Shown: one piece after another, positions 1 to 64,000 of the stretch | Numbering within the stretch: the first letter of the stretch is position 1 | Layout of the letters: each line of letters starts with the position of its first letter | NCBI GenBank assembly: GCA_030041375.1 | Contig: JASHOA010000014.1 | Span: 1-64,000, forward strand | Reading direction: 5' to 3' | DNA: 64,000 bases | From: Acetobacteraceae bacterium | GTDB taxonomy: Bacteria; Pseudomonadota; Alphaproteobacteria; Acetobacterales; Acetobacteraceae | Position numbers and translations under genes: made by a program | The notes under the pieces: model-generated | What the model was told of the DNA's origin: nothing | The model's database searches: none | Seen by the model: the letters and a program-made list of their open reading frames with translations, nothing else

Positions 1-368
1 GGCGGCACGGCGGCGGTGGCAGGCGCTGCTGGAGCGGCGGTCGGCGCGGGGGGTGGTGGCACGCGCATAACCGGCGGCGGCGGCACGGCGGCGACAGCAG
101 CCGTCTCGGGGGGTGGTGGCACAGGCTGAACCCGCGGCGCCGGTGCCACCGGCTGCAGCTTCTCAGGCGCCGCCGGGCTCACGGCTTTGGCCGCCACGGC
201 GGGCAGAGATGCAAGCGATACCGTCGCCGTCACCGGCCGTGGCGCGACATGCCCGGCATGCAGAAGCAGGGCAATCGCAACGACGTGCAGCAGCACAGCG
301 ACAACAATGGCGAGCGGATGCACCCGTGCCGGTAACGCAAACTCCGAGAGCTCCGCGCTGGCCGACAA
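1..368 (-). CDS. tonB: Energy-transducing protein TonB, N-terminal part (runs off the window)
   Basis: Reading from 368 towards position 1 gives a short charged start, a hydrophobic segment around residues 19-38 that would anchor the protein in the inner membrane, then a long Pro/Ala/Val linker with repeated PPPP blocks, typical of TonB spanning the periplasm. The C-terminal receptor-contact domain is beyond the window edge. The likely start is a TTG at 366-368, four bases after the exbD stop, with AGGG just upstream; no ATG fits better. It is the last visible gene of the receptor-exbB-exbD-tonB operon and would pass proton-motive energy from ExbB/ExbD to the outer-membrane receptor. Recognition rests on the anchor, the linker and the context, because the diagnostic C-terminus is not visible. 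Confidence 0.8.
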   Translation of the reverse strand, partial: MSASAELSEFALPARVHPLAIVVAVLLHVVAIALLLHAGHVAPRPVTATVSLASLPAVAAKAVSPAAPEKLQPVAPAPRVQPVPPPPETAAVAAVPPPPVMRVPPPPAPTAAPAAPATAAVP

Positions 369-372
369 TGCC

Positions 373-816
373 CTATCGGGCCGGGGGAACCGGCGCCTGC
401 TCCGAGAGCAGCGAGATGCGAGAGAAGCCGGCCGTGGCCACCACCCCCATGGTCCGCATCACCTCTCCGTACGGCAAGCCACGGTCCGCACGAAGATAGA
501 CCGTCTGGTCGGGAGCACTTTCCGCCAGCGCGTGCAGGCGCTCCGCGAGTGCATCCGCTGCGATCTCCTCCCGGCCGATGAAGACATGGCCGCGACGATC
601 GATGCTGAGCACGATCGGCTGGCGTGTCTCGGCGACACGCGCCGCGCTCGTCTTCGGCAATCGTAGCGGCACGCCGGCCATCATCAAGGGCGCGGTCACC
701 ATGAAGATCACCAGCAGCACGAGCATCACGTCGACGAACGGCGTGACGTTGATCTCCGCCAGCAGGCTCGTCTCGTCCGCCTCGTCTTCTTGCCGCTTCC
801 TCGCGAGGATCGCCAT
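373..816 (-). CDS. exbD: ExbD/TolR-family proton-channel subunit
   Basis: A 147-residue protein with the ExbD/TolR plan: a short cytoplasmic N-terminus, the motif EINVTPFVDVMLVLLVIFMV with the membrane Asp needed for proton movement in this family, then a periplasmic domain containing VYLRADRGLPYGEVMRTMG. The start MAILARKRQ lies 2 bases after the exbB stop, so the two are probably translated together. With ExbB it forms the inner-membrane motor that energises TonB. Its neighbour is tonB and the operon contains a TonB-dependent receptor, so ExbD is a better name than TolR. Length is normal. Confidence 0.93.
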   Translation of the reverse strand: MAILARKRQEDEADETSLLAEINVTPFVDVMLVLLVIFMVTAPLMMAGVPLRLPKTSAARVAETRQPIVLSIDRRGHVFIGREEIAADALAERLHALAESAPDQTVYLRADRGLPYGEVMRTMGVVATAGFSRISLLSEQAPVPPAR

Positions 817-818
817 CG

Positions 819-1481
819 CTACTCCGCCGCCGCTTTCATCGTCTCCACCCGCGGAGCCGACAACATCTCGGCAAGCCGTCCGATCGCCGAAATCCCCAGT
901 GCACGCGTGCCCGCGAGGTGCGTTGCCAGCTTGTTGTAGGCGATGACGGCTGGGATCGCCGCCGCAAGGCCGATGGCCGTCGAAAAGAGCGCCTCGGCGA
1001 TGCCCGGGGCAACGACGGAGAGGCTGGTGTCGTTCGCCCCCGCAATCGCCGAGAAGCTCGCCATCACGCCCCAGACGGTGCCGAACAGGCCGACGAACGG
1101 CGCGGTAGCGCCGACGGTGGCAAGAAACGGCAGCCCCGGCTCGAGAGCACGCAACGCATCCGTCAGGCAAAGCCGCATCATCTCGCTGAGCCGCTCCCGC
1201 CGCTCGCTCCGGGTTCCTTCCGGGTCTCGCGCCGCGGCGAAGCCCGCGGCCAGGATCGCGCCGGCCACGCCATCGTGAGCCGGCACGGCGGCGGGATCCG
1301 TCAGCGCAGCGCGCAAACGCGCGACGTCGCGTCGCACGCGCCGCAGGCGCACGGCGCGGTCGATCGTGACCGCCCAGACCGCGATGCTGGCCAGCACCAG
1401 CAGCAGCAGGACCGCCTTGACCAGCGGATCCGCCTGCAAAAACAGTGCGCCGAGCGAGAAACTCTGCTCCGGTGTTGGCAT
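819..1481 (-). CDS. exbB: ExbB/TolQ-family proton-channel subunit
   Basis: A 220-residue MotA/TolQ/ExbB-family membrane protein. Hydrophobic segments are at about residues 20-40, 118-140 and 158-183; the middle one carries the conserved stretch LATVGATAPFVGLFGTVWG that packs around the ExbD helix. It starts 10 bases after the preceding small secreted-protein gene and is followed almost directly by exbD. Its role is the pentameric scaffold of the ExbB/ExbD motor. The order receptor, small protein, exbB, exbD, tonB on one strand indicates a single dedicated uptake operon rather than a Tol-Pal system, for which tolA, tolB and pal would be expected. Confidence 0.93.
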   Translation of the reverse strand: MPTPEQSFSLGALFLQADPLVKAVLLLLVLASIAVWAVTIDRAVRLRRVRRDVARLRAALTDPAAVPAHDGVAGAILAAGFAAARDPEGTRSERRERLSEMMRLCLTDALRALEPGLPFLATVGATAPFVGLFGTVWGVMASFSAIAGANDTSLSVVAPGIAEALFSTAIGLAAAIPAVIAYNKLATHLAGTRALGISAIGRLAEMLSAPRVETMKAAAE

Positions 1482-1491
1482 GGCGCGGGTG

Positions 1492-1968
1492 CTACTTTGT
1501 CAGCGGCACCTTGGCAAGCGAGGAAACGGTCATGCGATCGAGGCAGCTTCCCGCTTCCTGCCCGGCGTCGCTTGCGGCCTCGTTTCCCGCCCGGCAGGTA
1601 AGGACCCCGTTCAGCAGGATGTGACCGATCGAATCACAGGGTGTGCCGGCGAGGTCGAACAGGCGCACGACCGTTTTTCCCGCCGGCAACGGCCCGATCC
1701 CGAGCGTCACCCGCCCGGAAATGATGCCGTCCGTGCCGAACAGGATGAGGTCGAGATCGAGCGCGGAGATCGCCTCGGAACCCGGATTGCTGACGACGAA
1801 ATAGGCGCGGCAGCCGGCACCCGGCCCCGGCAGCGGCGCGAGTTTGTTGAGTTGCAGGGGGATCGGCGGCGCCGCAGCCGTGGCCGGCGCCGCCGGCGAC
1901 AGACCGGCGACGACGATCAGGACACCGGCAAGGAGGAGGAGTCGCCAGGCAGAAAATGGTACGCGCAT
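1492..1968 (-). CDS. Small secreted protein of the TonB operon, function unknown
   Basis: A 158-residue protein with a Sec-type signal peptide (basic start, hydrophobic core around residues 9-24, Ala-rich cleavage region near residue 33). The mature part is a beta-rich domain of about 120 residues with three cysteines (in GAGCRAYFV, GTPCDSIG and GVLTCRAG) and a further one near the C-terminus, so one or two disulfides are possible in the periplasm. It lies between the receptor gene (49-base gap) and exbB (10-base gap), so it is almost certainly co-transcribed. I recognise the gene position as recurring in alphaproteobacterial exbBD clusters but know no function. A periplasmic accessory to uptake is inference from position only. 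Confidence 0.75.
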   Translation of the reverse strand: MRVPFSAWRLLLLAGVLIVVAGLSPAAPATAAAPPIPLQLNKLAPLPGPGAGCRAYFVVSNPGSEAISALDLDLILFGTDGIISGRVTLGIGPLPAGKTVVRLFDLAGTPCDSIGHILLNGVLTCRAGNEAASDAGQEAGSCLDRMTVSSLAKVPLTK

Positions 1969-2017
1969 GCAATCAGCCTTTGCCGTCTGCGCTTATGCCC
2001 CGGGCGCACACCGGGCG

Positions 2018-4372
2018 CTACCCCAGCGTGACGCGCACGCCGACCAGGACCCCGATCGGCGCCGCCGGACTGTAGCTTCTCGGGTTGGTCGCATTCGGCG
2101 CCTGGGCGAGGAACACCGTGGTGGTCGGCGAGAATGTCCCATAGGTATAGTATTTCTCATTGGTCACGTTGTTGATGGTTGCGAAGAACGCGATCCTTGG
2201 GGTGAGCTGGTAATTCGTGGTCAGGTTGAGGGTGAAGAAACCAGGCAATTGCGGCGTCAGGTTCGCCTCGTCGCCGAACAGGTACTGCCCGGTCTGGGCC
2301 GTCCCGATGGCGCCGACGGTCCACTGAGGGGTCACCTTGTAATAGACCCCGAGCTTGATCAGGTTGGCCGGGACCCCCGGCAGACGATCACCCGGCACTA
2401 TTGTTTCGTTGCCGTTCACGTCAGCGTCCGGATTGTTCCCCGCCGATTCGACGAAGGTGCTCTGATAGGTCGCATTGATGTAGGAATATTGGAGATAGGC
2501 GAGCCAGCGGGGGTTTCGAAACTGCACCCCGACATCGACACCCTGCCGCCGCGTCTGAGGAATGTTCGCAAAGAAGGCGCGGTCGAAAGTCGGGCTGTTG
2601 ATGAAGACGATGTCATCATCGAGGTTGGAATGATAAAGCCCGATATTGTAGCTGATGCTCGAGTCCGGAGACGGCGCGAAGCTGCCGCGCACGCCGGCCT
2701 CTATCGTGTGCGCCACCACCTGCTTGAGATTCGGGTCGCCGGTGAAGAAATTGGCGAGGCTGCAGGTATCCTCCGGGCCTGCGCAGGAAAGCTCGGCCGG
2801 GGTCGGAGCCCGGTTGGCGTCGGCATAGCCGGCATAGGCGGTGAGCCACGGTGTCACCCGATAGGTGAATCCGGCCCCGGGATTGAAGTGGTTGTAGCTG
2901 TGGTTGCCGGAGAGATCTCCCCCGTTCTGGTCGGTAAGATCGATCTCGGCTGCGTTGAACCGGCCCGAGAGCGTCATCGCGAGCCGCGGCGTGAGGTTCA
3001 GCGTATCGGTAAAGAAGGCTCCGTAATAGGCATTGCTGATCGCGACACTGACCGGGCTGTTGATCCCTGGCTCATCGATGATGACGCCGGGGCCGATGAA
3101 CACCCGGGACAGATCCGTGATCCCGCCAAGATAGGAGAGTCCCCCGAACTCCGTCTGGGCGCCATCGAAGCTGAGACCCACCACGGCGTGGTTGCGGAGC
3201 CCGAACACGTCATTGGTATTGGTCACCTGCGCCGAGACACCGTAGCCATTGGTGTTGGTGGTCTGGTTGTCCAGTTCGGAATAGGAGAGCGGGTTGTTGC
3301 CAAGGAAGGCCGGGATCGTCCCTCCCCCGAGCGTGGTACTGGGAACGCCCGGACTCGAGCACATCAGCCCCGACCCGTCGTTGCAGGGCACATCGCTGGT
3401 GGCGTTGCCGTTGGTCACGAATTCGTGGAAGTAGTCGTAATAGGCAACCGCCTGGATCGACGTCGTATCGGTGAGCTGGAAATTCCCGTTGAGATTCACG
3501 TTGACGTAGTTGTCAAAGATCGCATTCGGCCCGGTGAACTGCGCCGCCGGGTCGGCCGCCAGGAGTTCGACCGGCGAGGTTCCCGGCCCGTTCAAGGCCG
3601 AGTGTGCCGCCGTGATATTGATATGCACTTCCTCCCAGTCATTCCGCCATCCGAGATCGCCATAGAAATCATAGATGTCGGAGGATTGCAGGTCGCGCCA
3701 TCCGCCCTGGTGCAGAACGCTTCCGGCCATATAAAGGGCGGTATCGCCGATCTGCTTGCCGTACTGGAACTCGCCCTGGGCCGTTGTGAACGATCCGCCT
3801 GCGATATCGCTCTCGAAGCCGTGGTAGGTGAACCCGTTCTTCATCTGCACGTTCACCGCCCCGCCGAGCGCGTTGAGCCCGAATGCCGGGTTCGAGCCCA
3901 CCAGGTTCATGCTATTGATCGCAAGATCAGGGATGAGGCTCCATTCGACCGTATCGCCGAACGCGTTGTTGAAGCGCTCGCCGTTGACATAGACCGCCAG
4001 GCCCTGCGGCGTCCCTTGCAGCGGTGACGCTGTGAAACCGTGATAGAGGAGGTCCGGCTGGAACGGATTTCCGGACGCAGAGCTGAGATTGACGCCGCCG
4101 ATTTGCTGATTGAGTGAACCGGTCAGATCTGGCACGCCCAGGCGCGAGAGGTCGGAACTGTTCAGCGTGGTCGTCTGGGCCGGGATCGTATCCGGGTTCA
4201 CGCCCGAGCCGAGCAGCGGGGTGGGCGCGATGACGTTCACCTCGGGCAGGGCCGTCGTGCCGGTTGAGGCTGGTGGGGCCGTCGCGGCAGGTGAGGGGGG
4301 TGGGGCGGTCTGCGCCTGGGCCAGGACAGGCAAGGCAAGCAGCCCGATTACGGTCCACGAGAGGCGTTTCAT
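2018..4372 (-). CDS. TonB-dependent outer-membrane receptor
   Basis: A 784-residue outer-membrane receptor. The start ATG at 4372 (MKRLSWTV) has GGGGA seven bases upstream and gives a clean signal peptide cleaved after AQAQ; a longer form from an upstream TTG is less likely. A Pro/Ala-rich segment follows, then a plug domain with LNSSDLSRLGVPDLTGSLNQ and NALGGAVNVQMK, then a 22-strand-type barrel ending in an aromatic/hydrophobic strand (IGVLVGVRVTLG). The extracellular-loop stretch with APTPAELSCAGPEDTCSLAN carries two cysteines and is characteristic of a PqqU/YncD-like subgroup as I remember it. The substrate cannot be read from the sequence. It heads the operon with exbB, exbD and tonB and is divergent from a two-component system that may control it. 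Confidence 0.93.
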   Translation of the reverse strand: MKRLSWTVIGLLALPVLAQAQTAPPPSPAATAPPASTGTTALPEVNVIAPTPLLGSGVNPDTIPAQTTTLNSSDLSRLGVPDLTGSLNQQIGGVNLSSASGNPFQPDLLYHGFTASPLQGTPQGLAVYVNGERFNNAFGDTVEWSLIPDLAINSMNLVGSNPAFGLNALGGAVNVQMKNGFTYHGFESDIAGGSFTTAQGEFQYGKQIGDTALYMAGSVLHQGGWRDLQSSDIYDFYGDLGWRNDWEEVHINITAAHSALNGPGTSPVELLAADPAAQFTGPNAIFDNYVNVNLNGNFQLTDTTSIQAVAYYDYFHEFVTNGNATSDVPCNDGSGLMCSSPGVPSTTLGGGTIPAFLGNNPLSYSELDNQTTNTNGYGVSAQVTNTNDVFGLRNHAVVGLSFDGAQTEFGGLSYLGGITDLSRVFIGPGVIIDEPGINSPVSVAISNAYYGAFFTDTLNLTPRLAMTLSGRFNAAEIDLTDQNGGDLSGNHSYNHFNPGAGFTYRVTPWLTAYAGYADANRAPTPAELSCAGPEDTCSLANFFTGDPNLKQVVAHTIEAGVRGSFAPSPDSSISYNIGLYHSNLDDDIVFINSPTFDRAFFANIPQTRRQGVDVGVQFRNPRWLAYLQYSYINATYQSTFVESAGNNPDADVNGNETIVPGDRLPGVPANLIKLGVYYKVTPQWTVGAIGTAQTGQYLFGDEANLTPQLPGFFTLNLTTNYQLTPRIAFFATINNVTNEKYYTYGTFSPTTTVFLAQAPNATNPRSYSPAAPIGVLVGVRVTLG

Positions 4373-4472
4373 CAGCGTTTCCCCGGGCAACGTGCGCCAT
4401 TCAGCGTGCGCTTCGGGTCAACTCTGGCGGCGGCAAAGGAGCCGGTCCATAATACTGATTGCAGGAACGCCC

Positions 4473-4505
4473 GCAAAAATTGCGAATAATTTGCAAAGAT
4501 TGCAA
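4473..4505. promoter_or_regulatory. Cluster of TTGC/GCAA half-sites between receptor and sensor kinase
   Basis: The 165-base gap between the divergent receptor and kinase genes holds an AT-rich stretch with two short inverted pairs: GCAA-N3-TTGC at 4473-4483 and TTGC-N7-GCAA at 4491-4505. The surroundings are GC-rich, so the clustering stands out. It is placed where a response regulator could act on both promoters. Whether the neighbouring NarL-type regulator binds here is inference; the half-sites are only 4 bases long. Confidence 0.3.
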
Positions 4506-4537
4506 GCCCGCCAGTCGCCCGGGAGGAAAGCGGCGTG

Positions 4538-5884
4538 ATGTCGTTGAAGCTCAGGCTGGTGCTGATCCCATCGATCATCCTGACCCTCGGGCTTGCTGCG
4601 GCCATCGCATTGGAACTGGCCTGGGCGCCTGAGCGCGTGCGCGCCGAGGTGGGCACCGGCATGGAGCTTGGGCGCATCCTGGTCATCGCGGCAGTTGCCG
4701 ATGCGAGCGCCCTCGGCAGTCCGGCGGCAGCGCTGCAACGGCTCGAGATCGAGCTGCCGAAAGTGCGGCATGTCACATTCCGGATTGCAACCGGATCGCA
4801 AATGATCGCCGCCGGCGAGGTGCCTGCACTCGATATCGCCCATGCGCCGGTGCCGGCATGGTTTGTGCATTTGCTCGACCCCAGACCGAGAATCGAACTT
4901 TTCCCGATTGTGGTACGTGGTGTAGGAGTCGGGCAGGTGGAAATGCTGTCGAACCCGCTCAACGAAATTGCAGAGGTGTGGAAGGAGCTCGTCCGGCTCT
5001 GCCTGATCCTGATTGCCGCTTCCGGCGCGATCGTCGGGCTGATCCTGTGGACGGTGCAGAGGGCACTTCGTCCGATCGGAGATCTCCAGCGCGGCTTCGA
5101 CCGGCTCGAACATGGTGACTATGGAGTGCGGCTCAAACCGATCCGCGTGCCCGAGCTCGCGCGCATCGGCGAACAGTTCAACAGCCTGGCCTGTTCTCTG
5201 GCGCAGGTGACGGATGACAATCACCGGCTGATCGATGCTCTGATCAACCTGCAGGAGACCGAGCGCAAGGAGATCGCCTATGAACTGCACGACGAAGTGG
5301 GTCCGGTGCTGTTCGGCATCCGCGCCGAGGCGGCAAGCATCCTCGGAATCTGCGGCCGGGACGCGGCACATCTGGCGTCCATCGCCGAGCGCACGGAAGC
5401 GATCGGGCGCCTGGCGGACGGCATGCAGCGCACCAATGCGCGCATCCTGGCGCGACTGCGCCCGCTCGCGCTGGACTCGCTTGGTCTTGCCGAGGCACTG
5501 CGGGAACTGGTGGCCGGCTGGCAGGAGCAATGCCCGGAGATCGCCTTCAGCGTGCGGGCAGACGAAATCAAGCTGGACGATGCGGCGGCGGAGCTCGCTC
5601 TTTATCGCGTGGTGCAGGAATGCCTGACCAATGCCGCGCGCCATGCCGGGGCGCATCGGATCGAAGTCTGCCTGAAACGCGCCGACGGCGGGAAGGGCGC
5701 GATCAATCTCCTGGTGCAGGATGACGGGCGGGGATTGCCGGCCGGACTCCGTTTCGGATTCGGATTGATGGGGATGAGCGAGCGCGTGCGCGCACTGCAT
5801 GGCCGGCTTGCTATCGGCAAGGCGCCACTCGGCGGGGCGGAGATAGCGGTGACGATCCCGCTCGCGGCCGCTGCCATGGCATGA
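4538..5884 (+). CDS. Sensor histidine kinase, NarX/UhpB type (HisKA_3)
   Basis: A 448-residue membrane kinase. A transmembrane segment at about residues 6-28, a periplasmic sensor of roughly 120 residues, a second transmembrane segment near 150-168, a HAMP-like linker, the HisKA_3 dimerisation region with phospho-accepting His251 in ELHDEVGP, and an ATPase domain with the N-box NAARHAG and G-box DDGRGLPAG. The strong GGGAGG box upstream sits 11 bases before the ATG at 4538; a GTG at 4535 is also possible. Its stop overlaps the response regulator start as ATGA. Divergence from the TonB-receptor operon suggests it senses the transported compound or a signal linked to it; the ligand is unknown. 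Confidence 0.92.
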   Translation: MSLKLRLVLIPSIILTLGLAAAIALELAWAPERVRAEVGTGMELGRILVIAAVADASALGSPAAALQRLEIELPKVRHVTFRIATGSQMIAAGEVPALDIAHAPVPAWFVHLLDPRPRIELFPIVVRGVGVGQVEMLSNPLNEIAEVWKELVRLCLILIAASGAIVGLILWTVQRALRPIGDLQRGFDRLEHGDYGVRLKPIRVPELARIGEQFNSLACSLAQVTDDNHRLIDALINLQETERKEIAYELHDEVGPVLFGIRAEAASILGICGRDAAHLASIAERTEAIGRLADGMQRTNARILARLRPLALDSLGLAEALRELVAGWQEQCPEIAFSVRADEIKLDDAAAELALYRVVQECLTNAARHAGAHRIEVCLKRADGGKGAINLLVQDDGRGLPAGLRFGFGLMGMSERVRALHGRLAIGKAPLGGAEIAVTIPLAAAAMA

Positions 5885-6543
5885 GCGAGGCACTCCGCGT
5901 CCTCCTGGTCGAGGACCACCCGATCGTCCGCGCCGGCTGCCAGCGCCTGCTCGAGGCGTGGGGAAAGACGCGGGTGATCTGTGCGAGAAGCCTCGCGGAG
6001 GGGCTGCGACACCTCAAGGAGGAGGCCGTCGATCTCGTCATCCTCGATCTCGGGCTGCCCGATGGAGGGGGCATCAATGCACTCAAACGCATGCTCGCCG
6101 CCATGCCGGCGCTGAAGGTCCTGGTCTTCAGCATGCACGAGGAGCCGGTGATGGTGGCCAGCGCGCTCGAGGCCGGCGCGCGCGGCTACGTCAGCAAGAA
6201 CGACGATCCTGCCGTGCTGCTGGAAGCAATGACGCGGATCAATGCCGGTGACATCTATCTCAGCCACTCGGTCGCCCAGAAGCTCGCATTGATGAATGTT
6301 CGGCCCGGGCAGGGGCCGCTCAGGGGCCTCTCTGCGCGCGAACGCGAGGTGCTGGCACTGCTCGGCAAGGGGCGGAGCCTTGCTGAAGTCGCGGCGGCGC
6401 TCGGTGTCAGCTATCGGACCGCCGCCGCCATCGCCGCGCAGATGCGTGCCAAGCTCAATCTTTCGAGCATGGCCGCCCTGATCCGGCTCGCGGTCGAGCA
6501 CGGCTCGGCCGTTGCGGAGGAGAATCGGCCCGGCCTCGGTTGA
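5881..6543 (+). CDS. Response regulator, NarL/FixJ (LuxR-type HTH) family
   Basis: A 220-residue regulator with an N-terminal receiver domain (acidic pair ED near residue 11-12, phosphorylation Asp56 in VILDLGLPDG, Lys in RGYVSKND) and a C-terminal LuxR-type helix-turn-helix beginning at LSAREREVLALLGKG. It starts inside the stop codon of the kinase gene, so the two are translationally coupled and form one pair. The recognition helix region SYRTAAAIAAQMRAKLN is unusually alanine-rich compared with the common TVKTHV-type sequence of this family. The 3' end overlaps the convergent rsmI gene by 89 bases. Confidence 0.92.
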   Translation: MSEALRVLLVEDHPIVRAGCQRLLEAWGKTRVICARSLAEGLRHLKEEAVDLVILDLGLPDGGGINALKRMLAAMPALKVLVFSMHEEPVMVASALEAGARGYVSKNDDPAVLLEAMTRINAGDIYLSHSVAQKLALMNVRPGQGPLRGLSAREREVLALLGKGRSLAEVAAALGVSYRTAAAIAAQMRAKLNLSSMAALIRLAVEHGSAVAEENRPGLG

Positions 6544-7426
6544 GTGCGAGCGCCTGGGCGTAGACCCAGCGCCGCGGTGCGCCCGTTTCCCGAGCGACCG
6601 CGGCCACTGCTTCGCGCACGCTCGTTTTGCGCGCCAGGAGGTGTGCCAGGCGCGCCTCGATTTCGGCCGCTGCCGGCTCGGCGGCCGCCTCTGCCGCCGG
6701 TGCGACCACCAGCGTGATTTCGCCGCGTGCCGACCCAGCGCGGTAGTGCTCTGCGAGTTCTGCCAGGTCACCACGCCGGACCTCCTCGAAGCGCTTGGTG
6801 AGTTCGCGCGCGACCGCGGCCTGGCGCGGGCCGAGCGCGGTCGCCAGATCGGCCAGCGTCGCCGCCAGCCGGTGCGGCGCTTCGTACCAGACGAGGGTGG
6901 CGGAAAGGCCGGCCTTCTCCAGCGCCGGTATGCGGGCAAAGGAGGCGCGCCGCGCCGCCGCGCGCGGCGGGGGAAAACCGAGAAAGAGGTAGGGCTGCGG
7001 CGGCAGGCCGGAAAGGGTCAGTGCCATCAGCGCCGCGTTCGGCCCCGGCACCGCGGAAACAGGAACGCCCGCCGCAATGGCAGCGCGAAGCAGCCGGAAT
7101 CCAGGATCGGAGATCAGCGGGGTGCCGGCATCCGAGACCAGGGCGACGCGGCGCCCTGCGCCAAGCAGGCGGAGGATTTCAGGGATGCGATGCGCCTCGT
7201 TGTGCTCGTGCAGGGCGGAGAGGGGCGCGCCGATGGCGAAAACGCGAGCAAGGCGACGTGTATTGCGCGTATCCTCGCACAGCACGAGGTCGGCCGCCCG
7301 CAACGTGGCCAGCGCCCGCTGACCGATGTCGCCGAGGTTGCCGATCGGCGTGGAAACCAGCACAAGACCTTCGGGCACATGGGTGACCGGGCGGTCGAGG
7401 GAAGGAGGAGATGGTTCGTCGGGCAT
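6455..7426 (-). CDS. rsmI: 16S rRNA (cytidine1402-2'-O)-methyltransferase RsmI
   Basis: A 323-residue SAM-dependent methyltransferase of the tetrapyrrole-methylase fold. Family motifs are clear: VSTPIGNLGDI near the N-terminus, CEDTRNTRRL, SDAGTPLISDPG, VPGPNAALMAL and FPPPRAAARR. RsmI methylates the 2'-OH of C1402 in 16S rRNA. The protein has about 35 residues beyond the usual end, rich in Arg, Pro and Ser, encoded in the 89-base overlap with the response-regulator gene. The start ATG at 7426 lies inside the divergently oriented lipoprotein gene, so the two 5' ends overlap by 16 bases. Pairing of rsmI with an LpoA-like gene is common in proteobacteria (yraL-yraM in E. coli). Confidence 0.93.
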   Translation of the reverse strand: MPDEPSPPSLDRPVTHVPEGLVLVSTPIGNLGDIGQRALATLRAADLVLCEDTRNTRRLARVFAIGAPLSALHEHNEAHRIPEILRLLGAGRRVALVSDAGTPLISDPGFRLLRAAIAAGVPVSAVPGPNAALMALTLSGLPPQPYLFLGFPPPRAAARRASFARIPALEKAGLSATLVWYEAPHRLAATLADLATALGPRQAAVARELTKRFEEVRRGDLAELAEHYRAGSARGEITLVVAPAAEAAAEPAAAEIEARLAHLLARKTSVREAVAAVARETGAPRRWVYAQALALNRGRADSPPQRPSRARPRAGSGRPCSKD

Positions 7427-8655
7427 GGCTGGTGCTGGTCTGCAGCCTGGGGCTTGCCGCCTGCACGGTCCAGAGTCCGCTCTACGCGCCGGGACAACCG
7501 GCGGGCCTCTACCCGGGCGCAGGGGGTGCACGGGCCGGCCGCAAGGTCGCGATCCTGCTGCCACTCTCCGGACCGCTCGCCGCCGTCGGCCAGGACATGC
7601 TGCAAGCGGCCGAACTTGTGCTGCAGCAATCCGGCTCGCCGCCCTTCCAGGCCTATGACACCTCGGGCTCGCCGCAAGGGGCTGCGGGAGCAGCACAGCA
7701 GGCCGTTGCCGGGGGTGCCGGCATCATCCTCGGCCCGCTGACCGGCTCCGACACCGCGGCCGCAGCGCCGGTCGCGCGCAAGGCGGAGGTGCCGATGCTC
7801 GCCTTCACCAATGACGAGACAGAGGCGCGCCCGGGCGTCTGGGTACTGGGCGTGACCCCGAGCCAGCAGGTGCGCCGGCTGGTTGCGGCCCTGCAATCGC
7901 GCGGCAAGACGCGCCTGGCAGCATTGCTTCCCGAGAGTGAGTTCGGCTCCGCCATGCAGACCGCCCTGCAGGCGGCTGCCAGCGCCGCCGGCGAGTCCCC
8001 GCCCATCATCCAGACCTACACGCCGGGCATGGCGAGCCTGAACGAGGCGGTGCGGGTGATCTCGGATTATGCCAACCGGCGGGGACCGATCGAAGCCCAG
8101 ATTCGCGCCGCCCGCGCGCTCGACACGGCGGCCGGAAGGGCCCGTATGAGCGAGCTGAACCGCCTGCCGATCCCCCCACCGCCCTTCGATGCATTGCTGC
8201 TGGCCGCGACCGGCACGACGCTGGAGGAGATCGGCACCCTGCTGCCCTATTACGACATCAACCCGGGCGAGGTGCAGGTGGTGGGGCCGATTCTGTGGCA
8301 GGATCCCGCGGTGCGCCAGGGCGCCTCACTCGCCGGTGCCTGGTTTCCGGCCCCGGATCCGGCGTCGCGGCAGCAATTCGCTCAGGCCTATGCCGCGAAG
8401 TTCGGAGCGCCGCCGCCCTTCCTCGCCGATCTCGCCTTCGATGCGGCGGCGCTGGCGCGCGTATTGGCGGCGGGACCCGGCTATTCGGTGGCCGCGCTCG
8501 CGAACCCGGCCGGCTTCACCGGCGCAGACGGCATCCTGGCGCTTTTCCCGGACGGGCGCGTGAAGCGCGGACTTGCCGTGTTCCAGATCGAGGCCGGAGG
8601 CGCATCGAGCCTCCTCGATCCCGCGCCTGCCACGCTCGCCAGCCCGGGAACCTGA
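7411..8655 (+). CDS. lpoA: Penicillin-binding protein activator, LpoA-like lipoprotein
   Basis: A 414-residue lipoprotein. The signal peptide ends in the lipobox LAAC, giving a lipidated Cys18. The mature part has the type I periplasmic-binding fold used by LpoA: VAILLPLSGPLAAVG, then GAGIILGPLTG, VPMLAFTNDE and GVTPSQQVRRLVAAL. It matches the C-terminal half of E. coli LpoA without the N-terminal TPR half, as is usual in alphaproteobacteria. LpoA activates penicillin-binding protein 1A in gammaproteobacteria; the same role here is inferred. Divergent from rsmI, with overlapping 5' ends; a GGAAGGAGGAG ribosome site precedes the ATG. Confidence 0.88.
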   Translation: MVRRAWLVLVCSLGLAACTVQSPLYAPGQPAGLYPGAGGARAGRKVAILLPLSGPLAAVGQDMLQAAELVLQQSGSPPFQAYDTSGSPQGAAGAAQQAVAGGAGIILGPLTGSDTAAAAPVARKAEVPMLAFTNDETEARPGVWVLGVTPSQQVRRLVAALQSRGKTRLAALLPESEFGSAMQTALQAAASAAGESPPIIQTYTPGMASLNEAVRVISDYANRRGPIEAQIRAARALDTAAGRARMSELNRLPIPPPPFDALLLAATGTTLEEIGTLLPYYDINPGEVQVVGPILWQDPAVRQGASLAGAWFPAPDPASRQQFAQAYAAKFGAPPPFLADLAFDAAALARVLAAGPGYSVAALANPAGFTGADGILALFPDGRVKRGLAVFQIEAGGASSLLDPAPATLASPGT

Positions 8656-8688
8656 GGCCTGCCCAGGCGCCTTAATCTCTGCTGGCCG

Positions 8689-10002
8689 GTGCTCTTTCTG
8701 GCGGCCCCGGCACTGGTCATTCTGGCGACACTCCGGGCCATCGGGAGCCTTGCCTGGGTCCCCTTTCTCGCCGCCACCGGGGCGCTCGCCATCGCGGCCG
8801 GCATCCTCGCTCTCGTCTGGCGCGCCGATCTCGAAAATTTCGCTGCCAGGCTGGACCAGTTCGAACTGGCAGACACCCCGGGCCAGCCGAAAACGCGCCT
8901 GCCGTTGCTGGCGCCGCTCGCCGATGCGGTCGGCCGCCTGTCGCAGCGGATCGCCGACATCGAGGCCAGGCTTGCCGAGCGACGTTCGACCGGCGAGGCA
9001 ATCGTCGAGCATTTGCCGGATCCGGTCTTGGTGCTGGACGCCGAGCATCGCCTGAGAAGCGCCAACAAAGCGGCCATGAGCGCGTTCGGAGACCAGGTTG
9101 CTGCGGTCCTTCGCCACCCGGACCTGCGCGCCGCGATGGCGCGCGCGCTCGCCGGCGGAGCCTCCGAGGCGGCCGAGATCTCGCTCCCCGTGCCGGTCGA
9201 ACGGACGGTCCAGGCGACCGTGCTCGCACCGGGGCGGACAGTGCCGGGCGCCACCGTGCTCGTGCTCTCGGACCGCACACGCGAGCGGGCGGTCGAGCGG
9301 ATGCGCGCCGATTTCGTTGCCAATGCCAGCCATGAGCTGCGCACGCCGCTTGCCAGCCTGATCGGCTTCATCGAAACGCTGCGCGGCCCGGCCGCGGACG
9401 ATCCGCCCGCCCAGCGCAACTTTCTCGGCATCATGGCCCGCGAGGCGGCACGCATGCAGCGGTTGATCGACGACTTGCTGTCGCTCTCCCGCATCGAGCT
9501 GGTCGAGCATCAGCCGCCTTCTGGCAAGGTGGAACTCGCTGATCTGCTGAGCGGGCTGGTGCCGGGGTTTGCGCCGCGGCTCGCCGAGCGGCGAATGGAA
9601 ATGGCGCTTTCCGTTCCCGCCGGACTGCCGCAGGTCACCGCCGATCAGGATCAGCTCACTCAGGTCCTGCACAACCTCATCGACAACGCGGTGAAATACG
9701 GTCGCGACGGTGGCCGGATAGAGATCAGGGCCGAAGCCAGGGAACGGGACGTCGCGATCACGGTTGCCGATGACGGGCCCGGTATCCCGCGCCAGCACCT
9801 GCCGCGCCTGACCGAGCGATTCTACCGCGTGGACAAGGGCCGCTCGCGCGCGGTCGGCGGCACCGGGCTCGGCCTTGCCATCGTCAAGCACATCGTCAAC
9901 CGCCATCGCGGCCGCTTCACGATCGAGAGCACGGAGGGTGAGGGCACCACCTGCCGCGTCTGGCTTCGAGCCGCCGGGGAGCCCGAAGATCCATCGGCCT
10001 GA
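8689..10002 (+). CDS. phoR: PhoR-like sensor histidine kinase
   Basis: A histidine kinase with an N-terminal membrane region, a PAS-like segment (about residues 103-130, with EHLPDPVLVLDAEHRLRSAN), a HisKA domain with His215 in NASHELRTPLASL, N-box NLIDNAVKYG, and G-boxes DDGPGIP and GGTGLGLAIVKHIV, in the PhoR pattern. The GTG at 8689 starts in the middle of the first membrane helix. The same frame is open back to the previous gene's stop, and a CTG at 8659 would add a basic N-terminus (PRRLNLCWP) that better suits a membrane protein. No phoB or pst genes are visible, so the PhoR name rests on domain pattern only. Confidence 0.85.
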   Translation: MLFLAAPALVILATLRAIGSLAWVPFLAATGALAIAAGILALVWRADLENFAARLDQFELADTPGQPKTRLPLLAPLADAVGRLSQRIADIEARLAERRSTGEAIVEHLPDPVLVLDAEHRLRSANKAAMSAFGDQVAAVLRHPDLRAAMARALAGGASEAAEISLPVPVERTVQATVLAPGRTVPGATVLVLSDRTRERAVERMRADFVANASHELRTPLASLIGFIETLRGPAADDPPAQRNFLGIMAREAARMQRLIDDLLSLSRIELVEHQPPSGKVELADLLSGLVPGFAPRLAERRMEMALSVPAGLPQVTADQDQLTQVLHNLIDNAVKYGRDGGRIEIRAEARERDVAITVADDGPGIPRQHLPRLTERFYRVDKGRSRAVGGTGLGLAIVKHIVNRHRGRFTIESTEGEGTTCRVWLRAAGEPEDPSA

Positions 10003-10098
10003 TCGACGTTTCCCGGGCTTCCCCCGGCCTCCTCGTTCCGTGCGCGGAAGCTCCGCGTCGATGCTGGCCTTCCCGGGAGAGGTCGCCTACCAGGGACC

Positions 10099-10680
10099 AT
10101 GAGCCATGTGCGCACCGTTGCCGTCTTCTGCGGCTCCCGCACCGGGGCGAGCCCGGCCTTCCACCGCGCCGCGGCAACCCTCGGGCGGCGGCTGGCCGAG
10201 GTTGGGGTTGGCGTCGTCTACGGGGGCGGGCAGGTCGGGCTTATGGGCGTGCTTGCCAATGCGGTGCTCGCGGCCGGCGGCCGCGTCGTCGGCGTGATCC
10301 CCGAGATCCTGATGCGGCAGGAAGTGGTGCACGGGGGACTGTCGGGGCTGATCGTCACCCGCGACATCGCCAGCCGCAAGCAGCGCATGTTCGATCTCGC
10401 CGACGCGTTCATTGCGCTACCGGGGGGTATCGGCACGCTCGACGAGACGGTCGAGATGCTGACCTGGAGGCAGCTCGGGCTGCACCAGAAGCCGGTCCTG
10501 ATCTGCGATGTCCAGGGCTCCGCCGCGCCCCTGGTTGCGTGCATCGAAACCGCGGTGGCGCAGGGCTTTGCCGAGCCTTCATTCCTCGATTTTTTCGAGG
10601 TGCTGCCGGGTGTGGAAGCCGTCCTCGCCAGGCTTCAGATGGTCCCGGTGACGAACCGCTCGAGCCAATGGACGTTGTAG
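10099..10680 (+). CDS. LOG-family protein (TIGR00730), nucleoside 5'-monophosphate phosphoribohydrolase type
   Basis: A 193-residue Rossmann-like protein. The LOG signature PGGIGTLDE is present, preceded by SRKQRMFDLADAFIAL, and the N-terminal VYGGGQVGLMG loop is intact. LOG proteins cleave nucleoside 5'-monophosphates such as cytokinin ribotides into base and ribose phosphate, but bacterial members act on several nucleotides and the physiological substrate here is unknown. The last 46 bases overlap the end of the convergent accC gene, so the extreme C-terminus of each constrains the other. Confidence 0.9.
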   Translation: MSHVRTVAVFCGSRTGASPAFHRAAATLGRRLAEVGVGVVYGGGQVGLMGVLANAVLAAGGRVVGVIPEILMRQEVVHGGLSGLIVTRDIASRKQRMFDLADAFIALPGGIGTLDETVEMLTWRQLGLHQKPVLICDVQGSAAPLVACIETAVAQGFAEPSFLDFFEVLPGVEAVLARLQMVPVTNRSSQWTL

Positions 10681-11978
10681 GTGCCGGAGGCGAATTCGGG
10701 CACGTCCACGATCTTGCGGAAGAGGGGCAGTGTCGTCTCGATCCCGATGATCGCAAATTCGTCGATGGCGCGGGCGAGCCGGGCGATCGCCTCGGCGCGC
10801 GAGCGGGCGTGCACGATCAGCTTCGCGACCAGGCTGTCATAGAATGGCGTGACGACGAGCCCCGCATAGAGCGCGGAATCGACGCGCACGCCGAGCCCGC
10901 CCGGAGAATGATAGGCGAGGATGCGGCCGGGCGAGGGAACGAAGCTGATCGGGTTCTCGGCGTTGATCCGGCATTCGATGGCGTGACCATCGAAGCGGAT
11001 GTCGGCCTGCCGGTAGCCGAGTGGCTCGCCGGCAGCGATCCGGATCTGCTCGCGCACAAGGTCGATCCCGGTGATCATCTCGGTCACCGGGTGCTCCACT
11101 TGCAGGCGGGTGTTCATTTCGATGAAGGCGAACTCTCCGTCCTGGTAGAGGAATTCGAGGGTGCCGGCGTTGCGGTAGCCGATGGCGGCGAGCGCGGAGG
11201 TGGCGAGCGTACCGAGCCGCTCGCGCTCGGCGGGCGCGAGGGCGGGGGAGCCCGCCTCTTCCAGAAGCTTCTGGTGGCGGCGCTGGAGAGTGCAGTCGCG
11301 TTCGCCGAGATGCACCACATTGCCGGCCGCATCCGCCAGAACCTGCAGCTCGATATGCCGTGGCCGATCGAGGTATTTCTCGAGATAGACGGCATCGTCC
11401 CCGAACGCGGCTCCCGCCTCGGCGCGGGCAAGGGCCAGGCGCTCGGCAAGCTCGCGCGGCCCTTGCACCACCTGCATCCCCCGGCCGCCACCGCCGGCAG
11501 CCGCCTTGATCAGCACCGGATAGCCGAACTGACCGGCGGCCGCTTCGGCGGCCCGGGCATCGGTGATCGCCCGGCTCGAGCCGGGGACCGGCAGCACACC
11601 GTGCGCCGCCATCACCCGCTTGGCCTCGATCTTGTCGCCCATCATCCGGATGTGCTGCGGTGCCGGACCGATGAAGGTGAGATCGTGTGCGGCCACCATC
11701 TCGGCGAATTCCGCGTTCTCGGACAGGAATCCGTAACCCGGGTGAATGGCATCCGAGCCGGTGATGATCGCCGCGGACAGGATGGCCGCCATGTTCAGGT
11801 AGCTGTCGCGCGCCGGCGGCGGGCCGATGCAGACGCTTTCGTCGGCGAGCCTCACATGCATCGCCTCGGCATCCGCCGTCGAGTGCACCGCCACCGTGCG
11901 GATCCCGAGTTCGCGGCAGGTTCGCTGGACCCGCAAGGCAACCTCGCCGCGATTGGCGATCAGGATCTTCTGGAACAA
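10635..11978 (-). CDS. accC: Acetyl-CoA carboxylase, biotin carboxylase subunit
   Basis: A 447-residue ATP-grasp enzyme beginning MFQKILIANRGEVALRV, the standard AccC start. The glycine-rich ATP loop KAAAGGGGRGMQVV, the substrate loop with RDCTLQRRHQKLLEE and the catalytic EMNTRLQVEHPVTE are intact. It carboxylates biotin on AccB using bicarbonate and ATP, the first half-reaction of fatty-acid synthesis. accB ends 17 bases upstream, so the two form an operon. Length is normal for the family. Confidence 0.97.
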   Translation of the reverse strand: MFQKILIANRGEVALRVQRTCRELGIRTVAVHSTADAEAMHVRLADESVCIGPPPARDSYLNMAAILSAAIITGSDAIHPGYGFLSENAEFAEMVAAHDLTFIGPAPQHIRMMGDKIEAKRVMAAHGVLPVPGSSRAITDARAAEAAAGQFGYPVLIKAAAGGGGRGMQVVQGPRELAERLALARAEAGAAFGDDAVYLEKYLDRPRHIELQVLADAAGNVVHLGERDCTLQRRHQKLLEEAGSPALAPAERERLGTLATSALAAIGYRNAGTLEFLYQDGEFAFIEMNTRLQVEHPVTEMITGIDLVREQIRIAAGEPLGYRQADIRFDGHAIECRINAENPISFVPSPGRILAYHSPGGLGVRVDSALYAGLVVTPFYDSLVAKLIVHARSRAEAIARLARAIDEFAIIGIETTLPLFRKIVDVPEFASGTYNVHWLERFVTGTI

Positions 11979-11995
11979 GGCGTTGCCCCCTGGGA

Positions 11996-12442
11996 TTATT
12001 CCAGGATCATCAAGGGCTCGTCATACTCCACCGGGGTCCCCGACTGCACCAGCACCCGCACCACCTTTCCGGCGCGCGGCGCCTTGATCTGGTTGAACGT
12101 CTTCATTGCTTCCACCAGGAGCAGCGTCTGGCCGGCGCTCACCGCCTGGCCGGGTACCACGAAGGGTGGCGCAGCGGGCTCCGGAGCCAGGTAGGCGATG
12201 CCGACCATCGGGCTTTTGACCACTCCCGGATGGGCGGCGGCGTCCAGGGTTTCCTCCGCCGGCAGCGGCTCGGCGGAGGGCATCGGCGGCAAAGGCCCGC
12301 CGGCCGCCGCGGCTTGAGCCGGCTGGCGGACGACCCGGATCCGCCCCTCCTTTTCCGCCACTTCGATCTCGGTGAGCCCGGTCTCGACCAGGAGACTCGC
12401 AAGGGCGCGGATGGCGTCGGAATCGAACGGCAGTTTGCTCAC
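11996..12442 (-). CDS. accB: Acetyl-CoA carboxylase, biotin carboxyl carrier protein
   Basis: A 148-residue carrier with an N-terminal dimer region, a flexible Ala/Pro linker at about residues 41-70 and the biotinyl domain. Lys114 in VEAMKTFNQI is the biotinylation site. The small insertion (thumb) before the biotin site, YLAPEPAAPPFV, is the type seen in acetyl-CoA carboxylase carriers. It lies 17 bases before accC and 13 bases after the degenerate aroQ, matching the widespread aroQ-accB-accC operon order. Confidence 0.96.
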   Translation of the reverse strand: MSKLPFDSDAIRALASLLVETGLTEIEVAEKEGRIRVVRQPAQAAAAGGPLPPMPSAEPLPAEETLDAAAHPGVVKSPMVGIAYLAPEPAAPPFVVPGQAVSAGQTLLLVEAMKTFNQIKAPRAGKVVRVLVQSGTPVEYDEPLMILE

Positions 12443-12455
12443 CCGACACGCTCCC

Positions 12456-12800
12456 TCAGGACTGGCTATTGCTATGCCGCACCTCGACAGCCGGCAACTC
12501 GACGGCCCGGAGCGTCCCCATCAGTACGGCTGATGTCGAGGCATTCCCGCACCCGCCGTCCCACGCCACGACGGAAAGGGGGTGAGGGTGGATCACCCAC
12601 GAACAAAAGTGGGTACCGGGGATGATATCGCCCTCGCTGCCGGTCTGTCGGAAGTCGATGGCAAGCCCCGGCTCGATCGCGATCTCGGCGCAAATCTGTT
12701 CAAGATCGTCAAGGGTCTCCGTGCCATGAAGGGTGGGCTCGCCCGGCCCCGAGAGGTTCATGTCCGGGCCGTTCAGAAGCGCAACCGGCGGCAGCTCCAT
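12456..12800 (-). pseudogene. aroQ: Degenerate, truncated type II 3-dehydroquinate dehydratase (aroQ relic)
   Basis: A 114-residue open frame in the slot where aroQ sits in the aroQ-accB-accC operon. The start LPPVALLNGPDMNL, the FRQTGSEGDII region and the segment LRAVELPAVEVRHSN align by eye with type II dehydroquinases. However, the catalytic Arg and Tyr of the lid loop (usual RxP...YG) read GEPTLHG, the conserved (T/N)HTS active-site His region reads GNASTS, and the last third of the protein (after the usual EVHxSN) is missing. The part between EGDII and GNASTS is unlike the family. The protein cannot be an ordinary dehydroquinase. The frame has no internal stop, so a retained new role is possible. 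Shikimate synthesis would need another dehydroquinase elsewhere. Confidence 0.75.
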
Positions 12801-12809
12801 ATTTTGCGC

Positions 12810-12918
12810 CTAGAGCAGATCGCGATCAGACGGAATCGGCTGATCGCGTGAAGATGCTCGCCAAAACAAAGAGCTAGAGCAGTTACCGTGAGCCATGGCG
12901 AACGGAAATTGCTCTAGC
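12810..12918. repeat. Two adjacent palindromic intergenic repeats (TAGAGCA type)
   Basis: Directly upstream of the aroQ relic are two hairpin-forming units. Unit 1 (12810-12859) has perfect 9-base arms at 12821-12829 and 12840-12848. Unit 2 (12873-12918) has perfect 9-base terminal arms GCTAGAGCA and TGCTCTAGC. Both resemble the short TAGAGCA...TGCTCTA palindromes scattered between genes in many alphaproteobacteria, as I recall them. They are probably non-coding repeats rather than operators of one gene. Confidence 0.75.
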
Positions 12919-12935
12919 ACAGCCCGGGCCATTGG

Positions 12936-12957
12936 TCCAACGCCCTCGCTTGCCGCA
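12936..12957 (+). repeat. Left copy of an imperfect 22-bp direct repeat
   Basis: This 22-base stretch, starting TCCAACGCCCTCG, recurs at 13747-13768 with two C/T differences. The pair brackets the DUF4160/DUF2442 gene pair. It may be the scar of insertion or a duplication joint. Confidence 0.5.
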
Positions 12958-13024
12958 CTCAGCAGTCCCCTTCCCCCTTCCTCTCGATCTGACAAAGGAT
13001 CTTGTCGTATCGCCTGCGATCTTG

Positions 13025-13048
13025 AATAACCCATCGCGTTGGGTTATT
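13025..13048. promoter_or_regulatory. Perfect 8-bp inverted repeat before the DUF4160/DUF2442 pair
   Basis: AATAACCC (13025-13032) and GGGTTATT (13041-13048) form a perfect inverted repeat with an 8-base spacer, ending 7 bases before the DUF4160 start codon. This spacing would cover the ribosome-binding region or the promoter. A self-regulating two-gene module commonly has such an operator, but a translational hairpin is equally possible. Confidence 0.5.
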
Positions 13049-13055
13049 TGGGCAA

Positions 13056-13304
13056 ATGGTTACCGTGTGGCGGGCCTACGGGCTGCGCGTGGTTATCTTT
13101 ATCGACGACCATCAGCCGGCCCATGTCCATGTTTTCGGTGACGGTCAGGCCAAGATCAATCTGCTGGGTGCCGACGGCGACCCCGAACTGGTCTGGGTGG
13201 ATGGCATGGCCCGTAGCGAAGTGCGCCGCGCCATGCGGCTCGTAAGCGAACAGCAAGCCGCGCTGCTGGCCCGGTGGGAGAAGATTCATGGCCGTCTTGA
13301 CTGA
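13056..13304 (+). CDS. DUF4160 domain protein
   Basis: An 82-residue protein beginning MVTVWRAYGLRVVIFIDDH; the DUF4160 core DDHQPAHVHVFGDGQAKINL with its His-x-His pattern is clear. DUF4160 genes usually travel with DUF2442 genes as here, and the pair is often listed as a putative toxin-antitoxin-like module, but no biochemical role is firmly known to me. The end overlaps the DUF2442 gene by 17 bases. The module sits between short direct repeats and next to palindromic repeats, which suggests it is accessory. Confidence 0.85.
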   Translation: MVTVWRAYGLRVVIFIDDHQPAHVHVFGDGQAKINLLGADGDPELVWVDGMARSEVRRAMRLVSEQQAALLARWEKIHGRLD

Positions 13305-13695
13305 TGCCGAAATTGATGCCGCAACCGACCGTGGCCGCATCGCCCGCCTCGAGGAGCCCAGGGCAGCCGCCGCGCGGTACGATCGTCGCCGCGGCCGGAT
13401 CGTCGTCGAACTGACCAACGGCTGCACCTTCAGCTTCCCGCCACGCCTGGTGCAAGGGTTGGAGGCGGCAACGGAAACAGAGCTGGCCCAGGTCGAGATC
13501 CTGGGGGCCGGCTACGGCCTGCACTGGGAAGCGCTCGACGCCGATCTTTCGGTCCCGGGCCTGCTCGCCGGCCTGTTTGGCACCAGGGCCTACATGGCTC
13601 GCCACGCCGGGCGGGCAACATCGCCAGCGAAAGCCGCGGCGGCCCGGGCGAACGGCGCCCAAGGCGGCCGCCCGTCCAAATCCGTCCGGCGCTGA
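13288..13695 (+). CDS. DUF2442 domain protein
   Basis: A 135-residue protein. The DUF2442 core runs from about residue 25 to 90 with GRIVVELTNGCTFSFPPRLV and GAGYGLHWEALDADLSVPGL. The Ala/Arg/Lys-rich tail (about residues 105-135, ending GGRPSKSVRR) could bind nucleic acid. It is translationally coupled to the DUF4160 gene by a 17-base overlap. The basic tail would suit an antitoxin-like autoregulator; this is inference. Confidence 0.85.
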   Translation: MAVLTDAEIDAATDRGRIARLEEPRAAAARYDRRRGRIVVELTNGCTFSFPPRLVQGLEAATETELAQVEILGAGYGLHWEALDADLSVPGLLAGLFGTRAYMARHAGRATSPAKAAAARANGAQGGRPSKSVRR

Positions 13696-13746
13696 CACCG
13701 CTTGGCTTCGCGGCCTCGGCCGACCCACCGTCGCTCATCGTGTCGT

Positions 13747-13768
13747 TCCAACGCCCTTGCTTGTCGCA
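13747..13768 (+). repeat. Right copy of the imperfect 22-bp direct repeat
   Basis: Matches 12936-12957 at 20 of 22 positions. It lies 28 bases before the thiS start codon and 51 bases after the DUF2442 stop, so it marks the right border of the DUF4160/DUF2442 module. Confidence 0.5.
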
Positions 13769-13795
13769 TGCTGCCCGCATCCCCATACTCGACAG

Positions 13796-14008
13796 ATGCG
13801 CGATACCCTCGAATTGACCCTGAACGGAGAGTCCCAAACGCTTGAACCGCCGCTCTCGGTGGCCGGCCTGCTGGGCCGCCTCGGGATCGAGTCGCGCAAG
13901 GTTGCGGTGGAGCGCAATCTCGAGATCGTGCCGCGCTCTCTTTACGCCGAGACATGGCTTGCCACGGGCGATCAGCTCGAGATCGTGCATTTCATCGGCG
14001 GAGGCTGA
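13796..14008 (+). CDS. thiS: Thiamine biosynthesis sulfur carrier protein ThiS
   Basis: A 70-residue ubiquitin-fold protein that ends in the required Gly-Gly (HFIGGG), the site that is adenylated and turned into thiocarboxylate. Residues NGE...[14 protein letters not shown] are typical of ThiS. It delivers sulfur to ThiG for the thiazole ring of thiamine. The ATG at 13796 gives the expected family length. thiG follows after one base beyond the stop. I see no THI-box/TPP riboswitch in the 100 bases upstream. Confidence 0.93.
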
Positions 14009-14009
14009 G

Positions 14010-14813
14010 ATGGACACCCTTCCCCCGGCAAGCCTGGCGCTCGAGGACGGCTGGATGGTGGCCGGAAGGCAGTTCCGCTCCCGCCTGATCGTCGGCACCG
14101 GCAAATACAAGGATTTTCAGGAAACCGCCGCAGCGCTCGAGGCGAGCGGGGCGGAGATCGTCACGGTCGCGGTGCGGCGCGTCAATCTTGCCGACCCCAA
14201 GGCGCCGATGCTGCAGGACCATGTCGATCCGAAACGCTACACCTATCTTCCGAATACCGCCGGCTGCCACACCGCTGAGGACGCCGTGCGCACGCTGCGC
14301 CTGGCGCGGGATGCCGGCGGCTGGACGCTGGTCAAGCTCGAGGTGCTCGGCCCGCCACCGACACTTTATCCTGACATGCCCGGCACGTTCGAAGCAGCCA
14401 AGGCGTTGATCGCCGACGGCTTCGAGGTGATGGTCTATTGCAACGACGATCCGGTGGCGGCGAAGCGGCTGGAGGAAATGGGCTGTGCGGCGATCATGCC
14501 GCTCGGCGCACCGATCGGCTCGGGACTCGGCATCCAGAACCCGGCCATGATCCACATGCTGATCCAGCAGGCGAAGGTGCCGCTGATCGTCGACGCCGGG
14601 GTCGGCACCGCCTCCGATGCGGCGATCGCGATGGAACTCGGCTGCACGGCGGTGCTGGCCAATTCCGCGATCGCAAAGGCGCAAAATCCCGTCGGCATGG
14701 CGCGGGCCATGAAGGCCGCGGTCGAGGCCGGGCGGCTCGCCCATCTTTCCGGCCGCATTCCCCGCCTCCTGGGTGCGGATCCGTCCAGCCCCCTCACCGG
14801 CCTCATTCGTTAG
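14010..14813 (+). CDS. thiG: Thiazole synthase ThiG
   Basis: A 267-residue TIM-barrel enzyme. The start [15 protein letters not shown] is followed by [17 protein letters not shown], the Schiff-base Lys109 in TLVKLEVLG, and phosphate-binding [25 protein letters not shown] and [10 protein letters not shown]. It makes the thiazole phosphate moiety of thiamine from deoxyxylulose phosphate, dehydroglycine and ThiS thiocarboxylate. It is the last gene of a thiS-thiG pair; thiO and thiE are not in the window. A family-A repeat lies 30 bases after its stop. Confidence 0.96.
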
Positions 14814-14843
14814 ACCGAATCCGGCGCCCTCAGGCATCCTCGC

Positions 14844-14978
14844 CTAGTGTCCTGCCCCCGACGTTTGCTGCCGCCGGCAGCAAACAAAAGGGGATCGGCA
14901 GGCCACTGAAAATAAAGAGGTGTGTGCCGACCGCTAGGATGCATCCTACGGTATCAAGCGTTGGTGTCGGCACACTAG
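14844..14978. repeat. Interspersed repeat family A, copy 1 (135 bp, CTAG-bounded)
   Basis: Begins and ends with CTAG (14844-14847, 14975-14978). It contains a perfect 10-bp-stem hairpin with a 3-base loop (14863-14885), a second pair of 10-base arms (14922-14931 and 14966-14975) and a 14-base palindrome (14935-14948) inside it. Nearly identical sequences are at 38368-38502 and 41007-41141. It lies between the convergent thiG and acyl-CoA synthetase genes and supplies the last ten codons and the stop of the latter. Confidence 0.93.
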
Positions 14979-16481
14979 CATGGCGCGCAGGCTCGTCTTC
15001 AGAACCTTGCCGTAATTGTTCTTGGGCAGCGAATCGACAAAACGATAGTGCTTGGGCCGCTTGAAGCGGGCAATGTTGGCAAGACAAAGCGCGTCGAGCT
15101 CGGAAACCGAAACTGTGCCGCCGGGCGCGCAGACGACGAAGGCAATCACCTCCTCGCCCCAGGCGGGATGCGGGTGGCCGACGACCGAGCATTCCGCGAC
15201 CGCAGGATGGCGCAGCAAGACCTCCTCGATTTCGCGCGGGTAGATGTTGGCGCCGCCGCTGATGATGAGGTCTTTGGAGCGGTCCCTGAGCGTGAGATAG
15301 CCCAGCGAATCGAGAGCGCCGATATCGCCGGTCCAGAGCCAGCCCGCGCGCAATGCCGCGGTCGTGGCGTCCTTGTTGCCCCAGTAGCCTTCCATCACGC
15401 AGTCGCTCTTCGTGATCACCTCGCCTGCCTCGTCCGCCGCCACGTTGCGCCCCGCCGCATCGACGACGCGCACCGCAACGCCGGTGCGCGCCACGCCGCA
15501 GGAACCAATCCGCCCCAGGTGCGCAGCACCACCGTCGCCCACATGGTCGCGTTGCGAGAGGCCGGTGATCGTCATCGGGCTCTCGCCCTGGCCGAACAAC
15601 TGATAGAGGCGCGGACCGAAACGATCGAGCGCGCGAACGAGGTCGCTCACGTACATCGGACCGCCACCATAGATCAGCGTGCGGAGACCTTCGGTGTCCG
15701 CCTCGGAGCGCGTGGCCTGCAGAAGCCGCGTAACCATGGTGGGCGCGGCGAAGAGCGAAACCTTGCGATAGCGTGCGAATCCCGCCAGCACTTCATCAGG
15801 GTCGAAGCCCGGCAGAATCACCTGCTGCCCGCCCGCCAGGAGGTGCGGCAGCGAGTAGAGGCCGGAGCCGTGCGAGAGCGGAGCGGCGTGCAGCATCACG
15901 TCCCCCGGTTCGACGCGCTCGATATCGGCGAAATAGGCGAACGACATGAAGAGAAGCGCCCGGTGCGACAGCATGGCGCCCTTCGAGCGTCCGGTGGTGC
16001 CGCTGGTATAGAAAAGCCAGGCGATGTCGGTGGCTGCCGCATCGGCACAATCGATTGCCGGCGCCTCGAACATCGTCCGGTAGGCTTGGCTGCCAACGAC
16101 GCAAAGCGGCGTCCTCGGCATGACGGCTCTGAGTTCGTGGGCGATTCCCTCGTGCAGCGCCTCGCTGGTGAAGAGCGCGCAAGCGCTGCAATCGGCAACG
16201 ATCTGGGCAACTTCCTTCGGATGCAGCCGGGCGTTCACCGGCACGGCAGAGAGCCCGGCCGTCCAGCACGCGAACAGGAGTTCCAGGAACTCGGGGCGGT
16301 TTTCCATCGCAAGCACGATCCGCTCGCCGCGGCCCGGTGCGGTCCGGCGCAATGCGCCGGCCAGGCGACGCACACGATCCGCCATCTCGCCGAAGCTCGT
16401 CTCGGTGCCCCGGAAGCCGATCGCCGGCGCCGAGGGAATTGCCCGGGCACGATTGAAGAAGCTGGCCGCGATGTTCGTCAT
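14946..16481 (-). CDS. Class I adenylate-forming acyl-CoA synthetase
   Basis: A 511-residue AMP-dependent synthetase/ligase. It has the phosphate loop LFYTSGTTGRSKGAMLSH, the adenylation motif TGDIGALDSLGYLTLRDRSK, and the C-terminal catalytic Lys region LPKNNYGKVLKTSLR. It activates a carboxylic acid to acyl-AMP and then acyl-CoA; the acid is not evident (fatty or aromatic acid likely). The last ten residues, LVCRHQRLIP, and the stop are encoded by repeat A, so the native tail has been replaced or extended just after the normal family end. It faces thiG convergently. No beta-oxidation genes are adjacent. Confidence 0.92.
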   Translation of the reverse strand: MTNIAASFFNRARAIPSAPAIGFRGTETSFGEMADRVRRLAGALRRTAPGRGERIVLAMENRPEFLELLFACWTAGLSAVPVNARLHPKEVAQIVADCSACALFTSEALHEGIAHELRAVMPRTPLCVVGSQAYRTMFEAPAIDCADAAATDIAWLFYTSGTTGRSKGAMLSHRALLFMSFAYFADIERVEPGDVMLHAAPLSHGSGLYSLPHLLAGGQQVILPGFDPDEVLAGFARYRKVSLFAAPTMVTRLLQATRSEADTEGLRTLIYGGGPMYVSDLVRALDRFGPRLYQLFGQGESPMTITGLSQRDHVGDGGAAHLGRIGSCGVARTGVAVRVVDAAGRNVAADEAGEVITKSDCVMEGYWGNKDATTAALRAGWLWTGDIGALDSLGYLTLRDRSKDLIISGGANIYPREIEEVLLRHPAVAECSVVGHPHPAWGEEVIAFVVCAPGGTVSVSELDALCLANIARFKRPKHYRFVDSLPKNNYGKVLKTSLRAMLVCRHQRLIP

Positions 16482-16891
16482 GGCGTGCTCTTCCGGGCAG
16501 AGCGAGAAAGAAGATCATGCGCCGCCGTCACCGCGCTGTCACCGCCGCCGCCCGCGCCCGGCCGGCACCCTACCCAACCTCAGGCACCGGATGGCCCCAC
16601 CCGGCCGGCATGCCCGGGCGCCGCCGGCAACCCCTCGACACAGCCCGCGAACCGTGATTCGCTGCCACCCGGCCGGACCGGAGAGCCACACTCCACCTCC
16701 GCGAGTGAGAATCTCCATTTCTGCCCAAGCAGAGTCGGATCGGATAAGAAATAGATGAAATATCAAAACGACATGCCGCCATGAAGTACGAGAAATGCAT
16801 TTTTGGCTCGATCGTATCAGCGACCCGATGCGAAACGCTCGTTGCTGAGGGCGCGATTCCGGCGGCTTGCCCATCTCGTGGCGGGAACAAC
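16482..16891. other. Gene-free stretch upstream of the sugar-binding protein
   Basis: About 410 bases. The first 230 are GC-rich and Pro/Arg-coding in every frame with no family resemblance. Bases 16735-16800 are clearly more AT-rich and may hold the promoter of the binding-protein gene. An open frame of 37 codons extends the binding protein upstream to 16781 but has no signal-peptide character. Confidence 0.5.
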
Positions 16892-18004
16892 ATGACCTTT
16901 GGCGGAAGACTGGTTCTTGGAATCCTCGTTGCAGTACTGGCGCTCGGCTTCACGCGCGCCCCGGCCACCGCCGGAGAGGCCAGCACGGCAAATGCCAGCA
17001 CGGAAAATGCCAGCACGGAAAATGACGGCATCGCGCTCAGTAATTCCTATTCGGCCGATAGTTGGCACCAGACCATGCTGCGCCTGTGGCGCATATCTGC
17101 AACCCAGGCGATCACCGGCAGGGTCATCGCCAGGACAACGGTGACCGACGCGGACAATTCCGCCGCCGGGCAGGCGGCCCAAATCCAAGGTCTCATCCAG
17201 GCAGGCTGGAATGCAATCGCAATCGACGCGGCGTCGCCGACCATGCTGAACAGCGTGATCCGGCAGGCATGTGATGCCCATATCGTCGTTGTCGTGTTTG
17301 ACAACCTCGCCAATGCGCCTTGTGCGTACAAGGTAGCGTTCGACTACCAGTCGATGGGGCACATGGAAGCCTGGTGGGTCGCCAACAACCTGCACGTCAC
17401 AAACACCGTGCTGGAAGTGCGCGGCATTCCCGGCACCGCGATCGACGCCCAGATTCACGAAGGAATTGTAAAAGAATTGTCGAACTACCCCAACATCATT
17501 CTCATCGGCTCGGTTGACGGCGACTGGACGGATTCCGCTGCCCGGCAGGCGATGGCAGGCATCTTGCCCACGCTGCCGGACGTGGACGCCATCGTCACCC
17601 AACGAGGGGGCGATGCGTTCGGCGTCTATGAAGCCTTCCAGACCGCTCACCGCAAGCCGCCGGTGATCGTCATGGGTGACCGGCAGGATGAACTCGCGCT
17701 CTGGAAGAAGCTCTCCCAGGCTCCCGGCGGGTACTCGACAATCTCCGTCTCGCAACCCCCCGGAGTCTCTTCCATCGCCTTCTGGGTCGCGCAGCAGGTC
17801 CTGGCCGGGAAAGAGGTGCCGAAAACCATCATCGTCCCATGGCTCGAGATTGCCCCGGATGACCTTGATGCGTGGCTCGAGGTCGTTCCGCCTGGTGGCG
17901 TGGCAAGCCCGCTCTACAGCCAGCATTGGACAGAGCAGTTGATCGCCGCCACGCTTGCGCACAGGAACTTGCCCGCAACGCCCGCCCCGAAAGCGCTTCC
18001 ATAG
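16892..18004 (+). CDS. Orphan sugar-type ABC transporter substrate-binding protein
   Basis: A 370-residue secreted protein. The chosen ATG follows GGGAAC and opens a signal peptide (MTFGGRLVLGILVAVLALGF) cleaved near ATAGEA. A short repeated linker follows, then a type I periplasmic-binding fold as in RbsB-like proteins: GIALSNSYSADSWHQTMLR at the N-terminal lobe, QGLIQAGWNAIAIDAASP, VVVVFDNLAN, VLEVRGIPGTAIDAQIHEG and VDAIVTQRGGDAFGVYEAF. It would capture a sugar or similar polar compound. No ABC permease or ATPase gene is nearby, so either they are elsewhere or the protein serves a receptor. Confidence 0.88.
   Translation: MTFGGRLVLGILVAVLALGFTRAPATAGEASTANASTENASTENDGIALSNSYSADSWHQTMLRLWRISATQAITGRVIARTTVTDADNSAAGQAAQIQGLIQAGWNAIAIDAASPTMLNSVIRQACDAHIVVVVFDNLANAPCAYKVAFDYQSMGHMEAWWVANNLHVTNTVLEVRGIPGTAIDAQIHEGIVKELSNYPNIILIGSVDGDWTDSAARQAMAGILPTLPDVDAIVTQRGGDAFGVYEAFQTAHRKPPVIVMGDRQDELALWKKLSQAPGGYSTISVSQPPGVSSIAFWVAQQVLAGKEVPKTIIVPWLEIAPDDLDAWLEVVPPGGVASPLYSQHWTEQLIAATLAHRNLPATPAPKALP
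16981..17025 (+). repeat. Three tandem 15-bp units in the binding-protein linker
   Basis: Three in-frame 15-base units beginning CAGCACGG encode repeated STANA/STENA-type residues just after the signal peptide. Copy number could vary by slippage without breaking the frame. Confidence 0.75.
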
Positions 18005-18205
18005 TTTGTTACGGTCCCTGGCCGGACCGGACCATTCCGTAAGGTTCCTGGAGAGAGCCCAGCCGTCCGGCACCCGGAATCGCGCACTCCGTTGGCCCGG
18101 ATTGGGAAGGATGCAGACCTTCCTCGGATCGAGGCTGCGCGCGGCCGCTTCGAAAATCAGGATACATCACCGGAGAGAATGGTCGAACCGGTGCACGGCC
18201 GCTGA

Positions 18206-18592
18206 TCAAGCGGGTATGGTGATGTCCGACACCGCAAAGATCTTCCACCCGGAAGGGGTGCGGGTCAGGGCATAAAAGGCCGAGACCGTCTCGATCGGCG
18301 AGCCGTCTGCCCGCACGCGTGTCGCCTGCCGCAAGATCAGATGCGCCTTGTCGGCAGAGACACATACCACCTCATACGTGAAATCCCGCGTGTCGTGCCA
18401 CTGCTTGGCGGCCTTGAGTGCAGCCGGTTCGGCGGGAAACGTATCGACCAGGGTGGTCTTGCCAGCTCCGATATAGGCCAGCGGATATTGAATGAGCCGG
18501 TCGATCGCGCGGACATCGTTTACGCGGAAAGCGGCGAGATAAGCCGTGTAGGCAGCAAGCACCTCATCCCGAATGCCTTCATCCACGGCCAT
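18206..18592 (-). CDS. NTF2-like (SnoaL-fold) small protein, function unknown
   Basis: A 128-residue protein of the NTF2-like alpha+beta cone type: an N-terminal helix (VLAAYTAYLAAFRVNDVRAIDRLIQYPLAYI) and a C-terminal sheet ending GWKIFAVSDITIPA, the common 'trailing edge' pattern of SnoaL-like proteins. The start MAVDEG at 18592 has AGGTGGAAGG just upstream; a GTG three codons earlier is possible. No catalytic residues can be assigned. It stands alone, convergent with the binding-protein gene. Confidence 0.75.
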   Translation of the reverse strand: MAVDEGIRDEVLAAYTAYLAAFRVNDVRAIDRLIQYPLAYIGAGKTTLVDTFPAEPAALKAAKQWHDTRDFTYEVVCVSADKAHLILRQATRVRADGSPIETVSAFYALTRTPSGWKIFAVSDITIPA

Positions 18593-18783
18593 GCCTTCCA
18601 CCTTCGCGCTTTTGAGCGATCAAATTGACGGAACCCACCCCCTCTTGTCGAGCGTTGGAGCCGAAGGTTCCCGATATGCCAGGCAGCGCAGAATTCAAGA
18701 CTTTTGGAACGGACGACAAGGTTTTTTTGCGTGCCGGAAGCCTGTTTGTTCCACTTTCGTTGATGCCGTGGTAAACCGAGCGC

Positions 18784-19002
18784 ATGAGCACGGAACCAGA
18801 GAAGGCGGAAGACTTCGCGGCGCTCTACCAGCGCGCGTTTAAGGACTTCGGGGCGAGCGCCCTTTGGAGCAGCCGACCCGTGCCCAATCCGACGCCGGAG
18901 GACGCGCTGGCAATCACCGGCAGCCTGCGGCTGGAAGGCGATTTGCGCGCCCGGCGGCTGGCTGAGCAGATCGAAAAGGCTTGTCGCCGTGCCCCTCGCT
19001 AA
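18784..19002 (+). CDS. Small partner of a nucleotidyltransferase toxin, putative antitoxin
   Basis: A 72-residue acidic helical protein with the stretch FGASALWSSRPVPNPTPEDALAIT split as a short loop plus helix, followed by LRLEGDLRARRLAEQIEKA. Small proteins with the pattern ALW...PTPEDAL...LR.EGD commonly precede AbiEii-type nucleotidyltransferase genes, as I remember. The next gene overlaps by 14 bases, so they are translationally coupled. The antitoxin role is inferred from order and size. Confidence 0.7.
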   Translation: MSTEPEKAEDFAALYQRAFKDFGASALWSSRPVPNPTPEDALAITGSLRLEGDLRARRLAEQIEKACRRAPR

Positions 19003-19810
19003 AATCCAATCAGATATATTACGCCTGCTTGCCGCGCATCGCGACCCGGAGAGCTACGTTGCGGGCAGCACACCCCTGAATGTGAACGCACCGCGCTATT
19101 CCGGCGACATCGACGTGTTCCACGACCGTGAGGAACGAGTGGCCCGCGCCGCACAAGAGGACGGAGCCGTGCTGCAAGCCAGCGGCTACGACTTGCAGTG
19201 GCTTCGGCGAGAGCCAGCTATGTATTCAGTCGTCGCCAGCAGGGGCGGGGAGACGACCAGGCTTGAATGGGTTGTTGACGCTGATTATCGGTTTTTCCCA
19301 ACGATGAAGGATGACACGTTCGGGTATGTGCTGCATCCGGTCGACCTCGCCACCAACAAAGTGATGGCCGCCGCCGGGAGGCGGGAGCCGCGCGATCTGG
19401 TGGATTTGCTCACGATCCACGACCGCATTCTTCCGCTTGGGGCCGTCGTGTGGGCCGCTGTCGGGAAATCGCTTGGCTTCACTCCCGAGAGCCTCATCAA
19501 TGAAATTCGCCGCCTTGGCCGTTACACGGAGGCGGATTTCCGGCGCCTGGCGAGCGATCCGCCGGTTGATCCGGCGGCAACCATGACCCGTGTGCGACAG
19601 GTTCTTGAGGAAGCGGAAACCTTCGTTAAGCGAATGCCGACTGAAAAGGTTGGTTTGCTATTCCTGCAAGCAGGCAACGTAGTGCAGCCCGACCCTGACC
19701 GGCTGAACGCCTATCAGACCCACGCGGGACAGCGGCGCGGCCAGTGGCCGAGCAGCCCGGAAATCACCGCCGCCATGTTCGAGCGATACAACAAAAAGCC
19801 GAGCCCGTAG
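18989..19810 (+). CDS. Nucleotidyltransferase of the AbiEii/MNT-like toxin group
   Basis: A 273-residue protein starting at GTG 18989. The N-terminal nucleotidyltransferase core has AGSTPLN and the metal-binding pair in SGDIDVFHD, with a third acidic position in RLEWVVDAD. A helical C-terminal part follows (about residues 160-273). Such enzymes add nucleotides to tRNA or other targets and act as toxins in AbiE and related pairs. It is coupled to the small upstream gene. The motif is somewhat divergent from the GGTA...DxDF type of the second module at 32.4 kb. A strong hairpin follows 40 bases after the stop. Confidence 0.82.
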   Translation: MPLAKIQSDILRLLAAHRDPESYVAGSTPLNVNAPRYSGDIDVFHDREERVARAAQEDGAVLQASGYDLQWLRREPAMYSVVASRGGETTRLEWVVDADYRFFPTMKDDTFGYVLHPVDLATNKVMAAAGRREPRDLVDLLTIHDRILPLGAVVWAAVGKSLGFTPESLINEIRRLGRYTEADFRRLASDPPVDPAATMTRVRQVLEEAETFVKRMPTEKVGLLFLQAGNVVQPDPDRLNAYQTHAGQRRGQWPSSPEITAAMFERYNKKPSP

Positions 19811-19850
19811 TTGTCATCATTCAATAGTTTCGATAAAAGAACGATATTAA

Positions 19851-19874
19851 CAAATGCCGCATGAGCGGCATTTG
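19851..19874 (+). terminator. Perfect hairpin after the nucleotidyltransferase gene
   Basis: CAAATGCCGC and GCGGCATTTG form a perfect 10-base stem with a 4-base loop (ATGA), 40 bases after the stop codon. There is no run of T afterwards on the + strand, so it may end transcripts only weakly or protect the 3' end. Confidence 0.5.
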
Positions 19875-20181
19875 CCGCCCGCGTTCTGCCTAAAACACTA
19901 CATCTAGGGGGATGAGTTGCTAGCGCCGATCGCGTCGTCGCGAGGCCAAAATTTACGCGAACCTCAGCGCCACGCTCAATATGAACAATACTATCCATTC
20001 CCATTCACTTTTGTGTGGGCGCCGGCAGCGTGAGCGGACGTTGCGAAACTCAAAACTTTCGGAAACTCCGCTTGCCTCGCCCGATCAGGGAGTTACGCTT
20101 TCCGTAATCGATGACCGTAACGAACCGCCCCGGCACCCCGCCCCGATTTCGGCAAGCCCGCCAAGCTTCTCGCGAGCCTGA
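19875..20181. other. Low-GC gene-free stretch before the YafQ remnant
   Basis: About 300 bases with lower GC than its surroundings. The end of the stretch, in frame with a TAA at about 20194, reads DFGKPAKLLASLIADC, which could be the tail of a lost antitoxin gene, but no start or fold can be recognised. Nothing else is supportable. Confidence 0.3.
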
Positions 20182-20325
20182 TTGCGGATTGTTAAATACA
20201 CGAGCCGCTTCAAGCGAGACTACCGGCGTGAACAATCAGGGCAGCGCGGCACGAAGCTCGACAAGCTCCTGATGGAGGTCGTGAACATGCTGGCCGAAGA
20301 CCGACCCCCTGCCCCACCGCAAAGG
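20182..20325 (+). pseudogene. Truncated YafQ/RelE-family toxin gene
   Basis: From the TTG at 20182 the frame reads MRIVKYTSRFKRDYRRE and then LDKLLMEVVNMLAEDRP, the N-terminal half of YafQ-type mRNA interferases (usual pattern KYTSRFKRDYKR...LDELLxEVVNxLAxDxPLP). After about 47 codons the similarity stops; the domain carrying the catalytic His/Asp residues and the usual DHRDCHI...LIY segment is absent and the sequence becomes unrelated. The frame happens to stay open into the next gene. It is a toxin relic in an accessory stretch. Confidence 0.75.
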
Positions 20326-20487
20326 TCAGGGCTGCTGAGACGGCTATGCTCCCAAGGCGCCGGGGGGTGCCGTTCCTCTTCTCCCGGCCTCCGAGCCTGC
20401 CGCCGGCGAGGGGTGACGGATACAATCCATTTACGAAATCCTGGTAGCCCCCCGTTTTGTCGTCATCCTGAGCGGGGTGGAGCGGTC

Positions 20488-21522
20488 ATGCTGCGCCACG
20501 GACTCGGCGGCCTCATCGATCGCGGCCGGCAGTTCCTGCAGCGAACCATGCAAGCCGCCTCCGTTCCCTTCGAAACGCCGGCGCTGCGCTTCGCCCGGGT
20601 GCGCGAGGACGAGCGCCACCACCTGGTCGCGCTGTTGCGCGACTTTGCCGACAACGGTTCGGTGCTCGTGGTGCCGTGGGACGCGCTGCCGCAAGTGGTG
20701 GCGATGTCGGCACGCGATGCGGCGCTGCACACGGCCATCGCCGAAGCCAAGGCCGTCACGCCGGACGCGATCCGCTCCGTGATGACAAGCCTGGCCGCTT
20801 CCGGGGCCCTGGGAGCCGAAGCGCAGGCGCGCCAAGCCGCCAAGGCCCACGTCGAGAGCCAGCGCCAGACCGATATGCAGGCGATCCTGCTGTTTCATCT
20901 TTTGCGCGCCAGTGGCGCCGATCTCGCGCCGCTCCTGGCAGATCCAACAGGTTCGTCGGCGGCCGCCAGGCGGGAGGTGCAGCGCGCCGCCGCCAGCCTG
21001 CGCATCGGCCGGCGCGATATCTACCGCCGCGCCGTCGATCTCACATGCGCCGTCCTGCCCGTCGGTTCGCCGCCAAATATCGGACCGCCCCGCCCCGGCT
21101 GGCTCAGGCTGCTTTCCAACGATGTCTCTGCGTTCGGAGCGAAGGTCCAGGCGCACGGCGCCAAGGCCCTGCCGGAAGCGGCCTATCACCTGGGCGCCTT
21201 GGCGAACGACATCTCATCCGTGATGGACGTCTCGCGCACCGTGCTGCACGCGATCGACGGCGCGCTCGAGGATATACGCGCCACCATACGCGGCGGCGAG
21301 GCCGAGTTCCTGCTCATTCGCCGGGCCATCGACCGCCTTTCCTGGACACTCGACGGCTGGCCCGCCATCGTCGACACCGGGCGGGAGATTCTGGCCGGGC
21401 CGGCGGGGGAAGCAGTGGACAGGCTGCTTCTGCTGCGCCGGCTGCTGCCTTCGATGCCGGAGCGCGACGAATTCGCCGTCCCCGGCCTGGCGGCACCGGC
21501 GCTTCGCAAGCTCCTCTCCTGA
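20488..21522 (+). CDS. Unknown helical protein of 344 residues
   Basis: Starts at ATG 20488 with GGTGGAG upstream. The product is almost entirely alpha-helical by pattern, with many Ala, Arg and Leu residues, no signal peptide and no clear membrane segment. A central region (about residues 140-185) has ASGADLAPLLADP and a Pro-rich turn LPVGSPPNIGPPRPGW. The C-terminal third has regular heptad-like Leu spacing (RLLLLRRLLPSMP). I do not recognise a family. It stands alone between the toxin relic and a PLP enzyme. The frame is open further upstream through the relic, but that part is not homologous. Confidence 0.65.
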   Translation: MLRHGLGGLIDRGRQFLQRTMQAASVPFETPALRFARVREDERHHLVALLRDFADNGSVLVVPWDALPQVVAMSARDAALHTAIAEAKAVTPDAIRSVMTSLAASGALGAEAQARQAAKAHVESQRQTDMQAILLFHLLRASGADLAPLLADPTGSSAAARREVQRAAASLRIGRRDIYRRAVDLTCAVLPVGSPPNIGPPRPGWLRLLSNDVSAFGAKVQAHGAKALPEAAYHLGALANDISSVMDVSRTVLHAIDGALEDIRATIRGGEAEFLLIRRAIDRLSWTLDGWPAIVDTGREILAGPAGEAVDRLLLLRRLLPSMPERDEFAVPGLAAPALRKLLS

Positions 21523-21750
21523 AACAGGTCCAGGCAGCCCGGTGATTTCCAGTCATCAGCGGCCCTCACTCAGGGGCGACGGTCTTCTGCTGTTGCGTCG
21601 GAACCGGAGCAGCAGATCATACTCGAGCATCCATCCCCCGCCGCCGGCGCGCGCATCCCACGCCGGCAAGCGTCGGTTCGCACCTCTCTTGGCGATCCGC
21701 GCACGCGGCGTATGCTCCGATCCTTCATCCTGGAGCAAAAGGAAATCGCA

Positions 21751-22899
21751 ATGCTCGAATCGCAGCGCGCGCTGTTCGATATGCCGCGCGAGGTCTGCTA
21801 TCTGAACGCCGCCGCCTGGGGGCCGCTGCCGCGACGGAGCCAGGAGGCGGGACGCGCCGGCGTGGCACGCAAGGGCCAGCCATGGACGCTAGACCCCCAT
21901 CTTCCGGCCCAGCAATTCGCGCGCGCCAGAAAAGCGGCCGCCGCGCTGATCGGCGCCGAGGCGGAGGACATCGCGTTGATCTCGTCGGTCAGCTACGGCG
22001 TCGCCACCGCGGCGAAGCTGATCGCCGTGCCGGCAGGCACGCGCGTGCTTCTGCTCGAAGACGATCATTCCTCGCCGGTGCTGGAATGGATGACGCGCGC
22101 CGACGAAGGGAACTTCGCGCTCGACATAGTGCGCCGCCCCGCGGACGGAGACTGGACAGCTGCCGTGCTCGAGGCGATTGCGCGGCCTGGCGCCGCACCC
22201 CTGTCTCTGGCCTCGATTTCCTCGGTGCACTGGTCCGACGGCGGCATCGTCGATCTCGCCCGCGTCGGCCCCGCACTCCGCACCGCAGGCGCCGCACTGC
22301 TCGTCGATGCCACGCACGCGGTCGGCGCCATGTCGCTCGATATCAAGGCGCTCGATCCGGATTTCCTGATCTTTCCCACCTACAAGTGGGTGCTCGGCCC
22401 GTACGGCCGCGCCTTCCTCTACGTCGCGAAGCGCCGCCAGAACGGTGTGCCGCTCGAGCAGACATCCTATGGCAGGCAGGGCGTCAATGCGGAGCAGACG
22501 ACCTATCTCGCCGACACAAGCTTCGTCTCAGGTGCGCGCCGCTTCGACATGGGCGAGCGCGATCATTTCATCTCGATCGAGATGGCATCGATCGGCATGG
22601 AAATGGTGGCTGAATGGGGCACCGCTGCGATCTCCGAGCGCCTGGCCTGGCTCACGGAACGGCTGGCCGAGGGGCTCGGCAATCTCGGAATCCGGCTGCC
22701 GGAGCAGCACCTCCGCGCGCCGCACATCCTGAGCCTCGCCTTTCCGCGGGGCATGCCGGAGGGGCTGGTGGCGAAACTCGGGGCGGCGAACGTGCATGTC
22801 GCGGGAAGGCTCGGCCGGATGCGCATCAGTCCGCATGTCTATAACGACGAACAGGACGTCGAGGCGTTCGTCTCCGCCTTCAGGAGCCTTACGCCTTGA
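21751..22899 (+). CDS. Class V aminotransferase-fold PLP enzyme
   Basis: A 382-residue fold-type I PLP protein related to isopenicillin-N epimerase/kynureninase-like enzymes. N-terminal YLNAAAWGPLPRRSQEAG is the substrate-lid region, SSVSYGVATAAKLIAV binds cofactor phosphate, LLVDATHAVGAMSLDIKAL carries the PLP-pyridine Asp, and Lys in PTYKWVLGPYGRAFLYV forms the Schiff base. The ATG at 21751 follows AAAGGAA; an ATG 39 bases upstream is less likely. Substrate unknown. The last 11 bases overlap the end of the convergent pntB. Confidence 0.85.
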   Translation: MLESQRALFDMPREVCYLNAAAWGPLPRRSQEAGRAGVARKGQPWTLDPHLPAQQFARARKAAAALIGAEAEDIALISSVSYGVATAAKLIAVPAGTRVLLLEDDHSSPVLEWMTRADEGNFALDIVRRPADGDWTAAVLEAIARPGAAPLSLASISSVHWSDGGIVDLARVGPALRTAGAALLVDATHAVGAMSLDIKALDPDFLIFPTYKWVLGPYGRAFLYVAKRRQNGVPLEQTSYGRQGVNAEQTTYLADTSFVSGARRFDMGERDHFISIEMASIGMEMVAEWGTAAISERLAWLTERLAEGLGNLGIRLPEQHLRAPHILSLAFPRGMPEGLVAKLGAANVHVAGRLGRMRISPHVYNDEQDVEAFVSAFRSLTP

Positions 22900-24292
22900 G
22901 AGCCTGGACGATCTCCTCGGTCATCTTCTTCGCATCCCCGAACAGCATCATCGTGTTGGGGCGGAAGAAGAGTTCATTTTCCACCCCCGCGTAGCCCGAG
23001 GCCATCGAGCGCTTGACGAACAGTACCGTCTTCGCCTTCTCGACCTCGAGAATCGGCATCCCATAGATCGGGGATTTCGCATCGGTCTTGGCGGCGGGAT
23101 TGGTCACGTCGTTGGCGCCGATCACGTAGGCGACATCGGCGGTGGCGAACTCGTTGTTGATCTCCTCGAGCTCGAACACCTCGTCATACGGTACGTTGGC
23201 CTCTGCCAGCAGCACGTTCATGTGCCCCGGCATGCGGCCGGCGACCGGATGGATCGCGTATTTCACTTCCACCCCTTCGGCCTTGAGCGTATCGGCCATC
23301 TCGCGCAGCGCGTGCTGCGCCTGCGCGACCGCCATGCCGTAGCCCGGCACCACGATCACTTTGCCGGCATTCTTGAGGATGAAGGCGGCATCGTCCGCAT
23401 TGCCGCTTTTCACCGTGCGTTCGGTCGCCTCGCCGCGGCCGGAGACCGCACCCTCGGAGCCGAAGCCCCCCAGCAGCACGTTGATGATGCTGCGGTTCAT
23501 CCCCTTGCACATGATGTAGGAGAGGATGGCACCCGAGGCGCCGACCAGAGAGCCCGGCACGATCAGGCCGATATCGCCGAGCGTGAAGCCGATTCCCGCC
23601 GCCGCCCAGCCGGAATAGCTGTTCAGCATCGAGACCACGACCGGCATGTCCGCCCCGCCGATCGGGATGATGATGAGAAACCCAAGCGCGAAGGAGAAGA
23701 AAGCGATCGGCCAGAAGAAGCCCGGGCTGCCGCCGGTGATGACGAAACCGATGATCAGCAGCACGATCAGGATGGCGATGCCGAGATTGAGCTTGTGCTG
23801 GCCTTGGAAGGAGATCGGCGCCCCACTCATCAGCGCCTGCAACTTCGAGAAGGCGATGACCGAGCCTGAGAAGGTGACGGCGCCGATGGCGAGCCCGATC
23901 GACATCTCGATGCGGCTTTCGAGATGCAGATTGCCCGGCTGGCCGATGCCGAAGGCGGCCGGCGCATAGAGTGCCGCGGCGGCAACGCAGACAGCGGCGA
24001 GCCCGACCAGGGAGTGGAAGGCAGCGACGAGTTGCGGCAGAGCCGTCATCCGGATGCGCGAGGCGATGAAAGCGCCGATCGAACCGCCGATGACGATGCC
24101 GAGCACGATCAGCCCGTAGCCGCCCGCGACGAGCCCCGGCCGCGCCGCCGTGGTGAGGATGGCGATCGCCATGCCGGCGATGCCGAGCAGGTTGCCGCGC
24201 CGCGCCGTCTCCGGATGCGACAGGCCGCGCAGCGCCAGGATGAAGAGAACCGCCGCCAGCAGATAGGCGAGCGCGGAAAAGGACTCCGACAT
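22889..24292 (-). CDS. pntB: NAD(P) transhydrogenase subunit beta
   Basis: A 467-residue membrane protein with about nine hydrophobic segments in the first 270 residues followed by the soluble NADP(H)-binding domain III (VIVVPGYGMAVAQAQHALREM, AIHPVAGRMPGHMNVLLAE, YVIGANDVTNPAA, VLFVKRSMASGYAGVENEL). It couples proton entry to hydride transfer from NADH to NADP+, supplying NADPH. It is the last gene of pntAA-pntAB-pntB; only 4 bases separate it from pntAB. Confidence 0.97.
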   Translation of the reverse strand: MSESFSALAYLLAAVLFILALRGLSHPETARRGNLLGIAGMAIAILTTAARPGLVAGGYGLIVLGIVIGGSIGAFIASRIRMTALPQLVAAFHSLVGLAAVCVAAAALYAPAAFGIGQPGNLHLESRIEMSIGLAIGAVTFSGSVIAFSKLQALMSGAPISFQGQHKLNLGIAILIVLLIIGFVITGGSPGFFWPIAFFSFALGFLIIIPIGGADMPVVVSMLNSYSGWAAAGIGFTLGDIGLIVPGSLVGASGAILSYIMCKGMNRSIINVLLGGFGSEGAVSGRGEATERTVKSGNADDAAFILKNAGKVIVVPGYGMAVAQAQHALREMADTLKAEGVEVKYAIHPVAGRMPGHMNVLLAEANVPYDEVFELEEINNEFATADVAYVIGANDVTNPAAKTDAKSPIYGMPILEVEKAKTVLFVKRSMASGYAGVENELFFRPNTMMLFGDAKKMTEEIVQALKA

Positions 24293-24296
24293 GGCG

Positions 24297-24683
24297 CTAC
24301 TTCTTCTTGAACATCTGCAGCATGCGCTGCGTGACCAGGAAGCCGCCGAAGATGTTGACGCTGGAGAGCACCACCGCGATGAAACCGAAGCCCGCGGAAA
24401 CCCCGGTCAGGGCGAAGCCGGCAGCCAGCATGGCGCCGACGATGATGACCGAGCTGATCGCATTGGTGAGCGACATGAGCGGCGAATGCAGCGCCGGCGT
24501 CACATTCCAGACCACGTAATAGCCGACGAAGACAGCCAGCACGAACGTTGCGAAGAGGAAGATGAAGGGCGCTTCCGCGCTCGCCGCCGGGTGGCTGGCC
24601 GCGAGCGCATGCGCGTGCATGGCAAGCTCGCGCGCGCCGTTGGCGAGACGCTCCGCTTCTCTGGCGATGTCCTCGGGATTCAT
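24297..24683 (-). CDS. pntAB: NAD(P) transhydrogenase subunit alpha part 2 (membrane)
   Basis: A 128-residue membrane subunit with three to four transmembrane helices; the region [20 protein letters not shown] and [12 protein letters not shown] at the end are typical of the small alpha-2 subunit of split transhydrogenases in alphaproteobacteria. In E. coli it is fused to the soluble alpha part. It sits 15 bases after pntAA and 4 before pntB, so all three are one operon. Confidence 0.95.
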
Positions 24684-24698
24684 GGTTCGTCTCCGCGA

Positions 24699-25844
24699 TC
24701 AGGCCGCTCGTGCAGGCAGGAACTGCGGATGCACCACCGCCCCGCCCCGCGTCAGGGTCACGCCCTTGATGATGTCGTCATCGGCCGGGAGCCTCGGCGC
24801 CTTCACCTCCTTGTCCCAGAATGCGGTAAGGAAGGTCAGGAGATTGCGCGCATAGAGGCTGCTCGTAGCCACCGGAATCCGGCCCGGCCAGTTGCGCCAG
24901 CCGAGGATCACGACACCGTTCTGGCTCACCGTGCGTTCGCCCGGGACGGTCAGCGCGCAGTTGCCGCCCGCATCGGCCGCAATATCGACGATCACGCTGC
25001 CGGCTCGCATCGAAGCAACCATCGCCGCATCGACGAGCGTCGGCGCCTTGCGGCCCATCACCAGCGCAGTCGTGATGATGACATCCTGTTTCGCGACCGT
25101 GCTCGCCATCAGTTCGGCCTGCTTCCGCCGATAGGCTTCGCTCATCTCCTTCGCGTAACCGCCGCTGGTCTGGGCGCTCTTCGTTTCCTCGTCTTCCACG
25201 CCGATGAATGTCGCGCCCAGGGACTTGATTTCCTCCTTCGCCGCCGGCCTGACGTCGGTCGCCGAGACGATCGCGCCAAGGCGCCGTGCGGTTGCGATCG
25301 CCTGCAAGCCGGCGACACCCGCGCCGAGTACGAAGAGGCGCGCAGGCGGCACCGTTCCGGCAGCCGTCATCATCATCGGGAAGGCGCGCTGGAACTCGCC
25401 GGCTCCCTCGATCACCGCGCGGTAGCCGGCAAGGTTCGCCTGGCTCGACAGCACATCCATCGCCTGCGCGCGCGTGATGCGCGGCAGAAGCTCGAGCGCA
25501 CAGGCGTCGATCCCGGCGGCGGCCAGCTCGGCCGGCAACCCCGGCTCTGCATGCACGCCGGAGATGCCGACGAGAAGGGCGCCGCGCGGGATTTGCGCGC
25601 GCAATTCTGCCTCTGGCATCATGACGGTGAAGACGATTCCGGCACCCGCGAGCGCCGCCGCCGCGTCGGGCGCCAGTTCGGCGCCGGCGGCCGCGAAATC
25701 GGCATCCGCAATGTTCGCGCCTGCCCCGGCCCCGCTTTCCACCGCGACGGTGAGGCCAAGGGCGGCGAGCTTCTTCACCGTATCGGGCGTGGCGGCAACA
25801 CGGGTTTCGCCCGCGCGCCGCTCTTTCAGCACGGCCAGGCGCAT
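24699..25844 (-). CDS. pntAA: NAD(P) transhydrogenase subunit alpha part 1 (NAD-binding)
   Basis: A 381-residue soluble domain I related to alanine dehydrogenase: MRLAVLKERRAGETRVAATP start, LFVLGAGVAGLQAIATARRLGA as the NAD loop (interrupted here as a motif), VSATDVRPAAKEEIKSLGA, and DIAADAGGNCALT. It binds NAD(H) and passes hydride to PntB. First gene of the operon; it follows pyk by 104 bases on the same strand. Confidence 0.96.
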   Translation of the reverse strand: MRLAVLKERRAGETRVAATPDTVKKLAALGLTVAVESGAGAGANIADADFAAAGAELAPDAAAALAGAGIVFTVMMPEAELRAQIPRGALLVGISGVHAEPGLPAELAAAGIDACALELLPRITRAQAMDVLSSQANLAGYRAVIEGAGEFQRAFPMMMTAAGTVPPARLFVLGAGVAGLQAIATARRLGAIVSATDVRPAAKEEIKSLGATFIGVEDEETKSAQTSGGYAKEMSEAYRRKQAELMASTVAKQDVIITTALVMGRKAPTLVDAAMVASMRAGSVIVDIAADAGGNCALTVPGERTVSQNGVVILGWRNWPGRIPVATSSLYARNLLTFLTAFWDKEVKAPRLPADDDIIKGVTLTRGGAVVHPQFLPARAA

Positions 25845-25948
25845 GCGCGGGGCCCCCTCTCAAGCGATGTTTCGTACCATGGCCGAGCCCGCCGCACCGA
25901 GGCAAGGGGGTTGGCCCGATCCGCCGACTCGTTGGCTTGCAGCGCCAC

Positions 25949-27391
25949 TCAGGACGTCTTTCCCACGTGTGCCACCTGCAACGCGTTGGTGGTGCCGGCG
26001 CGGCCGAAGGGAATGCCCGCCGTGACGACGATCTCATCCCCGTCCGCGGCAAATCCCTCTTGCCTCGCGATCTCGGAGGCGCGGCGGATGGTATCGGTGA
26101 GGCTCGTCACTTCGGGTGTCACCACGGCATGCACACCCCAGGCCACGGCGAGCTTGCGGGCGGTGCCGAGTTCGGGCGTGAGGCCGAGTGCCGGGCACTG
26201 CGGCCGCTCGCGTGCCACCCTGAGCGCGGTTGCACCCGAGGCGGTGAAGGCGGCGATCGCGCGCGCGCCGATCGTCTCCGCCACCTGGCGGGCAGCGGCG
26301 GCGATGGCGTCCGGGGAAGAGTGCTCGGGCTCCGGGCGGGAGGCCGCCATGATCGCCCGCCAGCCGGGATCCTGTTCCACCCGCGCGACGATCCGGTCCA
26401 TGATGTTGACCGCTTCGGCCGGGTATTGCCCGGCCGCCGTCTCGGCCGAGAGCATCACCGCATCCGCCCCGTCGAAGACGGCAGTCGCCACGTCGGAAGC
26501 CTCGGCCCGGGTCGGCGCGGGGGCGGCGATCATGCTTTCCAGCATCTGCGTCGCCACCACCACCGGCTTTCCATTCTGGCGCGCCATGCGGACGATCCGC
26601 TTCTGCGCCAGCGGTACTTCCTCCGGCGGCAGCTCGACGCCGAGATCCCCGCGCGCCACCATCACCGCGTCCGAGAGGCGCACGATCTCCTCGAGGTGCT
26701 CGAGTGCCTGCGGTTTTTCCATTTTCGTCATCACCCAGGCACGGCCCTCGATCAGCCGTTTCGCCTCGACCACATCCTCGGGACGCTGCACGAACGAAAG
26801 CCCGATGTAATCGACACCCTGTGCGAGCGCGAAGGCCAGGTCCTCGCGATCCTTCTCGGTGAGGGCCGGGATCGGCAGCACGACTTCGGGCACATTGACG
26901 CCTTTGCGGTCCGAGAGCGGCCCGCCCACCAGCACCTCTGTCTCGAGATGGTCGGCACGCTTGCGCGTCACCCTGAGGCGGAGCTTGCCGTCGTCGAGCA
27001 GAAGCGTGGTGCCGATCCCGGCCGCGGCGATGATCTCGGGGTGGGGCAGCGCCACGCGGGTTGCACTGCCGGGCGTGGGGTCGAGGTCCAGGCGGAATGT
27101 CTGGCCGCTCTGCAAGTGCACGCGGCCAGCCCGGAACTGGCCGACCCGGAGCTTCGGACCCTGCACGTCGGCCAGAATGCCGATCGGATGCTCGAAGCGT
27201 GCCTCGATCTCGCGGATGATGCGGATCCGCTCCGCATGGTCCTCATGCGTGCCGTGGGAAAAATTCAGCCGGAAGACATCCGTGCCAATCTGGAACAGGC
27301 GGGTCAGCATCTCTGCTGTCGAGCTGGCCGGCCCGATCGTCGCCAGGATCTTGGTGCGCCGGCGCCGGCGCAGTTTTTGACGCACGGGCAT
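25949..27391 (-). CDS. pyk: Pyruvate kinase
   Basis: A 480-residue enzyme. It contains TKILATIGPASSTAEML at the start, the active-site region VMTKMEKPQALEHLEEIV with the catalytic Lys, VMVARGDLGVELPPEEVP, GKPVVVATQMLESMI and DAVMLSAETAAGQYP. It converts phosphoenolpyruvate and ADP to pyruvate and ATP in glycolysis. The ATG at 27391 has GGGAGAAG directly upstream and gives the normal family start; the open frame continues further but without similarity. It faces away from the DUF1244 gene. Confidence 0.96.
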   Translation of the reverse strand: MPVRQKLRRRRRTKILATIGPASSTAEMLTRLFQIGTDVFRLNFSHGTHEDHAERIRIIREIEARFEHPIGILADVQGPKLRVGQFRAGRVHLQSGQTFRLDLDPTPGSATRVALPHPEIIAAAGIGTTLLLDDGKLRLRVTRKRADHLETEVLVGGPLSDRKGVNVPEVVLPIPALTEKDREDLAFALAQGVDYIGLSFVQRPEDVVEAKRLIEGRAWVMTKMEKPQALEHLEEIVRLSDAVMVARGDLGVELPPEEVPLAQKRIVRMARQNGKPVVVATQMLESMIAAPAPTRAEASDVATAVFDGADAVMLSAETAAGQYPAEAVNIMDRIVARVEQDPGWRAIMAASRPEPEHSSPDAIAAAARQVAETIGARAIAAFTASGATALRVARERPQCPALGLTPELGTARKLAVAWGVHAVVTPEVTSLTDTIRRASEIARQEGFAADGDEIVVTAGIPFGRAGTTNALQVAHVGKTS

Positions 27392-27491
27392 GTCTTCTCC
27401 CTCGTGTTCTCCGACCGCCGGCCGGCCGAGTATGGCGAAGCCGGAGCCGGCACGCCATGTTCGGACCGATCGCCGGAACAAGGAGACCCTG

Positions 27492-27803
27492 ATGCCCGCC
27501 ACACCGATCGACCCCGCCACCCGGACCGAACTCGAGGCCGCCGCCTTCCGCCGCCTCGTCGCGCATTTGCGCGAGCGCACGGACGTGCAGAATATCGATC
27601 TGATGAACCTCGCCGGCTTCTGCCGCAACTGCCTCTCGCGCTGGTACCGCGAGGCTGCAGAATCCCGCGGCCTTGCCCTCCCGGACTCGGAGGCGCGCCA
27701 GATCATCTACGGCATGCCTTACAAGGAGTGGCAGGCGCAGTATCAGAAGGAGGCGAGTGGCGGGCAGAAGGCCGCCTTCGACAAGGCGAATCCCGGCCAC
27801 TGA
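27492..27803 (+). CDS. DUF1244 family protein
   Basis: A 103-residue small helical protein typical of alphaproteobacteria and some gammaproteobacteria, with the conserved block QNIDLMNLAGFCRNCLSRWY (the two Cys and the Arg/Trp/Tyr) and GMPYKEWQAQYQKEA. The function is unknown to me although structures of the family exist. AAGGAGA precedes the ATG at 27492 by eight bases. It is divergent from pyk and convergent with the carbonic anhydrase gene, 14 bases apart. Confidence 0.93.
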   Translation: MPATPIDPATRTELEAAAFRRLVAHLRERTDVQNIDLMNLAGFCRNCLSRWYREAAESRGLALPDSEARQIIYGMPYKEWQAQYQKEASGGQKAAFDKANPGH

Positions 27804-27817
27804 GTCCGGTTGGCCAA

Positions 27818-28441
27818 TCAGCCGATCGGCGGGCCGGCCACCAGGTTCCGCCACTCCGCGAATGTGCCGCTGGCGTCGCGGGCGATGTACCAGGCCTGAA
27901 ACCTGACCTTCGGATGGCGGAGCAGAAGCTCGCGTTTCAGTTCCGTCACATCCTTCACGTGCTGCTCGAGTTCGCGCTTCGGGTCGTCCAGAATATCACG
28001 CCCGTAAGCGATACCGAGCGCGCCACAGTTGGAATGATCGACCACGATCAGGTTCTCGATCTGGTGCAGCTCGATGGAGGCACCGAAATTGTCCCAGAAG
28101 GTCTCGCCCCAGGCTTTCGGAAAGGCGGACGCGACCACGCCCACAGCGGCCCCGGCGATCGTGAACTGGCTGTAAAGCCCCAGCAGGCTCCTGGTGTGGC
28201 TCTCCGCGACAACCTGATTCATCCAGGCGGCAATCGGCGCCTGGGTGCGCGGATCGACGCAGGAAAGCAGCATCGCCTTGTAGGGCGAGGGCTTGGCGGC
28301 GCGTGCCCGACGGGGCGCGGCGCCGAGAGCAGCCCCGGCGAGGATCAGGCCGCCGAGCAAGCCTCGCCGAGCCAAATCCGGGCCGGCCGGCAGCGAGGAC
28401 CTTGTGCAGCCGCAAAGCTCGGTTCCATGCGCGAACGCCAT
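27818..28441 (-). CDS. Exported beta-carbonic-anhydrase-like protein
   Basis: A 207-residue protein. The N-terminus carries a Tat-like signal (ARRGLLGGLILAGAALGAA after a polar start), which implies export folded. The mature part has the two beta-class zinc motifs in order: CVDPRTQ (Cys-x-Asp-x-Arg) near residue 61 and DHSNCGALG (His-x2-Cys) about 70 residues later. Beta-carbonic anhydrases hydrate CO2 to bicarbonate. The sequence otherwise differs from housekeeping CynT-type enzymes, so activity is likely but not certain. A GGGGGAAG box precedes the ATG. Confidence 0.82.
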   Translation of the reverse strand: MAFAHGTELCGCTRSSLPAGPDLARRGLLGGLILAGAALGAAPRRARAAKPSPYKAMLLSCVDPRTQAPIAAWMNQVVAESHTRSLLGLYSQFTIAGAAVGVVASAFPKAWGETFWDNFGASIELHQIENLIVVDHSNCGALGIAYGRDILDDPKRELEQHVKDVTELKRELLLRHPKVRFQAWYIARDASGTFAEWRNLVAGPPIG

Positions 28442-28493
28442 CGGCTTCCCCCATCGGTTGCGAACATGATGACCACGTAATCACGAACGCTAT

Positions 28494-29699
28494 TCATGCC
28501 GGTTGCCCGGCGCAAGCGTGCCCGGCCAAAAACCGTTCGTCCGCCTCGAGAGCATCGGCCCGTGCCCGGAGCGGAGCCAGGGCCGCACGGATGCCGAAGG
28601 CCCCGGGCAACGAACCCCGCGGGAACAGCCTGGTCACGTGTCCCATCTTGCGCCCGGGACGAGCCTCGGCCTTGCCGTAGAGATGCGGAATAAGGCCGGG
28701 ACTGGCGAGGATGTCGCCCCAGAGAGAGGCTTCCTCGGGCCCGACGAGGTTCTTCATCACCGCGTCCGAATGCCGCCTGGCTTCCGGCAGCTTCAGGCCG
28801 GCAACCGCGCGGACGAAGAGTTCGAACTGGCTTGCTGGGCAGGCATCGATCGTCCAGTGCCCGGAATTATGGGGCCTCGGCGCAATTTCGTTGGCGAGCA
28901 CGCGCCCATTGCTGTCGACGAACATCTCGACCGCGATCAGGCCCACGAGATCGAGTGCTGCAGCCACGCGAAGTGCGATCTGGCGTGCCGTGGCCGCGAT
29001 CTCGGAGCCGACCGGCGCCGGGGCCAGGGTGAGGTCGAGGATGTGCTCGTGATGGCGGTTTTCGACCGCATCGAACGCGACCGCCCGGCCGTCCGCGCCG
29101 CGCGCGGCGATCACGCTGATCTCGCAGGCGAAATCGACGAAGCCTTCGAGGATCAGCGGCTTCGGCGCAAGCGCCGTGAAAGCCGGCCCGAGATCGGCCC
29201 GCTCGCGAACCAGCTTCTGACCTTTGCCGTCGTAACCCAGGCGGGTGGTTTTCAGAACCGCGGGGAGGCCGATGGCGCCGACCGCGGCGGCCAGATCCGC
29301 CGGCGTGACCACTTTCCGCCAGGGCACGGTCGGCACGCCAGCCCCATTCAGGAAGGATTTCTCGGCGATCCGGTCCTGGCTCACGCGGAGAACCGCCGGC
29401 GCCGGCCGCACCGGTTTGAGCGCCGCCAGGAGATCGAGTCCCCCGGCACTCACATTCTCGAACTCGAACGTCACCACGTCGACCCGGGACGCAAAATCGG
29501 CCAGGGCCGAGGGGTCTTCGTATTCGCCGAGCGTCACCGCTGCCGCCACCTGGGCGGCCGGGCTCTTCTCCTCCGGGGTCAGAACGTGGCAGCGATAGCC
29601 GAGCCTGGCGGCGGCCAGCACCGTCATCCGGCCGAGCTGACCGCCGCCGACGATGCCGATCGTGGCATTGGGCGGCAGCGGAAAGGCCGGCCGGCTCAT
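28494..29699 (-). CDS. purK: N5-carboxyaminoimidazole ribonucleotide synthase
   Basis: A 401-residue ATP-grasp enzyme starting with the PurK pattern [21 protein letters not shown], with [14 protein letters not shown] as the ATP loop and [31 protein letters not shown] as the metal site, quoted here in part. It uses ATP and bicarbonate to carboxylate AIR in purine synthesis. Its start overlaps the purE stop by 4 bases, so the pair is coupled. Confidence 0.97.
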
Positions 29700-30199
29700 G
29701 GCTCCGGCGCTACGGTCGCCGGATTGTCCTCAGGCGCCTCCGGCACGGAAGCCGTCTGCGCCGCCCGCCAGGCATCGAGCCGTCCCGCCAGGGCAGGGTC
29801 GGCGAGTGCCAGGATGGCGGCTGCGAGGAGTGCCGCATTGACCGCGCCCGCCCGCCCGATCGCCAGCGTGCCGACCGGGACACCGGGCGGCATCTGGACG
29901 ATCGAAAGCAGGCTGTCCATGCCCTTGAGCGCCGCACTCTCGACCGGCACGCCGAGCACCGGCAGCGCCGTGAAGGCGGCGCACATGCCGGGCAGATGCG
30001 CCGCGCCGCCGGCGCCGGCGATGATCACCTGGATGCCGCGCCCGCGCGCCGCCCGCGCGTATGCCGCAAGCCGCTCCGGCGTCCGATGGGCGGAGACGAT
30101 CCGGGTCTCGAATGGCACCGCCAGTTCATCGAGGATCGCCGCCGCGTGGCAAAGAGTCGGCCAGTCGGAACGGCTGCCCATGATGATACCGACGCTCAT
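29696..30199 (-). CDS. purE: N5-carboxyaminoimidazole ribonucleotide mutase
   Basis: A 167-residue class I Pur[14 protein letters not shown], the loop [14 protein letters not shown] with the catalytic His, and [15 protein letters not shown]. It moves the carboxyl group from N5 to C4 of the imidazole after PurK. A 20-residue acidic/Pro tail extends beyond the family core. The DUF465 gene ends 6 bases upstream, so the three probably share a transcript. Confidence 0.97.
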
Positions 30200-30205
30200 G
30201 GCGGG

Positions 30206-30454
30206 TCAGGCGATGCTGTCCGGGATCAGCCGGCTCTCCAGGCGCGAGATCTCGTCCTTGAGCAGCAGCTTCCGCTTCTTGAGCCGCTGGAGGTGGAGCT
30301 GATCGCAGGCCGCCTCGGCCGAGAGGCGCGCGATCACCGTATCGAGGTCGCGGTGTTCGCTGCGCAGCTCATGCAGCCGCCGCAAGAGCGAATCATGGTC
30401 GTTCAGCATGGCCTGTGCATACCACGCGGGCGCCGCCATTGCAGCGATTCCCAT
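30206..30454 (-). CDS. DUF465 (YdcH-like) small coiled protein, copy 1
   Basis: An 82-residue helical protein: LLRRLHELRSEHRDLDTVIA and LKKRKLLLKDEISRLESRL form two amphipathic helices, the DUF465/YdcH pattern. Several in-frame ATGs exist (30454, 30439, 30409); the core would start at MLNDHDSLL, so the first 15 residues are uncertain. Function unknown. It leads directly into purE and is divergent from a second DUF465 gene 87 bases away. Confidence 0.85.
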   Translation of the reverse strand: MGIAAMAAPAWYAQAMLNDHDSLLRRLHELRSEHRDLDTVIARLSAEAACDQLHLQRLKKRKLLLKDEISRLESRLIPDSIA

Positions 30455-30541
30455 GGCTCCTGGCAGGCGGCTTTGCTAGGCTTGCCCACCCGCCGGGGCG
30501 CCTTGCCGAGTGGCGGGGTCCGCCGAATGGAAGGGGTCTCG

Positions 30542-30727
30542 ATGAGTGTGCAGTCTCGGCTTTCCGCCCTGAAAGAGCGCCACGCCAGCCTCGAGATGCG
30601 GATCGCCGAGGAGGATCAACGACCCCGCCCGGACAGCGAGACCTTGGGCCGGCTCAAGCGGGAGAAGCTGCGTGTCAAGGAGGAGATGGAGCGCCTGAGG
30701 AACCAGGAAGAGGGGAGCACGGACTAG
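30542..30727 (+). CDS. DUF465 (YdcH-like) small coiled protein, copy 2
   Basis: A 61-residue protein: SRLSALKERHASLEMRIAEE and LGRLKREKLRVKEEMERLR are the two helices of DUF465, the second more basic. Divergent from a paralogue, an arrangement often seen for this family. GGGGTCTCG precedes the ATG. Its TAG stop (30725-30727) is part of the first CTAG of repeat B copy 1, so the repeat starts exactly at the end of the gene. Confidence 0.87.
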   Translation: MSVQSRLSALKERHASLEMRIAEEDQRPRPDSETLGRLKREKLRVKEEMERLRNQEEGSTD

Positions 30728-30830
30728 CCCGCGATCGCCCGAGGCGGAATCGTCGGAGGGCGTGAATCGCGGGCTCGTATAAACCACGAGACCGGTGTCG
30801 GGCTGCACAGTCAGCCCGACACGGGTCTAG
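30724..30830. repeat. Interspersed repeat family B, copy 1 (107 bp, CTAG-bounded)
   Basis: Begins with CTAG (30724-30727, containing the stop codon of the DUF465 gene) and ends with CTAG (30827-30830). It holds two hairpins: arms AGCCCGCGAT/ATCGCGGGCT at 30726-30735 and 30766-30775, and an 11-base perfect stem with 6-base loop at 30795-30822. The same 107-bp unit recurs at 38265-38371 and 48055-48161. It lies between convergent genes. Confidence 0.93.
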
Positions 30831-30871
30831 CCGGCCAGCCGGCCGCTCCTTCGGTGCAGGGCGTCGGTTGG

Positions 30872-31450
30872 TCAGGCCGCTTCCTCGGTCTCGGGAGGGG
30901 GTGGAGGAGGCACTGCCTGCCCTTCACGCGCCAGCCGCTCGTTCGCCGCTTCGACCGCCGCATTCAGATCGCCCTGGCTGCAAAGCCCGAGGAAAACCGG
31001 ATCGCGTGGCTTGATGTTGGCGCTGTTCCAGTGCGTCCGGGTCCGCACTTTCTGGATCGTCTCCTTGGTGGTGCCCAGGAGCTTGCTGATCTGCGCGTCG
31101 GTCAGTTGCGGGTGATTTCGCAACAGCCAGGCGATCGCATCCGGGCGATCGTTGCGTTTCGCAACGGGAGTGTAATGAGCCGCCGAGTGGCGGCGCGGCA
31201 GCGGATTGACCGGCGCCAGCAATTGCAGCCGGACATTCGGATCCGCCTCGCAGCGGCGAATTTCCTCGAGCGTGAGCTGCCCGTTGGCGATCGGATCGTA
31301 GCCGACGATGCCTTGTGCGACCTCGCCGTCGGCGATCGCCTGCACCTCGAGGGGATGCATGCCGCAGAACTCGGCAATCTGGAGGAAGGTCAGCGCTGTC
31401 TTCTCGATCAGCCACACGGCGGTGGCTTTCGGCATCAGTGGCAGTGCCAT
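30872..31450 (-). CDS. trcR: TrcR/DUF1013-family cell-cycle regulator
   Basis: A 192-residue protein of the alphaproteobacterial DUF1013 family: MPKATAVWLIEKTALTFLQI, GMHPLEVQAIADGEVAQGI and GYDPIANGQLTLEEIRRCE, then a helix-turn-helix-like RNHPQLTDAQISKLLGTTK and the conserved HWNSANIKPRDPVFLGLC. In Caulobacter and relatives the family is called TrcR and is tied to cell-cycle transcription. The ATG at 31450 has GGGAATTG upstream. A Pro-rich run is near the C-terminus. It stands alone between repeat B and a divergent DUF1192 gene. Confidence 0.88.
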   Translation of the reverse strand: MALPLMPKATAVWLIEKTALTFLQIAEFCGMHPLEVQAIADGEVAQGIVGYDPIANGQLTLEEIRRCEADPNVRLQLLAPVNPLPRRHSAAHYTPVAKRNDRPDAIAWLLRNHPQLTDAQISKLLGTTKETIQKVRTRTHWNSANIKPRDPVFLGLCSQGDLNAAVEAANERLAREGQAVPPPPPPETEEAA

Positions 31451-31605
31451 CACAATTCCCGTTGTGTGTGCAAGCTGTTGCCGGGCGTGGATCACCTCTC
31501 GACGCGTCGGCCCATCACCGGGCCGATATGGTCCCTGCCCCCGGGAGCGGTCAAGGCCAGAACCCGGTCTAATATGAATGGCAGAGGCCGGCCCGGGAGA
31601 GGAGA

Positions 31606-31797
31606 ATGATCGAGGAAGACGAGGCGCCGAAACCACCGCCAGGCCGGCTTCAACCGCTTCGGCTCGAGCCGATGGGGGTGGCGGAGCTTGCCGCCTACCG
31701 CGAGGAACTGCGGGCCGAGATTCTCCGCGTCGAGGCCGAGATGGCCCGGAAGCAGAGCCACCTGAGCGCCGCAGACGCCCTGTTCCGCCGGCCCTGA
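31606..31797 (+). CDS. DUF1192 family small protein
   Basis: A 63-residue protein with the DUF1192 pattern: acidic start, Pro-rich segment, LEPMGVAELAAYREELRAEI, then a Lys before the end (MARKQSHLSAADALFR). Strong GGAGAGGAGA ribosome site before the ATG. Common in Rhizobiales and Rhodospirillales; function unknown. Divergent from trcR. Confidence 0.87.
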   Translation: MIEEDEAPKPPPGRLQPLRLEPMGVAELAAYREELRAEILRVEAEMARKQSHLSAADALFRRP

Positions 31798-31955
31798 CAC
31801 GGACCGGAGGGGGACCGGCGGCAAGGCTGCCGCGCGGTCTGCTCCGCGGCCGCTTTCGGGCCGCAGTCGATTGACGTCGCCCCCGTCCCGGTCACTGCTT
31901 GATGGGATGCTCGGCCCCTCCTGGACGGAGGGCAGGGCGGCACCCGCTCGCCATT

Positions 31956-32020
31956 GGCCCACGATCGCCCGAGACGGAATCGTCGGAGGGCGCGAATCGC
32001 GGGCTCGAATAAACCGCGAG
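31956..32020. repeat. Family B relative, first half only (copy 4)
   Basis: Matches the first hairpin half of repeat B (through the segment ending TAAACCGCGAG) with a few changes, but lacks the second hairpin and the closing CTAG. The 285-base gap around it (31798-32080) has no gene; the rest is GC-rich without recognisable features. Confidence 0.8.
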
Positions 32021-32080
32021 AGGGCGGTGAGCGGAGCGAATCGGATAGAGCGCGGGTCACTCAACAACGATAAGGCGATA

Positions 32081-32371
32081 CTAACGGAAAGTGCGCCGAG
32101 GGATCGGCGGCGCCGGGTAGCGGCCCATCACGGAGTTCCAATAGGCCCATGAGCGAGCATCGATGATGCCGGGCGGCGCCTTGTCGAGCGCCTCACGAAG
32201 GTCCTCATCCGACACATAGCGCCGCAGCGCCTTCATCTCCTCGTGCGTGGCATGCCGCATCGCGTAGGCCATGAAGCGGATCGGGTCTGCAAGCGCCTCG
32301 GGAGGCTCCTCGAACCAGATGACCCGGCGGGCAATCTTTTCCGTTTCGGAGTTGAGAGGAATGGGCTTCAT
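32081..32371 (-). CDS. Small partner of the AbiEii-type gene, putative antitoxin
   Basis: A 96-residue protein beginning MKPIPLNSETEKIARRVIWF, with the helical core ALADPIRFMAYAMRHATHEE and a C-terminal AYWNSVMGRYP. It starts inside the stop of the nucleotidyltransferase gene (ATGA overlap), so the two are coupled. I recognise the pair arrangement, with this protein following an AbiEii-type toxin, but no activity is known to me. It lacks an obvious DNA-binding motif. Confidence 0.7.
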   Translation of the reverse strand: MKPIPLNSETEKIARRVIWFEEPPEALADPIRFMAYAMRHATHEEMKALRRYVSDEDLREALDKAPPGIIDARSWAYWNSVMGRYPAPPIPRRTFR

Positions 32372-33057
32372 TGCGACGGCCCTCTGCTTGTGGAGTGCGG
32401 CGGCTGGGCGGGGACGATTGGTGGCAGCCGGTCGAGGTCCACTTCGCGCGCCGCTTTGGCGAGACGGTCTTTCGTGACCTGAGGAAGGCGGCACAAGTTG
32501 CCGTCGTCAAAGAACGACAGCGCCTTGAGGGTGATCTCTGGATTGAACGGCGAACCGTAAATCGCCTTCGCAGCGGCCAAGGCAGTCGGCAAATCGATGC
32601 GACCGTCGCCCAGGATGGCGTCGATGTCGATGTAGTCTCTGGCTTCGGCCCGTTGCTGCACCACGGATGCTTTGGTTCCGGCGAGGTCGAGCAGAGACGC
32701 CACCCGCAAGCCGTTGCCGCGGGCAATGTGCGGAGGAGCGAGCCGCAGAACGTCGGGGACGCCGAAAAAGGAGACCTTTACCTGCCCACCGCGATCCACA
32801 GTGCCGCTCAACGTGTTCGGTTCGCGTTGCGTAATCGTCGCGCCATCCATGAAGGGAAGTAACGCGGCCAGCTTTGCCGGATCGAACGGCTGGGTGCTGA
32901 AAAAATCGAAATCATCCGAACGGCGATGCCCCAGATGCAGCGCAATCGCCGTGCCGCCATAGAGCACGAATTCCGCAGGAACAGTGCCAAGCTCGTCCCA
33001 CAGCCGTCGCTGCGGCTCGGGAAGGATGTCGAGACGGGGAACGAATTCGTCTCTCAT
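32368..33057 (-). CDS. AbiEii/AbiGii-type nucleotidyltransferase toxin
   Basis: A 229-residue protein with the classic motif GGTAIALHLGHRRSDDFDF (nucleotide-binding GG-T and the D-x-D metal pair) at about residues 35-53, and LLDLAGTKASVVQQRAEARDYIDI downstream (quoted for the Lys and the DYID pattern). AbiEii toxins are nucleotidyltransferases active in phage defence or growth control, usually with an antitoxin beside them. It is coupled to a downstream small gene; the usual AbiEi HTH antitoxin is absent. It lies in a low-GC pocket bounded by partial B repeats. Confidence 0.9.
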   Translation of the reverse strand: MRDEFVPRLDILPEPQRRLWDELGTVPAEFVLYGGTAIALHLGHRRSDDFDFFSTQPFDPAKLAALLPFMDGATITQREPNTLSGTVDRGGQVKVSFFGVPDVLRLAPPHIARGNGLRVASLLDLAGTKASVVQQRAEARDYIDIDAILGDGRIDLPTALAAAKAIYGSPFNPEITLKALSFFDDGNLCRLPQVTKDRLAKAAREVDLDRLPPIVPAQPPHSTSRGPSQ

Positions 33058-33119
33058 GGGACATCCAAATTATAATTAACTGTTCAGCACGAATCTCGCT
33101 CAGCCAACCGGCTGGAGCG

Positions 33120-33138
33120 TGATGATTTCCGATCATCA
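33120..33138. promoter_or_regulatory. 7-bp inverted repeat upstream of the AbiEii-type gene
   Basis: TGATGAT (33120-33126) and ATCATCA (33132-33138) are perfect inverted arms with a 5-base spacer, 63 bases upstream of the toxin start codon, in an AT-rich region that also holds TATAATTAA-like sequence at about 33070. A plausible operator for an autoregulated toxin module. The 368-base gap 33058-33425 contains otherwise only a partial B repeat. Confidence 0.4.
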
Positions 33139-33207
33139 GGCTTCAGTACTTGTAATCGTGTATTATATCTTACACAAGCCGGCGTCATCGCGAGGCCGCG
33201 GAGCCTG

Positions 33208-33270
33208 GTTCGCGATCGCCCGAGAGGGAATCGGCGGAGGACGCGAATCGCGGGCTCGAATAAACCGCGG
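33208..33270. repeat. Family B relative, first half only (copy 5)
   Basis: Resembles the first-hairpin half of repeat B, ending TAAACCGCGG. No second hairpin and no CTAG at either end. It is on the other side of the AbiEii module from copy 4 and in the same orientation. Confidence 0.78.
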
Positions 33271-33425
33271 CAATCCAGGAAACCCGGAATTCCTGAGGTG
33301 TTGCCCGTCACGGGCCCGCAGCCCTCGCGGCTGAATGTTTCGCTCACAATAAGAGATCTGGTGACTCACTGGCGCACGATTGCCGGTACTGGCGCGTCGA
33401 AGACTCCCCGGCAGCGGCGTTTTCC

Positions 33426-34349
33426 TCAAAGCGGGATCGGTTCGCAACGCTCCCGCGTGGCGCGGGATTCGCCGTCGCGCCACAGGAAATAATCGTTGCG
33501 GCCATCGCCGTTCACCGCCACGACACGGTGGCGATCGCGATTGTCGATCGCATGGATCGTGATGCGACCGATCAGCCCGCCCCGCATCGCCCGCATGTCC
33601 TCGACCGCTTCCGCGACCGCATCGTGCACGCTGGCGCCCTTCTTCATGTAGAGAACGACCGAGCGTGCGGTGCCGCAGCGGATCGCCATTTCGCCCACCC
33701 CGGTGCAGGCAGAGGCGCCGTAGCGCGTATCAGCATAGGAGCCGGCGCCGATGATCGGCGTGTCTCCAAGACGGCCGGGGTGCTTCCACTGCCAGCCGGA
33801 AGTGCTGGTGCCGGAGGCGATTTTTCCGCGCTGGTCGCGGGCAATGAAGACGGTGGTTCCGGCCGGGCGGTCGGCTTGCACCTGCGCCCGCACGTGTTCG
33901 ATCAGGCCGCTTTCCGGCCAGTGTTCGCGCGCCGTCCCGCGGACCGCCTGCTCGAACCAGGCCTGCCAGGCCTCGCGCGCATGCGGCAGCACATTTTCCG
34001 CGGTCTCGGCGCCGATTTCGCGCGCGAACATCTCGGCACCCCGACCGACGAGGAACTCGTGCGGCAGGCGTTCCATGACCGCGCGGGCGATCGAAACCGG
34101 GTGCAGGAATCCCATCACCGCCCCGACCGCGCCGGTACGGAGGCTCGTTCCGTCCATCACCGCGGCGTCGAGTTCCACTTCGCCGAGGATGTTCGCCCAG
34201 CCGCCGCGCCCGACCGTGCGCACCCGCTCGTCCGCTTCGACCAGCCGGATGCCGGCCTCGATCGCGTCGAGCCCAGGGTGGCCCTCGGAGAGAAGGCGCG
34301 CGGTAGTGTCTGCCCCGGGATAGCCCTCGCCGTTCGTCACCAGGATCAC
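33426..34349 (-). CDS. N4-glycosylasparaginase/isoaspartyl-peptidase family Ntn hydrolase
   Basis: A 307-residue member of the type II asparaginase (Ntn hydrolase) family. The precursor self-cleaves before a Thr; here the likely nucleophile is the first Thr in AGTTVFIARD (family pattern D/G-T), followed by GKIASGTSTSGWQWK, the LGDTPIIGAGSYAD loop and ACTGVGE. It would release aspartate from isoaspartyl or glycosyl-asparagine substrates. The GTG at 34349 with AGAGGGGG upstream gives a normal start (MILVTNGEG). It is 19 bases after cobT on the same strand. Confidence 0.88.
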   Translation of the reverse strand: MILVTNGEGYPGADTTARLLSEGHPGLDAIEAGIRLVEADERVRTVGRGGWANILGEVELDAAVMDGTSLRTGAVGAVMGFLHPVSIARAVMERLPHEFLVGRGAEMFAREIGAETAENVLPHAREAWQAWFEQAVRGTAREHWPESGLIEHVRAQVQADRPAGTTVFIARDQRGKIASGTSTSGWQWKHPGRLGDTPIIGAGSYADTRYGASACTGVGEMAIRCGTARSVVLYMKKGASVHDAVAEAVEDMRAMRGGLIGRITIHAIDNRDRHRVVAVNGDGRNDYFLWRDGESRATRERCEPIPL

Positions 34350-34368
34350 GCTGCGCCCCCTCTTTTGC

Positions 34369-36231
34369 TCACACCACGAGCGCAGCGCGGTTGGCAGCCG
34401 CCCGCTGCCAGGCCGCCGCTTCATCCTCGTCGAACAGTTCGGTGAGCTTCTTCATCATCGTGCCGCCGAGCTCCTCGGCATCGACGATGGTGACGGCGCG
34501 GCGATAGTAGCGGGTCACGTCGTGGCCGATGCCGATCGCGGTCAGCTCGACGAGATCGCGGCTTTCGATGTCGTGGATGACTTCGCGCAGATGCTTCTCG
34601 AGATAGTTGCCGGCATTGACCGAGAGCGTGGAATCATCGACCGGAGCGCCGTCGCTGATCACCATCAGGATGCGGCGATGTTCGGCGCGGGCGAGAAGAC
34701 GCCGATAGGCCCAGAGCAGCGCCTCGCCGTCGATGTTCTCCTTCAGCAGGCCTTCGCGCAGCATCAGGCCGAGATTCTTGCGCGAACGCCGCCACGGCTG
34801 GTCGGCGGCCTTGTAGATGATGTGACGAAGGTCGTTGAGACGGCCGGGGTTGCGCGGCTTGTTCTCGGCCACCCAGCGCTCGCGGCTCTGCCCGCCCTTC
34901 CAGGCGCGCGTGGTGAAGCCGAGCAGCTCGACCTTCACCCCGCAGCGCTCGAGGGTGCGCGCCAGGATATCGCCGCACATGGCAGCAACCGTGATCGGCC
35001 GGCCGCGCATGGACCCGGAATTGTCGAGCAGCAGCGTGACCACGGTATCGCGGAATTCGGTGTCCCGCTCGCGCTTGTAGGAGAGAGAATGCAGCGGATT
35101 GACGACCACGCGCGCGAGCCTGCCGGCATCGAGCAGCCCCTCGTCGAGATCGAAGTCCCAGGCCCGCTGCTGCTGGGCAAGCAGGCGGCGTTGCAGGCGG
35201 TTGGCGAGCTTGGAGACCACGCCCTGCAGATGCTGGAGCTGCTGGTCAAGCTGCTGGCGGAGGCGGGTCAGCTCCTCGGGGTCGCACAACTCCTCCGCCG
35301 CGACCTCCTCATCGAAGCTGCGTGTGTAGGCGCGATAGCCGCTTTCGCCCCCGCCCGCCGCCGCATCGCGCGGTGCCTGCGGGCCGCCCGGACGCTCGTC
35401 GCCGTCGGTTGCCTCTTCCTCTCCCTGCTCGGTGTCGTCTGCCGCCTCGCCTTCGACCTCTTCGGCATCCGCGCCCAGCATCGCCTCGGCATCCGCTTCC
35501 GAGCGCCCTTCGCTTTCCGCGCTCTGGTCCTCGGCTCCGGACTGCTCTTCCCCTTCGTTCTCCTCGCCCTCGGCATCGGTTTCGAGGTCTGCTTCGGCTT
35601 CCGCGAGATCGAGCGCTGCCAGGAGCCGCCGCGCGGCACGGGCATAGGCCACCTGGTCGTCGGCGAGACGAGCCAGGTCTGCCATCGCCCTCTCGGCGGC
35701 ACTGCCCAGGGTGCCGCGCCAAGCCTCGAGGATGCGGGTTGCCGCCGCCGGCGTCCCCACACCGGAAAGCCTCTCCCGAGCCAGCAGGGCCAGTGCGGCG
35801 GAGACCGGAAGCTGATCCTTCTCCGTCATCCGGTCGTAGCCTTCGGCCTCGCACTCCTCGGCCAGGCGGGCGCGCAGGTTGGCGGCAACGCCGGCCATGT
35901 GGCGCGCCCCGATCACCTCCACTCTGACCTGCTCGAGCGCGTCGTAGGCTTCCTTTGCTTCGCGCCCGATCGGGATTCTTTCCCTGTGCTTGGCATCGTC
36001 GTGATGACGGAGCCGTAGCGCCACCTGATCGGCGGTGCCGCGCAGGCGCGAGCGCTCGCCGGCGGGCAGCGCGCGCGTGGGCAGCGGCAGGCGGGCGCGG
36101 CTGCCGCTGAGCCCGGGCGGGCCCGGCTGAAAGGCGACCTGCACTTCCGGCGTGCCGGCCATGGCGCGCAGCACGCTTGCCGTGGCGCGCTTGAACTCCT
36201 CGACCCGATCGCTCTCTTTCGAACCGCTCAC
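34369..36231 (-). CDS. cobT: Cobaltochelatase subunit CobT (VWA domain)
   Basis: A 620-residue protein with three parts: an N-terminal domain (about residues 1-210), a very acidic Glu/Asp/Ala linker (about 215-310), and a C-terminal von Willebrand A domain with the metal-ion site [11 protein letters not shown]. This is the CobT plan. With CobS and CobN it inserts cobalt into the corrin ring in the aerobic B12 route; CobS-CobT form the AAA+ chaperone part. The GTG at 36231 is 8 bases after the cobS stop. cobN is not in the window. Confidence 0.95.
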
Positions 36232-36239
36232 TGGATGCT

Positions 36240-37256
36240 TCAGGACGCCTTGCGCAGGAAGCCGCCGCTCGGGATTTCCTCGTTGAAGCAGCGCTGATAG
36301 TATTCGGCAACGATCTGCCGCTCCGTCTCGTCGCACTTGTTGAGGAAGGTGAGGCGGAAGGCGAAGCCGAGATCGCCGAAGATGTGGGCGTTCTCGGCCC
36401 AGGTGATCACCGTGCGCGGGCTCATCACGGTCGAGATGTCGCCGTTGATGAAGCCGGCCCGCGTCAGGTCGGCGAGCGCGACCATGCTCTCGATCCGCTT
36501 TTTCGCGGGCCTGTCATCCGGATCGATGCCGAGCTTCGCCATCACGATCTCGGTTTCCTGCCCGTGGGCCAGATAATTGAGCGTGGCGACGATGTTCCAG
36601 CGGTCCATCTGGCCCTGATTGATCTGCTGGGTGCCGTGATAGAGACCCGTCGTGTCGCCGAGGCCGACCGTGTTGGTGGTGGCGTAGAGCCGGAACGCGG
36701 GATGCGGACGGATGACGCGGCTTTGATCGAGCAGGGTGAGCTTGCCCTCCACCTCGAGGACGCGCTGGATGACGAACATCACGTCCGGGCGGCCGGCGTC
36801 GTATTCGTCGAACACCAGCGCGCAGGGGTGCTGCAGCGCCCAGGGCAGGATGCCTTCGCGGAATTCCGTGACCTGCTTGCCGTCCTTCAGCACGATCGCA
36901 TCCTTGCCGATGAGGTCGATCCGGCTGATGTGGCTGTCGAGATTGATGCGGATGCAGGGCCAGTTGAGCCGTGCCGCCACCTGCTCGATGTGGGTCGATT
37001 TGCCGGTGCCGTGGTAGCCCTGGATCAGCACGCGGCGGTTGTGGGCGAAGCCGGCGAGGATCGCCAGCGTCGTTTCCCGATCGAAGCGGTACGCCTCGTC
37101 TACGTCGGGAACGTGCTCGGTGCGGATGGAAAAGGCCGGCACCTCGATGGCCGTCTCGATGCCGAAAGTCTGGCGGGCATTGACCATGATATCGGGCAGG
37201 TCGATCGCCGAGGTGGGCTCGACACGCGGTTGAGAAGAGACGGCAACATTGTTCAT
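36240..37256 (-). CDS. cobS: Cobaltochelatase subunit CobS (AAA+ ATPase)
   Basis: A 338-residue AAA+ protein: Walker [14 protein letters not shown], Walker [10 protein letters not shown], and the CobS-typical middle [18 protein letters not shown]. Start MNNVAVSSQ at 37256. It hydrolyses ATP and assembles with CobT to drive cobalt insertion by CobN. Order dnaJ-like, cobS, cobT on one strand with bolA divergent is conserved in many alphaproteobacteria. Confidence 0.96.
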
Positions 37257-37326
37257 CGGCCGGACGGTCCTGTGGCGATCAGAGTGGTAATGTAATCCCG
37301 CGTAGTGGGGCTTGAAACCCGCCTGC

Positions 37327-37908
37327 TCAGACGGCGGCGGGTGAGGGCGCGCGCGCCAGCCTGGTGCGCAACGTCGCGTAGGCGAGGCTGATGGCTTTGA
37401 ACCGCTCGCCGGCGTCGGCATCCCCGCCGTTGGCGTCCGGATGATGGCGCTTAGCGAGTTCCTTGTAGCGCGCCTTGACCACCTCCAATGTCACCGGCCA
37501 GCCAAGCTCGAGTGCCGCGAGATGCACCTTCAGCTCGGCTGGCGCCGCCTTGGCGGCGCTGGGACGGGACGCCGCGTCGGCGAATGCCGCCAGCGAATCT
37601 TCAAGCCCGGCCGCGTTCCGCCAGTCGTTCCCGCCGAGACGGCCGAGAGGCCAGGTGGGGCGCTGCCACGCGATATCGGAGCGCAGCTCGGCTTCGATCT
37701 CGCCTGGACTCATTCCCCGGTAATAGTCCCATGCCGCATTGTAGGCGCGCACGTGCTCGAGACAGAACCACCGCCACTCGCGCAGTGCCCGCCGTGAGCG
37801 GGGGGCACGGTACTCGCCCGGGGCCTCGCAGCCCAGGACATCGCACCCCCGCCCCGGTGCATCGGGGTCGGGCGCGAATGCCTTGATGCGCGAACGCCGT
37901 GGTTCCAT
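37327..37908 (-). CDS. DnaJ-domain (J-domain) protein of the cobST cluster
   Basis: A 193-residue protein whose J domain is at the C-terminus (about residues 130-190) with [10 protein letters not shown] carrying the HPD triad that stimulates Hsp70. The N-terminal half has Cys pairs ([15 protein letters not shown] and [11 protein letters not shown]), suggesting a zinc site. This architecture is typical of the DnaJ-like gene beside cobS in alphaproteobacteria; the partner substrate is unknown. Divergent from bolA, 69 bases apart. Confidence 0.9.
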
Positions 37909-37977
37909 GCGTTGGTTATGGGGGTTCCTCCCCCGTGTTGGCAACGCCGGCTTGGCGGTCGGCGCGAAACGGCCGAT

Positions 37978-38268
37978 ATGTGCGCCATGCAAACCCGGGC
38001 CGAACGCATCGAGCGTCTCCTTCGGACGCGTTTTGCACCAAGCCGGATCGAAGTTCATGACGACTCCGCGCGCCACGTCGGCCATGCCGGCGCCCGCCCG
38101 GAAGGGGAGACTCATTACTCGGTGCTGCTGGTCTCGGCTTCGTTCCGCGGCCAGAGCCGCGTGCAACGGGCGCAGGCAGTGCACGCGGCTCTGGCTGCGG
38201 AATTCGGTAGCGGGCTGCACGCGCTTTCGCTCGCGCTCTCGGCTCCCGGCGAGGAGCGGGAGGGCTAG
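37978..38268 (+). CDS. bolA: BolA-family protein
   Basis: A 96-residue BolA: helix ERIERLLRTRFAPSRIEVHD, the loop ARPEGETHYSVLLVS, and RVQRAQAVHAALAAEF. BolA proteins bind [2Fe-2S] clusters with monothiol glutaredoxins, or DNA. Two starts are possible (37978 and 37987). The TAG stop (38266-38268) belongs to the first CTAG of repeat B copy 2. The length and the last residues (GEEREG) look natural, so the repeat sits precisely at the gene end. Confidence 0.92.
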   Translation: MCAMQTRAERIERLLRTRFAPSRIEVHDDSARHVGHAGARPEGETHYSVLLVSASFRGQSRVQRAQAVHAALAAEFGSGLHALSLALSAPGEEREG

Positions 38269-38371
38269 CCCGCGATCGCCCGAGGCGGAATCGTCGGAGG
38301 GCGTGAATCGCGGGCTCAAATAAAGCACGAGACCGGTGTCGGGCTGCACAGTCAGCCCGACACCGGTCTAG
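38265..38371. repeat. Interspersed repeat family B, copy 2 (107 bp)
   Basis: Begins with CTAG 38265-38268 (containing the bolA stop) and ends with CTAG 38368-38371, which is also the first CTAG of repeat A copy 2. Same two-hairpin structure and length as copies 1 and 3. Confidence 0.93.
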
Positions 38372-38502
38372 TGTGCTGCCCCCGACGTTTGCTGCCGCCG
38401 GCAGCAAACGAAAGGGGATGAGAGGCCACTGAAAATAAAAGAGGTGTGTGCCGACCGCTATGGTGCATCCTACGGTATCAAGCGTTGGAGTCGGCACACG
38501 AG
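38368..38502. repeat. Interspersed repeat family A, copy 2 (135 bp)
   Basis: Starts with the CTAG shared with repeat B copy 2 and ends CGAG (38499-38502), a one-base variant of CTAG whose last G is the first base of the next gene's GTG start. Internal changes include an added A and a lost base that cancel, keeping the total length at 135. Confidence 0.92.
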
Positions 38503-39137
38503 TGCGGTCCAGGGCCGGCCCTGTCCGATCCAGTGTGGCGGCCCTCCTCCTGCTGGCGGCGGCGGCCACGGCTGCCCATCCGCTCTTCGCGCCGAGCCGC
38601 GACGTGAGCGTCCGGTACCGCCTGGAAAGCCCGGATGCAAACGCCCCGGGCGGCAAAACGACCGACGAGCTTCGCTTGCGCGCGATCGGCGGCGGGCAGC
38701 TCATCAGGCTCGATAATCCCGCCTCCGGGGGGTACCTGCTGATCGACCGGGCCAGGAAGACCGCGACCGTGGTCGATCCGAAAATCCACGCCTTCATGAG
38801 CGGGCCGCTCAACCCAAGGGTGGCAAGCGGGCTCTTGCTGCTCGACCCTGAGGCAACCTATCAGCGCGCCGGCAGCGCCCGGGTGGCCGGATATGCGTGC
38901 GATCTCTGGAAGATCGGCCCCGGTGGAGCAGGCGGATCGGTCTGCGTCACGGCGGATGGGGTGGTTCTGAGCCGCATCGAAGGAAGCCAACCCGCCCACC
39001 AGGCCCGACTGACCGCGCTCTCCGTTGCTTACGAGGCTGAGCCGAAGGCCTTGTTTGCCCCGCCCCCCGGCTTCCAGGACCTTTCCGCCCAGAAGGCTCC
39101 GCCCGGATCCGCCCCGCCGGCCACCAGTCCCCGCTAA
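38502..39137 (+). CDS. Secreted protein of 211 residues, DUF4412-like
   Basis: The GTG at 38502 opens a signal peptide (MRSRAGPVRSSVAALLLLAA, cleaved after AAATAAHP). The mature part is beta-rich with SVRYRLESPDANAPGGKTTDE at the start, LLIDRARKTATVVDPKIHAF in the middle and a Cys pair (YACDLW and SVCVT) likely to form a disulfide. The fold pattern resembles DUF4412-type lipid-binding-like proteins, tentatively. The frame is open into the repeat upstream, but the signal peptide fixes the start. Function unknown. Confidence 0.7.
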   Translation: MRSRAGPVRSSVAALLLLAAAATAAHPLFAPSRDVSVRYRLESPDANAPGGKTTDELRLRAIGGGQLIRLDNPASGGYLLIDRARKTATVVDPKIHAFMSGPLNPRVASGLLLLDPEATYQRAGSARVAGYACDLWKIGPGGAGGSVCVTADGVVLSRIEGSQPAHQARLTALSVAYEAEPKALFAPPPGFQDLSAQKAPPGSAPPATSPR

Positions 39138-39213
39138 AACATTTTATCCTCTCGGCAAAATCCGCGCATACTGGAGCCTCTGCTGGCAGCGTGGAGAAGG
39201 AATTTTTCCCAAA

Positions 39214-39687
39214 ATGACGGATGCCAAGGAGCGTAAGGAGATCGACGCAACCGACCGTACGATCCTCAAGCTGCTGGCCAAAGACGCCAGCCTCTCGCTC
39301 GCCGAGATCGCGGCCAAGGTCGGCTTGACCGCAACGCCCTGCTGGAAGCGTATCCGCAGGCTGGAAACGGCGGGCATCATCCGCGGCAGGGTGGCGGTGA
39401 TCGACGCGGAAAGGGTCGGGCTGCCGGTCAGCGCCTTCGTCTCCGTCGAGACCGCCGACCATTCCGCCGCCTGGCTCGAGCGCTTCGCGGCGCTCGTGGC
39501 CGGGACCCCCGAGATCGTTGCGGCGTGGCGGATGAGCGGAGATGTGGATTATCTGCTGCACGTCGTCGTCCCGGACATCGCGGCTTACGATGGATTCTAT
39601 CGCCGGCTCATCAACGCCTTGCCGCTGCGCAACGTCACCAGCCGTTTTGCCATGGAGCACATGAAGGCCGCCCCGCTGCCGCTTTAG
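39214..39687 (+). CDS. Lrp/AsnC-family transcription regulator
   Basis: A 157-residue regulator: N-terminal HTH (DATDRTILKLLAKDASLSLA, EIAAKVGLTATPCWKRIRRLE) and the C-terminal RAM ligand domain (SGDVDYLLHVVVPDIAAYD). Such proteins respond to amino acids and often control adjacent genes; no amino-acid gene is nearby except in the wider region. The TAG stop (39685-39687) begins the 18-base stub of repeat B. Confidence 0.93.
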   Translation: MTDAKERKEIDATDRTILKLLAKDASLSLAEIAAKVGLTATPCWKRIRRLETAGIIRGRVAVIDAERVGLPVSAFVSVETADHSAAWLERFAALVAGTPEIVAAWRMSGDVDYLLHVVVPDIAAYDGFYRRLINALPLRNVTSRFAMEHMKAAPLPL

Positions 39688-39702
39688 CCCGCGATCGCCC
39701 GA
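39685..39702. repeat. 18-bp stub of repeat family B (copy 7)
   Basis: TAGCCCGCGATCGCCCGA, identical to the start of repeat B, then unrelated sequence. It contains the lrp stop codon and ends exactly where the convergent DUF2889 gene ends (39703). Looks like a remnant left after deletion. Confidence 0.7.
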
Positions 39703-40314
39703 TCACGCGTGCGAAATGTCTGTCGGGGGCGCCCCGCCAGTCTCAGCAATCACTGGCAGCGGATCGGGGCCGGTGTAGAAATTCGGCCAGCGGCGCTGCA
39801 CCACCGGCCCATTCGCGGCATAGGCATAGCAGCTATTGAGCATGCGCGGCTCGCGCGCTGCGGAATCCTCGGCCTCTTCCCTCTGCGTCCGCACCGCATA
39901 GAGGGTCTGGATGGCGGTCGTGCCGAGCTGCTGCAGCAGCTCGCGCAAGTGCGTGCACCCGGCCACGCCACCCACCCGCTCGTTCGCGGCCTTGAGGAAA
40001 CCACGGCCGATCCGGAGCCCGGCGAGCCTCGCGAAGTTCGGCGCCGCATCAGGGCAGATTGCGTAGGGCCCCTGTTCGGTCACCGCCTCGCTCGCTTCGA
40101 TCAGCAAGTTCTCGTCCACCGTCAGCCGGACCCACATCTCGTGCAACGGCTCGCCGGCAGGGATTTCACCCCGATCCTGGTTCGGGAAGCTGTAGGTCTT
40201 GGTATCGACGAGATGCGCTTCGATATCGAAACGCCCGTCCGTGCGTCGATAGCCGCGGATGGTGATGTCGCGTTCATGCAGAAGCGCACGCCCGGTCGGT
40301 TTGCTGAGCGGCAT
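39703..40314 (-). CDS. DUF2889 family protein
   Basis: A 203-residue protein: RDITIRGYRRTDGRFDIEAH, LVDTKTYSFPN and PLHEMWVRLTVDENLLIEAS are the DUF2889 core; the C-terminal part has VAGCTHLRELLQQLGTTAIQ and NSCYAYAANGPVV. Function unknown to me. It is convergent with lrp and divergent from the FMN reductase. Confidence 0.85.
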   Translation of the reverse strand: MPLSKPTGRALLHERDITIRGYRRTDGRFDIEAHLVDTKTYSFPNQDRGEIPAGEPLHEMWVRLTVDENLLIEASEAVTEQGPYAICPDAAPNFARLAGLRIGRGFLKAANERVGGVAGCTHLRELLQQLGTTAIQTLYAVRTQREEAEDSAAREPRMLNSCYAYAANGPVVQRRWPNFYTGPDPLPVIAETGGAPPTDISHA

Positions 40315-40443
40315 GGAATCCTCGCTTTGGCCCCGCCTATGGCGATGCGCGATCCAAGCCGCCTTGTCCAGCCGTTCCCTGCCCTCCCGCCCGTTCGGGC
40401 AAGCTGGCATACTCCGGATTGAACCCGCATCGCCGGAGGTATT

Positions 40444-41010
40444 ATGTCGGACGCCAGAGTGCTCCATGTCGTCTCGCTGCTCGGCAGCCTGCGCAAGGGA
40501 TCCTTCAACGCCATGTTGGCGCGCACGTTGCCGGCACTCGCGCCCCCGGACATGACCATCACCCCGGCCCCCTCGATCGGCAATCTCCCGCTCTACAACG
40601 CGGATCTGCAGGCCGAGGGTTTTCCCCCTGCGGTCACCGCGCTGGCCGGCGCAATGGCCGCAGCGGACGGCGTGATCATCGTCACGCCCGAATACAACTA
40701 CTCGATCCCCGGCGGCCTCAAGAACGCGATCGACTGGGTGTCGCGCCTTTCCCCGCAGCCCTTCTCCGGCAAGCCGGTCGCGCTCGCCTCCGCCTCGCCG
40801 GGCGGCCTCGGCGGCGCCCGCAGCCAGTACCATCTTCGCCAGGTCATGGTTTTCCTCGAGGCCTATGTGCTGAACCGGCCCGAGGTGATGGTTCCGGCTG
40901 TGCAAACGAAGGTGGATGCAGCGAAGGGCGAAATCACCGACGGGCCGACGCGCGAGATGATCGCCGCCGAGCTGAAGGCGTTCGCGGCCTTCATCCGGCG
41001 CCTCTCCTAG
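40444..41010 (+). CDS. NADPH-dependent FMN reductase (flavodoxin-like fold)
   Basis: A 188-residue flavoprotein: LLGSLRKGSFNAMLARTLPA binds FMN phosphate, VIIVTPEYNYSIPGGLKNAI is the isoalloxazine loop, and GGARSQYHLRQVMVFLEAYV follows. Members reduce FMN, quinones or metals such as chromate; the substrate cannot be named. GGAGGTATT precedes the ATG. The TAG stop is part of the first CTAG of repeat A copy 3. Confidence 0.92.
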   Translation: MSDARVLHVVSLLGSLRKGSFNAMLARTLPALAPPDMTITPAPSIGNLPLYNADLQAEGFPPAVTALAGAMAAADGVIIVTPEYNYSIPGGLKNAIDWVSRLSPQPFSGKPVALASASPGGLGGARSQYHLRQVMVFLEAYVLNRPEVMVPAVQTKVDAAKGEITDGPTREMIAAELKAFAAFIRRLS

Positions 41011-41141
41011 TGTCCTGCCCCCGACGTTTGCTGCCGCCGGCAGCAAACGAAAGGGGACCAGCAGGCCACTGAAAACAAAGAGGTGTGTGCCGACCGCTAG
41101 GGTGCATCCTACGGTATCAAGCGTTGGAGTCGGCACGCTAA
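41007..41141. repeat. Interspersed repeat family A, copy 3 (135 bp)
   Basis: Starts with CTAG 41007-41010 (containing the FMN-reductase stop) and ends CTAA (41138-41141), a one-base variant. The hairpins are as in copy 1. An 11-base-stem hairpin follows immediately. Confidence 0.92.
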
Positions 41142-41168
41142 AGCGTGTTCAGCTTGACTGAGCACGCT
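41142..41168. terminator. Hairpin next to repeat A copy 3
   Basis: Arms AGCGTGTTCAG and CTGAGCACGCT pair over 11 bases with one wobble and a 5-base loop. On the + strand it is followed by CTCTCTTGT, a weak pyrimidine run, so it could end transcription of the FMN reductase. Confidence 0.5.
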
Positions 41169-41217
41169 CTCTCTTGTCTGACTGAGCGGATCGCTCACGA
41201 AGACGCTTCGGGACTGC

Positions 41218-41973
41218 ATGATGATCGGGCACTTCCGGATCGGCTGTGCCGGCTGGGCGATCCCGAAGGTGCACACAGCACTCTTTCCGTCCGAGGGAAG
41301 CCACCTCGAGCGCTATTCCCGGCGCTTCGCGGCGGTCGAGATCAACTCCTCCTTCTATCGCCCGCATCGGCGCGCAACTTACGAACGCTGGGCCGCAACC
41401 GTGCCAGGCGGCTTTGCCTTCGCCGTCAAGGCGCCGAAGCTGATCACGCACGAACTCCGCCTCGCCACCGCCGAAGCAGCGCTCGAGGCCTTCCTCGTTC
41501 AGGTCTCCGGCCTCGGTGAGGCGCTCGGCCCGCTCTTGTTCCAGCTTCCCCCGCGTCTTGCCTTCGAGCCGGACCGCGCCGGCGCATTCTTCGCAGCACT
41601 CAGGGAGCGGTTCACCGGCGCTGCCGTATGCGAGCCTCGTCATCCGGACTGGTTCACGGCGCCCGCCGAGGCACTGCTCCTCGAGTATCGCATCGGCCGC
41701 GTCGCCGCCGATCCGCCGCTCCTCGCGGCGGCGGCCGAGCCGGGCGGCTGGAATGGCCTCGTCTATTTCCGTCTGCACGGCTCGCCGCATGTCTATCACT
41801 CGGCGTACAGCGCGACCGCACTGGCCCGCCTGGCCCGCCGAGTGACAGCAACGGATCAGGCTGCCACCTGGTGCATCTTCGACAATACGGCCGAGAATGC
41901 CGCGACCCTGGAGGCGATCGCTCTTCAGGAACTGCTGCGGGATGCATGGCCCGAGCGCACCCGCCCGGCTTGA
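41218..41973 (+). CDS. DUF72 family protein
   Basis: A 251-residue TIM-barrel-like DUF72 protein: FRIGCAGWAIPKVHTALFP, FAAVEINSSFYRPHRRATYE, GFAFAVKAPKLITHELRL, CEPRHPDWF and VYFRLHGSPHVYHSAYS are family marks. Activity unknown. Two ATGs lie in tandem at 41218 and 41221. It reads in the same direction as the SDR gene 54 bases later. Confidence 0.92.
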   Translation: MMIGHFRIGCAGWAIPKVHTALFPSEGSHLERYSRRFAAVEINSSFYRPHRRATYERWAATVPGGFAFAVKAPKLITHELRLATAEAALEAFLVQVSGLGEALGPLLFQLPPRLAFEPDRAGAFFAALRERFTGAAVCEPRHPDWFTAPAEALLLEYRIGRVAADPPLLAAAAEPGGWNGLVYFRLHGSPHVYHSAYSATALARLARRVTATDQAATWCIFDNTAENAATLEAIALQELLRDAWPERTRPA

Positions 41974-42027
41974 CCCTCCCCGGCCCCACCCGCAGGCTCG
42001 TCGCGAAGAGGCTGAAGGAGAGGAGAA

Positions 42028-42864
42028 ATGGCCATCGGACCCGATCCCGATACCCGCGCGTGGCTCGGGCTTTCCGGCAGCGTCGTCGCCATCACGGGTG
42101 CGGGCGGCGGCATCGGCCGCGCGCTGGCGGCCGATTTTTCACGCGCGGGTGCTGCCGCGATCGCACTGATCGACCGCGACGGGGATGCCGCCCGGCGCAC
42201 TGCCGCGCTGCTCGAAGGCCCGCGCGTGCTTCCCCTCACCTGCGATGTTGCCGATCCTGCGGCCGTCGCCGCTGCTGCAGAGCGCATCGCGCGCGAACTC
42301 GGTGCGGTCGATGTGCTGGTCAACAATGCCGGCCTGCTGCGCCCCGGCCCGCTGGCGACTCTTCCGCCCGCGGAATGGAATGCTTTGCTCGGTGCCAACC
42401 TCACCGGCTATTTCCTGTGCGCGCAGGCGTTCGGCCGGACGATGCTGGAGCGCCGCCGCGGCGCGATCGTGCACATCGCCTCGATCGCCGCGTCGCATGC
42501 GCAGGGTTTCAGCGGCGCCTACAGCGTGAGCAAGGCGGGCGTTGTCATGCTCTCCCGCCAGCTTGCGCTGGAATGGGGCGAGGCCGGCATACGCAGCAAC
42601 GTGGTGAGCCCCGGGCTGGTGCGGACGCCGATGAGCGAAGCCTTCTACCGCGACCCTGCCATTGCCGGGCGCCGCGCCGCGATGGTGCCCCTCCAGCGCG
42701 TGGCGCAACCGGAGGATATCGCCGAGGTGGTGCTGTTTCTCGCCAGCCCCCGCTCGGGTTACGTCACCGGCCAGGAGATCCTCGTCGACGGCGGCTTCGG
42801 CCGCACGCTGATGGATCTCGTGCCTCGCCCCGGCTTCGACCGCGCCGAGCACACCAATCGCTGA
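42028..42864 (+). CDS. Short-chain dehydrogenase/reductase
   Basis: A 278-residue SDR: cofactor loop TGAGGGIGRALAADF, DVAD, NNAGLLRPG, catalytic Ser in IASIAASHAQ, and Tyr/Lys in YSVSKAGVV. The Asp in LIDRDGDA suggests NAD(H) preference. The C-terminus YVTGQEILVDGGFG is standard. Substrate unknown. AAGGAGAGGAGAA before the ATG is a very strong ribosome site. Confidence 0.93.
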   Translation: MAIGPDPDTRAWLGLSGSVVAITGAGGGIGRALAADFSRAGAAAIALIDRDGDAARRTAALLEGPRVLPLTCDVADPAAVAAAAERIARELGAVDVLVNNAGLLRPGPLATLPPAEWNALLGANLTGYFLCAQAFGRTMLERRRGAIVHIASIAASHAQGFSGAYSVSKAGVVMLSRQLALEWGEAGIRSNVVSPGLVRTPMSEAFYRDPAIAGRRAAMVPLQRVAQPEDIAEVVLFLASPRSGYVTGQEILVDGGFGRTLMDLVPRPGFDRAEHTNR

Positions 42865-42946
42865 TCGCGGTCAGAATGCACAGCCGGGCGCGCTCGCCAC
42901 CGGCGAGCCGATCAGCCAGGCAAGGAGCCCGCCGCCGCCCGCGCGG

Positions 42947-43657
42947 CTACAACGCCTGGGCGTAGGCGTGGGTCGGTGCAGCGCCTTCCCAGAACGGGCT
43001 TGTATAGTAAACCGTCACGTTGCCGCCATAGCGCTGCAGCACCCCGGGCATGTCTTCGAAATGAAACCCGCCGCCCATTTGCAATCCGGTCGTCACGCCG
43101 TTGTAGCTCAGATTGTGCAGCACGTAATGCTGGCCATTGTAGATGCCCATATAGATCGCAACGTGATTGATGACGTTGGCGCCGTTCCTGTTGTCCTCGA
43201 AGGCCAGGAGATCGCCCATGTTCGGTGTCGCGCCCGGCGGGTTGTATTGCGCCGCCGTGCCGAACAGGCTGCGCAACTTGGTGTCGGACGCCGTCGCGGA
43301 CTGATAGAACCGCGTGCATTCGGCCTTGCTGATCGCGTTGCACTGGTAGGCCAGATAAAGCACGCCCTCCCAGCAGTTCATGATCAGGTTCTGCTCGGAA
43401 CCCGTGCTGCGCTTGGTTTTCGACCAGGTGCCGAAGCGCGCCGCATTGCCGTGCACCGGCGTACTCGATGCCCACATCAGCTTGCCGACGCGATAGATGC
43501 CTTTCTTCACCACCCGGCGCGTCACGGCGTTGCCGATCGTGTGCAGCAGGCCGGCGAAATACGTCTGCATGGCCTGCTGCGCGTTCGTGAAATGGGTCGT
43601 CGCCACGCCGGCCCCGCCGAACCGTGCGCTCAGCCAGCCGCTCGCATTGTTGGGCAT
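42947..43657 (-). CDS. Unrecognised protein with NlpC/P60-like Cys-His pattern
   Basis: A 236-residue protein without signal peptide or membrane segment. A Cys in LIMNCWEGVLYLAYQ starts a likely helix, and about 75 residues later a His in NVINHVAIYMGIYNG lies on a strand, followed by a second His in YVLHNLSYNG. This spacing is like NlpC/P60 or CHAP cysteine peptidases and amidases that cleave peptidoglycan. The first 80 residues have no recognised domain. It lies 34 bases after phnW on the same strand, but phnW gives no functional link. Effector or toxin roles are possible; I make no firm call. Confidence 0.6.
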   Translation of the reverse strand: MPNNASGWLSARFGGAGVATTHFTNAQQAMQTYFAGLLHTIGNAVTRRVVKKGIYRVGKLMWASSTPVHGNAARFGTWSKTKRSTGSEQNLIMNCWEGVLYLAYQCNAISKAECTRFYQSATASDTKLRSLFGTAAQYNPPGATPNMGDLLAFEDNRNGANVINHVAIYMGIYNGQHYVLHNLSYNGVTTGLQMGGGFHFEDMPGVLQRYGGNVTVYYTSPFWEGAAPTHAYAQAL

Positions 43658-43691
43658 CCGCCCCTCTCCTCACAGCCGCCCCGGCGGCCGT

Positions 43692-44807
43692 TCACGCCGC
43701 CTTGCGATTCCGAATCCCGAGTTCCCTGAGCGCACCATCCATCGCGCCGACGGCTTCGCGGAAGTCTTCCGGGCCCAGCGCTCCGATCAGGCCGACGCGG
43801 AAACTTGGCGTCACAGTATCGAAGAAGTTGCTGATCACGAACCCGCGCTCCTTCACCCGATCGACGAAGGATTGCAAATTCCAGCGCGGATCGTCCGGCG
43901 CATGCACATTGAACACGATCGGACCTTGCAGTTGCCGCGGCAGGTAGGGCGAAAGGCCGACCGCGCGCACGCCATCGGCAAAAACCTTGAGGTTGGCCCG
44001 GTAGCGTTCGAGCCGCCGCTCGCGCCCGCCCTCGGCGGCGAAGAGATCGAGCGCGACCGAGAGCGCATTCAGCACCTGCGCCGGCGGGGTGAAGCGGAAG
44101 CTTCCGCTGCCGTTGCGCTCGGCGTGAGCGTGGACATCCGCCAGATCGAGGCACCAGCTTTGTGCCTCGCCGACGCGGCCGACAAGACGCTCGCGCGGAG
44201 AGATCGCGACGGCGATGCCGGGGATTCCTTCAAGGCACTTGTTGGCGGTGAAGAGGGCGGCATCCACCTCCGGCATGGCTGAGAGATCGAGCGGCAGCGC
44301 ACCGAAGGCGGAAACGGCGTCAATGATGACGCGCCGGTGATGCGCGCGCGCAACCCCGACCAGCGCGTCCGCGTCATGCACGATGCCGCTGCTGGTCTCG
44401 CTGTACACGAAAGCGAGGTGGCTGATCGCCGGGTCGGCCGCCAGGGCAGCGGCCACCGCACGGGGATCGACCCGCTCACGCTCGCCCATCGGAACGTGCA
44501 GCACCTCACGCCCGCATTCGCGCGCCAGCCGGGTGAGGCGGACGGCATAGCTCCCGGTCATCGGCACCAGGACCTTGCCCTCGCGCGGCACGAAAGTGCG
44601 CAGCGCGGCCTCGATCACGAAGTGCCCCGAGCCCTGGATGGGCAGGCAGGCATGTGTCTCCGGCCCCACGCCGGCGATCGGCAAGAGGCGCGCCCGCACC
44701 CCGGCATAGAGCGGATGGAAATCGAGATCCCAGGGAGCGAAGTCATGGACCAGGGCGGCCCGTACTTCCGGGCGCGTGGTCACAGGGCCGGGTATCAGAA
44801 GCTTCAT
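43692..44807 (-). CDS. phnW: 2-Aminoethylphosphonate:pyruvate aminotransferase-like enzyme
   Basis: A 371-residue class V PLP enzyme: LLIPGPVTTRPEVRAAL start, LPIQGSGHFVIEAAL, AFVYSETSSGIVHDADAL, VIIDAVSAFGALPLDLS, and Lys in ALFTANKCLEGIPGIAVAIS. These match PhnW rather than serine-glyoxylate aminotransferase in the NKC.(E/Q)G.PG pattern. PhnW turns aminoethylphosphonate into phosphonoacetaldehyde. phnX or phnA are not adjacent, so the pathway is incomplete locally. Start at ATG 44807. Confidence 0.85.
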   Translation of the reverse strand: MKLLIPGPVTTRPEVRAALVHDFAPWDLDFHPLYAGVRARLLPIAGVGPETHACLPIQGSGHFVIEAALRTFVPREGKVLVPMTGSYAVRLTRLARECGREVLHVPMGERERVDPRAVAAALAADPAISHLAFVYSETSSGIVHDADALVGVARAHHRRVIIDAVSAFGALPLDLSAMPEVDAALFTANKCLEGIPGIAVAISPRERLVGRVGEAQSWCLDLADVHAHAERNGSGSFRFTPPAQVLNALSVALDLFAAEGGRERRLERYRANLKVFADGVRAVGLSPYLPRQLQGPIVFNVHAPDDPRWNLQSFVDRVKERGFVISNFFDTVTPSFRVGLIGALGPEDFREAVGAMDGALRELGIRNRKAA

Positions 44808-44898
44808 GAGCGATCGCTGGGAGTGCTGGAAAAGGGCCTGGACGCTGCCATGCCGGCCTCTCGAAATCCAGGGCCGCCGGCGCGCAACAGGGGTGCCT

Positions 44899-44959
44899 GG
44901 CCCGCGATCGCCAGAGGCGGAATCGCCGGCGGGCGTGAATCGCGGGCCCAAATAGCGAG
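44899..44959. repeat. Family B relative, first half only (copy 6)
   Basis: Matches the first-hairpin half of repeat B with a one-base loss near its start and other changes. No second hairpin. It lies about 90 bases upstream of phnW and 155 upstream of the Ysc84-like gene. Confidence 0.78.
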
Positions 44960-45114
44960 CCGGGCGCAGGGCGCCCGCGAAATCGGGCCTGGCCTTGGCA
45001 CGGACTGGCAACCGCCGTTCTTTCGCCGCAGAGTTCGGCCTCTGTCTTTCGATTCGCGCGCCGATTTTCTACGCTGCGAAGAATCCGGGGGATCGAGGAG
45101 AAGGGAGAAAGCCG

Positions 45115-45792
45115 ATGCCGCGCTTCGCCATGCTTGCTCTGCTCACGATCCTCTCGCTGGCCGCCTGCGCCGGGCCGGGAGACCAGAACGGCGCGCAGCG
45201 CCTGGTCGATCAATCGACCCTGACTGTCGAATCGATCATGAGCTCCTCGAGCGGACCCAACGTCGCGAACACCCTGAAGAGCGCGCATGCCGTGATCATC
45301 TGCCCCGAGGTCTTCAAGGCCGGGTTCATTCTCGGTGGCTCGGGCGGCGGGTGCGTGCTGGTCGCTCGCGCTGCCCAGGGTTCCTGGTCCGACCCCGCAT
45401 TCTATACGATCGGCAGCGGCAGCCTCGGCTTGCAGGCGGGTATCGAGAATTCCTCGGTCATGATCATGATCATGAACGACAAAGCGTTGAACGCCGTCAT
45501 CAACAGCCAGTTCAAGATCGGGGCTGACGCCTCGATTGCGGTTGCGAATTTCGGCGCCGGGGTAGGCGGCGGGACAACCGCGGCTCTCAATGCCGATATC
45601 GTCACCTTCGCCGAGAACCGCGGCCTGTTCGCCGGCGTCTCGCTCGACGGCGCGTTGCTTTCCGCGGACCCCGCGAGCAACCAAGTCTACTACGGCAGGC
45701 CCGCCGATACGCGCGACATCGTGGTCTCGATGCAGGCGAACAATCCCGGCGCAAACCCGTTGCGCGCCGTGCTTGCCCGCTACGGCAGCTGA
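45115..45792 (+). CDS. Ysc84-domain lipoprotein
   Basis: A 225-residue lipoprotein: signal MPRFAMLALLTILSLAAC with lipobox SLAAC, then the Ysc84 (SYLF-like) domain with AHAVIICPEVFKAGFILGGS, GGGCVLVAR, ENSSVMIMIMNDKALNAVI, FKIGADASIAVANFGAGVGG and DIVTFAENRGLFAGVSLDG. The domain binds lipids; bacterial versions are of unknown function. GGGAGAAAGCCG precedes the ATG. Confidence 0.9.
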   Translation: MPRFAMLALLTILSLAACAGPGDQNGAQRLVDQSTLTVESIMSSSSGPNVANTLKSAHAVIICPEVFKAGFILGGSGGGCVLVARAAQGSWSDPAFYTIGSGSLGLQAGIENSSVMIMIMNDKALNAVINSQFKIGADASIAVANFGAGVGGGTTAALNADIVTFAENRGLFAGVSLDGALLSADPASNQVYYGRPADTRDIVVSMQANNPGANPLRAVLARYGS

Positions 45793-45948
45793 GCGAAAGC
45801 CAGGCGGCGGGGGCTTGCTCGTGGCCCCTTCCGCTGCCGCAGTGGTCGGATTAGGTTGACAAAAGCCGGTCGAGGCCCGTCGTCGGGGTTGCTGCGTCCG
45901 GTAAATTTCGTTCTCTTTTAAGGCTCTAAAGGATACTCCTCAGGTTCG

Positions 45949-46461
45949 ATGAGAATTGGATGGCCTGCCTTGGATGAGCCGCTGCCGTTCTGGAAGATCA
46001 AGACGCTGGCCGAGATGTCTCTCTCGGAATGGGAGTCGCTTTGCGACGGTTGCGGCCGCTGCTGCCTCCACAAGCTGCGCGACGATGACGGAGCGCTTTC
46101 CTTCACCAACGTCGCTTGCCGCCTGCTCGACACGAAGAGCTGCCGCTGCACCGACTATGTGCACCGCCACCGGCGCGTGCCGGACTGCGTGCGCCTGACG
46201 CCCAGGGCGCTCGAGGAAATCGACTGGCTGCCGCCCTCCTGCGCCTACCGCCGCCTGGCCGAGGGGCGCGATCTGCCGGCGTGGCATCCGCTGATCACGG
46301 GTGATCCCGACAGCGTGCATCGCGCCGGTGCGTCCGTGGCCGGGCGCGCAGTGCCGGAAACCGAAGCAAGCCGGCTCGAGGATCATGTCGTCGCCTGGCC
46401 GGCGCGGATGCCGCGGCGCCCTGCGGTGCTATGGAAACGGGGAACGGAGAAACCACGATGA
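45949..46461 (+). CDS. YcgN-family (UPF0260) cysteine-rich protein
   Basis: A 170-residue protein: [20 protein letters not shown], then [24 protein letters not shown] and PDCVRLTP; the many cysteines suggest a metal or Fe-S site (YkgJ/YcgN family). Function unknown. The stop overlaps the next gene's start as ATGA. Confidence 0.92.
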
Positions 46462-47378
46462 CACGTGATGCCATCTTCGCCGGCGTGAACGCGGCGGTGT
46501 TGACCCCGATGCGGAGCGATCTTTCGCCCGATCTCGACCGTCTCGCGCGGCGCTGCAGCCATCTCTTCGCACACGGCTGCAACAATATCGGCGTGCTGGG
46601 CACCACGGGTGAAGCCAACAGCTTCGGCATCGGTGAGCGGCTGGAAATCCTCGAAGGACTGCTCGAGCGCGGCGTGCCAGCCGAGCGCCTGCTGCCCGGC
46701 ACGGGCACCCCGGCGCTGACCGATTCGGTGCTGCTCACGCGTCGCGCGGCCGAGCTTGGCTGCCGCGGCGCCCTGATGCTGCCGCCCTTCTATTACAAGG
46801 ACCTGTCGGAGGACGGGCTGTTCACCTATTTCAGCGAAGTGATCCAGCGGCTTGGCAGCCGGATCCCGATCTACCTCTATCATTTCCCGCGGCTGTCGGC
46901 CGTGCCTTTCAGCCTCGCCCTGATCGCCCGCCTGCTGAAAGCCTTCCCCGGCGTGATCAAGGGGGTCAAGGACAGCAGCGGAAGTCTCGCCAACGCTTCC
47001 GCCATGGTGAAGGAATTCGGCGCCGAGGGATTCGAGGTCTATGTCGGATTCGATGACGGCTTGCTCGAAATTCTGAAGCAAGGCGGCGCGGGATGCATTA
47101 CTGCGGCGGCCAACGTGACGAGCGCGATCAATGCCGCAGTGGTGGCGCACTGGCGGGAGCGTGAGGGCGAGGAGGCGCAACGCCTGCTCTCAGCGCTCCG
47201 CAGGGTGCTGACCAGTGTTCCGACCATTCCGGCCCTGCGCGCGCTGGTCGCGCGGGCCGAACGGGATCCGGCATGGCTCACGCCCCGCCCGCCGAACGTG
47301 CCGCTTTCGGCAGAGGAAGCAGCCAAATTCTTCGCCGCCTGGGACGCCTGCGGCATGGACCTTTCCAGGGCCGCCTGA
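46458..47378 (+). CDS. Dihydrodipicolinate synthase-family aldolase/lyase
   Basis: A 306-residue member of the DHDPS/N-acetylneuraminate-lyase family: [13 protein letters not shown], catalytic Tyr in IYLYHFP and Schiff-base Lys in [11 protein letters not shown]. Divergence from true DapA and the cupin partner suggest a catabolic 2-oxo-acid aldolase or dehydratase, not lysine synthesis. The ATG at 46458 has GGAGAAACC upstream and overlaps the ycgN stop; the cupin gene starts 13 bases after. Confidence 0.9.
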
Positions 47379-47391
47379 GGAAGGGCTCGGC

Positions 47392-47913
47392 ATGCTCGGG
47401 CCCGAGATTTTCCGATTCGACCCCGACGGGGCGATTCCGAATTCGCACCTGCCGCTCCTCGTCTATCGGCAGGCCGCGCCGGCCACGAATGCCACCGGGA
47501 TCGAGAGGCTGTTCACCGCCAATCTGTGGCCTGCTTCATGGCGCAATGGCGTCTATCCGTTCCACCATTTCCACGCCAGGGTGCACGAGGCGCTGGGCGT
47601 GGCACGCGGGAGGGCCAGCGTGCTGTTCGGCGGCCCGGCCGGAGAAGTCGTTCGTCTTGATGCCGGCGATGTCGTCGTTATCCCGGCCGGGGTCGGACAT
47701 TGCGCGGTGGATGCCTCGGCGGATCTTCTCATTGTTGGCGCCTATCCGGCAGGCTCGGCGCAGCCGGACCTTCGGCGTGGGCAACCCAAGGATGAAAGCG
47801 GGATCCGGGGCCTGATCGCGGCGGTTTCGCTCCCGGAGGCGGATCCTGTTGCGGGGCGGGATGGGCCGCTGATGCGCCTCTGGGCAGGCGGACTATCCGT
47901 CACCACCGCATAG
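47392..47913 (+). CDS. Cupin-fold protein
   Basis: A 173-residue single cupin: HHFHARVHEALGVARG (the His cluster with Glu for metal) and GDVVVIPAGVGHCAVDAS (the second His motif). Belongs to the short cupins often listed as double-stranded beta-helix proteins. It follows the aldolase gene by 13 bases and may share its pathway. The start MLGPEIFRFDPDG fits. Confidence 0.88.
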   Translation: MLGPEIFRFDPDGAIPNSHLPLLVYRQAAPATNATGIERLFTANLWPASWRNGVYPFHHFHARVHEALGVARGRASVLFGGPAGEVVRLDAGDVVVIPAGVGHCAVDASADLLIVGAYPAGSAQPDLRRGQPKDESGIRGLIAAVSLPEADPVAGRDGPLMRLWAGGLSVTTA

Positions 47914-47922
47914 CCATGCGCA

Positions 47923-48061
47923 TCAGCTGCCGCTGAACCACTTGCAGCCGCGATCCTCCCGGAAGCCGCCGGGATAGCGGTTCGTGACAGAGAGCACGGT
48001 GATGAATTTCGGATCCTCGAAGCCGCGCCTGGTCGGAATGCGGATCTCGAAGGGATAGCCC
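47923..48061 (-). pseudogene. C-terminal remnant of a sulfite-oxidase-family molybdoenzyme
   Basis: Forty-five codons ending in TGA at 47923-47925 read GYPFEIRIPTRRGFEDPKF then VTNRYPGGFREDRGCKWFSG, the characteristic C-terminus of sulfite oxidase-like molybdopterin oxidoreductases (pattern GYP...R.PT..GF..PK....VTN.YPGG...D.G..WFSG). Upstream the frame enters repeat B copy 3 at its ATAG end and no further homology follows. The 5' part of the gene is lost, with the repeat at the break. Confidence 0.82.
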
Positions 48062-48161
48062 GCGATCGCCCGCGACGGAATCGTCGGAGGGCGTGAATCG
48101 CGGGCTCGCATAAACCGCGAGACCCGTGTCGGGCTGCACAGTCAGCCCGACACGGGTCTAG
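48055..48161. repeat. Interspersed repeat family B, copy 3 (107 bp)
   Basis: Starts ATAG (48055-48058, one-base variant) and ends CTAG (48158-48161). Same two hairpins as copy 1. It borders the molybdoenzyme remnant on one side and, 2 bases further, the stop of the small gene 48164-48388 on the other. Confidence 0.92.
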
Positions 48162-48163
48162 TG

Positions 48164-48388
48164 TCAGGCGTGGCCCGCACAGCCGAACGCATCCTCTCCG
48201 CCGAGCCGCACCAGTGCAGCGAGGAGGCGGAGCGCGTTCGGGCCGCCGCGATCGGACAGCGCGCCGCCCTCGATCTCGCCGGCCAGGAGTTCCGCCTGGC
48301 CGGCAATCGTATCCGAGGCGCGGCGCATGGCCTCGCGGGAAAGGGCAATTTGCAGATCTTCAGGTAACAGGTTCCAGTCAGCGAGCAT
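48164..48388 (-). CDS. Small helical protein, function unknown
   Basis: A 74-residue protein MLADWNLLPEDLQIALSREA and onwards; a run of amphipathic helices with ASDTIAGQAELLAGEIEGG and NALRLLAALVRL. GGAGCGG lies upstream of the ATG. The stop is 2 bases from the end of repeat B copy 3, so its last residues (DAFGCAGHA) may have been changed by the insertion. I do not know the family. Confidence 0.65.
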   Translation of the reverse strand: MLADWNLLPEDLQIALSREAMRRASDTIAGQAELLAGEIEGGALSDRGGPNALRLLAALVRLGGEDAFGCAGHA

Positions 48389-48503
48389 TTGGGCTCACTC
48401 CGCTCCAGCCGTTTTGGCGAGGGGGTTGCCGCGGCAAAAAGGGAATCGCACGGTCGAGGCGGAGCTTGCACGGGACGAAGTTAATGAGCCCTTTGCACGC
48501 CCT

Positions 48504-49283
48504 TCATTCCAGCGTGAGCTGAACCGCCGGCAACGGCTTGAACACCACCTCTACCGCTGCCGGCCCCATCAGCCACACCGCCGGCGTCACCGTTCCGAGC
48601 ATGACCACCTGCCCTGCCTTGAGTCCGCCGAACGCCGCCGCCAGAGGAGAAGCGGCGAGCCAGGCGAGCGCGGTGAGCGGATCGCCCATCAGTTCCTTGC
48701 CCTTCCCATCCCCGCACGGGCACTGATTGACCAGGATGCGCCCCGTGATGGCTTTGAGATCGAGCTTCCGCCACTCCGCCTCTGCGCTGCCGACGACGGC
48801 TGCGGCGTGGAACATCTGGTCGGCGATCAGTGCCGGAACCCCGAACTCGCGCAGATCCGGATAGCGATTTTCGACGATTTCGATCGCCGCCGAAACCGCA
48901 CCGACCGCAGCAGCGGCGCGTTCGGCCGAGCAGGGACCCGGCGGCAGATCGGCGGCCAGCCGAATCGCCAGTTCGCACTCCACCGCCGGGGTCTGGAAAG
49001 CGGCGAATGGAAGACGGATTCCACTTGAATAGATGCCGCTGCCCGGCATGAACCCGGCCAGCGGCCCGTCGAGCCCGAGATAATCCTGCATATGCTTCGC
49101 CGTCGCGCCGATCTTGAAACCGGCGGGCGGCAACCCGCCCATGCGTTCGGCAAGTGCACGCTGCGCCGCGATCCCTTCCGCCTCGCTCGCCGGGCCGACG
49201 TCAGGCTCGAAGGGCAGCAGCTTGCGGTGTGCGCGCCGCTCCTTGAGCAGCAGCTCGGCGATGGCGACCGGATCCGAACTCAT
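48504..49283 (-). CDS. 2-Keto-4-pentenoate hydratase-type enzyme (FAH family)
   Basis: A 259-residue member of the hydratase/decarboxylase branch: GFKIGATAKHMQDYLGLDGP near the start, CELAIRLAADLP (metal Glu), ALEIVENRY-like IEIVENRYPDL, then LTALAWLAASP, LKAGQVVMLGTVTPAVW. It would hydrate a 2-oxo-pentenoate from aromatic or related breakdown; no other pathway genes are adjacent. The ATG at 49283 overlaps the rlmB stop (ATGA). Confidence 0.87.
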   Translation of the reverse strand: MSSDPVAIAELLLKERRAHRKLLPFEPDVGPASEAEGIAAQRALAERMGGLPPAGFKIGATAKHMQDYLGLDGPLAGFMPGSGIYSSGIRLPFAAFQTPAVECELAIRLAADLPPGPCSAERAAAAVGAVSAAIEIVENRYPDLREFGVPALIADQMFHAAAVVGSAEAEWRKLDLKAITGRILVNQCPCGDGKGKELMGDPLTALAWLAASPLAAAFGGLKAGQVVMLGTVTPAVWLMGPAAVEVVFKPLPAVQLTLE

Positions 49284-50095
49284 GGGCTTTTTGCTCCGTT
49301 CCTGCCACGGGTGAGCTCGTAGAGCGCAATCGCCGCCGCCGCCGCGACGTTGAGGCTTGTCATTCTCCCGCCGGGCATGGCCAATGCCAGGCTCTCGTCG
49401 CATGTTTCCCGGGTCAGCCGGCGGAGACCCTCGTCCTCTGCGCCCAGTACGAGTGCGACCCGCCTTCCGGCGAGCTCCGGCCCCGAAAGAAGGCGCGGCG
49501 CATCCGGGGTCAGTCCGATTGTCCAGCAACCGGCTGCCTTGAGAGCGATCAGCGTGCGGGCAATGTTGACCGCGCGCAACAGGGGCACCGTCTCCAGCGC
49601 GCCGGAGGCCGCCTTGGCCATGGCGCCGGTTTCATCCGGCGCATTGCGCTCCTGGGCGATCACCGCTGCGGCGCCGAAGGCCGCCGCCGAGCGCAGGATG
49701 GCTCCGACATTGCGAGGATCGCTCAACTGGTCGAGCACGATCAGCGGACCCGGGCTGGCGAGAACGTTCTGAAGCGGTGGCGGCAAAAGCGGATCAGCGA
49801 GCAGCGCCGCACCCTGGTGCGCCACCCCAAGGCCGAGCAACTGATCGATCCGCTGCCGCTCGGTCCGCTCCGGCGCGATTGGCCAGCCCGATGCAAGTCG
49901 CGCCTTGAGCGCCGTCTCTGCCTCTTCGGTGAGCATGAGGCGCCGCGCCCGCCGGTGCGGATTGGCAAGCGCCGCAGCGACAGCATGCAGGCCGTAAAGC
50001 CAGACGCCGCCGCGCGGTGCCTGCGGGCGCGTCACCTCCCGTCGCGGGAAGTGCCGGGCCGGCGGACCGGGCCGATGAGAGGGATGCTGCGCCAT
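49280..50095 (-). CDS. rlmB: 23S rRNA (guanosine2251-2'-O)-methyltransferase RlmB-type
   Basis: A 271-residue SPOUT methyltransferase: substrate-binding domain (LYGLHAVAAALANPHRRARR), then motif 1 LDQLSDPRNVGAILRSAAAF, motif 2 ALVLGAEDEGLRRLT and motif 3 AMPGGRMTSLNVAAAAAIAL, the TrmH/RlmB order. It is divergent from tRNA-Tyr, an arrangement common in alphaproteobacteria. The hydratase gene downstream is coupled by ATGA. Confidence 0.93.
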   Translation of the reverse strand: MAQHPSHRPGPPARHFPRREVTRPQAPRGGVWLYGLHAVAAALANPHRRARRLMLTEEAETALKARLASGWPIAPERTERQRIDQLLGLGVAHQGAALLADPLLPPPLQNVLASPGPLIVLDQLSDPRNVGAILRSAAAFGAAAVIAQERNAPDETGAMAKAASGALETVPLLRAVNIARTLIALKAAGCWTIGLTPDAPRLLSGPELAGRRVALVLGAEDEGLRRLTRETCDESLALAMPGGRMTSLNVAAAAAIALYELTRGRNGAKSP

Positions 50096-50163
50096 GGCGG
50101 GACCCTATAGAGAGGGTCCGCGGCGCGTTGACAAGCCCGCTCGTCCGCCATAACCCGCGCGGC

Positions 50164-50249
50164 GGAGGGGTGCCCGAGTGGCTAAAGGGGACGGACTGTA
50201 AATCCGTTGGCGCACGCCTACGTTGGTTCGAATCCAACCCCCTCCACCA
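50164..50249 (+). tRNA. tRNA-Tyr (GTA anticodon)
   Basis: An 86-base class II tRNA with encoded CCA. Acceptor GGAGGGG pairs with CCCCTCC, the anticodon loop CTGTAAA has GTA, a long variable arm is present as expected for tyrosine, and the T arm contains GTTCGAATC. It follows rlmB divergently by 68 bases. In many alphaproteobacteria tRNA-Gly and tuf come next; here they do not within the window. Confidence 0.97.
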
Positions 50250-50472
50250 TGGTGCCGAGCAAACTTGATGATCGGAGTGAAGGTTCGTGCTCGAAAGTGA
50301 ATGGGCCGCGGTCTGACGCTGAACAAATATTGAAGCGCCTTATTCGGGTCGCTCTTATGGAGCGCCGCAATAGCGCACTGCATTCCTGATCAATGCGGGC
50401 GGGAAAATGCGATGATCCCGGGTCGGCGTTCCGATCATCTCGGGCCGCTACGGCGATCTGTGGAATCCCTGC

Positions 50473-51912
50473 TCAAATATCCCGGGGGCTCGGGAGGCTG
50501 AGCCCTCTTGGTCGTCTCAACTCACCTCCTGCTGCCGCAATGCGGCGCGCGCACGTGCCGAGAAGGCGCAACGGGGCCGTGAGTCTCCAGGAGCGGGACC
50601 GATAGACGGCAGCGAGTTCGCGTTCGGCCCATTCGGCGCGGCGCGAGCTACGGCCCTGCTCTGCTCCGACGCGTTCGGCGTAAGCCGCGAGGGCGTCCCA
50701 CTCGGCCGCCCGGGTGCTGCCATGGAGCAGCCGGCCATGCCCCATGCCGATCAGCGTCGCGCGGGAGAGGAGGGCGGCGGCGGTCGCCAGCGGAGCGCGC
50801 TCCATCCAGCCCGGGCCGCTTCTCTCCGCGAGGAACGCTGCCGCCATCGCGTGATGCCGCCAGAGCTCGGCGCGCCCAAAGCCGAGCCGGTCCGCGACCC
50901 TTCCTGCGCAACAGGCCGCCCGGCCCGCTCCGCCGAGATCGACCGCGACCCCACTCAAGCCCGCGAGAACAGTCGCGCATTCGGCCTGGTAATCGGAGAG
51001 CGCCGCGAACAGGTCGGCATCGATGATCGCATCGATCATTGCGGGAATGCCAAGCAGCGTGAGCAGCCAGAAGGCGAGGAACGCCCGGTACCATGTTTCC
51101 GGCTCGGTGCGCCGCAAATACAAAACGAGAGCTGTGCGTGCCCTTGCCAGGTCCTCGTCCGCCGCCTCGGGCGGCAGGGAGACCGCAAAGTCTGCGATCG
51201 CCGACGCAACCGGAGCGTGCGAGGCGTTGCGGGCAAGCAAGAGGAGAGGCATCAGCAGGAAATAAGGATTATCGTGCGCCACGAACTGGTGCTTGGCGGC
51301 GATGAATTGCGAAACTGGATTGCGCACCACCGCAATGTGCACTGCGGCAGGAAAATTTCTTGCCATCCAGCCGCTGCGCCCGAGCGAGCGGCAGAATTTG
51401 AAGATCGGCTGCTCGTCTCTCTCTCGCGCAGCCGCGATCAAAAGCTCAAGATACGATCTCAGTGCCGGCAGGGCCGCATCCGGCCTGGCAAAGAAGTCAT
51501 TGGTCGCGAACGCGACCTGATACCCACGGACACCGGGCGCCCTACCGTGGAGAAGAGCGGCGAACTCGTCGAAATAGGGCCGCTCCAGGCTCGGATGGCC
51601 CGATGCCCAGACACTTGGCCCGGAGCGGGCGAGCGTCGCCGGCGTGATCGTGGCGAGGGATTCGTGCAGCGGCTCGTAGAAGCCCGCAACACCGGGGAGC
51701 ATGCGGAAGCGGCTCCAGAGGAACGTCCCTGCCGTGCGCCAGCCCGTATGGAGGAACAGAGGTGGCCGAGCCAGAGGCGCAAGCCCTCCCGATGCCAGCC
51801 GAGCGGCTGGAGCGCTGGTTTGAGCAATCACGATGGTGGAAGGCTGCTCGGTCACATCGACTCGGTTCGCGGGGCGCACACGACTCGTACGCATAGAGAA
51901 GGATGTTTGCAT
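50473..51912 (-). CDS. Sulfotransferase-like protein with glycosyltransferase-like tail
   Basis: A 479-residue protein. FLHTGWRTAGTFLWSRFRML resembles the PAPS 5'-phosphosulfate loop of sulfotransferases (xxxGWRTAGT instead of PKSGTT), FYEPLHE follows as in that family, and AVHIAVVRNPVSQF matches the 3'-phosphate-binding RNP region. The C-terminus has YRSRSWRLTAPLR, a short motif usual at the end of glycosyltransferases and similar surface-sugar enzymes. It likely modifies a polysaccharide, inferred. It is next to tRNA-Tyr. Start at ATG 51912 with no strong ribosome site. Confidence 0.65.
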   Translation of the reverse strand: MQTSFSMRTSRVRPANRVDVTEQPSTIVIAQTSAPAARLASGGLAPLARPPLFLHTGWRTAGTFLWSRFRMLPGVAGFYEPLHESLATITPATLARSGPSVWASGHPSLERPYFDEFAALLHGRAPGVRGYQVAFATNDFFARPDAALPALRSYLELLIAAARERDEQPIFKFCRSLGRSGWMARNFPAAVHIAVVRNPVSQFIAAKHQFVAHDNPYFLLMPLLLLARNASHAPVASAIADFAVSLPPEAADEDLARARTALVLYLRRTEPETWYRAFLAFWLLTLLGIPAMIDAIIDADLFAALSDYQAECATVLAGLSGVAVDLGGAGRAACCAGRVADRLGFGRAELWRHHAMAAAFLAERSGPGWMERAPLATAAALLSRATLIGMGHGRLLHGSTRAAEWDALAAYAERVGAEQGRSSRRAEWAERELAAVYRSRSWRLTAPLRLLGTCARRIAAAGGELRRPRGLSLPSPRDI

Positions 51913-52311
51913 GATAGCCAAAAGTTAAAAATTGCAACATAGGTTGTGCGCGGAAGGGTGCGTCCGCGCGACTTGCGCCAGTCCGCGCGTGTTCGTCGTG
52001 CCGGACTGCGCGAAGCGGTGGGCACAGGCAGCAGCCGGCGAGTTTCGAACCTGTCCCATGGTTCGCTTTTGCAGCCATCCGCGAGCACCATCACCTCTAC
52101 GCGATAGCCTCGCCACATGGCCGATACTTCTCCGTCAATCGTGCGCCCGTCTTGACGCTCTGGTGCGAGGCTTCAACAGGTTGGTCGCGTCGCATGGCGG
52201 ACAGGGTATCCACCAGTCATTTTTGCAAATCGCCCACCGCAACTCCTGATAAGGGACGACGGTGCCGTGTACCGATCCGATCGGGATCGCTGCCGCCTGT
52301 TCCCCTGCCGA
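51913..52311. other. Gene-free stretch between two reverse-strand genes
   Basis: About 400 bases. The part 51913-51945 is AT-rich (TTAAAAATTG) and may hold the promoter of the sulfotransferase-like gene. The remainder is GC-rich, without convincing coding frames, repeats or hairpins. Confidence 0.5.
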
Positions 52312-53559
52312 TCAGTAATCCACGCCCTTGATGTATTCCGCAACCGGCACTTCGTGGAAGCGATCCGGATTGGCAGAGAGCAGAACAGTCTCGACATCGT
52401 AAGGTGTCTCGTAGTGCTTCCCCGTGTTGGCATCCGCCACCACGCTCGCGCCGCGGATCACCCGGTCGAACGCCGCAGCCTCGCGGTCCATCGCGTCCTC
52501 GCGTTGCTGCATGGTCTGCATGAATGAGTTCAACAATTGCTGCTTTTCTAGCCGCTCGGCAGCAAGCACCTGCTGATTGAGTTGCAGCGAGTTGAGAATG
52601 GCAAGGATGGTCGGTCGGATCGCGTCCGCCTCCGGCTCGGGTGCGGTGGCCAGCATCAGGTAGGAAAGGAACCATTCACCCTGCGGTGCTGGCGGCATGA
52701 TCATCACCTGAGCCGAAACGTGAAACGGCCCCTTGCCATCCTCAGCGTCCTGGACGAGTTCCAGGTACGCGATCGTCGCGCCGGCAAACTGCCCCAGTAC
52801 CTGGTCCGCAATCACCTTCACAACCCTGAGCGGAGGCTGGTTCTGCTGGCTGGCGAGCGACTGGGCGACAGCCAGGGCGTCCTGCAGCGGATCCGCCTGG
52901 TAGGAAGCGAAAGCCACCGCTCCGGTAGAGGGGTAGCCTTGCTCGCGCAACTGCAACGTGGTCTCCGCCATGAAGCTGCCCGGGATGAAGGCCGTGAACG
53001 CGAGGCCGGAGAGCACGATTTCACCCTTCGGGCCCTTGACCAGGAACTTTCCCTGGCCCGGGCTGGTCAGTGTCCAGCCTTGCGGCACGCCGATACTTCC
53101 GGAATCCTCAGGAAAAGTCTGGCGTGTCAATGGAAGGGCGTTCGGGCTGGCCGGTACCAGCGCCGCCAGGCGGTTCAGCATCGGCCCCAGGGTTTGCGGC
53201 AGGCGCCGCACCTCGTCATAGACAACCGCACCGTGTGGTGTCGCACCCGCGGCGGCGATCACCAGCCCGATGACCTTGGCGTTGCCCGCCTGCTCGGCGA
53301 AGGAGGCAATCGCGGTGCCGCCATCTGGCGTCACCAGCACCGCACGGACTTCCGGTCGAACGCCGAACCACGCATGCACGCGGCGCAGCATGTCGATCAG
53401 CGCCGCCGAGGTCGCGGCATCCGAACCAGGCAACGATGCCGTGAGAATATGCCCGCCGCCCGGATTATCGATGGTCGTGAACCCGGCTCGAGGTTGGGCA
53501 TTCGCCGCACCCGAAGCCGCCATCAGTCCTGCGGCAAGAACGAATACGAACCTCTGCAT
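52312..53559 (-). CDS. Secreted protein of 415 residues, function unknown
   Basis: A signal peptide (MQRFVFVLAAGLMAASGAANA) and about 390 mature residues. The first 110 have HILTASLPGSDAATSAALID and AVLVTPDGGTAIASFAEQAGN; a middle domain begins IGVPQGWTLTSPGQGKFLVK, resembling a PsbP/Mog1-like or DcrB-like sandwich, tentatively; the end is a helical segment with AAERLEKQQLLNSFMQTMQQ and a tail with TPYDVETVLLSANPDRFHEV. Probably periplasmic. Family not recognised. Confidence 0.7.
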   Translation of the reverse strand: MQRFVFVLAAGLMAASGAANAQPRAGFTTIDNPGGGHILTASLPGSDAATSAALIDMLRRVHAWFGVRPEVRAVLVTPDGGTAIASFAEQAGNAKVIGLVIAAAGATPHGAVVYDEVRRLPQTLGPMLNRLAALVPASPNALPLTRQTFPEDSGSIGVPQGWTLTSPGQGKFLVKGPKGEIVLSGLAFTAFIPGSFMAETTLQLREQGYPSTGAVAFASYQADPLQDALAVAQSLASQQNQPPLRVVKVIADQVLGQFAGATIAYLELVQDAEDGKGPFHVSAQVMIMPPAPQGEWFLSYLMLATAPEPEADAIRPTILAILNSLQLNQQVLAAERLEKQQLLNSFMQTMQQREDAMDREAAAFDRVIRGASVVADANTGKHYETPYDVETVLLSANPDRFHEVPVAEYIKGVDY

Positions 53560-53729
53560 CCTTGGCCTCCCCCTTTCTGGCGAACATAGCGCAATTGTTC
53601 CGAGCCGCGAATGGCAACGCCATCGCAGCCGGTTCCGCTTCGGCGGTTCGCCTTCAGGTTTCAGGACGCAGGAAGTGCGGGGGAAGCGGGACGCTGGCCG
53701 AGGCCGCAGCGTCCGCCCTGCCCCCTCCC

Positions 53730-54518
53730 CTACTCCGCCGCTCTGCGCTCAGCAGCCGATGCAGGGATGGTCAGGGAAAAAAGCGTGGTGCGTTCGAGAT
53801 CGTCCTCGAACCAGGCAGAGATCGCGGCCTCGCGAGAGCCGATATAGGCCGGCACATCGTTCTCGAGACGCATCGGAACGTCATGCCCGGGAATCAGGAT
53901 CGTGCCCGGGCGGCGGCGCCAGATCTCCCAGATCTTTTCCATCGAACGGCGGCTTTGCGCCTGGTCGTATGTCATGTCCGCCGTCAGGGACAGGAGTTCT
54001 GCACGATTCTTGGCGGCATCGCCGGTGAAGAGAATATCCAGGCCGGGAGTGGACAGTACGAAGATGAGATGGCCCGGCGTATGGCCGGGCGCGGCATCGG
54101 CGATCATGCCCGGGAGAATTTCGTCGCCACCGCGGAGGCGTCGGCAGCGGGCGGAGCGATCCAGTTCGCGGACATAGAGTTCGGGCACGGTGGTATGGCC
54201 CCAGGGCTGGGCCGCCGACCAGGCAAGCTCCCCGGCGCCGATCCAGACCGTGGCGTTGGGAAACAAAACCCAGTTGACCGAGTGATCCCAGTGCGAGTGG
54301 GTGAGGATCACGTCCGTCACCTGCTCGGGCGTGAGACCGCGCGCGCCGAGACGCTCGCGGATCGGGCCGCGCTGGCTGAAGGAACCGACATCGACGAGCC
54401 CGATGCGGCCTCCGCCGCGGATCAACGCGATCGTGCTCCAGCCGAGTCCGCCATGGCAGATCGATTTTCCCGGGTAGCCCTGCACGACGATATCGATTTC
54501 GTATGCTCCGGCCTGCAT
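53730..54518 (-). CDS. Metallo-beta-lactamase-fold hydrolase
   Basis: A 262-residue MBL enzyme: zinc motif THSHWDHSVNW (HxHxDH), AAPGHTPGHLIFVLST with the third His, TGDAAKN with bridging Asp and IPGHDVPMRL with the last His. N-acyl-homoserine-lactonase-like in pattern (HSHWDHSVNW), but substrate not certain. AGGAGG sits six bases before the ATG at 54518. The FMN dehydrogenase gene ends 10 bases upstream on the same strand, so they are co-transcribed. Confidence 0.9.
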   Translation of the reverse strand: MQAGAYEIDIVVQGYPGKSICHGGLGWSTIALIRGGGRIGLVDVGSFSQRGPIRERLGARGLTPEQVTDVILTHSHWDHSVNWVLFPNATVWIGAGELAWSAAQPWGHTTVPELYVRELDRSARCRRLRGGDEILPGMIADAAPGHTPGHLIFVLSTPGLDILFTGDAAKNRAELLSLTADMTYDQAQSRRSMEKIWEIWRRRPGTILIPGHDVPMRLENDVPAYIGSREAAISAWFEDDLERTTLFSLTIPASAAERRAAE

Positions 54519-54528
54519 CGGCTTCCTC

Positions 54529-55626
54529 CTATCGTGGAAGATTGAGCAGCGGAAAAGCGCTGTGCACGGAAGACACGCTGACCGTCCGGGCGGAGCGGAG
54601 ACAGGAGCGATCGAGCGCAGCGGGGCTGGCGGTACCAAGCAACGCCAGGCACTCGATCATCTCGATCTCCAACAGTTCGAGGATGCGGATCACGCCGGCC
54701 TCGCCGGCGGCGGCAAGCCCGTAGCAATAGAGGCGGCCAATGCCGACCGCCTCCGCACCGAGGGCCAGCGCCTTGACGACATCGCTGCCGCGCGAGAAGC
54801 CGCCATCGACGAAGATGCGTGCGCGGCCGGCAACGGCAGAGACGATCTCGGGCAGAATCTCGAGCGCACCGAGCCCGTGATCGAGCTGCCGGCCGCCGTG
54901 ATTCGAGACATGGATCACCTCCACTCCGTGCTCCAGTGCGATCAGCGCGTCCTCCGCTGTTGCGATTCCTTTGATGATCAGCGGCAGGGAATGCTTGTCC
55001 TTGTAGCGCTTGATGTCGTCCCAGTTGAGGGCGGCCTGCAACTGCATACCGGCGCCGCCAAGACGCCAGGGTTTCGCGAAGCGGCGCGTGATATCGCGCT
55101 CGCGTCGCGAATAGACCGCGGAATCGACCGTGAAGCAGAAGGCCTCGTAGCCGGAAGCGGCGGCGCGCCGCACGAAATCGTCGGTCGTCGCCGCATCCCC
55201 GCGCCGATAGAGCTGGAAGAACCGGCGCGCCGGAGCGGCTTCCGCTGTCGCCTCGAGGCCCGGCCTGGTCACGGAACTCACCATGATCGGCACACCGAAA
55301 AGTGCGGCGGCACGCGCCGCCGTCGCTGCTCCGCCGGGATCGAAAGAGTCGAGCGATCCGACCGGCGCAAGGAAGAGCGGCAGGCGTGCCGGCGCACCCA
55401 GGATCGGGCCGGCGGCATCGACCTTGGAGACGTCGCGCAGCACGCGCGGCCGGAACGCAACCGAATCCAGTGCGGCGCGATTGCGGCGCACTGTCGTTTC
55501 CGTCTCGGCGCCGCCGATCAGATAGTCCCAGGAATGATCGGGCAGGCGGGCGCGGGCCGCAGCGATCAGCTCGTGCAGGCACTGGTACTCGCCGCCGATG
55601 GCGTCGAGCTTCGTGATATCGACCAC
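54529..55626 (-). CDS. FMN-dependent alpha-hydroxy-acid dehydrogenase/oxidase
   Basis: A 365-residue TIM-barrel flavoenzyme: DYLIGGAETETTVRRNRAAL near the start, FLAPVGSLDSFDPGG, FQLYRRGD, FTVDSAVYSRRERD, LIIKGIATAEDA, catalytic His and Arg in VSNHGGRQLDHG and IFVDGGFSRGSDVVKALALG. It oxidises a 2-hydroxy acid such as lactate, glycolate or mandelate to the oxo acid. It lies between the molybdoenzyme (24 bases upstream) and the MBL gene: a three-gene operon. Confidence 0.93.
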   Translation of the reverse strand: MVDITKLDAIGGEYQCLHELIAAARARLPDHSWDYLIGGAETETTVRRNRAALDSVAFRPRVLRDVSKVDAAGPILGAPARLPLFLAPVGSLDSFDPGGAATAARAAALFGVPIMVSSVTRPGLEATAEAAPARRFFQLYRRGDAATTDDFVRRAAASGYEAFCFTVDSAVYSRRERDITRRFAKPWRLGGAGMQLQAALNWDDIKRYKDKHSLPLIIKGIATAEDALIALEHGVEVIHVSNHGGRQLDHGLGALEILPEIVSAVAGRARIFVDGGFSRGSDVVKALALGAEAVGIGRLYCYGLAAAGEAGVIRILELLEIEMIECLALLGTASPAALDRSCLRSARTVSVSSVHSAFPLLNLPR

Positions 55627-55650
55627 GCTTCTGTCCGTTTTCCCTGGGCC

Positions 55651-57945
55651 TCAGGCCTCGGCGATCGGCGGCGGGACATGCACTTTGACGGGCGGAACGG
55701 GACCACCCCACCGCTCGACCTCGACCAGACAACTATGCGCGGAGGGGCCCTGGCCGAGACGCGAGGTGCCGATGTCCTCGGTCAGCACGTTCGGATTGCC
55801 GTGCACGCAAAGGCTGCCGGGCGAACCTGGCTCCAGCGGGTCGAACCAGGCACCGGTCGGCAGCATCACGACGCCTTCGAGCAGGTCCTCGGTCAGCACG
55901 AGGCCGGCCAGGCAGGCGCCGCGATCGTTGAAGACGCGTACGATCATGCCCTCTTCCAGGCCGCGGCGCGCTGCATCCGCGGGATGCATCGAAAGCGGCT
56001 CGCGGCCTGCGATCTTTGTGGCAACGCTCACCGTTCCCTGGTCCATCTGGCCGTGCAGGCGCGAGGCAGGTTGAACGGAAAGCAGGTGCAGAGGAAACCG
56101 CAGCGCCTTCGGCGCGCCCAGATATTCGCGCGGTTCGAGCCAGAGCGGATGGCCTGGGCAATCGGCATAGCCGAAACGCGCGATCGTTTCCGAAAAAATC
56201 TCGATCTTTCCGGAGGGAGTGCGAAGCGGACTCTGCGCCGGATCCTGGCGGAAGGATGCAAACGGCACCACCCGCTCCGAAGGGGCGGGAAATTCCGCGA
56301 AGCCCGCCTCCCAGAACCGGTCGAAATCGAGGATCTCGAGGCCGGAGCGGGCGGCAGCCGAACGGGTGCGTTCGTAGAGGATACGGAGCCAGGTGGCAGG
56401 GTCGCGTTGCTCGGTGAAACGATCGCGCACGCCGAGGGCATCGGCAATATCGGCGAAGATGTCGAAGTCGTTGCGCGCCTGGTGCTGCGGCGGGATCACC
56501 TGGTGCATGGCGATGATGAAGCGGTCGCGCCCGCTCGAGCTGATGTCATCCCGCTCGAGGGTGGTGGTGGCGGGCAGCACGATATCGGCGTGGCGGGCCA
56601 CCCCGGTCCACCAGGGTTCGTTGACGATGATGGCCTCGGCGCGCGCCCAGGCGCGCTGCAGCCGGTTGAGGTCCTGGTGGTGATGGAACGGGTTGCCGCC
56701 GGCCCAGTAGATCAGCCGTGTATCGGGATAATGGAGTGTCTGCCCGTTATATTGATATTCGCCGCCGGGATTCTCCAGCATGTCGGTAAGACGCGCCACC
56801 GGGATGAAGCTGTTCGCCGGATTGCCAAGACTTGGCAATGAAACCGAGGGCACCTCGCTCCGCGGCGTTCCCATGCCGGCAATGCTGCCATAGCCGAAGC
56901 CGAAACCCTGGCCGGGCCTGCCGATGCCGCCCAGCATGGCGGCAAGCGCGACCAGCATCCAGAACGGCTGCTCGCCGTACTGCGCACGCTGCAACGCCCA
57001 AGTGGCGGTCAGCATGGTGGGCAGCCGCGCGCAGTCGCGGGCCAGTGCCGCGATTCTCTCCGCATCGACGCCGGTGATCGGCGCCGCCCAGGCGGGGGAT
57101 TTGGCAACACCGTCCTCGGCGCCGCGGAGATAGCCGGCGAGATGCTCGAATCCGACCGTATAGCGGGCCAGGAACTCCCGATCCGCCAGATCTTCCTCGA
57201 GCAGCACGTGGGCGAGCGCCAGCATCAGCGCGGTATCAGTCGAGGGGCGTATCGGCAGCCATTCGCCGGGCAGATCGGAGCGCACGGGCGCCACACTGAT
57301 GAGGCGCACACCGGCGGCAACGGTCTCTCTCACGGTGCGCTGCATCAGGTGCTCGCCGCCGCCGCCGGAATGCACCTGGCCGTTGCCGTAGCGCATGCCG
57401 CCGAAGCAGACCATCAACCGCGCGTGACGGGCGATGTCCGCCCATTCCGCGACCGGTCCGTAGATGCACTCATTGCTGCCGACAATGTGCGGCATCAGTG
57501 TCATGCCCGTCGCGTAGGAATAGTTGGTAAGCTGAGCGGTATAGCCGCCGGTTGCGGCAAGCATGCGATGCAGTTGCTGGCGGGCGTGGTGGAAGCGGCC
57601 GGCCGAAGACCAGCCGTAGCTGCCGCCGAAGATCGAGGCAGCCCCGTGCTCAGCGCGCACGCGCGCGATCTCGTCCGCAACGAGGCCGATGGCCCGCTCC
57701 CACGAAACGGAAACGAACGGCTCGCCGCCGCGCGGCGCACCCCCTGCGCGATCACCGGCCAGCCAGCCGCGACGCACATAGGGCCGGTCGATACGTGAGG
57801 GAGAATGCACGGCATTGGCGATGCTTTGCAGCAACGGCGACGGTTCGGGATCTCGCGCAAACGGATGAACGCCGGTGAGGCGGCCATGCTCGACAACCGC
57901 CGTGAAGGCGCCCCAGTGCGCAGCATGCGGTTTCAACTCTGTCAT
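55651..57945 (-). CDS. BisC/DMSO-reductase-family molybdoenzyme, cytoplasmic
   Basis: A 764-residue molybdopterin guanine dinucleotide enzyme. It begins without a Tat signal: AAHWGAFTAVVEHGRL is the BisC-type start, so it is cytoplasmic. FGGSYGWSSAGRFHHARQQL and TNYSYATG (likely Ser ligand of Mo) follow, then STDTALMLALAHVLLEEDLA and the C-terminal cofactor region with LHLLSVQPASRLHGQMDQG. There is no N-terminal Cys cluster for Fe-S. Family members reduce S- or N-oxides. ATG 57945 has AGAAGGAG upstream. Head of the operon with the FMN dehydrogenase and MBL genes. Confidence 0.92.
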   Translation of the reverse strand: MTELKPHAAHWGAFTAVVEHGRLTGVHPFARDPEPSPLLQSIANAVHSPSRIDRPYVRRGWLAGDRAGGAPRGGEPFVSVSWERAIGLVADEIARVRAEHGAASIFGGSYGWSSAGRFHHARQQLHRMLAATGGYTAQLTNYSYATGMTLMPHIVGSNECIYGPVAEWADIARHARLMVCFGGMRYGNGQVHSGGGGEHLMQRTVRETVAAGVRLISVAPVRSDLPGEWLPIRPSTDTALMLALAHVLLEEDLADREFLARYTVGFEHLAGYLRGAEDGVAKSPAWAAPITGVDAERIAALARDCARLPTMLTATWALQRAQYGEQPFWMLVALAAMLGGIGRPGQGFGFGYGSIAGMGTPRSEVPSVSLPSLGNPANSFIPVARLTDMLENPGGEYQYNGQTLHYPDTRLIYWAGGNPFHHHQDLNRLQRAWARAEAIIVNEPWWTGVARHADIVLPATTTLERDDISSSGRDRFIIAMHQVIPPQHQARNDFDIFADIADALGVRDRFTEQRDPATWLRILYERTRSAAARSGLEILDFDRFWEAGFAEFPAPSERVVPFASFRQDPAQSPLRTPSGKIEIFSETIARFGYADCPGHPLWLEPREYLGAPKALRFPLHLLSVQPASRLHGQMDQGTVSVATKIAGREPLSMHPADAARRGLEEGMIVRVFNDRGACLAGLVLTEDLLEGVVMLPTGAWFDPLEPGSPGSLCVHGNPNVLTEDIGTSRLGQGPSAHSCLVEVERWGGPVPPVKVHVPPPIAEA

Positions 57946-58097
57946 GCGGCTCCTTCTCCTGGTCTCGAAGATGCGCCGAACAGCCGTGAGCGGCAAGCAG
58001 AGGCGCGGGGGTTCCCGCCGCGGGGCGGTGGGGCTAGAATAGAACGGCCGGTCCGCTCTGCTCATCCTTTGGCGGCCCGGCCCAGAAGGAGATGATA

Positions 58098-59498
58098 ATG
58101 ACCCCGCCCCGTGCGAATTCCGCCGCCGCCCGTGATATCGCCAATGCGCTGCATCCTTATACGGATCTCAAGACCCACCTCGAAGCCGGCCCGCTGGTCA
58201 TTACGCGCGGCAAGGGCGTGCGCGTTTGGGACGAAACCGGAAAGGAGTATATCGAAGCCATTGCCGGGCTGTGGTGCGCGGCGCTCGGCTTCGACAACGA
58301 GCGGCTGGTGGAAGCTGCCGCTCGGCAGATGCGCAAGCTTCCCTTCTACCATGCCTTCACCGCCAAGTCGCACGAGCCGCTGATCGATCTCTCGGAAATG
58401 CTGATCGAGCGCGCGCCGGTGCCGATGAGCAAGGTGTTCTTCGCCAATTCCGGCTCGGAAGCGAACGATTCGGCGATCAAGATGATCCGCTACTTCAACA
58501 ACGCGCTCGGCCGGACGAAGAAGAAGACGATGATCGGCCGGGTGAAGGGCTATCACGGCATCACCCTCGCCGCCGCCTCGCTCACCGGCCTCGCGGCCAA
58601 CCACCGGGCGTTCGATGTGCCGCTGCCGGGCTTCGTGCACACCATCACGCCCCACTTCTATCACGGTGCCAGGCCCGGCGAGTCCGAGGAGGAATTCGCC
58701 TCGCGTTGCGCGGAAGAGCTCGAAACCCTGATCCTGGCCGAAGGCCCGGACACGATTGCGGCGATGTTCGCGGAGCCGATCATGGGCGCAGGCGGCGTGA
58801 TCGTTCCGCCCCGCGGCTACTTCCCGAAGATCCAGAAGGTGCTCGCGAAGCATGACGTCCTGCTGGTGGCCGACGAGGTGATCTGCGGGTTCGGCCGCAC
58901 CGGCAACTACTGGGGCTCGCAGACGCTCGATATCCGGCCCGATATCTTGACCTGCGCCAAGGCGCTCTCGTCCTCCTACCTGCCGATCAGCGCGGTCATG
59001 GTGAACGAGCGGGTGTTCCAGGGGCTGGCCGAGGAATCGCACAAGATCGGAACATTCGGTCACGGCTTCACCTACTCCGGCCATCCTGTGGCAGCGGCGG
59101 TCGCCGTCGAGACGCTCAAGATTTACGATGAGACCAACATCGTCGATCACGCGCGCGTCGTTGGCGCGCACTTGCAGAAGGAGCTTCGGCGGCGCTTTGC
59201 CGGACACGAGCTTGTCGGCGAAATCCGCGGGGTCGGCCTCATTGCGGCGATCGAGCTGATCGAGGACAAGGCGAGCCGCAAGAACTTCGAACCAACGGCA
59301 AAAGTCGGGGCACGGCTCAGCAAGCTCTGCGAGAAGCATGGCCTGATCGGGCGGGCGATGATCAACGATGCCGTGGCATTCAGCCCGCCGCTCGTCATCA
59401 CCGAGGCCGAAGTGGACGAAATGCTGAATCGCTTCGGCACTGCTCTCGACGAGCTGACGGTCGAACTGCGCCGCGAGAAGATGGCAGTCGTGAGCTGA
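58098..59498 (+). CDS. Class III (omega) aminotransferase
   Basis: A 466-residue PLP enzyme: GKEYIEAIAGLWCAALGFDN, FANSGSEANDSAIKMIRYFN, GYHGITLAAASLTGL, LLVADEVICGFGRTG and the Schiff-base Lys in CAKALSSSYLPISAV. Similar to omega-amino-acid:pyruvate and putrescine/taurine-type transaminases. The second ATG (58098) is six bases after AAGGAG, which decides the start; an ATG at 58092 overlaps the box. Divergent from the molybdoenzyme operon; it may supply or use an oxo acid with it. Confidence 0.93.
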   Translation: MTPPRANSAAARDIANALHPYTDLKTHLEAGPLVITRGKGVRVWDETGKEYIEAIAGLWCAALGFDNERLVEAAARQMRKLPFYHAFTAKSHEPLIDLSEMLIERAPVPMSKVFFANSGSEANDSAIKMIRYFNNALGRTKKKTMIGRVKGYHGITLAAASLTGLAANHRAFDVPLPGFVHTITPHFYHGARPGESEEEFASRCAEELETLILAEGPDTIAAMFAEPIMGAGGVIVPPRGYFPKIQKVLAKHDVLLVADEVICGFGRTGNYWGSQTLDIRPDILTCAKALSSSYLPISAVMVNERVFQGLAEESHKIGTFGHGFTYSGHPVAAAVAVETLKIYDETNIVDHARVVGAHLQKELRRRFAGHELVGEIRGVGLIAAIELIEDKASRKNFEPTAKVGARLSKLCEKHGLIGRAMINDAVAFSPPLVITEAEVDEMLNRFGTALDELTVELRREKMAVVS

Positions 59499-59535
59499 TT
59501 CCCGGGCCGAGGCGATTCGCCGGCCGGGCGCGTCT

Positions 59536-59901
59536 TCAGCTCGCAAACACGTAGGCGGCCAGGATCACGAAGCCGGTGATCGCGAGCGCCGCGTGTACGG
59601 CGATGAGGAAGCCCGGGCGACGGCCGGCGTAAAGCAGGGCCAAGAGGCCGATCCCTGCCAGCAAGGCGAACGCCAGCAGGATTGCCGCTAACGTGCCGAA
59701 TTCAGCGGTGCCGTTGATGAGGCCGCGAGGATGCCCGGGGCGTGCTACGAGCAGCAGCGAAAAACCGGCGATGGCCATGCACCCGTGCAGAATGCCGAGC
59801 TGCCAGGGCGGGCGGGAAGTGCCGGGCCGAAGGTGGAGGAAGGCGAGGACAATGCCGAGGGCGACTGCGAGACAGAGAACGGCGAAAGATTCATCGAGCA
59901 T
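59536..59901 (-). CDS. Small four-helix membrane protein
   Basis: A 121-residue protein with four hydrophobic helices (about residues 6-24, 37-53, 68-92, 98-118) and two short basic loops. A Gly-Thr-Ala-Glu loop separates helices 2 and 3. No catalytic pattern. Function unknown. It is convergent with the aminotransferase gene and lies between it and the polyprenyl synthase. Confidence 0.75.
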   Translation of the reverse strand: MLDESFAVLCLAVALGIVLAFLHLRPGTSRPPWQLGILHGCMAIAGFSLLLVARPGHPRGLINGTAEFGTLAAILLAFALLAGIGLLALLYAGRRPGFLIAVHAALAITGFVILAAYVFAS

Positions 59902-59992
59902 GCAGCGTCATCGTGAACTCTGAATCTTCGTGGGGCGAATCACATCGCTTGGCCGATCGAGTGTCACTCGGGCAGAAGTGAGCGGCGGACGA

Positions 59993-61090
59993 TCAGCGCC
60001 GGCGATGGACGGCGAAGTCGGACAGCGCCGAGAGGCGCGCCTTGAGAGGAGAAGGCGCGAAGAGGGCAAGCGCGCGATGGGCTGCGCCGGCGAATTCCTC
60101 CGCCCGCGCCAGGGTGGCCGCGATTGCACCGTGGCGCTCGAGCAGCGCAAGCGCACTCGGCAGATCTCCGGCCGCCTGCGTCCCCTCCTCGATGGCGCGC
60201 TTCCAGAAGGCCCGTTCGGCAGCATCGCCAGCGGAAAATGCAAAGAGGACCGGGAGCGTGACCTTGCCTTCCCGGAAATCGTCGCCGACGGTCTTGCCGA
60301 GATCCGACTGCTCCGCCGCGTAGTCGAGCGCATCGTCGGTGAGCTGGAACGCCATGCCGAGATTGCGGCCGTATTCGGCGAGCGCCTGTTCTTCGGCCGG
60401 GGAACTCTCGCCAAGCACGGCGCCGACCTGGCAGGCGGCGGCAAAGAGCGCCGCCGTCTTGCCGTCGATCACCTCGAGGTAGCGCGATTCAGGCGTATCG
60501 AGGTCGTTCTGGATGGCAAGTTGCAGCACTTCGCCCTCGGCGATCGTGGCGGCGGCATCGGAAAGGATGCCAAGCACGCGGAGCGAGCCATCCTTCACCA
60601 TGATCTGGAAAGCCCGGGCGAACAGAAAATCGCCGACCAGCACCGAAGCCTGGTTGCCGAACACGGCGTTCGCACTGGCGAGGCCGCGGCGAAGCGCACT
60701 TTCATCGACGACATCATCGTGCAGGAGCGTTGCGGTGTGGATGAACTCCACGCAGGCGGCAAGCTGGATATGGCGCTCCGTCCCACGCCCTTCGCCGGCA
60801 CGCGGATAGCCTGAAAGGCGGGCCGCGGCGAGGGTGAGCAGCGGGCGGATGCGCTTGCCGCCGGCGGCAACGAGGTGGGCCGCCAGGCGAGGGATCAGCG
60901 GCACCGGGCTTTCCATGCGCTGGACGATCGTCCGGTTGCAGCGCGCCAGCTCATCGGCGAGCAGGGCGGAAAGCGCGGCAAGCGCGTCCGGCTCCGCTCC
61001 GTTGGAGGTGGCAAGGTTGGAGCCGGCGATGCTTGCCGCGCCGCGCAAATCGCTTTCCCTGCTTGATTGTGGGAAGGACATCGTCACCAT
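59993..61090 (-). CDS. Long-chain polyprenyl diphosphate synthase (quinone side chain)
   Basis: A 365-residue trans-prenyltransferase: GGKRIRPLLTLAAARL, first Asp-rich motif LLHDDVVDESALRRG and second FQLTDDALDYAAEQSDLGKT. The small residues before the first motif (CVEFIHTAT) allow a long chain; in Rhodospirillales this enzyme makes the decaprenyl chain of ubiquinone-10, inferred here. Start MVTMSFPQ at 61090 or the second ATG. Divergent from DUF2007, as in related genomes. Confidence 0.93.
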   Translation of the reverse strand: MVTMSFPQSSRESDLRGAASIAGSNLATSNGAEPDALAALSALLADELARCNRTIVQRMESPVPLIPRLAAHLVAAGGKRIRPLLTLAAARLSGYPRAGEGRGTERHIQLAACVEFIHTATLLHDDVVDESALRRGLASANAVFGNQASVLVGDFLFARAFQIMVKDGSLRVLGILSDAAATIAEGEVLQLAIQNDLDTPESRYLEVIDGKTAALFAAACQVGAVLGESSPAEEQALAEYGRNLGMAFQLTDDALDYAAEQSDLGKTVGDDFREGKVTLPVLFAFSAGDAAERAFWKRAIEEGTQAAGDLPSALALLERHGAIAATLARAEEFAGAAHRALALFAPSPLKARLSALSDFAVHRRR

Positions 61091-61170
61091 ATCGGCGGCC
61101 CCGAATCCGGGTCAAGGACGGCCGCCGCGCCGGTCGGGGTGCGCAAGGCGGGAAGCGGGAGCAAACGGAT

Positions 61171-61377
61171 ATGCGCGTGGTGGCCCGGTCCACCGATCCA
61201 GTCAGGCTTTCCTTCCTCACCGCGCTCTTGGCCGATGCCGGGATCCCCTCTGTCCTCCTCGACAGCTACATCAGTGCGGCCGAGGGTAGCATCGGCATCT
61301 TTCCGCGCCGGCTCGCGGTGGCAGAGGAGGACGGCGTGCGGGCACTTCGCGTTCTGCGCGAGGCCGGCGAGGCTTGA
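61171..61377 (+). CDS. DUF2007 (signal-transducing PII-like fold) protein
   Basis: A 68-residue protein MRVVARSTDPVRLSFLTALL then LADAGIPSVLLDSYIS and IFPRRLAVAEED, the DUF2007 family. Function unknown. Its stop overlaps the TTG start of the next methyltransferase gene (TTGA), so the two are coupled. Confidence 0.9.
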   Translation: MRVVARSTDPVRLSFLTALLADAGIPSVLLDSYISAAEGSIGIFPRRLAVAEEDGVRALRVLREAGEA

Positions 61378-62120
61378 TAGAGGCTGCCGATCCCACCACC
61401 GAAGGCTGGCTGCTGGGCGGGCGAGTACGCTACCGCCAGCCGCGGCAAGGATTTCGCAGCGGCATCGAACCGGTGTTGCTGGCGGCGGCAGTGCCGGCGA
61501 CAGCCGGCAGCCGCGTGCTCGAGGGCGGCACGGGCGCCGGGGCCGGCCTGCTTTGCCTGGCAGCGCGGGTCAAGGAAGTGGGCGGAGTGGGAGTGGAACG
61601 CGATCCCGCACTGGCCGAACTGGCACGCTGGAACTTCGCGGCCAACGGCTGCACGGCTCTCTCTGTCGTGGCAGCCGATATCGCATCCCTCGGCGCCGGC
61701 TTCGCCCATGGGGAAACATTCGACCACGCCTTCGCCAATCCTCCCTGGCACCGGGCCATCGGCACCGAGCCCGCCGATCCGGCAAGGTCCGCGGCGAAGC
61801 GGGGCGGCGACAAGCTGGCGGCCTGGGTAGCGGCACTGGCCGGGCGGCTTCGGCCAAAAGGCACGCTCTCGCTGATGCTACCGCCGGCCGGAGTGCCCGC
61901 GGCGCTGGCCGCCGCCGAGGCAACGGGCTCGGGCAGTGCCATCCTCTTTCCCTTCTGGCCGAAACAGGGCCGGGCGGCCAAGCTTGTGCTGCTACGGGTC
62001 ACGCGCGGCGGGCGGGGGCCGCTCAGGCTGCTCGCGGGCCTCGTGCTGCACGGCGAGGACGGACGCTTCACACCGGCGGCGGAGGCGATGCTGCGCGGCG
62101 GCGCCGCCCTGAATATCTAG
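61374..62120 (+). CDS. tRNA1(Val) (adenine37-N6)-methyltransferase-like protein
   Basis: A 248-residue SAM enzyme: LLGGRVRYRQPRQGFRSGIE at the start, EGGTGAGAGLLCLAARV as SAM motif I (with GGTGAG instead of GCGTG) and catalytic FANPPWHRAIG (NPP-W). Family TrmN6/TrmA-like YfiC. It would methylate A37 of tRNA-Val; function by family only. Starts at TTG 61374. Confidence 0.85.
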   Translation: MIEAADPTTEGWLLGGRVRYRQPRQGFRSGIEPVLLAAAVPATAGSRVLEGGTGAGAGLLCLAARVKEVGGVGVERDPALAELARWNFAANGCTALSVVAADIASLGAGFAHGETFDHAFANPPWHRAIGTEPADPARSAAKRGGDKLAAWVAALAGRLRPKGTLSLMLPPAGVPAALAAAEATGSGSAILFPFWPKQGRAAKLVLLRVTRGGRGPLRLLAGLVLHGEDGRFTPAAEAMLRGGAALNI

Positions 62121-62177
62121 CCCTTTGGGAGAGGGGGGTGAGGGCGCCCGCGTGTCTCCCACGCGTGAGCCCAGGTA

Positions 62178-62456
62178 CTAGGAAGGCGTCGTGTCGTGGT
62201 GCCTGAGGTGCCAAAGGCGCTCATGCGCGGCGACCAGACCTTCCATGTTGCGCCGGCGCTGGTGGTCCGGAGTGGTGGGGCGGCGCGTCAGCATCAACTC
62301 CAACACCCCGAGCAGGCGTTCAGCAACCTCGAGGTCAGCCTGGTCGCAGGCCTGATGGAAGGCGACGAGAATCTTGTCCGAAAGCCGGCGCGTGTAGCGC
62401 GGAGCACCGCTCGGGGCTTCTGCTGTTTCGGCTCCGGCCAGTTTCGTTCTCACCAT
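62178..62456 (-). CDS. Small conserved protein, function unknown
   Basis: About 92 residues: RYTRRLSDKILVAFHQACDQ, DLEVAERLLGVLELMLTRRP and NMEGLVAAHERLWHLRHHD. I recall similar proteins across Acetobacteraceae without known function; a helical repeat-like pattern is visible. The start at ATG 62456 (or 62465) is unclear; the frame is open further to 62522. Confidence 0.7.
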   Translation of the reverse strand: MVRTKLAGAETAEAPSGAPRYTRRLSDKILVAFHQACDQADLEVAERLLGVLELMLTRRPTTPDHQRRRNMEGLVAAHERLWHLRHHDTTPS

Positions 62457-62713
62457 CCCTGTCATCCCCGCCGGTGGTATCGCACGATCGGCGAACGGGC
62501 GAAAGTTGCGACTCCCCAACAACGGTGCCTCGAGGACCCGGATGCCCCCATCAGTCTGGCCGCAGTGGCGATGCCTGTCGGCGCGGCCTCAGAGGCAAGG
62601 TTAGGCGTTCCCGTTCCAGGCCACTACTCTCGTTTCAGATTTTTGGGCAAGGCCGGCTATCACAGGCTCGTGAACCGAACCGTTATCGACCTGGCGCACT
62701 CCACCTGCCCACC

Positions 62714-63712
62714 TCAGGCGCCGACCAGGGGCTCAGCGCCGGCAAGAGGCGCGTCACCGAAGGCTTCTTCCCAGGTGCCGGTGGTGGCGGCCTTGCTGTA
62801 TTCGGTGGCGCGGTTTTCGAAGAAGTTCGTGTGCTCGATGGCGTTCAGCATTTCATCGAGCCAGGGCAGCGGATTTTTCTCGACCTGGTAGAGCGGTGGC
62901 AGGCCAAGCTGGGCGAGGCGGCGGTCGGCGATGTAGCGGATGTAGCGCTTGACCTCGGAGGCGGTCAGGCCCTCGACCGCCCCCAATTCGAAGGCAAGCT
63001 CGATGAAAGCGTCTTCGTGGGTGACGATGGTGGCGCAGATTTCGGCGATTTCTCGCTCCAGGGCCGGGGTCCGGATCTCCGGATTCTCCTCGACGAAGGT
63101 GCGGAAGAGGCGGATCACCGAGAGACAGTGCAGCGTCTCGTCGCGGGCCGACCAGGAGATGATCTGGCCCATCCCCTTCATCTTGTTGAAGCGCGGGAAA
63201 TTCAGAAGGATCGCGAACGAGGCGAAGAGTTGCAGCCCCTCGGTGAAGGCGCCGAAGGCGGCGAGCGTCTTGGCGATTTCGTGCCTGCTGTCCATGCGGA
63301 AGGACTGCATGTAATCGTACTTGTCCTTCATCTCCTTGTATTTGAGGAAGGCCTGGTACTCGATCTCCGGCATCCCCACGGTGTCGAGCAGGTGGGCGTA
63401 GGCCGCGATGTGCACGGTCTCGATGTTGGAGAAGGCAGACAGCATCATCAGCACTTCGGTCGGTTTGAAGACCTGCGCGTAGTGCTTCATGTAGCAGTTG
63501 TTCACCTCGACATCCGCCTGGGTGAAGAAGCGGAAGATCTGGGTGAGCAGGTTCCGCTCGGCCTTGGTGAGATTCTTGTGCCAGTCCTTCACGTCGTCCG
63601 CGAGCGGCACTTCTTCCGGCAGCCAGTGCACGCGCTGCTGCGTATGCCACGCCTCATAAGCCCAGGGGTAGCGGAACGGCTTGTAAACAGGATTTTCGGT
63701 CAGGAGATCCAT
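62714..63712 (-). CDS. nrdB: Ribonucleoside-diphosphate reductase beta subunit
   Basis: A 332-residue class I R2 protein: MDLLTENPVYKPFRYPWAYE start, FTQADVEVNNCYMKHY, radical Tyr and iron ligands in ETVHIAAYAHLLDT, DETLHCLSVIRLF and the C-terminal EHTNFFENRATEYSKA with the acidic end for R1 contact. It makes the tyrosyl radical for deoxyribonucleotide synthesis. The frame is open to an ATG at 63850 that overlaps the preceding gene's stop, but family homology begins at 63712. Confidence 0.95.
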   Translation of the reverse strand: MDLLTENPVYKPFRYPWAYEAWHTQQRVHWLPEEVPLADDVKDWHKNLTKAERNLLTQIFRFFTQADVEVNNCYMKHYAQVFKPTEVLMMLSAFSNIETVHIAAYAHLLDTVGMPEIEYQAFLKYKEMKDKYDYMQSFRMDSRHEIAKTLAAFGAFTEGLQLFASFAILLNFPRFNKMKGMGQIISWSARDETLHCLSVIRLFRTFVEENPEIRTPALEREIAEICATIVTHEDAFIELAFELGAVEGLTASEVKRYIRYIADRRLAQLGLPPLYQVEKNPLPWLDEMLNAIEHTNFFENRATEYSKAATTGTWEEAFGDAPLAGAEPLVGA

Positions 63713-63846
63713 TCGTCGCGTCTCGCCGGAAGCTCTGACGGGGCCGGCCCGAACCGCTCCGGCTATCGGGAGACTGCTGCGGACCGAGGTGTTATTTGTC
63801 GGCGCTGAGCCCTCGGCGTTCGGTGACATCTGTCCGGAGCGTGCTA

Positions 63847-64000
63847 TCATTTTGCGACCTCTTCGGTGAGCAGCCCACGAAGTATCAGCGGCAGCGCAAA
63901 CGCCATGGTCAGGAACAGGTGAGTGAACTGAGCGATTCTGCGTGCCTCACCTTCTCCGATCGGCATCTCTTCGTGGACCGCCTCGTTCCTAAGTTCGCGG
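63847..64000 (-). CDS. C-terminal part of an unrecognised protein (runs off the window)
   Basis: Fifty codons enter from the right edge and end in TGA at 63847-63849: RELRNEAVHEEMPIGEGEAR, then a hydrophobic segment FTHLFLTMAFALPLILRGLL and TEEVAK. The stop overlaps ATG 63850 of the extended nrdB frame. The HEEMPIG...A motif looks like the end of a small helical or membrane-associated domain; family not known. Not nrdA. Confidence 0.6.
   Translation of the reverse strand, partial: RELRNEAVHEEMPIGEGEARRIAQFTHLFLTMAFALPLILRGLLTEEVAK

Follow-up and report, generated by a model that had tools for sequence, protein, structure and literature searches.

A probable aroQ pseudogene before accB-accC in an Acetobacteraceae genome that carries a second type II dehydroquinase

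Introduction

In-place decay of a native gene that a second gene of different origin has displaced is a general phenomenon. For dehydroquinase, a described case is Candida albicans Aro1, whose type I dehydroquinase domain lacks an active site, a loss for which the type II enzyme Dqd1 compensates; inactive dehydroquinase forms occur in species that own a second dehydroquinase (PMC9074039). In type II dehydroquinase (AroQ), the catalytic Tyr24 and the essential Arg19 both lie in a flexible loop (PMC7144000).

Here we describe an open frame directly before accB-accC in an Acetobacteraceae bacterium, which most likely is a pseudogene within the leader of this unit rather than a gene whose protein has taken on a new task. 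As in C. albicans Aro1, a dehydroquinase active site has been lost and a second dehydroquinase is present. However, the Aro1 domain is of type I and is kept folded within an essential multi-enzyme, whereas the gene described here is bacterial, free-standing and of type II, and is both truncated and decayed. The bacterial case is a fresh example of an already known kind of event. As in other instances of decay after displacement, intact, inactivated, truncated and deleted stages are found beside a second copy; what differs is that they concern a single operon slot, in which decay spared a promoter-like sequence and, downstream, the ribosome-binding site of the next gene. Our literature searches found no work on aroQ decay beside accB or in an acc operon.

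Results and Discussion

A truncated aroQ frame without its active site precedes accB

We analyzed a 64,000-nucleotide stretch (the window) of the genome GCA_030041375.1, hereafter G000. We refer to the position directly before accB-accC as the slot. The genes at this position are:

12456..12800, minus strand: aroQ remnant, an open frame of 114 codons from ATG to TGA
11996..12442, minus strand: accB, with a GTG start
10635..11978, minus strand: accC, 3' of accB

The remnant scored 48.6 bits against the Pfam DHquinase_II profile (PF01220), for which the cut-off of membership in type II dehydroquinase is 23.3 bits. Homology spans model positions 2-102 of 138, and the location before accB-accC is that of aroQ in intact relatives. 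The C-terminal third is missing, so the frame falls short of a full-length AroQ.

To describe the active site, we used M. tuberculosis residue numbering and took 136 intact accB-linked slot copies as the reference for conservation. In alignment to these copies, the essential loop residue Arg19 is replaced by Gly, the catalytic Tyr24 by His, and His101 by Arg. The column of Asn75 holds a Trp, inside a stretch without clear aroQ origin, and Arg108 and Arg112 are gone with the deleted last third. Asn75, His101, Arg108, and Arg112, which we take to be active-site positions of type II dehydroquinase, are near-invariant in the 136 intact copies, which supports this assignment. Among all near-invariant residues that could be compared, four of six catalytic and 12 of 35 non-catalytic ones are changed. 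The first-pass annotation of this DNA had described an intact 114-codon frame just before accB that lacks the catalytic Arg, Tyr, and His and the last third; both descriptions hold, and Asn75 joins the list of losses. It had also stated that the start of the fold and two conserved strands are kept, but codons ~62-92 are more than an aroQ strand that has diverged. For annotation, it matters that an aroQ frame found open in front of accB does not count as evidence of a working dehydroquinase. With three-row alignments, AlphaFold2 reached a mean pLDDT of 38 on the remnant and 53 on a full-length control from a congener (G002, below), so we draw no structural conclusion.

The frame is a mosaic of aroQ blocks and a dispersed repeat

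Comparison with the full-length slot copy of G002 resolved the frame into an aroQ block, a piece of a dispersed repeat, and a second aroQ block. In the direction of transcription, the features in and around it are:

12914..12940, minus strand: promoter-like TTGGACC...GTGCTAG (putative role), conserved before slot aroQ in G001 and G002
12810..12917, minus strand: dispersed palindromic repeat bounded by CTAG, found here in G000 only, between the promoter-like sequence and the ATG
12618..12800, minus strand: aroQ-derived block 1, frame nt 1-183, with 79% DNA identity to the full-length G002 slot copy
12579..12616, minus strand: dispersed-repeat piece of 38 nt, frame nt 185-222
12462..12524, minus strand: second aroQ-derived block (frame nt 277-339), still read in the ancestral frame, the net gain being 18 nt
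12456..12461, minus strand: deletion junction, where 109 nt are missing out of frame in comparison with G002; the TGA is at 12456-12458
12451..12456, minus strand: AGGGAG, likely the accB ribosome-binding site

The TGA of the remnant was created at the deletion junction and overlaps the AGGGAG. In intact relatives and in G002, the likely ribosome-binding site of accB forms part of the last aroQ codons.

Both repeats are dispersed elements. The in-frame repeat has 48 matches in G000, 64 in G001, and nine weak ones in G002; genome searches returned no matches in G003 or G004. The CTAG palindromic repeat matches at least 40 places in G000, 44 in G004, 17 in G003, and 13 in G001, with no match in G002. 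The element from which the 38-nt piece derives (L066, L067, L068) is ~120 bp long, begins GTACCCACTTT, contains an inner hairpin, and has complementary-looking ends. Codons 68-93 also match a Rhodanobacter frame (L063), presumably methyltransferase-like; the match consists of a single short motif, which we took as chance. Further upstream in G000, a DUF4160 and DUF2442 gene pair (13056-13695, plus strand) lies between thiS and the aroQ remnant. This pair is absent from that place in G001, where thiS is directly upstream.

Relatives within the genus represent stages of decay

Four further genomes of the window's genus were informative. G001 (MAG JASHOF01, Acetobacteraceae bacterium JOPF016), a sister species, has the same remnant, with 93.6% DNA and 87% protein identity to that of G000, as well as a second aroQ. 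G002 (MAG JAKAWQ01) carries a full-length slot aroQ without Arg19 and His101, plus a second aroQ. The slot copies of G003 and G004 are intact, which answers a search for intact copies in sister species that had been proposed at first pass. A second aroQ was not found in G003 or G004, an absence that is provisional given a genome completeness of 77% and 87%, respectively.

Both the inserted repeat and the 3' deletion occur in G000 and G001, and the Arg19-to-Gly change is common to G000, G001, and G002, so that it is most simply older than the split of these three. Since the insertion and deletion are shared with G001 and the Gly with G002, the decay is not very recent. We therefore rejected recent single-step decay, as the lesions occur in two species and start before the G002 split. 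Of the earlier suggestion of recent decay, decay itself stands and great recency does not. That G000 is a draft of 95 contigs raises the question of an assembly or binning artefact, but the same structure in an independent MAG, at the DNA identity given above, indicates that the frame is not an assembly error and makes this explanation next to negligible.

The remnant evolves under relaxed selection

The remnants of G000 and G001 differ at 22 of 342 nt. The maximum-likelihood (ML) pairwise omega is 0.665, a point estimate below 1 from just 22 substitutions, and is indistinguishable from 1 (2dL 0.64) and clearly above 0.1 (2dL 16.5). For the same pair of genomes, ML omega is 0.198 for accB, 0.036 for accC, and 0.287 for the second aroQ. 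The NG86 method gave the same order, with values of 0.79 for the remnant, 0.30 for accB, 0.06 for accC, and 0.45 for the second aroQ.

We also fitted a branch model to the genus, with the topology set by hand. The background had an omega of 0.042. Omega was 0.10 on the three-species stem, 0.07 on the G002 branch, 0.126 on the remnant stem, and 0.485 on the remnant tips. These values are rough, since older branches come close to saturation at synonymous sites. An omega of 1 was not rejected for the tips (2dL 1.32), was marginal for G002 (2dL 3.47), and was disfavored on both the three-species stem (2dL 4.41) and the remnant stem (2dL 8.67). Thus, older branches of the slot lineage were still constrained and the decay was not neutral from the start, while by both the pairwise and the tip estimates the remnant itself shows relaxed selection. 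A test of selection on the frame had been proposed at first pass, and its outcome is an omega not different from 1.

One counterpoint to decay is that no stop arose in the frame despite the inserted repeat and the substitutions that followed: it is uninterrupted in both G000 and G001, though shortened by the out-of-frame deletion. However, when we simulated 22 random substitutions under neutrality (5000 runs), the frame was still open in 57-60% of runs, so its openness is no evidence of selection.

These data bear on two alternatives to a pseudogene. First, the frame could encode a 114-residue protein with a new function of its own, as an open frame in two species with 87% protein identity and an omega estimate below 1 might suggest. 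We consider this very improbable, given that omega is indistinguishable from 1 and far above the values for accB and accC, that the core contains a dispersed repeat and non-aroQ residues, and that a third of the non-catalytic near-invariant residues (12/35) are changed. The new role that the first-pass annotation had offered as an alternative to decay finds no support, given an omega not different from 1, the repeat within the frame, and an openness that chance gave in 57-60% of simulated runs. Second, translation of the frame could act as a relay, in which ribosomes prevent premature transcription termination and are handed over to accB, the peptide itself being irrelevant. In its favor, the frame is open in two species despite the repeat insertion, its stop overlaps the likely accB ribosome-binding site, and accB starts 13 nt downstream of the TGA. 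Against it, openness is expected by chance in the proportion of runs given above, and in G000 a repeat parts the promoter from the ATG. Together with evidence from other genomes, described below, this leads us to regard a relay as improbable. A pseudogene, whose product presumably has no function, fits these observations better.

A second aroQ of another lineage probably displaced the slot copy

Whether the genome holds another aroQ or an aroD had been raised at first pass. A second aroQ is present on contig 43 of G000 (G000:C43:11359-11766); it scores 196 bits, and all active-site motifs that we checked are intact, from which we infer that it supplies dehydroquinase activity. No match to PF01487, the profile used to search for aroD, was found in G000. 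Since an intact second aroQ is present and no aroD was found, the remnant looks dispensable. In view of the second copy we rejected loss of the pathway step, and in view of the lack of a PF01487 match in G000 we rejected replacement by a type I enzyme. In both G000 (L038) and G001 (L035, contig 167), a frame that resembles an inosine-uridine nucleosidase comes after the second aroQ.

In a tree of 43 proteins, all 18 slot sequences formed one clade (support 100/99). The second copies of the family fell outside it, in a clade with support 84/81; in this tree the label 'K' also covered L256 and L010, both of which belong elsewhere. Therefore, the second aroQ represents another lineage and is not a recent duplicate of the slot copy. 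The 43 proteins included no identifiable donor.

We consider it highly probable that the frame is a pseudogene of the original aroQ, which decayed in place after displacement by the second aroQ. The original aroQ of the family would have stood at the head of an aroQ-accB-accC unit. Selection on it would then have been weakened by another type II dehydroquinase, of a different lineage and located elsewhere in the genome; that this gain preceded the decay is the likely order of events. The simplest course is that Arg19 was lost while the lineage was still shared with G002. Later, in the ancestor that G000 and G001 have in common, a dispersed repeat probably inserted in the middle of the gene and 109 nt were lost at its 3' end, and in G000 alone a further repeat would have entered between the promoter and the ATG. 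Because accB and accC need them, the promoter-like sequence and the ribosome-binding site of accB presumably survived, and the leader is probably still transcribed. The remaining frame may be open mainly by chance, owing to GC-rich sequence and short time.

Altered slot copies accompany further aroQ matches across the family

Across 152 genomes from the family, we examined the sequence directly ahead of accB. Where a genome had one PF01220 match (57 genomes), the slot aroQ was intact in 56, altered in none, and absent in one. Where it had two or more (95 genomes), the slot copy was intact in 80, altered in five (G000, G001, G002, G010, and G358), and absent in ten (Fisher p 0.0055 for slot state against one or at least two matches, a count of matches that includes a divergent AroQ-like family). 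Because dehydroquinase is needed, a genome with one copy has little scope to lose it; what matters is that loss accompanies a spare copy. A second copy alone does not cause decay, since 80/95 multi-match genomes retain an intact slot copy. Identity as the second type was checked by sequence for part of the genomes, which excludes G296 and G224 (slots without aroQ). The count leaves out genomes with no accB match (G258, G332, G400, G392, and G424) or with accB at the edge of a contig (G008, G088, G214, and, with sequence not taken, G238, G226, and G243), as well as G021 (region before accB not taken).

Another genus, g73, shows a similar range of slot states. Among its 33 genomes, 11 have a slot-type copy, ten of them intact and one (G358) dead, and 22 have the second type, including five of the 11 with a slot-type copy, G358 among them. 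Slots in g73 are intact, active-site-dead, frameshifted, or without aroQ, and the latter three states accompany the second aroQ type. The slot aroQ of G438 (L258, upstream of accB) is a frameshifted pseudogene, an independent case in a genus other than the window's. Nine further g73 genomes have no aroQ in the slot, and all nine have the second type. In these nine, thiS or thiG is still upstream in eight, TTGGACC is visible in five, and a GGAGGA site precedes accB in eight, indicating that what lasts is the front of this operon, along with the ribosome-binding site for accB. Both the frameshift in G438 and the nine genomes in which accB has no preceding aroQ argue against the relay. In G391, the last aroQ codons may persist before accB (tblastn E 0.5). 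A short 60% match in G392 was rejected as a slot remnant, as it is a second-type fragment at a contig edge.

In one operon slot, states of an essential-pathway gene can be compared that range from intact through active-site-dead, truncated, and frameshifted to deleted, with a second gene beside them. The slot also reveals what decay spares, namely the operon's front and the site at which ribosomes bind for the downstream gene.

Some full-length slot copies lack catalytic residues on branches of low omega

Altered slot copies were chosen by loss at active-site positions, and the comparisons that follow are to be read with this selection in mind. The slot AroQ of G358 (L106, L227; beside accB) is full-length, with changes at four of eight catalytic and none of 48 other near-invariant positions (Fisher p 0.0002, computed after picking sequences by catalytic loss). 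Its branch omega is 0.074, and an omega of 1 was rejected (2dL 10.4). In G010, whose genome holds further aroQ copies, the slot AroQ (L043, L092; beside accB) is also full-length, with a rewritten catalytic loop and loss of Tyr24 and Arg108. Near-invariant changes number 2/8 catalytic and 1/48 other, and omega is 0.071 (2dL 66) on a saturated branch. For G002 the counts are 2/8 and 4/48, with its low omega (0.07) following a likely earlier loss of Arg19.

Such dead full-length copies reflect either late catalytic loss on long branches or a fold kept for another purpose. A constrained pseudoenzyme is possible for G358; G010 and G002 point the same way more weakly. More generally, a displaced slot AroQ might, before it decays, pass through a selected-pseudoenzyme stage, in which the active site is lost while the fold persists to serve some non-catalytic role linked to accB-accC; the window's frame would be the late wreck of such a protein. 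We regard such a stage as rather unlikely; if the constrained dead copies in other genera are true pseudoenzymes, they could be used to ask why aroQ lies next to accB. The window's remnant is unlike the constrained dead copies because its changes are spread over the protein.

The divergent AroQ-like family included in the count of PF01220 matches is represented by L255 and L256 (G432 and G435). These proteins have about 35% identity and a GAGMNMRG motif, with Thr or Val in place of Arg19, Phe in place of Tyr24, and Ser in place of Arg112, and may have another function.

Follow-up and report, generated by a model that had tools for sequence, protein, structure and literature searches.

Two families of short two-hairpin repeats meet in one CTAG beside bolA and follow a common TA-centred target rule in an Acetobacteraceae genome

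The window, a stretch of 64,000 nucleotides from the genome of an Acetobacteraceae bacterium, contains the gene bolA and, at the 3′ end of its reading frame, two adjoining non-coding repeats, here called B and A. Reading the sequence directly, we find that B with its edges (38265–38371) and A with its edges (38368–38502) overlap by exactly one CTAG, at 38368–38371, confirming the preliminary description, in which the CTAG that ends B was also taken as the CTAG that starts A. Table 1 lists the parts of this junction together with the other copies in the window. An Rfam search of the window returned only a tRNA. In a sister species (genome G003) bolA is followed by neither repeat. The empty site there reads GGTTAGTGCGG, with TTAG as its tetramer, and a 286-bp ungapped alignment of the two genomes runs through it. 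The bolA stop codon has remained intact in the window because the TA at which insertion occurred was duplicated. Both elements would thus have arrived after the split from G003; loss of both from G003 without a trace is less likely. The preliminary description had proposed looking for genomes with only one of the two repeats at bolA; G003, compared here, has neither and so does not tell the order of entry.

Table 1. Features of the B–A junction at bolA and further copies of both repeats in the window
Feature	Position	Strand	Basis	Remark
Left edge CTAG	38265–38268	.		TA 38266–38267: target copy on the left side of B
bolA stop codon TAG	38266–38268			bolA ORF 37912–38268; stop survives insertion; same stop at the G003 empty site
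Repeat B proper, 101 bp, G...C	38268–38368	+	DNA fold	Two hairpins and AATAAAG linker
B-alpha, first half of B	38268–38327	+		Hairpin and linker; also solo and in tandem
CGAG joint of the B halves	38328–38331	.		Decayed CTAG; A inserted exactly there at L032
R, second half of B	38329–38368	.		Near-perfect palindrome; also solo at L033/L130
Common CTAG of the B–A junction	38368–38371	.		Shared TA 38369–38370
Repeat A proper, about 129 bp	38371–38499	+	DNA fold	Two hairpins and AAATAAAAGAG linker
Two-base joint of the A halves	38444–38445	.		GT here; probable TA remnant
CTAT, decayed internal CTAG of A	38458–38461	.		Insertion site or chimera joint at L289, L290, L293
CGAG, right edge of A	38499–38502	.		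Second target copy, TA mutated to GA
Further full B copies	30724–30830, 48055–48161
B half copies (B-alpha alone)	31955, 33206, 44898			Half proper from 31957, 33208, 44900
Further A copies	14844–14978, 41007–41141

Folded as DNA, B reaches −43.3 kcal/mol (z = −9.1) and A −36 kcal/mol (z = −6.6), and in both two hairpins are joined by an AATAAAG-type linker. The halves also occur apart: B-alpha stands alone within the window and also occurs in tandem, R is found alone at locus L033, and arrays built only of the alpha half of A are present in another congeneric genome (G001). Where the halves of A meet, the two joining bases are TA in 9 of the 54 copies scanned, and GT, CA, TG, GC, GA or GG in others; this dinucleotide (38444–38445 and its equivalents) is hypervariable while the bases flanking it are conserved. 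Most simply, A and B can both be taken as composites of two parts that began as neighbours with a common TA, which later decayed. Across related Acetobacteraceae the pairing of the first hairpin has been kept by compensatory changes (24 cells changed on both sides, against 5.9 in shuffles), and the second arm has an unrelated sequence. Elements that resemble A and share its first arm and linker were seen at L218–L264 (clean1818), L229 and L250 (BA309) and L249 (H1_MAG_00024). Their second arm is mostly GTGTCCCGATTCCG...CGGAATCGGGACAC, they end at CTAG-like sites and most contain GANTC.

We scored the abundance of both families across the whole 4.54-Mb genome. The B motif has 311 matches at up to two mismatches and the right end of A has 50 at up to three. 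The corresponding reversed-pattern controls give 1 and 0, so this abundance is not due to chance. Most copies of A and of B stand alone, unpaired. Counts of the B motif in the other congeneric genomes are 62 in G003, 5 in G001, 4 in G002 and 0 in G004, the last two genomes being less complete; B has expanded in the lineage of the window.

The edges of the copies define the target. In about 75 aligned copies the edge tetramers vary mainly as Y-TA-G on the left and C-TA-R on the right. Among the 26 single B copies in which both TA dinucleotides are intact, the outer bases (left/right) are C/G in 14, T/G in 6, C/A in 5 and A/G in 1, and none of these 26 has equal non-CTAG edges (such as TTAG/TTAG or CTAA/CTAA). 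We also searched G003 for the joined flanks of occupied sites, as a source of empty sites. At L021, where the edges are CTAG and CTAA, the empty site is CTAA; at L016 and L026 it is TTAG, and for the B copy at 30724 in the window it is CTAG. In a minority of the G003 empty sites the tetramer departs from YTAR (CTTG, CCTG and CGGG are examples), which requires later mutation in one lineage. The unequal edges, taken with the empty sites, indicate that TA alone is duplicated and that the outer bases come from the target. The element proper therefore runs from G to C, in a YTAR context with CTAG preferred. The earlier view of CTAG as the duplicated target has accordingly been revised to TA within YTAR, whereas the claim that A and B obey one target rule is supported by both the edge statistics and the empty sites. 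A 4-bp duplication of CTAG or YTAR was considered and rejected, given the unequal edge tetramers and the empty sites. Outside the elements, the window (about 63 kb) contains 11 CTAG, 9 TTAA and 724 TA; TTAA was not seen as a target among the sites read, though it is nearly as frequent there as CTAG. Nor is there an excess of insertions at stop codons: a long frame ends at the edge TAG in 38 of 87 clusters, compared to 49% for random positions.

The search for other junctions between the two families showed that 17 of the approximately 50 A copies are joined to a B through a common edge tetramer, and the order and orientation of the partners vary. B precedes a full A in the same direction in eight cases and follows it in three; two pairs are convergent with A on the left, one is divergent with B on the left, and one A lies inside a B. 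At the two remaining loci B is joined to only the right part of A. At some loci the order of entry can be read. At L013 the window genome carries B–A and G003 only A; at L129 G003 has nothing but half of an A, which in the window genome is preceded by B. At both, B came second. At L003 one B in G003 corresponds to two tandem B copies in the window genome. At L032 the decayed CTAG that joins the two halves of a B is precisely where an A is placed. In these cases one element has directly entered the edge or, at L032, the inner joint of another, which supports the reading first proposed for bolA. Further repeat families in the window genome, at L006, L019, L023 and L293, adjoin B or split A at CTAGs.

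At L289 and L290 we find a chimera with the left end of B and the right end of A, 97% identical over 146 bp in unrelated flanks, and the L289 site is empty in G003. On the simplest reading this chimera probably moved as one piece, the alternative being independent origin, and the ends of B and A are probably able to move together.

We estimated how many A–B junctions would be expected from the 11 background CTAGs of the window, 311 B copies and 50 A copies. This rough estimate, which is not a fitted model, gives about 15–30 if CTAG is targeted and about 1 if any TA is, against the 17 observed. Counting at least one CTAG edge per B copy, B edges make up an estimated one third or so of all CTAGs in the genome. 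The B-before-A order, found in 8 of the 15 full junctions, is commoner than the others, an excess that purely random landing does not predict.

Taken together, we consider it likely that two non-autonomous families of two-hairpin elements, inserting at the TA of YTAR sites, have used each other's edges as landing pads and later become fused. Here, A and B would be insertion elements of roughly 100–130 bp, each entering a YTAR site at its TA, with CTAG strongly preferred, and duplicating that TA. Since G is the first base of each element and C the last, insertion into C-TA-G would rebuild CTAG on both sides, so that each copy would become a landing pad for the next. As CTAG is rare in the background, element edges would account for many of the CTAGs present, and B–A, A–B, B–B and A–A neighbours with a single CTAG between them would then arise without any special affinity. 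Decay of the TA at such a joint may finally fix a pair as a single element. In a more far-reaching version, which we regard as possible but doubtful, one transposition system recognises the arm structure and moves two-arm elements whose ends differ, and, with the target restored at every insertion, ever larger composites (first alpha with beta, then B with A) build up and subsequently move as single elements.

A different explanation takes the whole 238-bp BA unit as a single mobile composite, with A and B as its parts. The absence of both from bolA in G003 is what one-piece arrival would give, B before A is the commonest order, and a related chimera, B with the right part of A, occurs at two loci. 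We nevertheless think this explanation improbable, as the solitary state of most copies and the existence of A–B, inverted and nested arrangements argue against it, and at two B–A loci G003 has A (L013) or half of it (L129) without B. Moreover, in the eight B–A pairs variation in B does not correlate with variation in A (Mantel r = 0.23, p = 0.22). That BA is the mobile unit everywhere, the finding that was to refute the preliminary description, proved false when tested, while composites do occur.

Strong hairpins with a tetranucleotide at their foot, the compensatory changes that keep hairpin pairing across Acetobacteraceae, and tandem clusters like BIMEs might also suggest REP-like elements, moved as single-stranded hairpins by a RAYT (a Y1/HUH transposase). 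This we judge very unlikely: the window's own genome, which is 99.99% complete, has no match to Y1_Tnp (PF01797), a profile that in a control matches E. coli and others. With such movement the empty site would also correspond to the left tetramer, whereas at L021 it is the right outer base that equals that of the target.

Recombination or slippage between CTAG-containing repeats could in principle produce junctions with no insertion at all. Tandem first-half arrays with joints that lack CTAG are consistent with such a process; one is at L297 in the window genome (57-bp period), and alpha arrays in G001 have joints of the same kind. Given these CTAG-free joints (L297, L208–L211), a second array-making route must exist. 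As a general source of the junctions we find recombination or slippage just as improbable as movement by a RAYT, since recombination at 4-bp identities explains neither why empty sites are precise and have a single tetramer containing TA, nor the A placed exactly between B halves at L032, and empty sites at B–A loci exist in relatives. The arrays at L208–L211 in G001 are likewise first-half tandems, and periods across L297 and L208–L211 are 57 or 72 bp. The least probable explanation is that A and B are IS5-type elements that duplicate 4 bp of a YTAR target, as reported for MITEPsy1 of Pseudomonas syringae, a small inverted-repeat element with CTAG or YTAA as its target (PMC3189936), because 12 of the 26 intact B copies have edge tetramers that differ, in every case at the outer base, and the CTAG and CTAA edges at L021 correspond to an empty CTAA.

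Elements of the IS630/Tc1-mariner group insert at TA and duplicate it (PMC2170065). By profile search, IS630-type DDE transposases (PF13358) are present in all five congeneric genomes. L268 and L275, the full IS630 copies with both ends readable, have CTAG on either side. Ends of two IS630 types adjoin A or B at CTAGs (the D-type at L006 and L019, the L269-type at L014). From the target rule, the presence in the genus and the CTAG placement, we infer that A and B are most likely moved by one or more transposases of the IS630/Tc1-mariner type. As to the suggestion that A and B perhaps share the same enzyme, the B/A-end chimera at two unrelated loci speaks for it. A search for an autonomous IS630 with A or B ends found none; the best end match was 9 of 15 bases, which is within background. 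The ends of the G001 IS630 at L275 (suggestive: GTGTNNTGCC) were considered as the counterpart of the A ends and rejected at this level. The neighbouring families C and D match the ends of the L268 IS630 at 12–14 of 15 bases. Two IS630 copies in the window genome, L111 (G000:C49) and L112 (G000:C30), are cut by contig ends, so intact copies have probably been collapsed in the assembly. The genus holds at least three more CTAG-flanked repeat families, with ends GTACCCGGAATCACAC..., GTACCCCGAATTAAAC... and GAGCAATTTCCGTTCGCC..., and the end GTACCCGGAATCACAC agrees with an end of the L268 IS630 (G003) at 14 of 15 bases.

The terminal inverted repeats of A are marginal (GTGTCC versus GTGTGC), and those of B do not match (GCCCGCGATC versus GACCCGTGTC), although matching ends would normally be expected of an element moved by an IS630 enzyme. 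B is therefore not filed as a standard MITE, though it works like one.

Several known systems resemble these repeats in part. IS630 of Shigella sonnei prefers the TA inside CTAG (Tenzen and Ohtsubo 1991, as cited in PMC2170065), the same rule as for A, B and the IS630 elements of this genus; it is autonomous and has a transposase, whereas A and B code for nothing. The Correia/NEMIS elements of Neisseria are likewise small, palindromic, present in many copies and bounded by terminal TA, but have one pair of terminal inverted repeats instead of two separate arms. In Streptococcus pneumoniae, the RUP repeat, for which IS630-Spn1 is regarded as the mobilising element (PMC2229807), resembles A and B in its length (about 107 bp), its high copy number, its TA target and a probable IS630 enzyme. 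Its terminal inverted repeats match those of its IS630 partner, whereas B has no matching ends and no partner was found for A or B.

The likeness to the CcrM-associated intergenic repeats (CIR) of Caulobacter (Chen and Shapiro 2003, as reviewed in PMC2229807) covers more features. As that review describes them, CIR are about 100–110 bp long (against 100–130 bp for A and B), with two arms made of long inverted repeats and joined by a linker, terminal TA and GANTC motifs; as for B, no matching terminal inverted repeats are reported there and the host is an alphaproteobacterium. The comparison is one of descriptions and not of sequences. Copies in the window contain 14 GANTC in 914 bp (15.3/kb), approximately sevenfold more than the 2.2/kb outside them; B carries GAATC, usually twice, and A usually GGAGTCGG. 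For CIR the review lists the target duplication and the mode of movement as unknown, whereas for A and B the empty sites show duplication of TA, and shared edges and chimeras are described. Evidence for a target duplication is thus now supplied for two-arm, CIR-like elements. That an element with G at its start and C at its end, placed at TA, rebuilds CTAG on both sides would be a simple and testable rule for the clustering and fusion of short bacterial repeats, and if one enzyme does move ends of different sequence, this poses a real mechanistic question.
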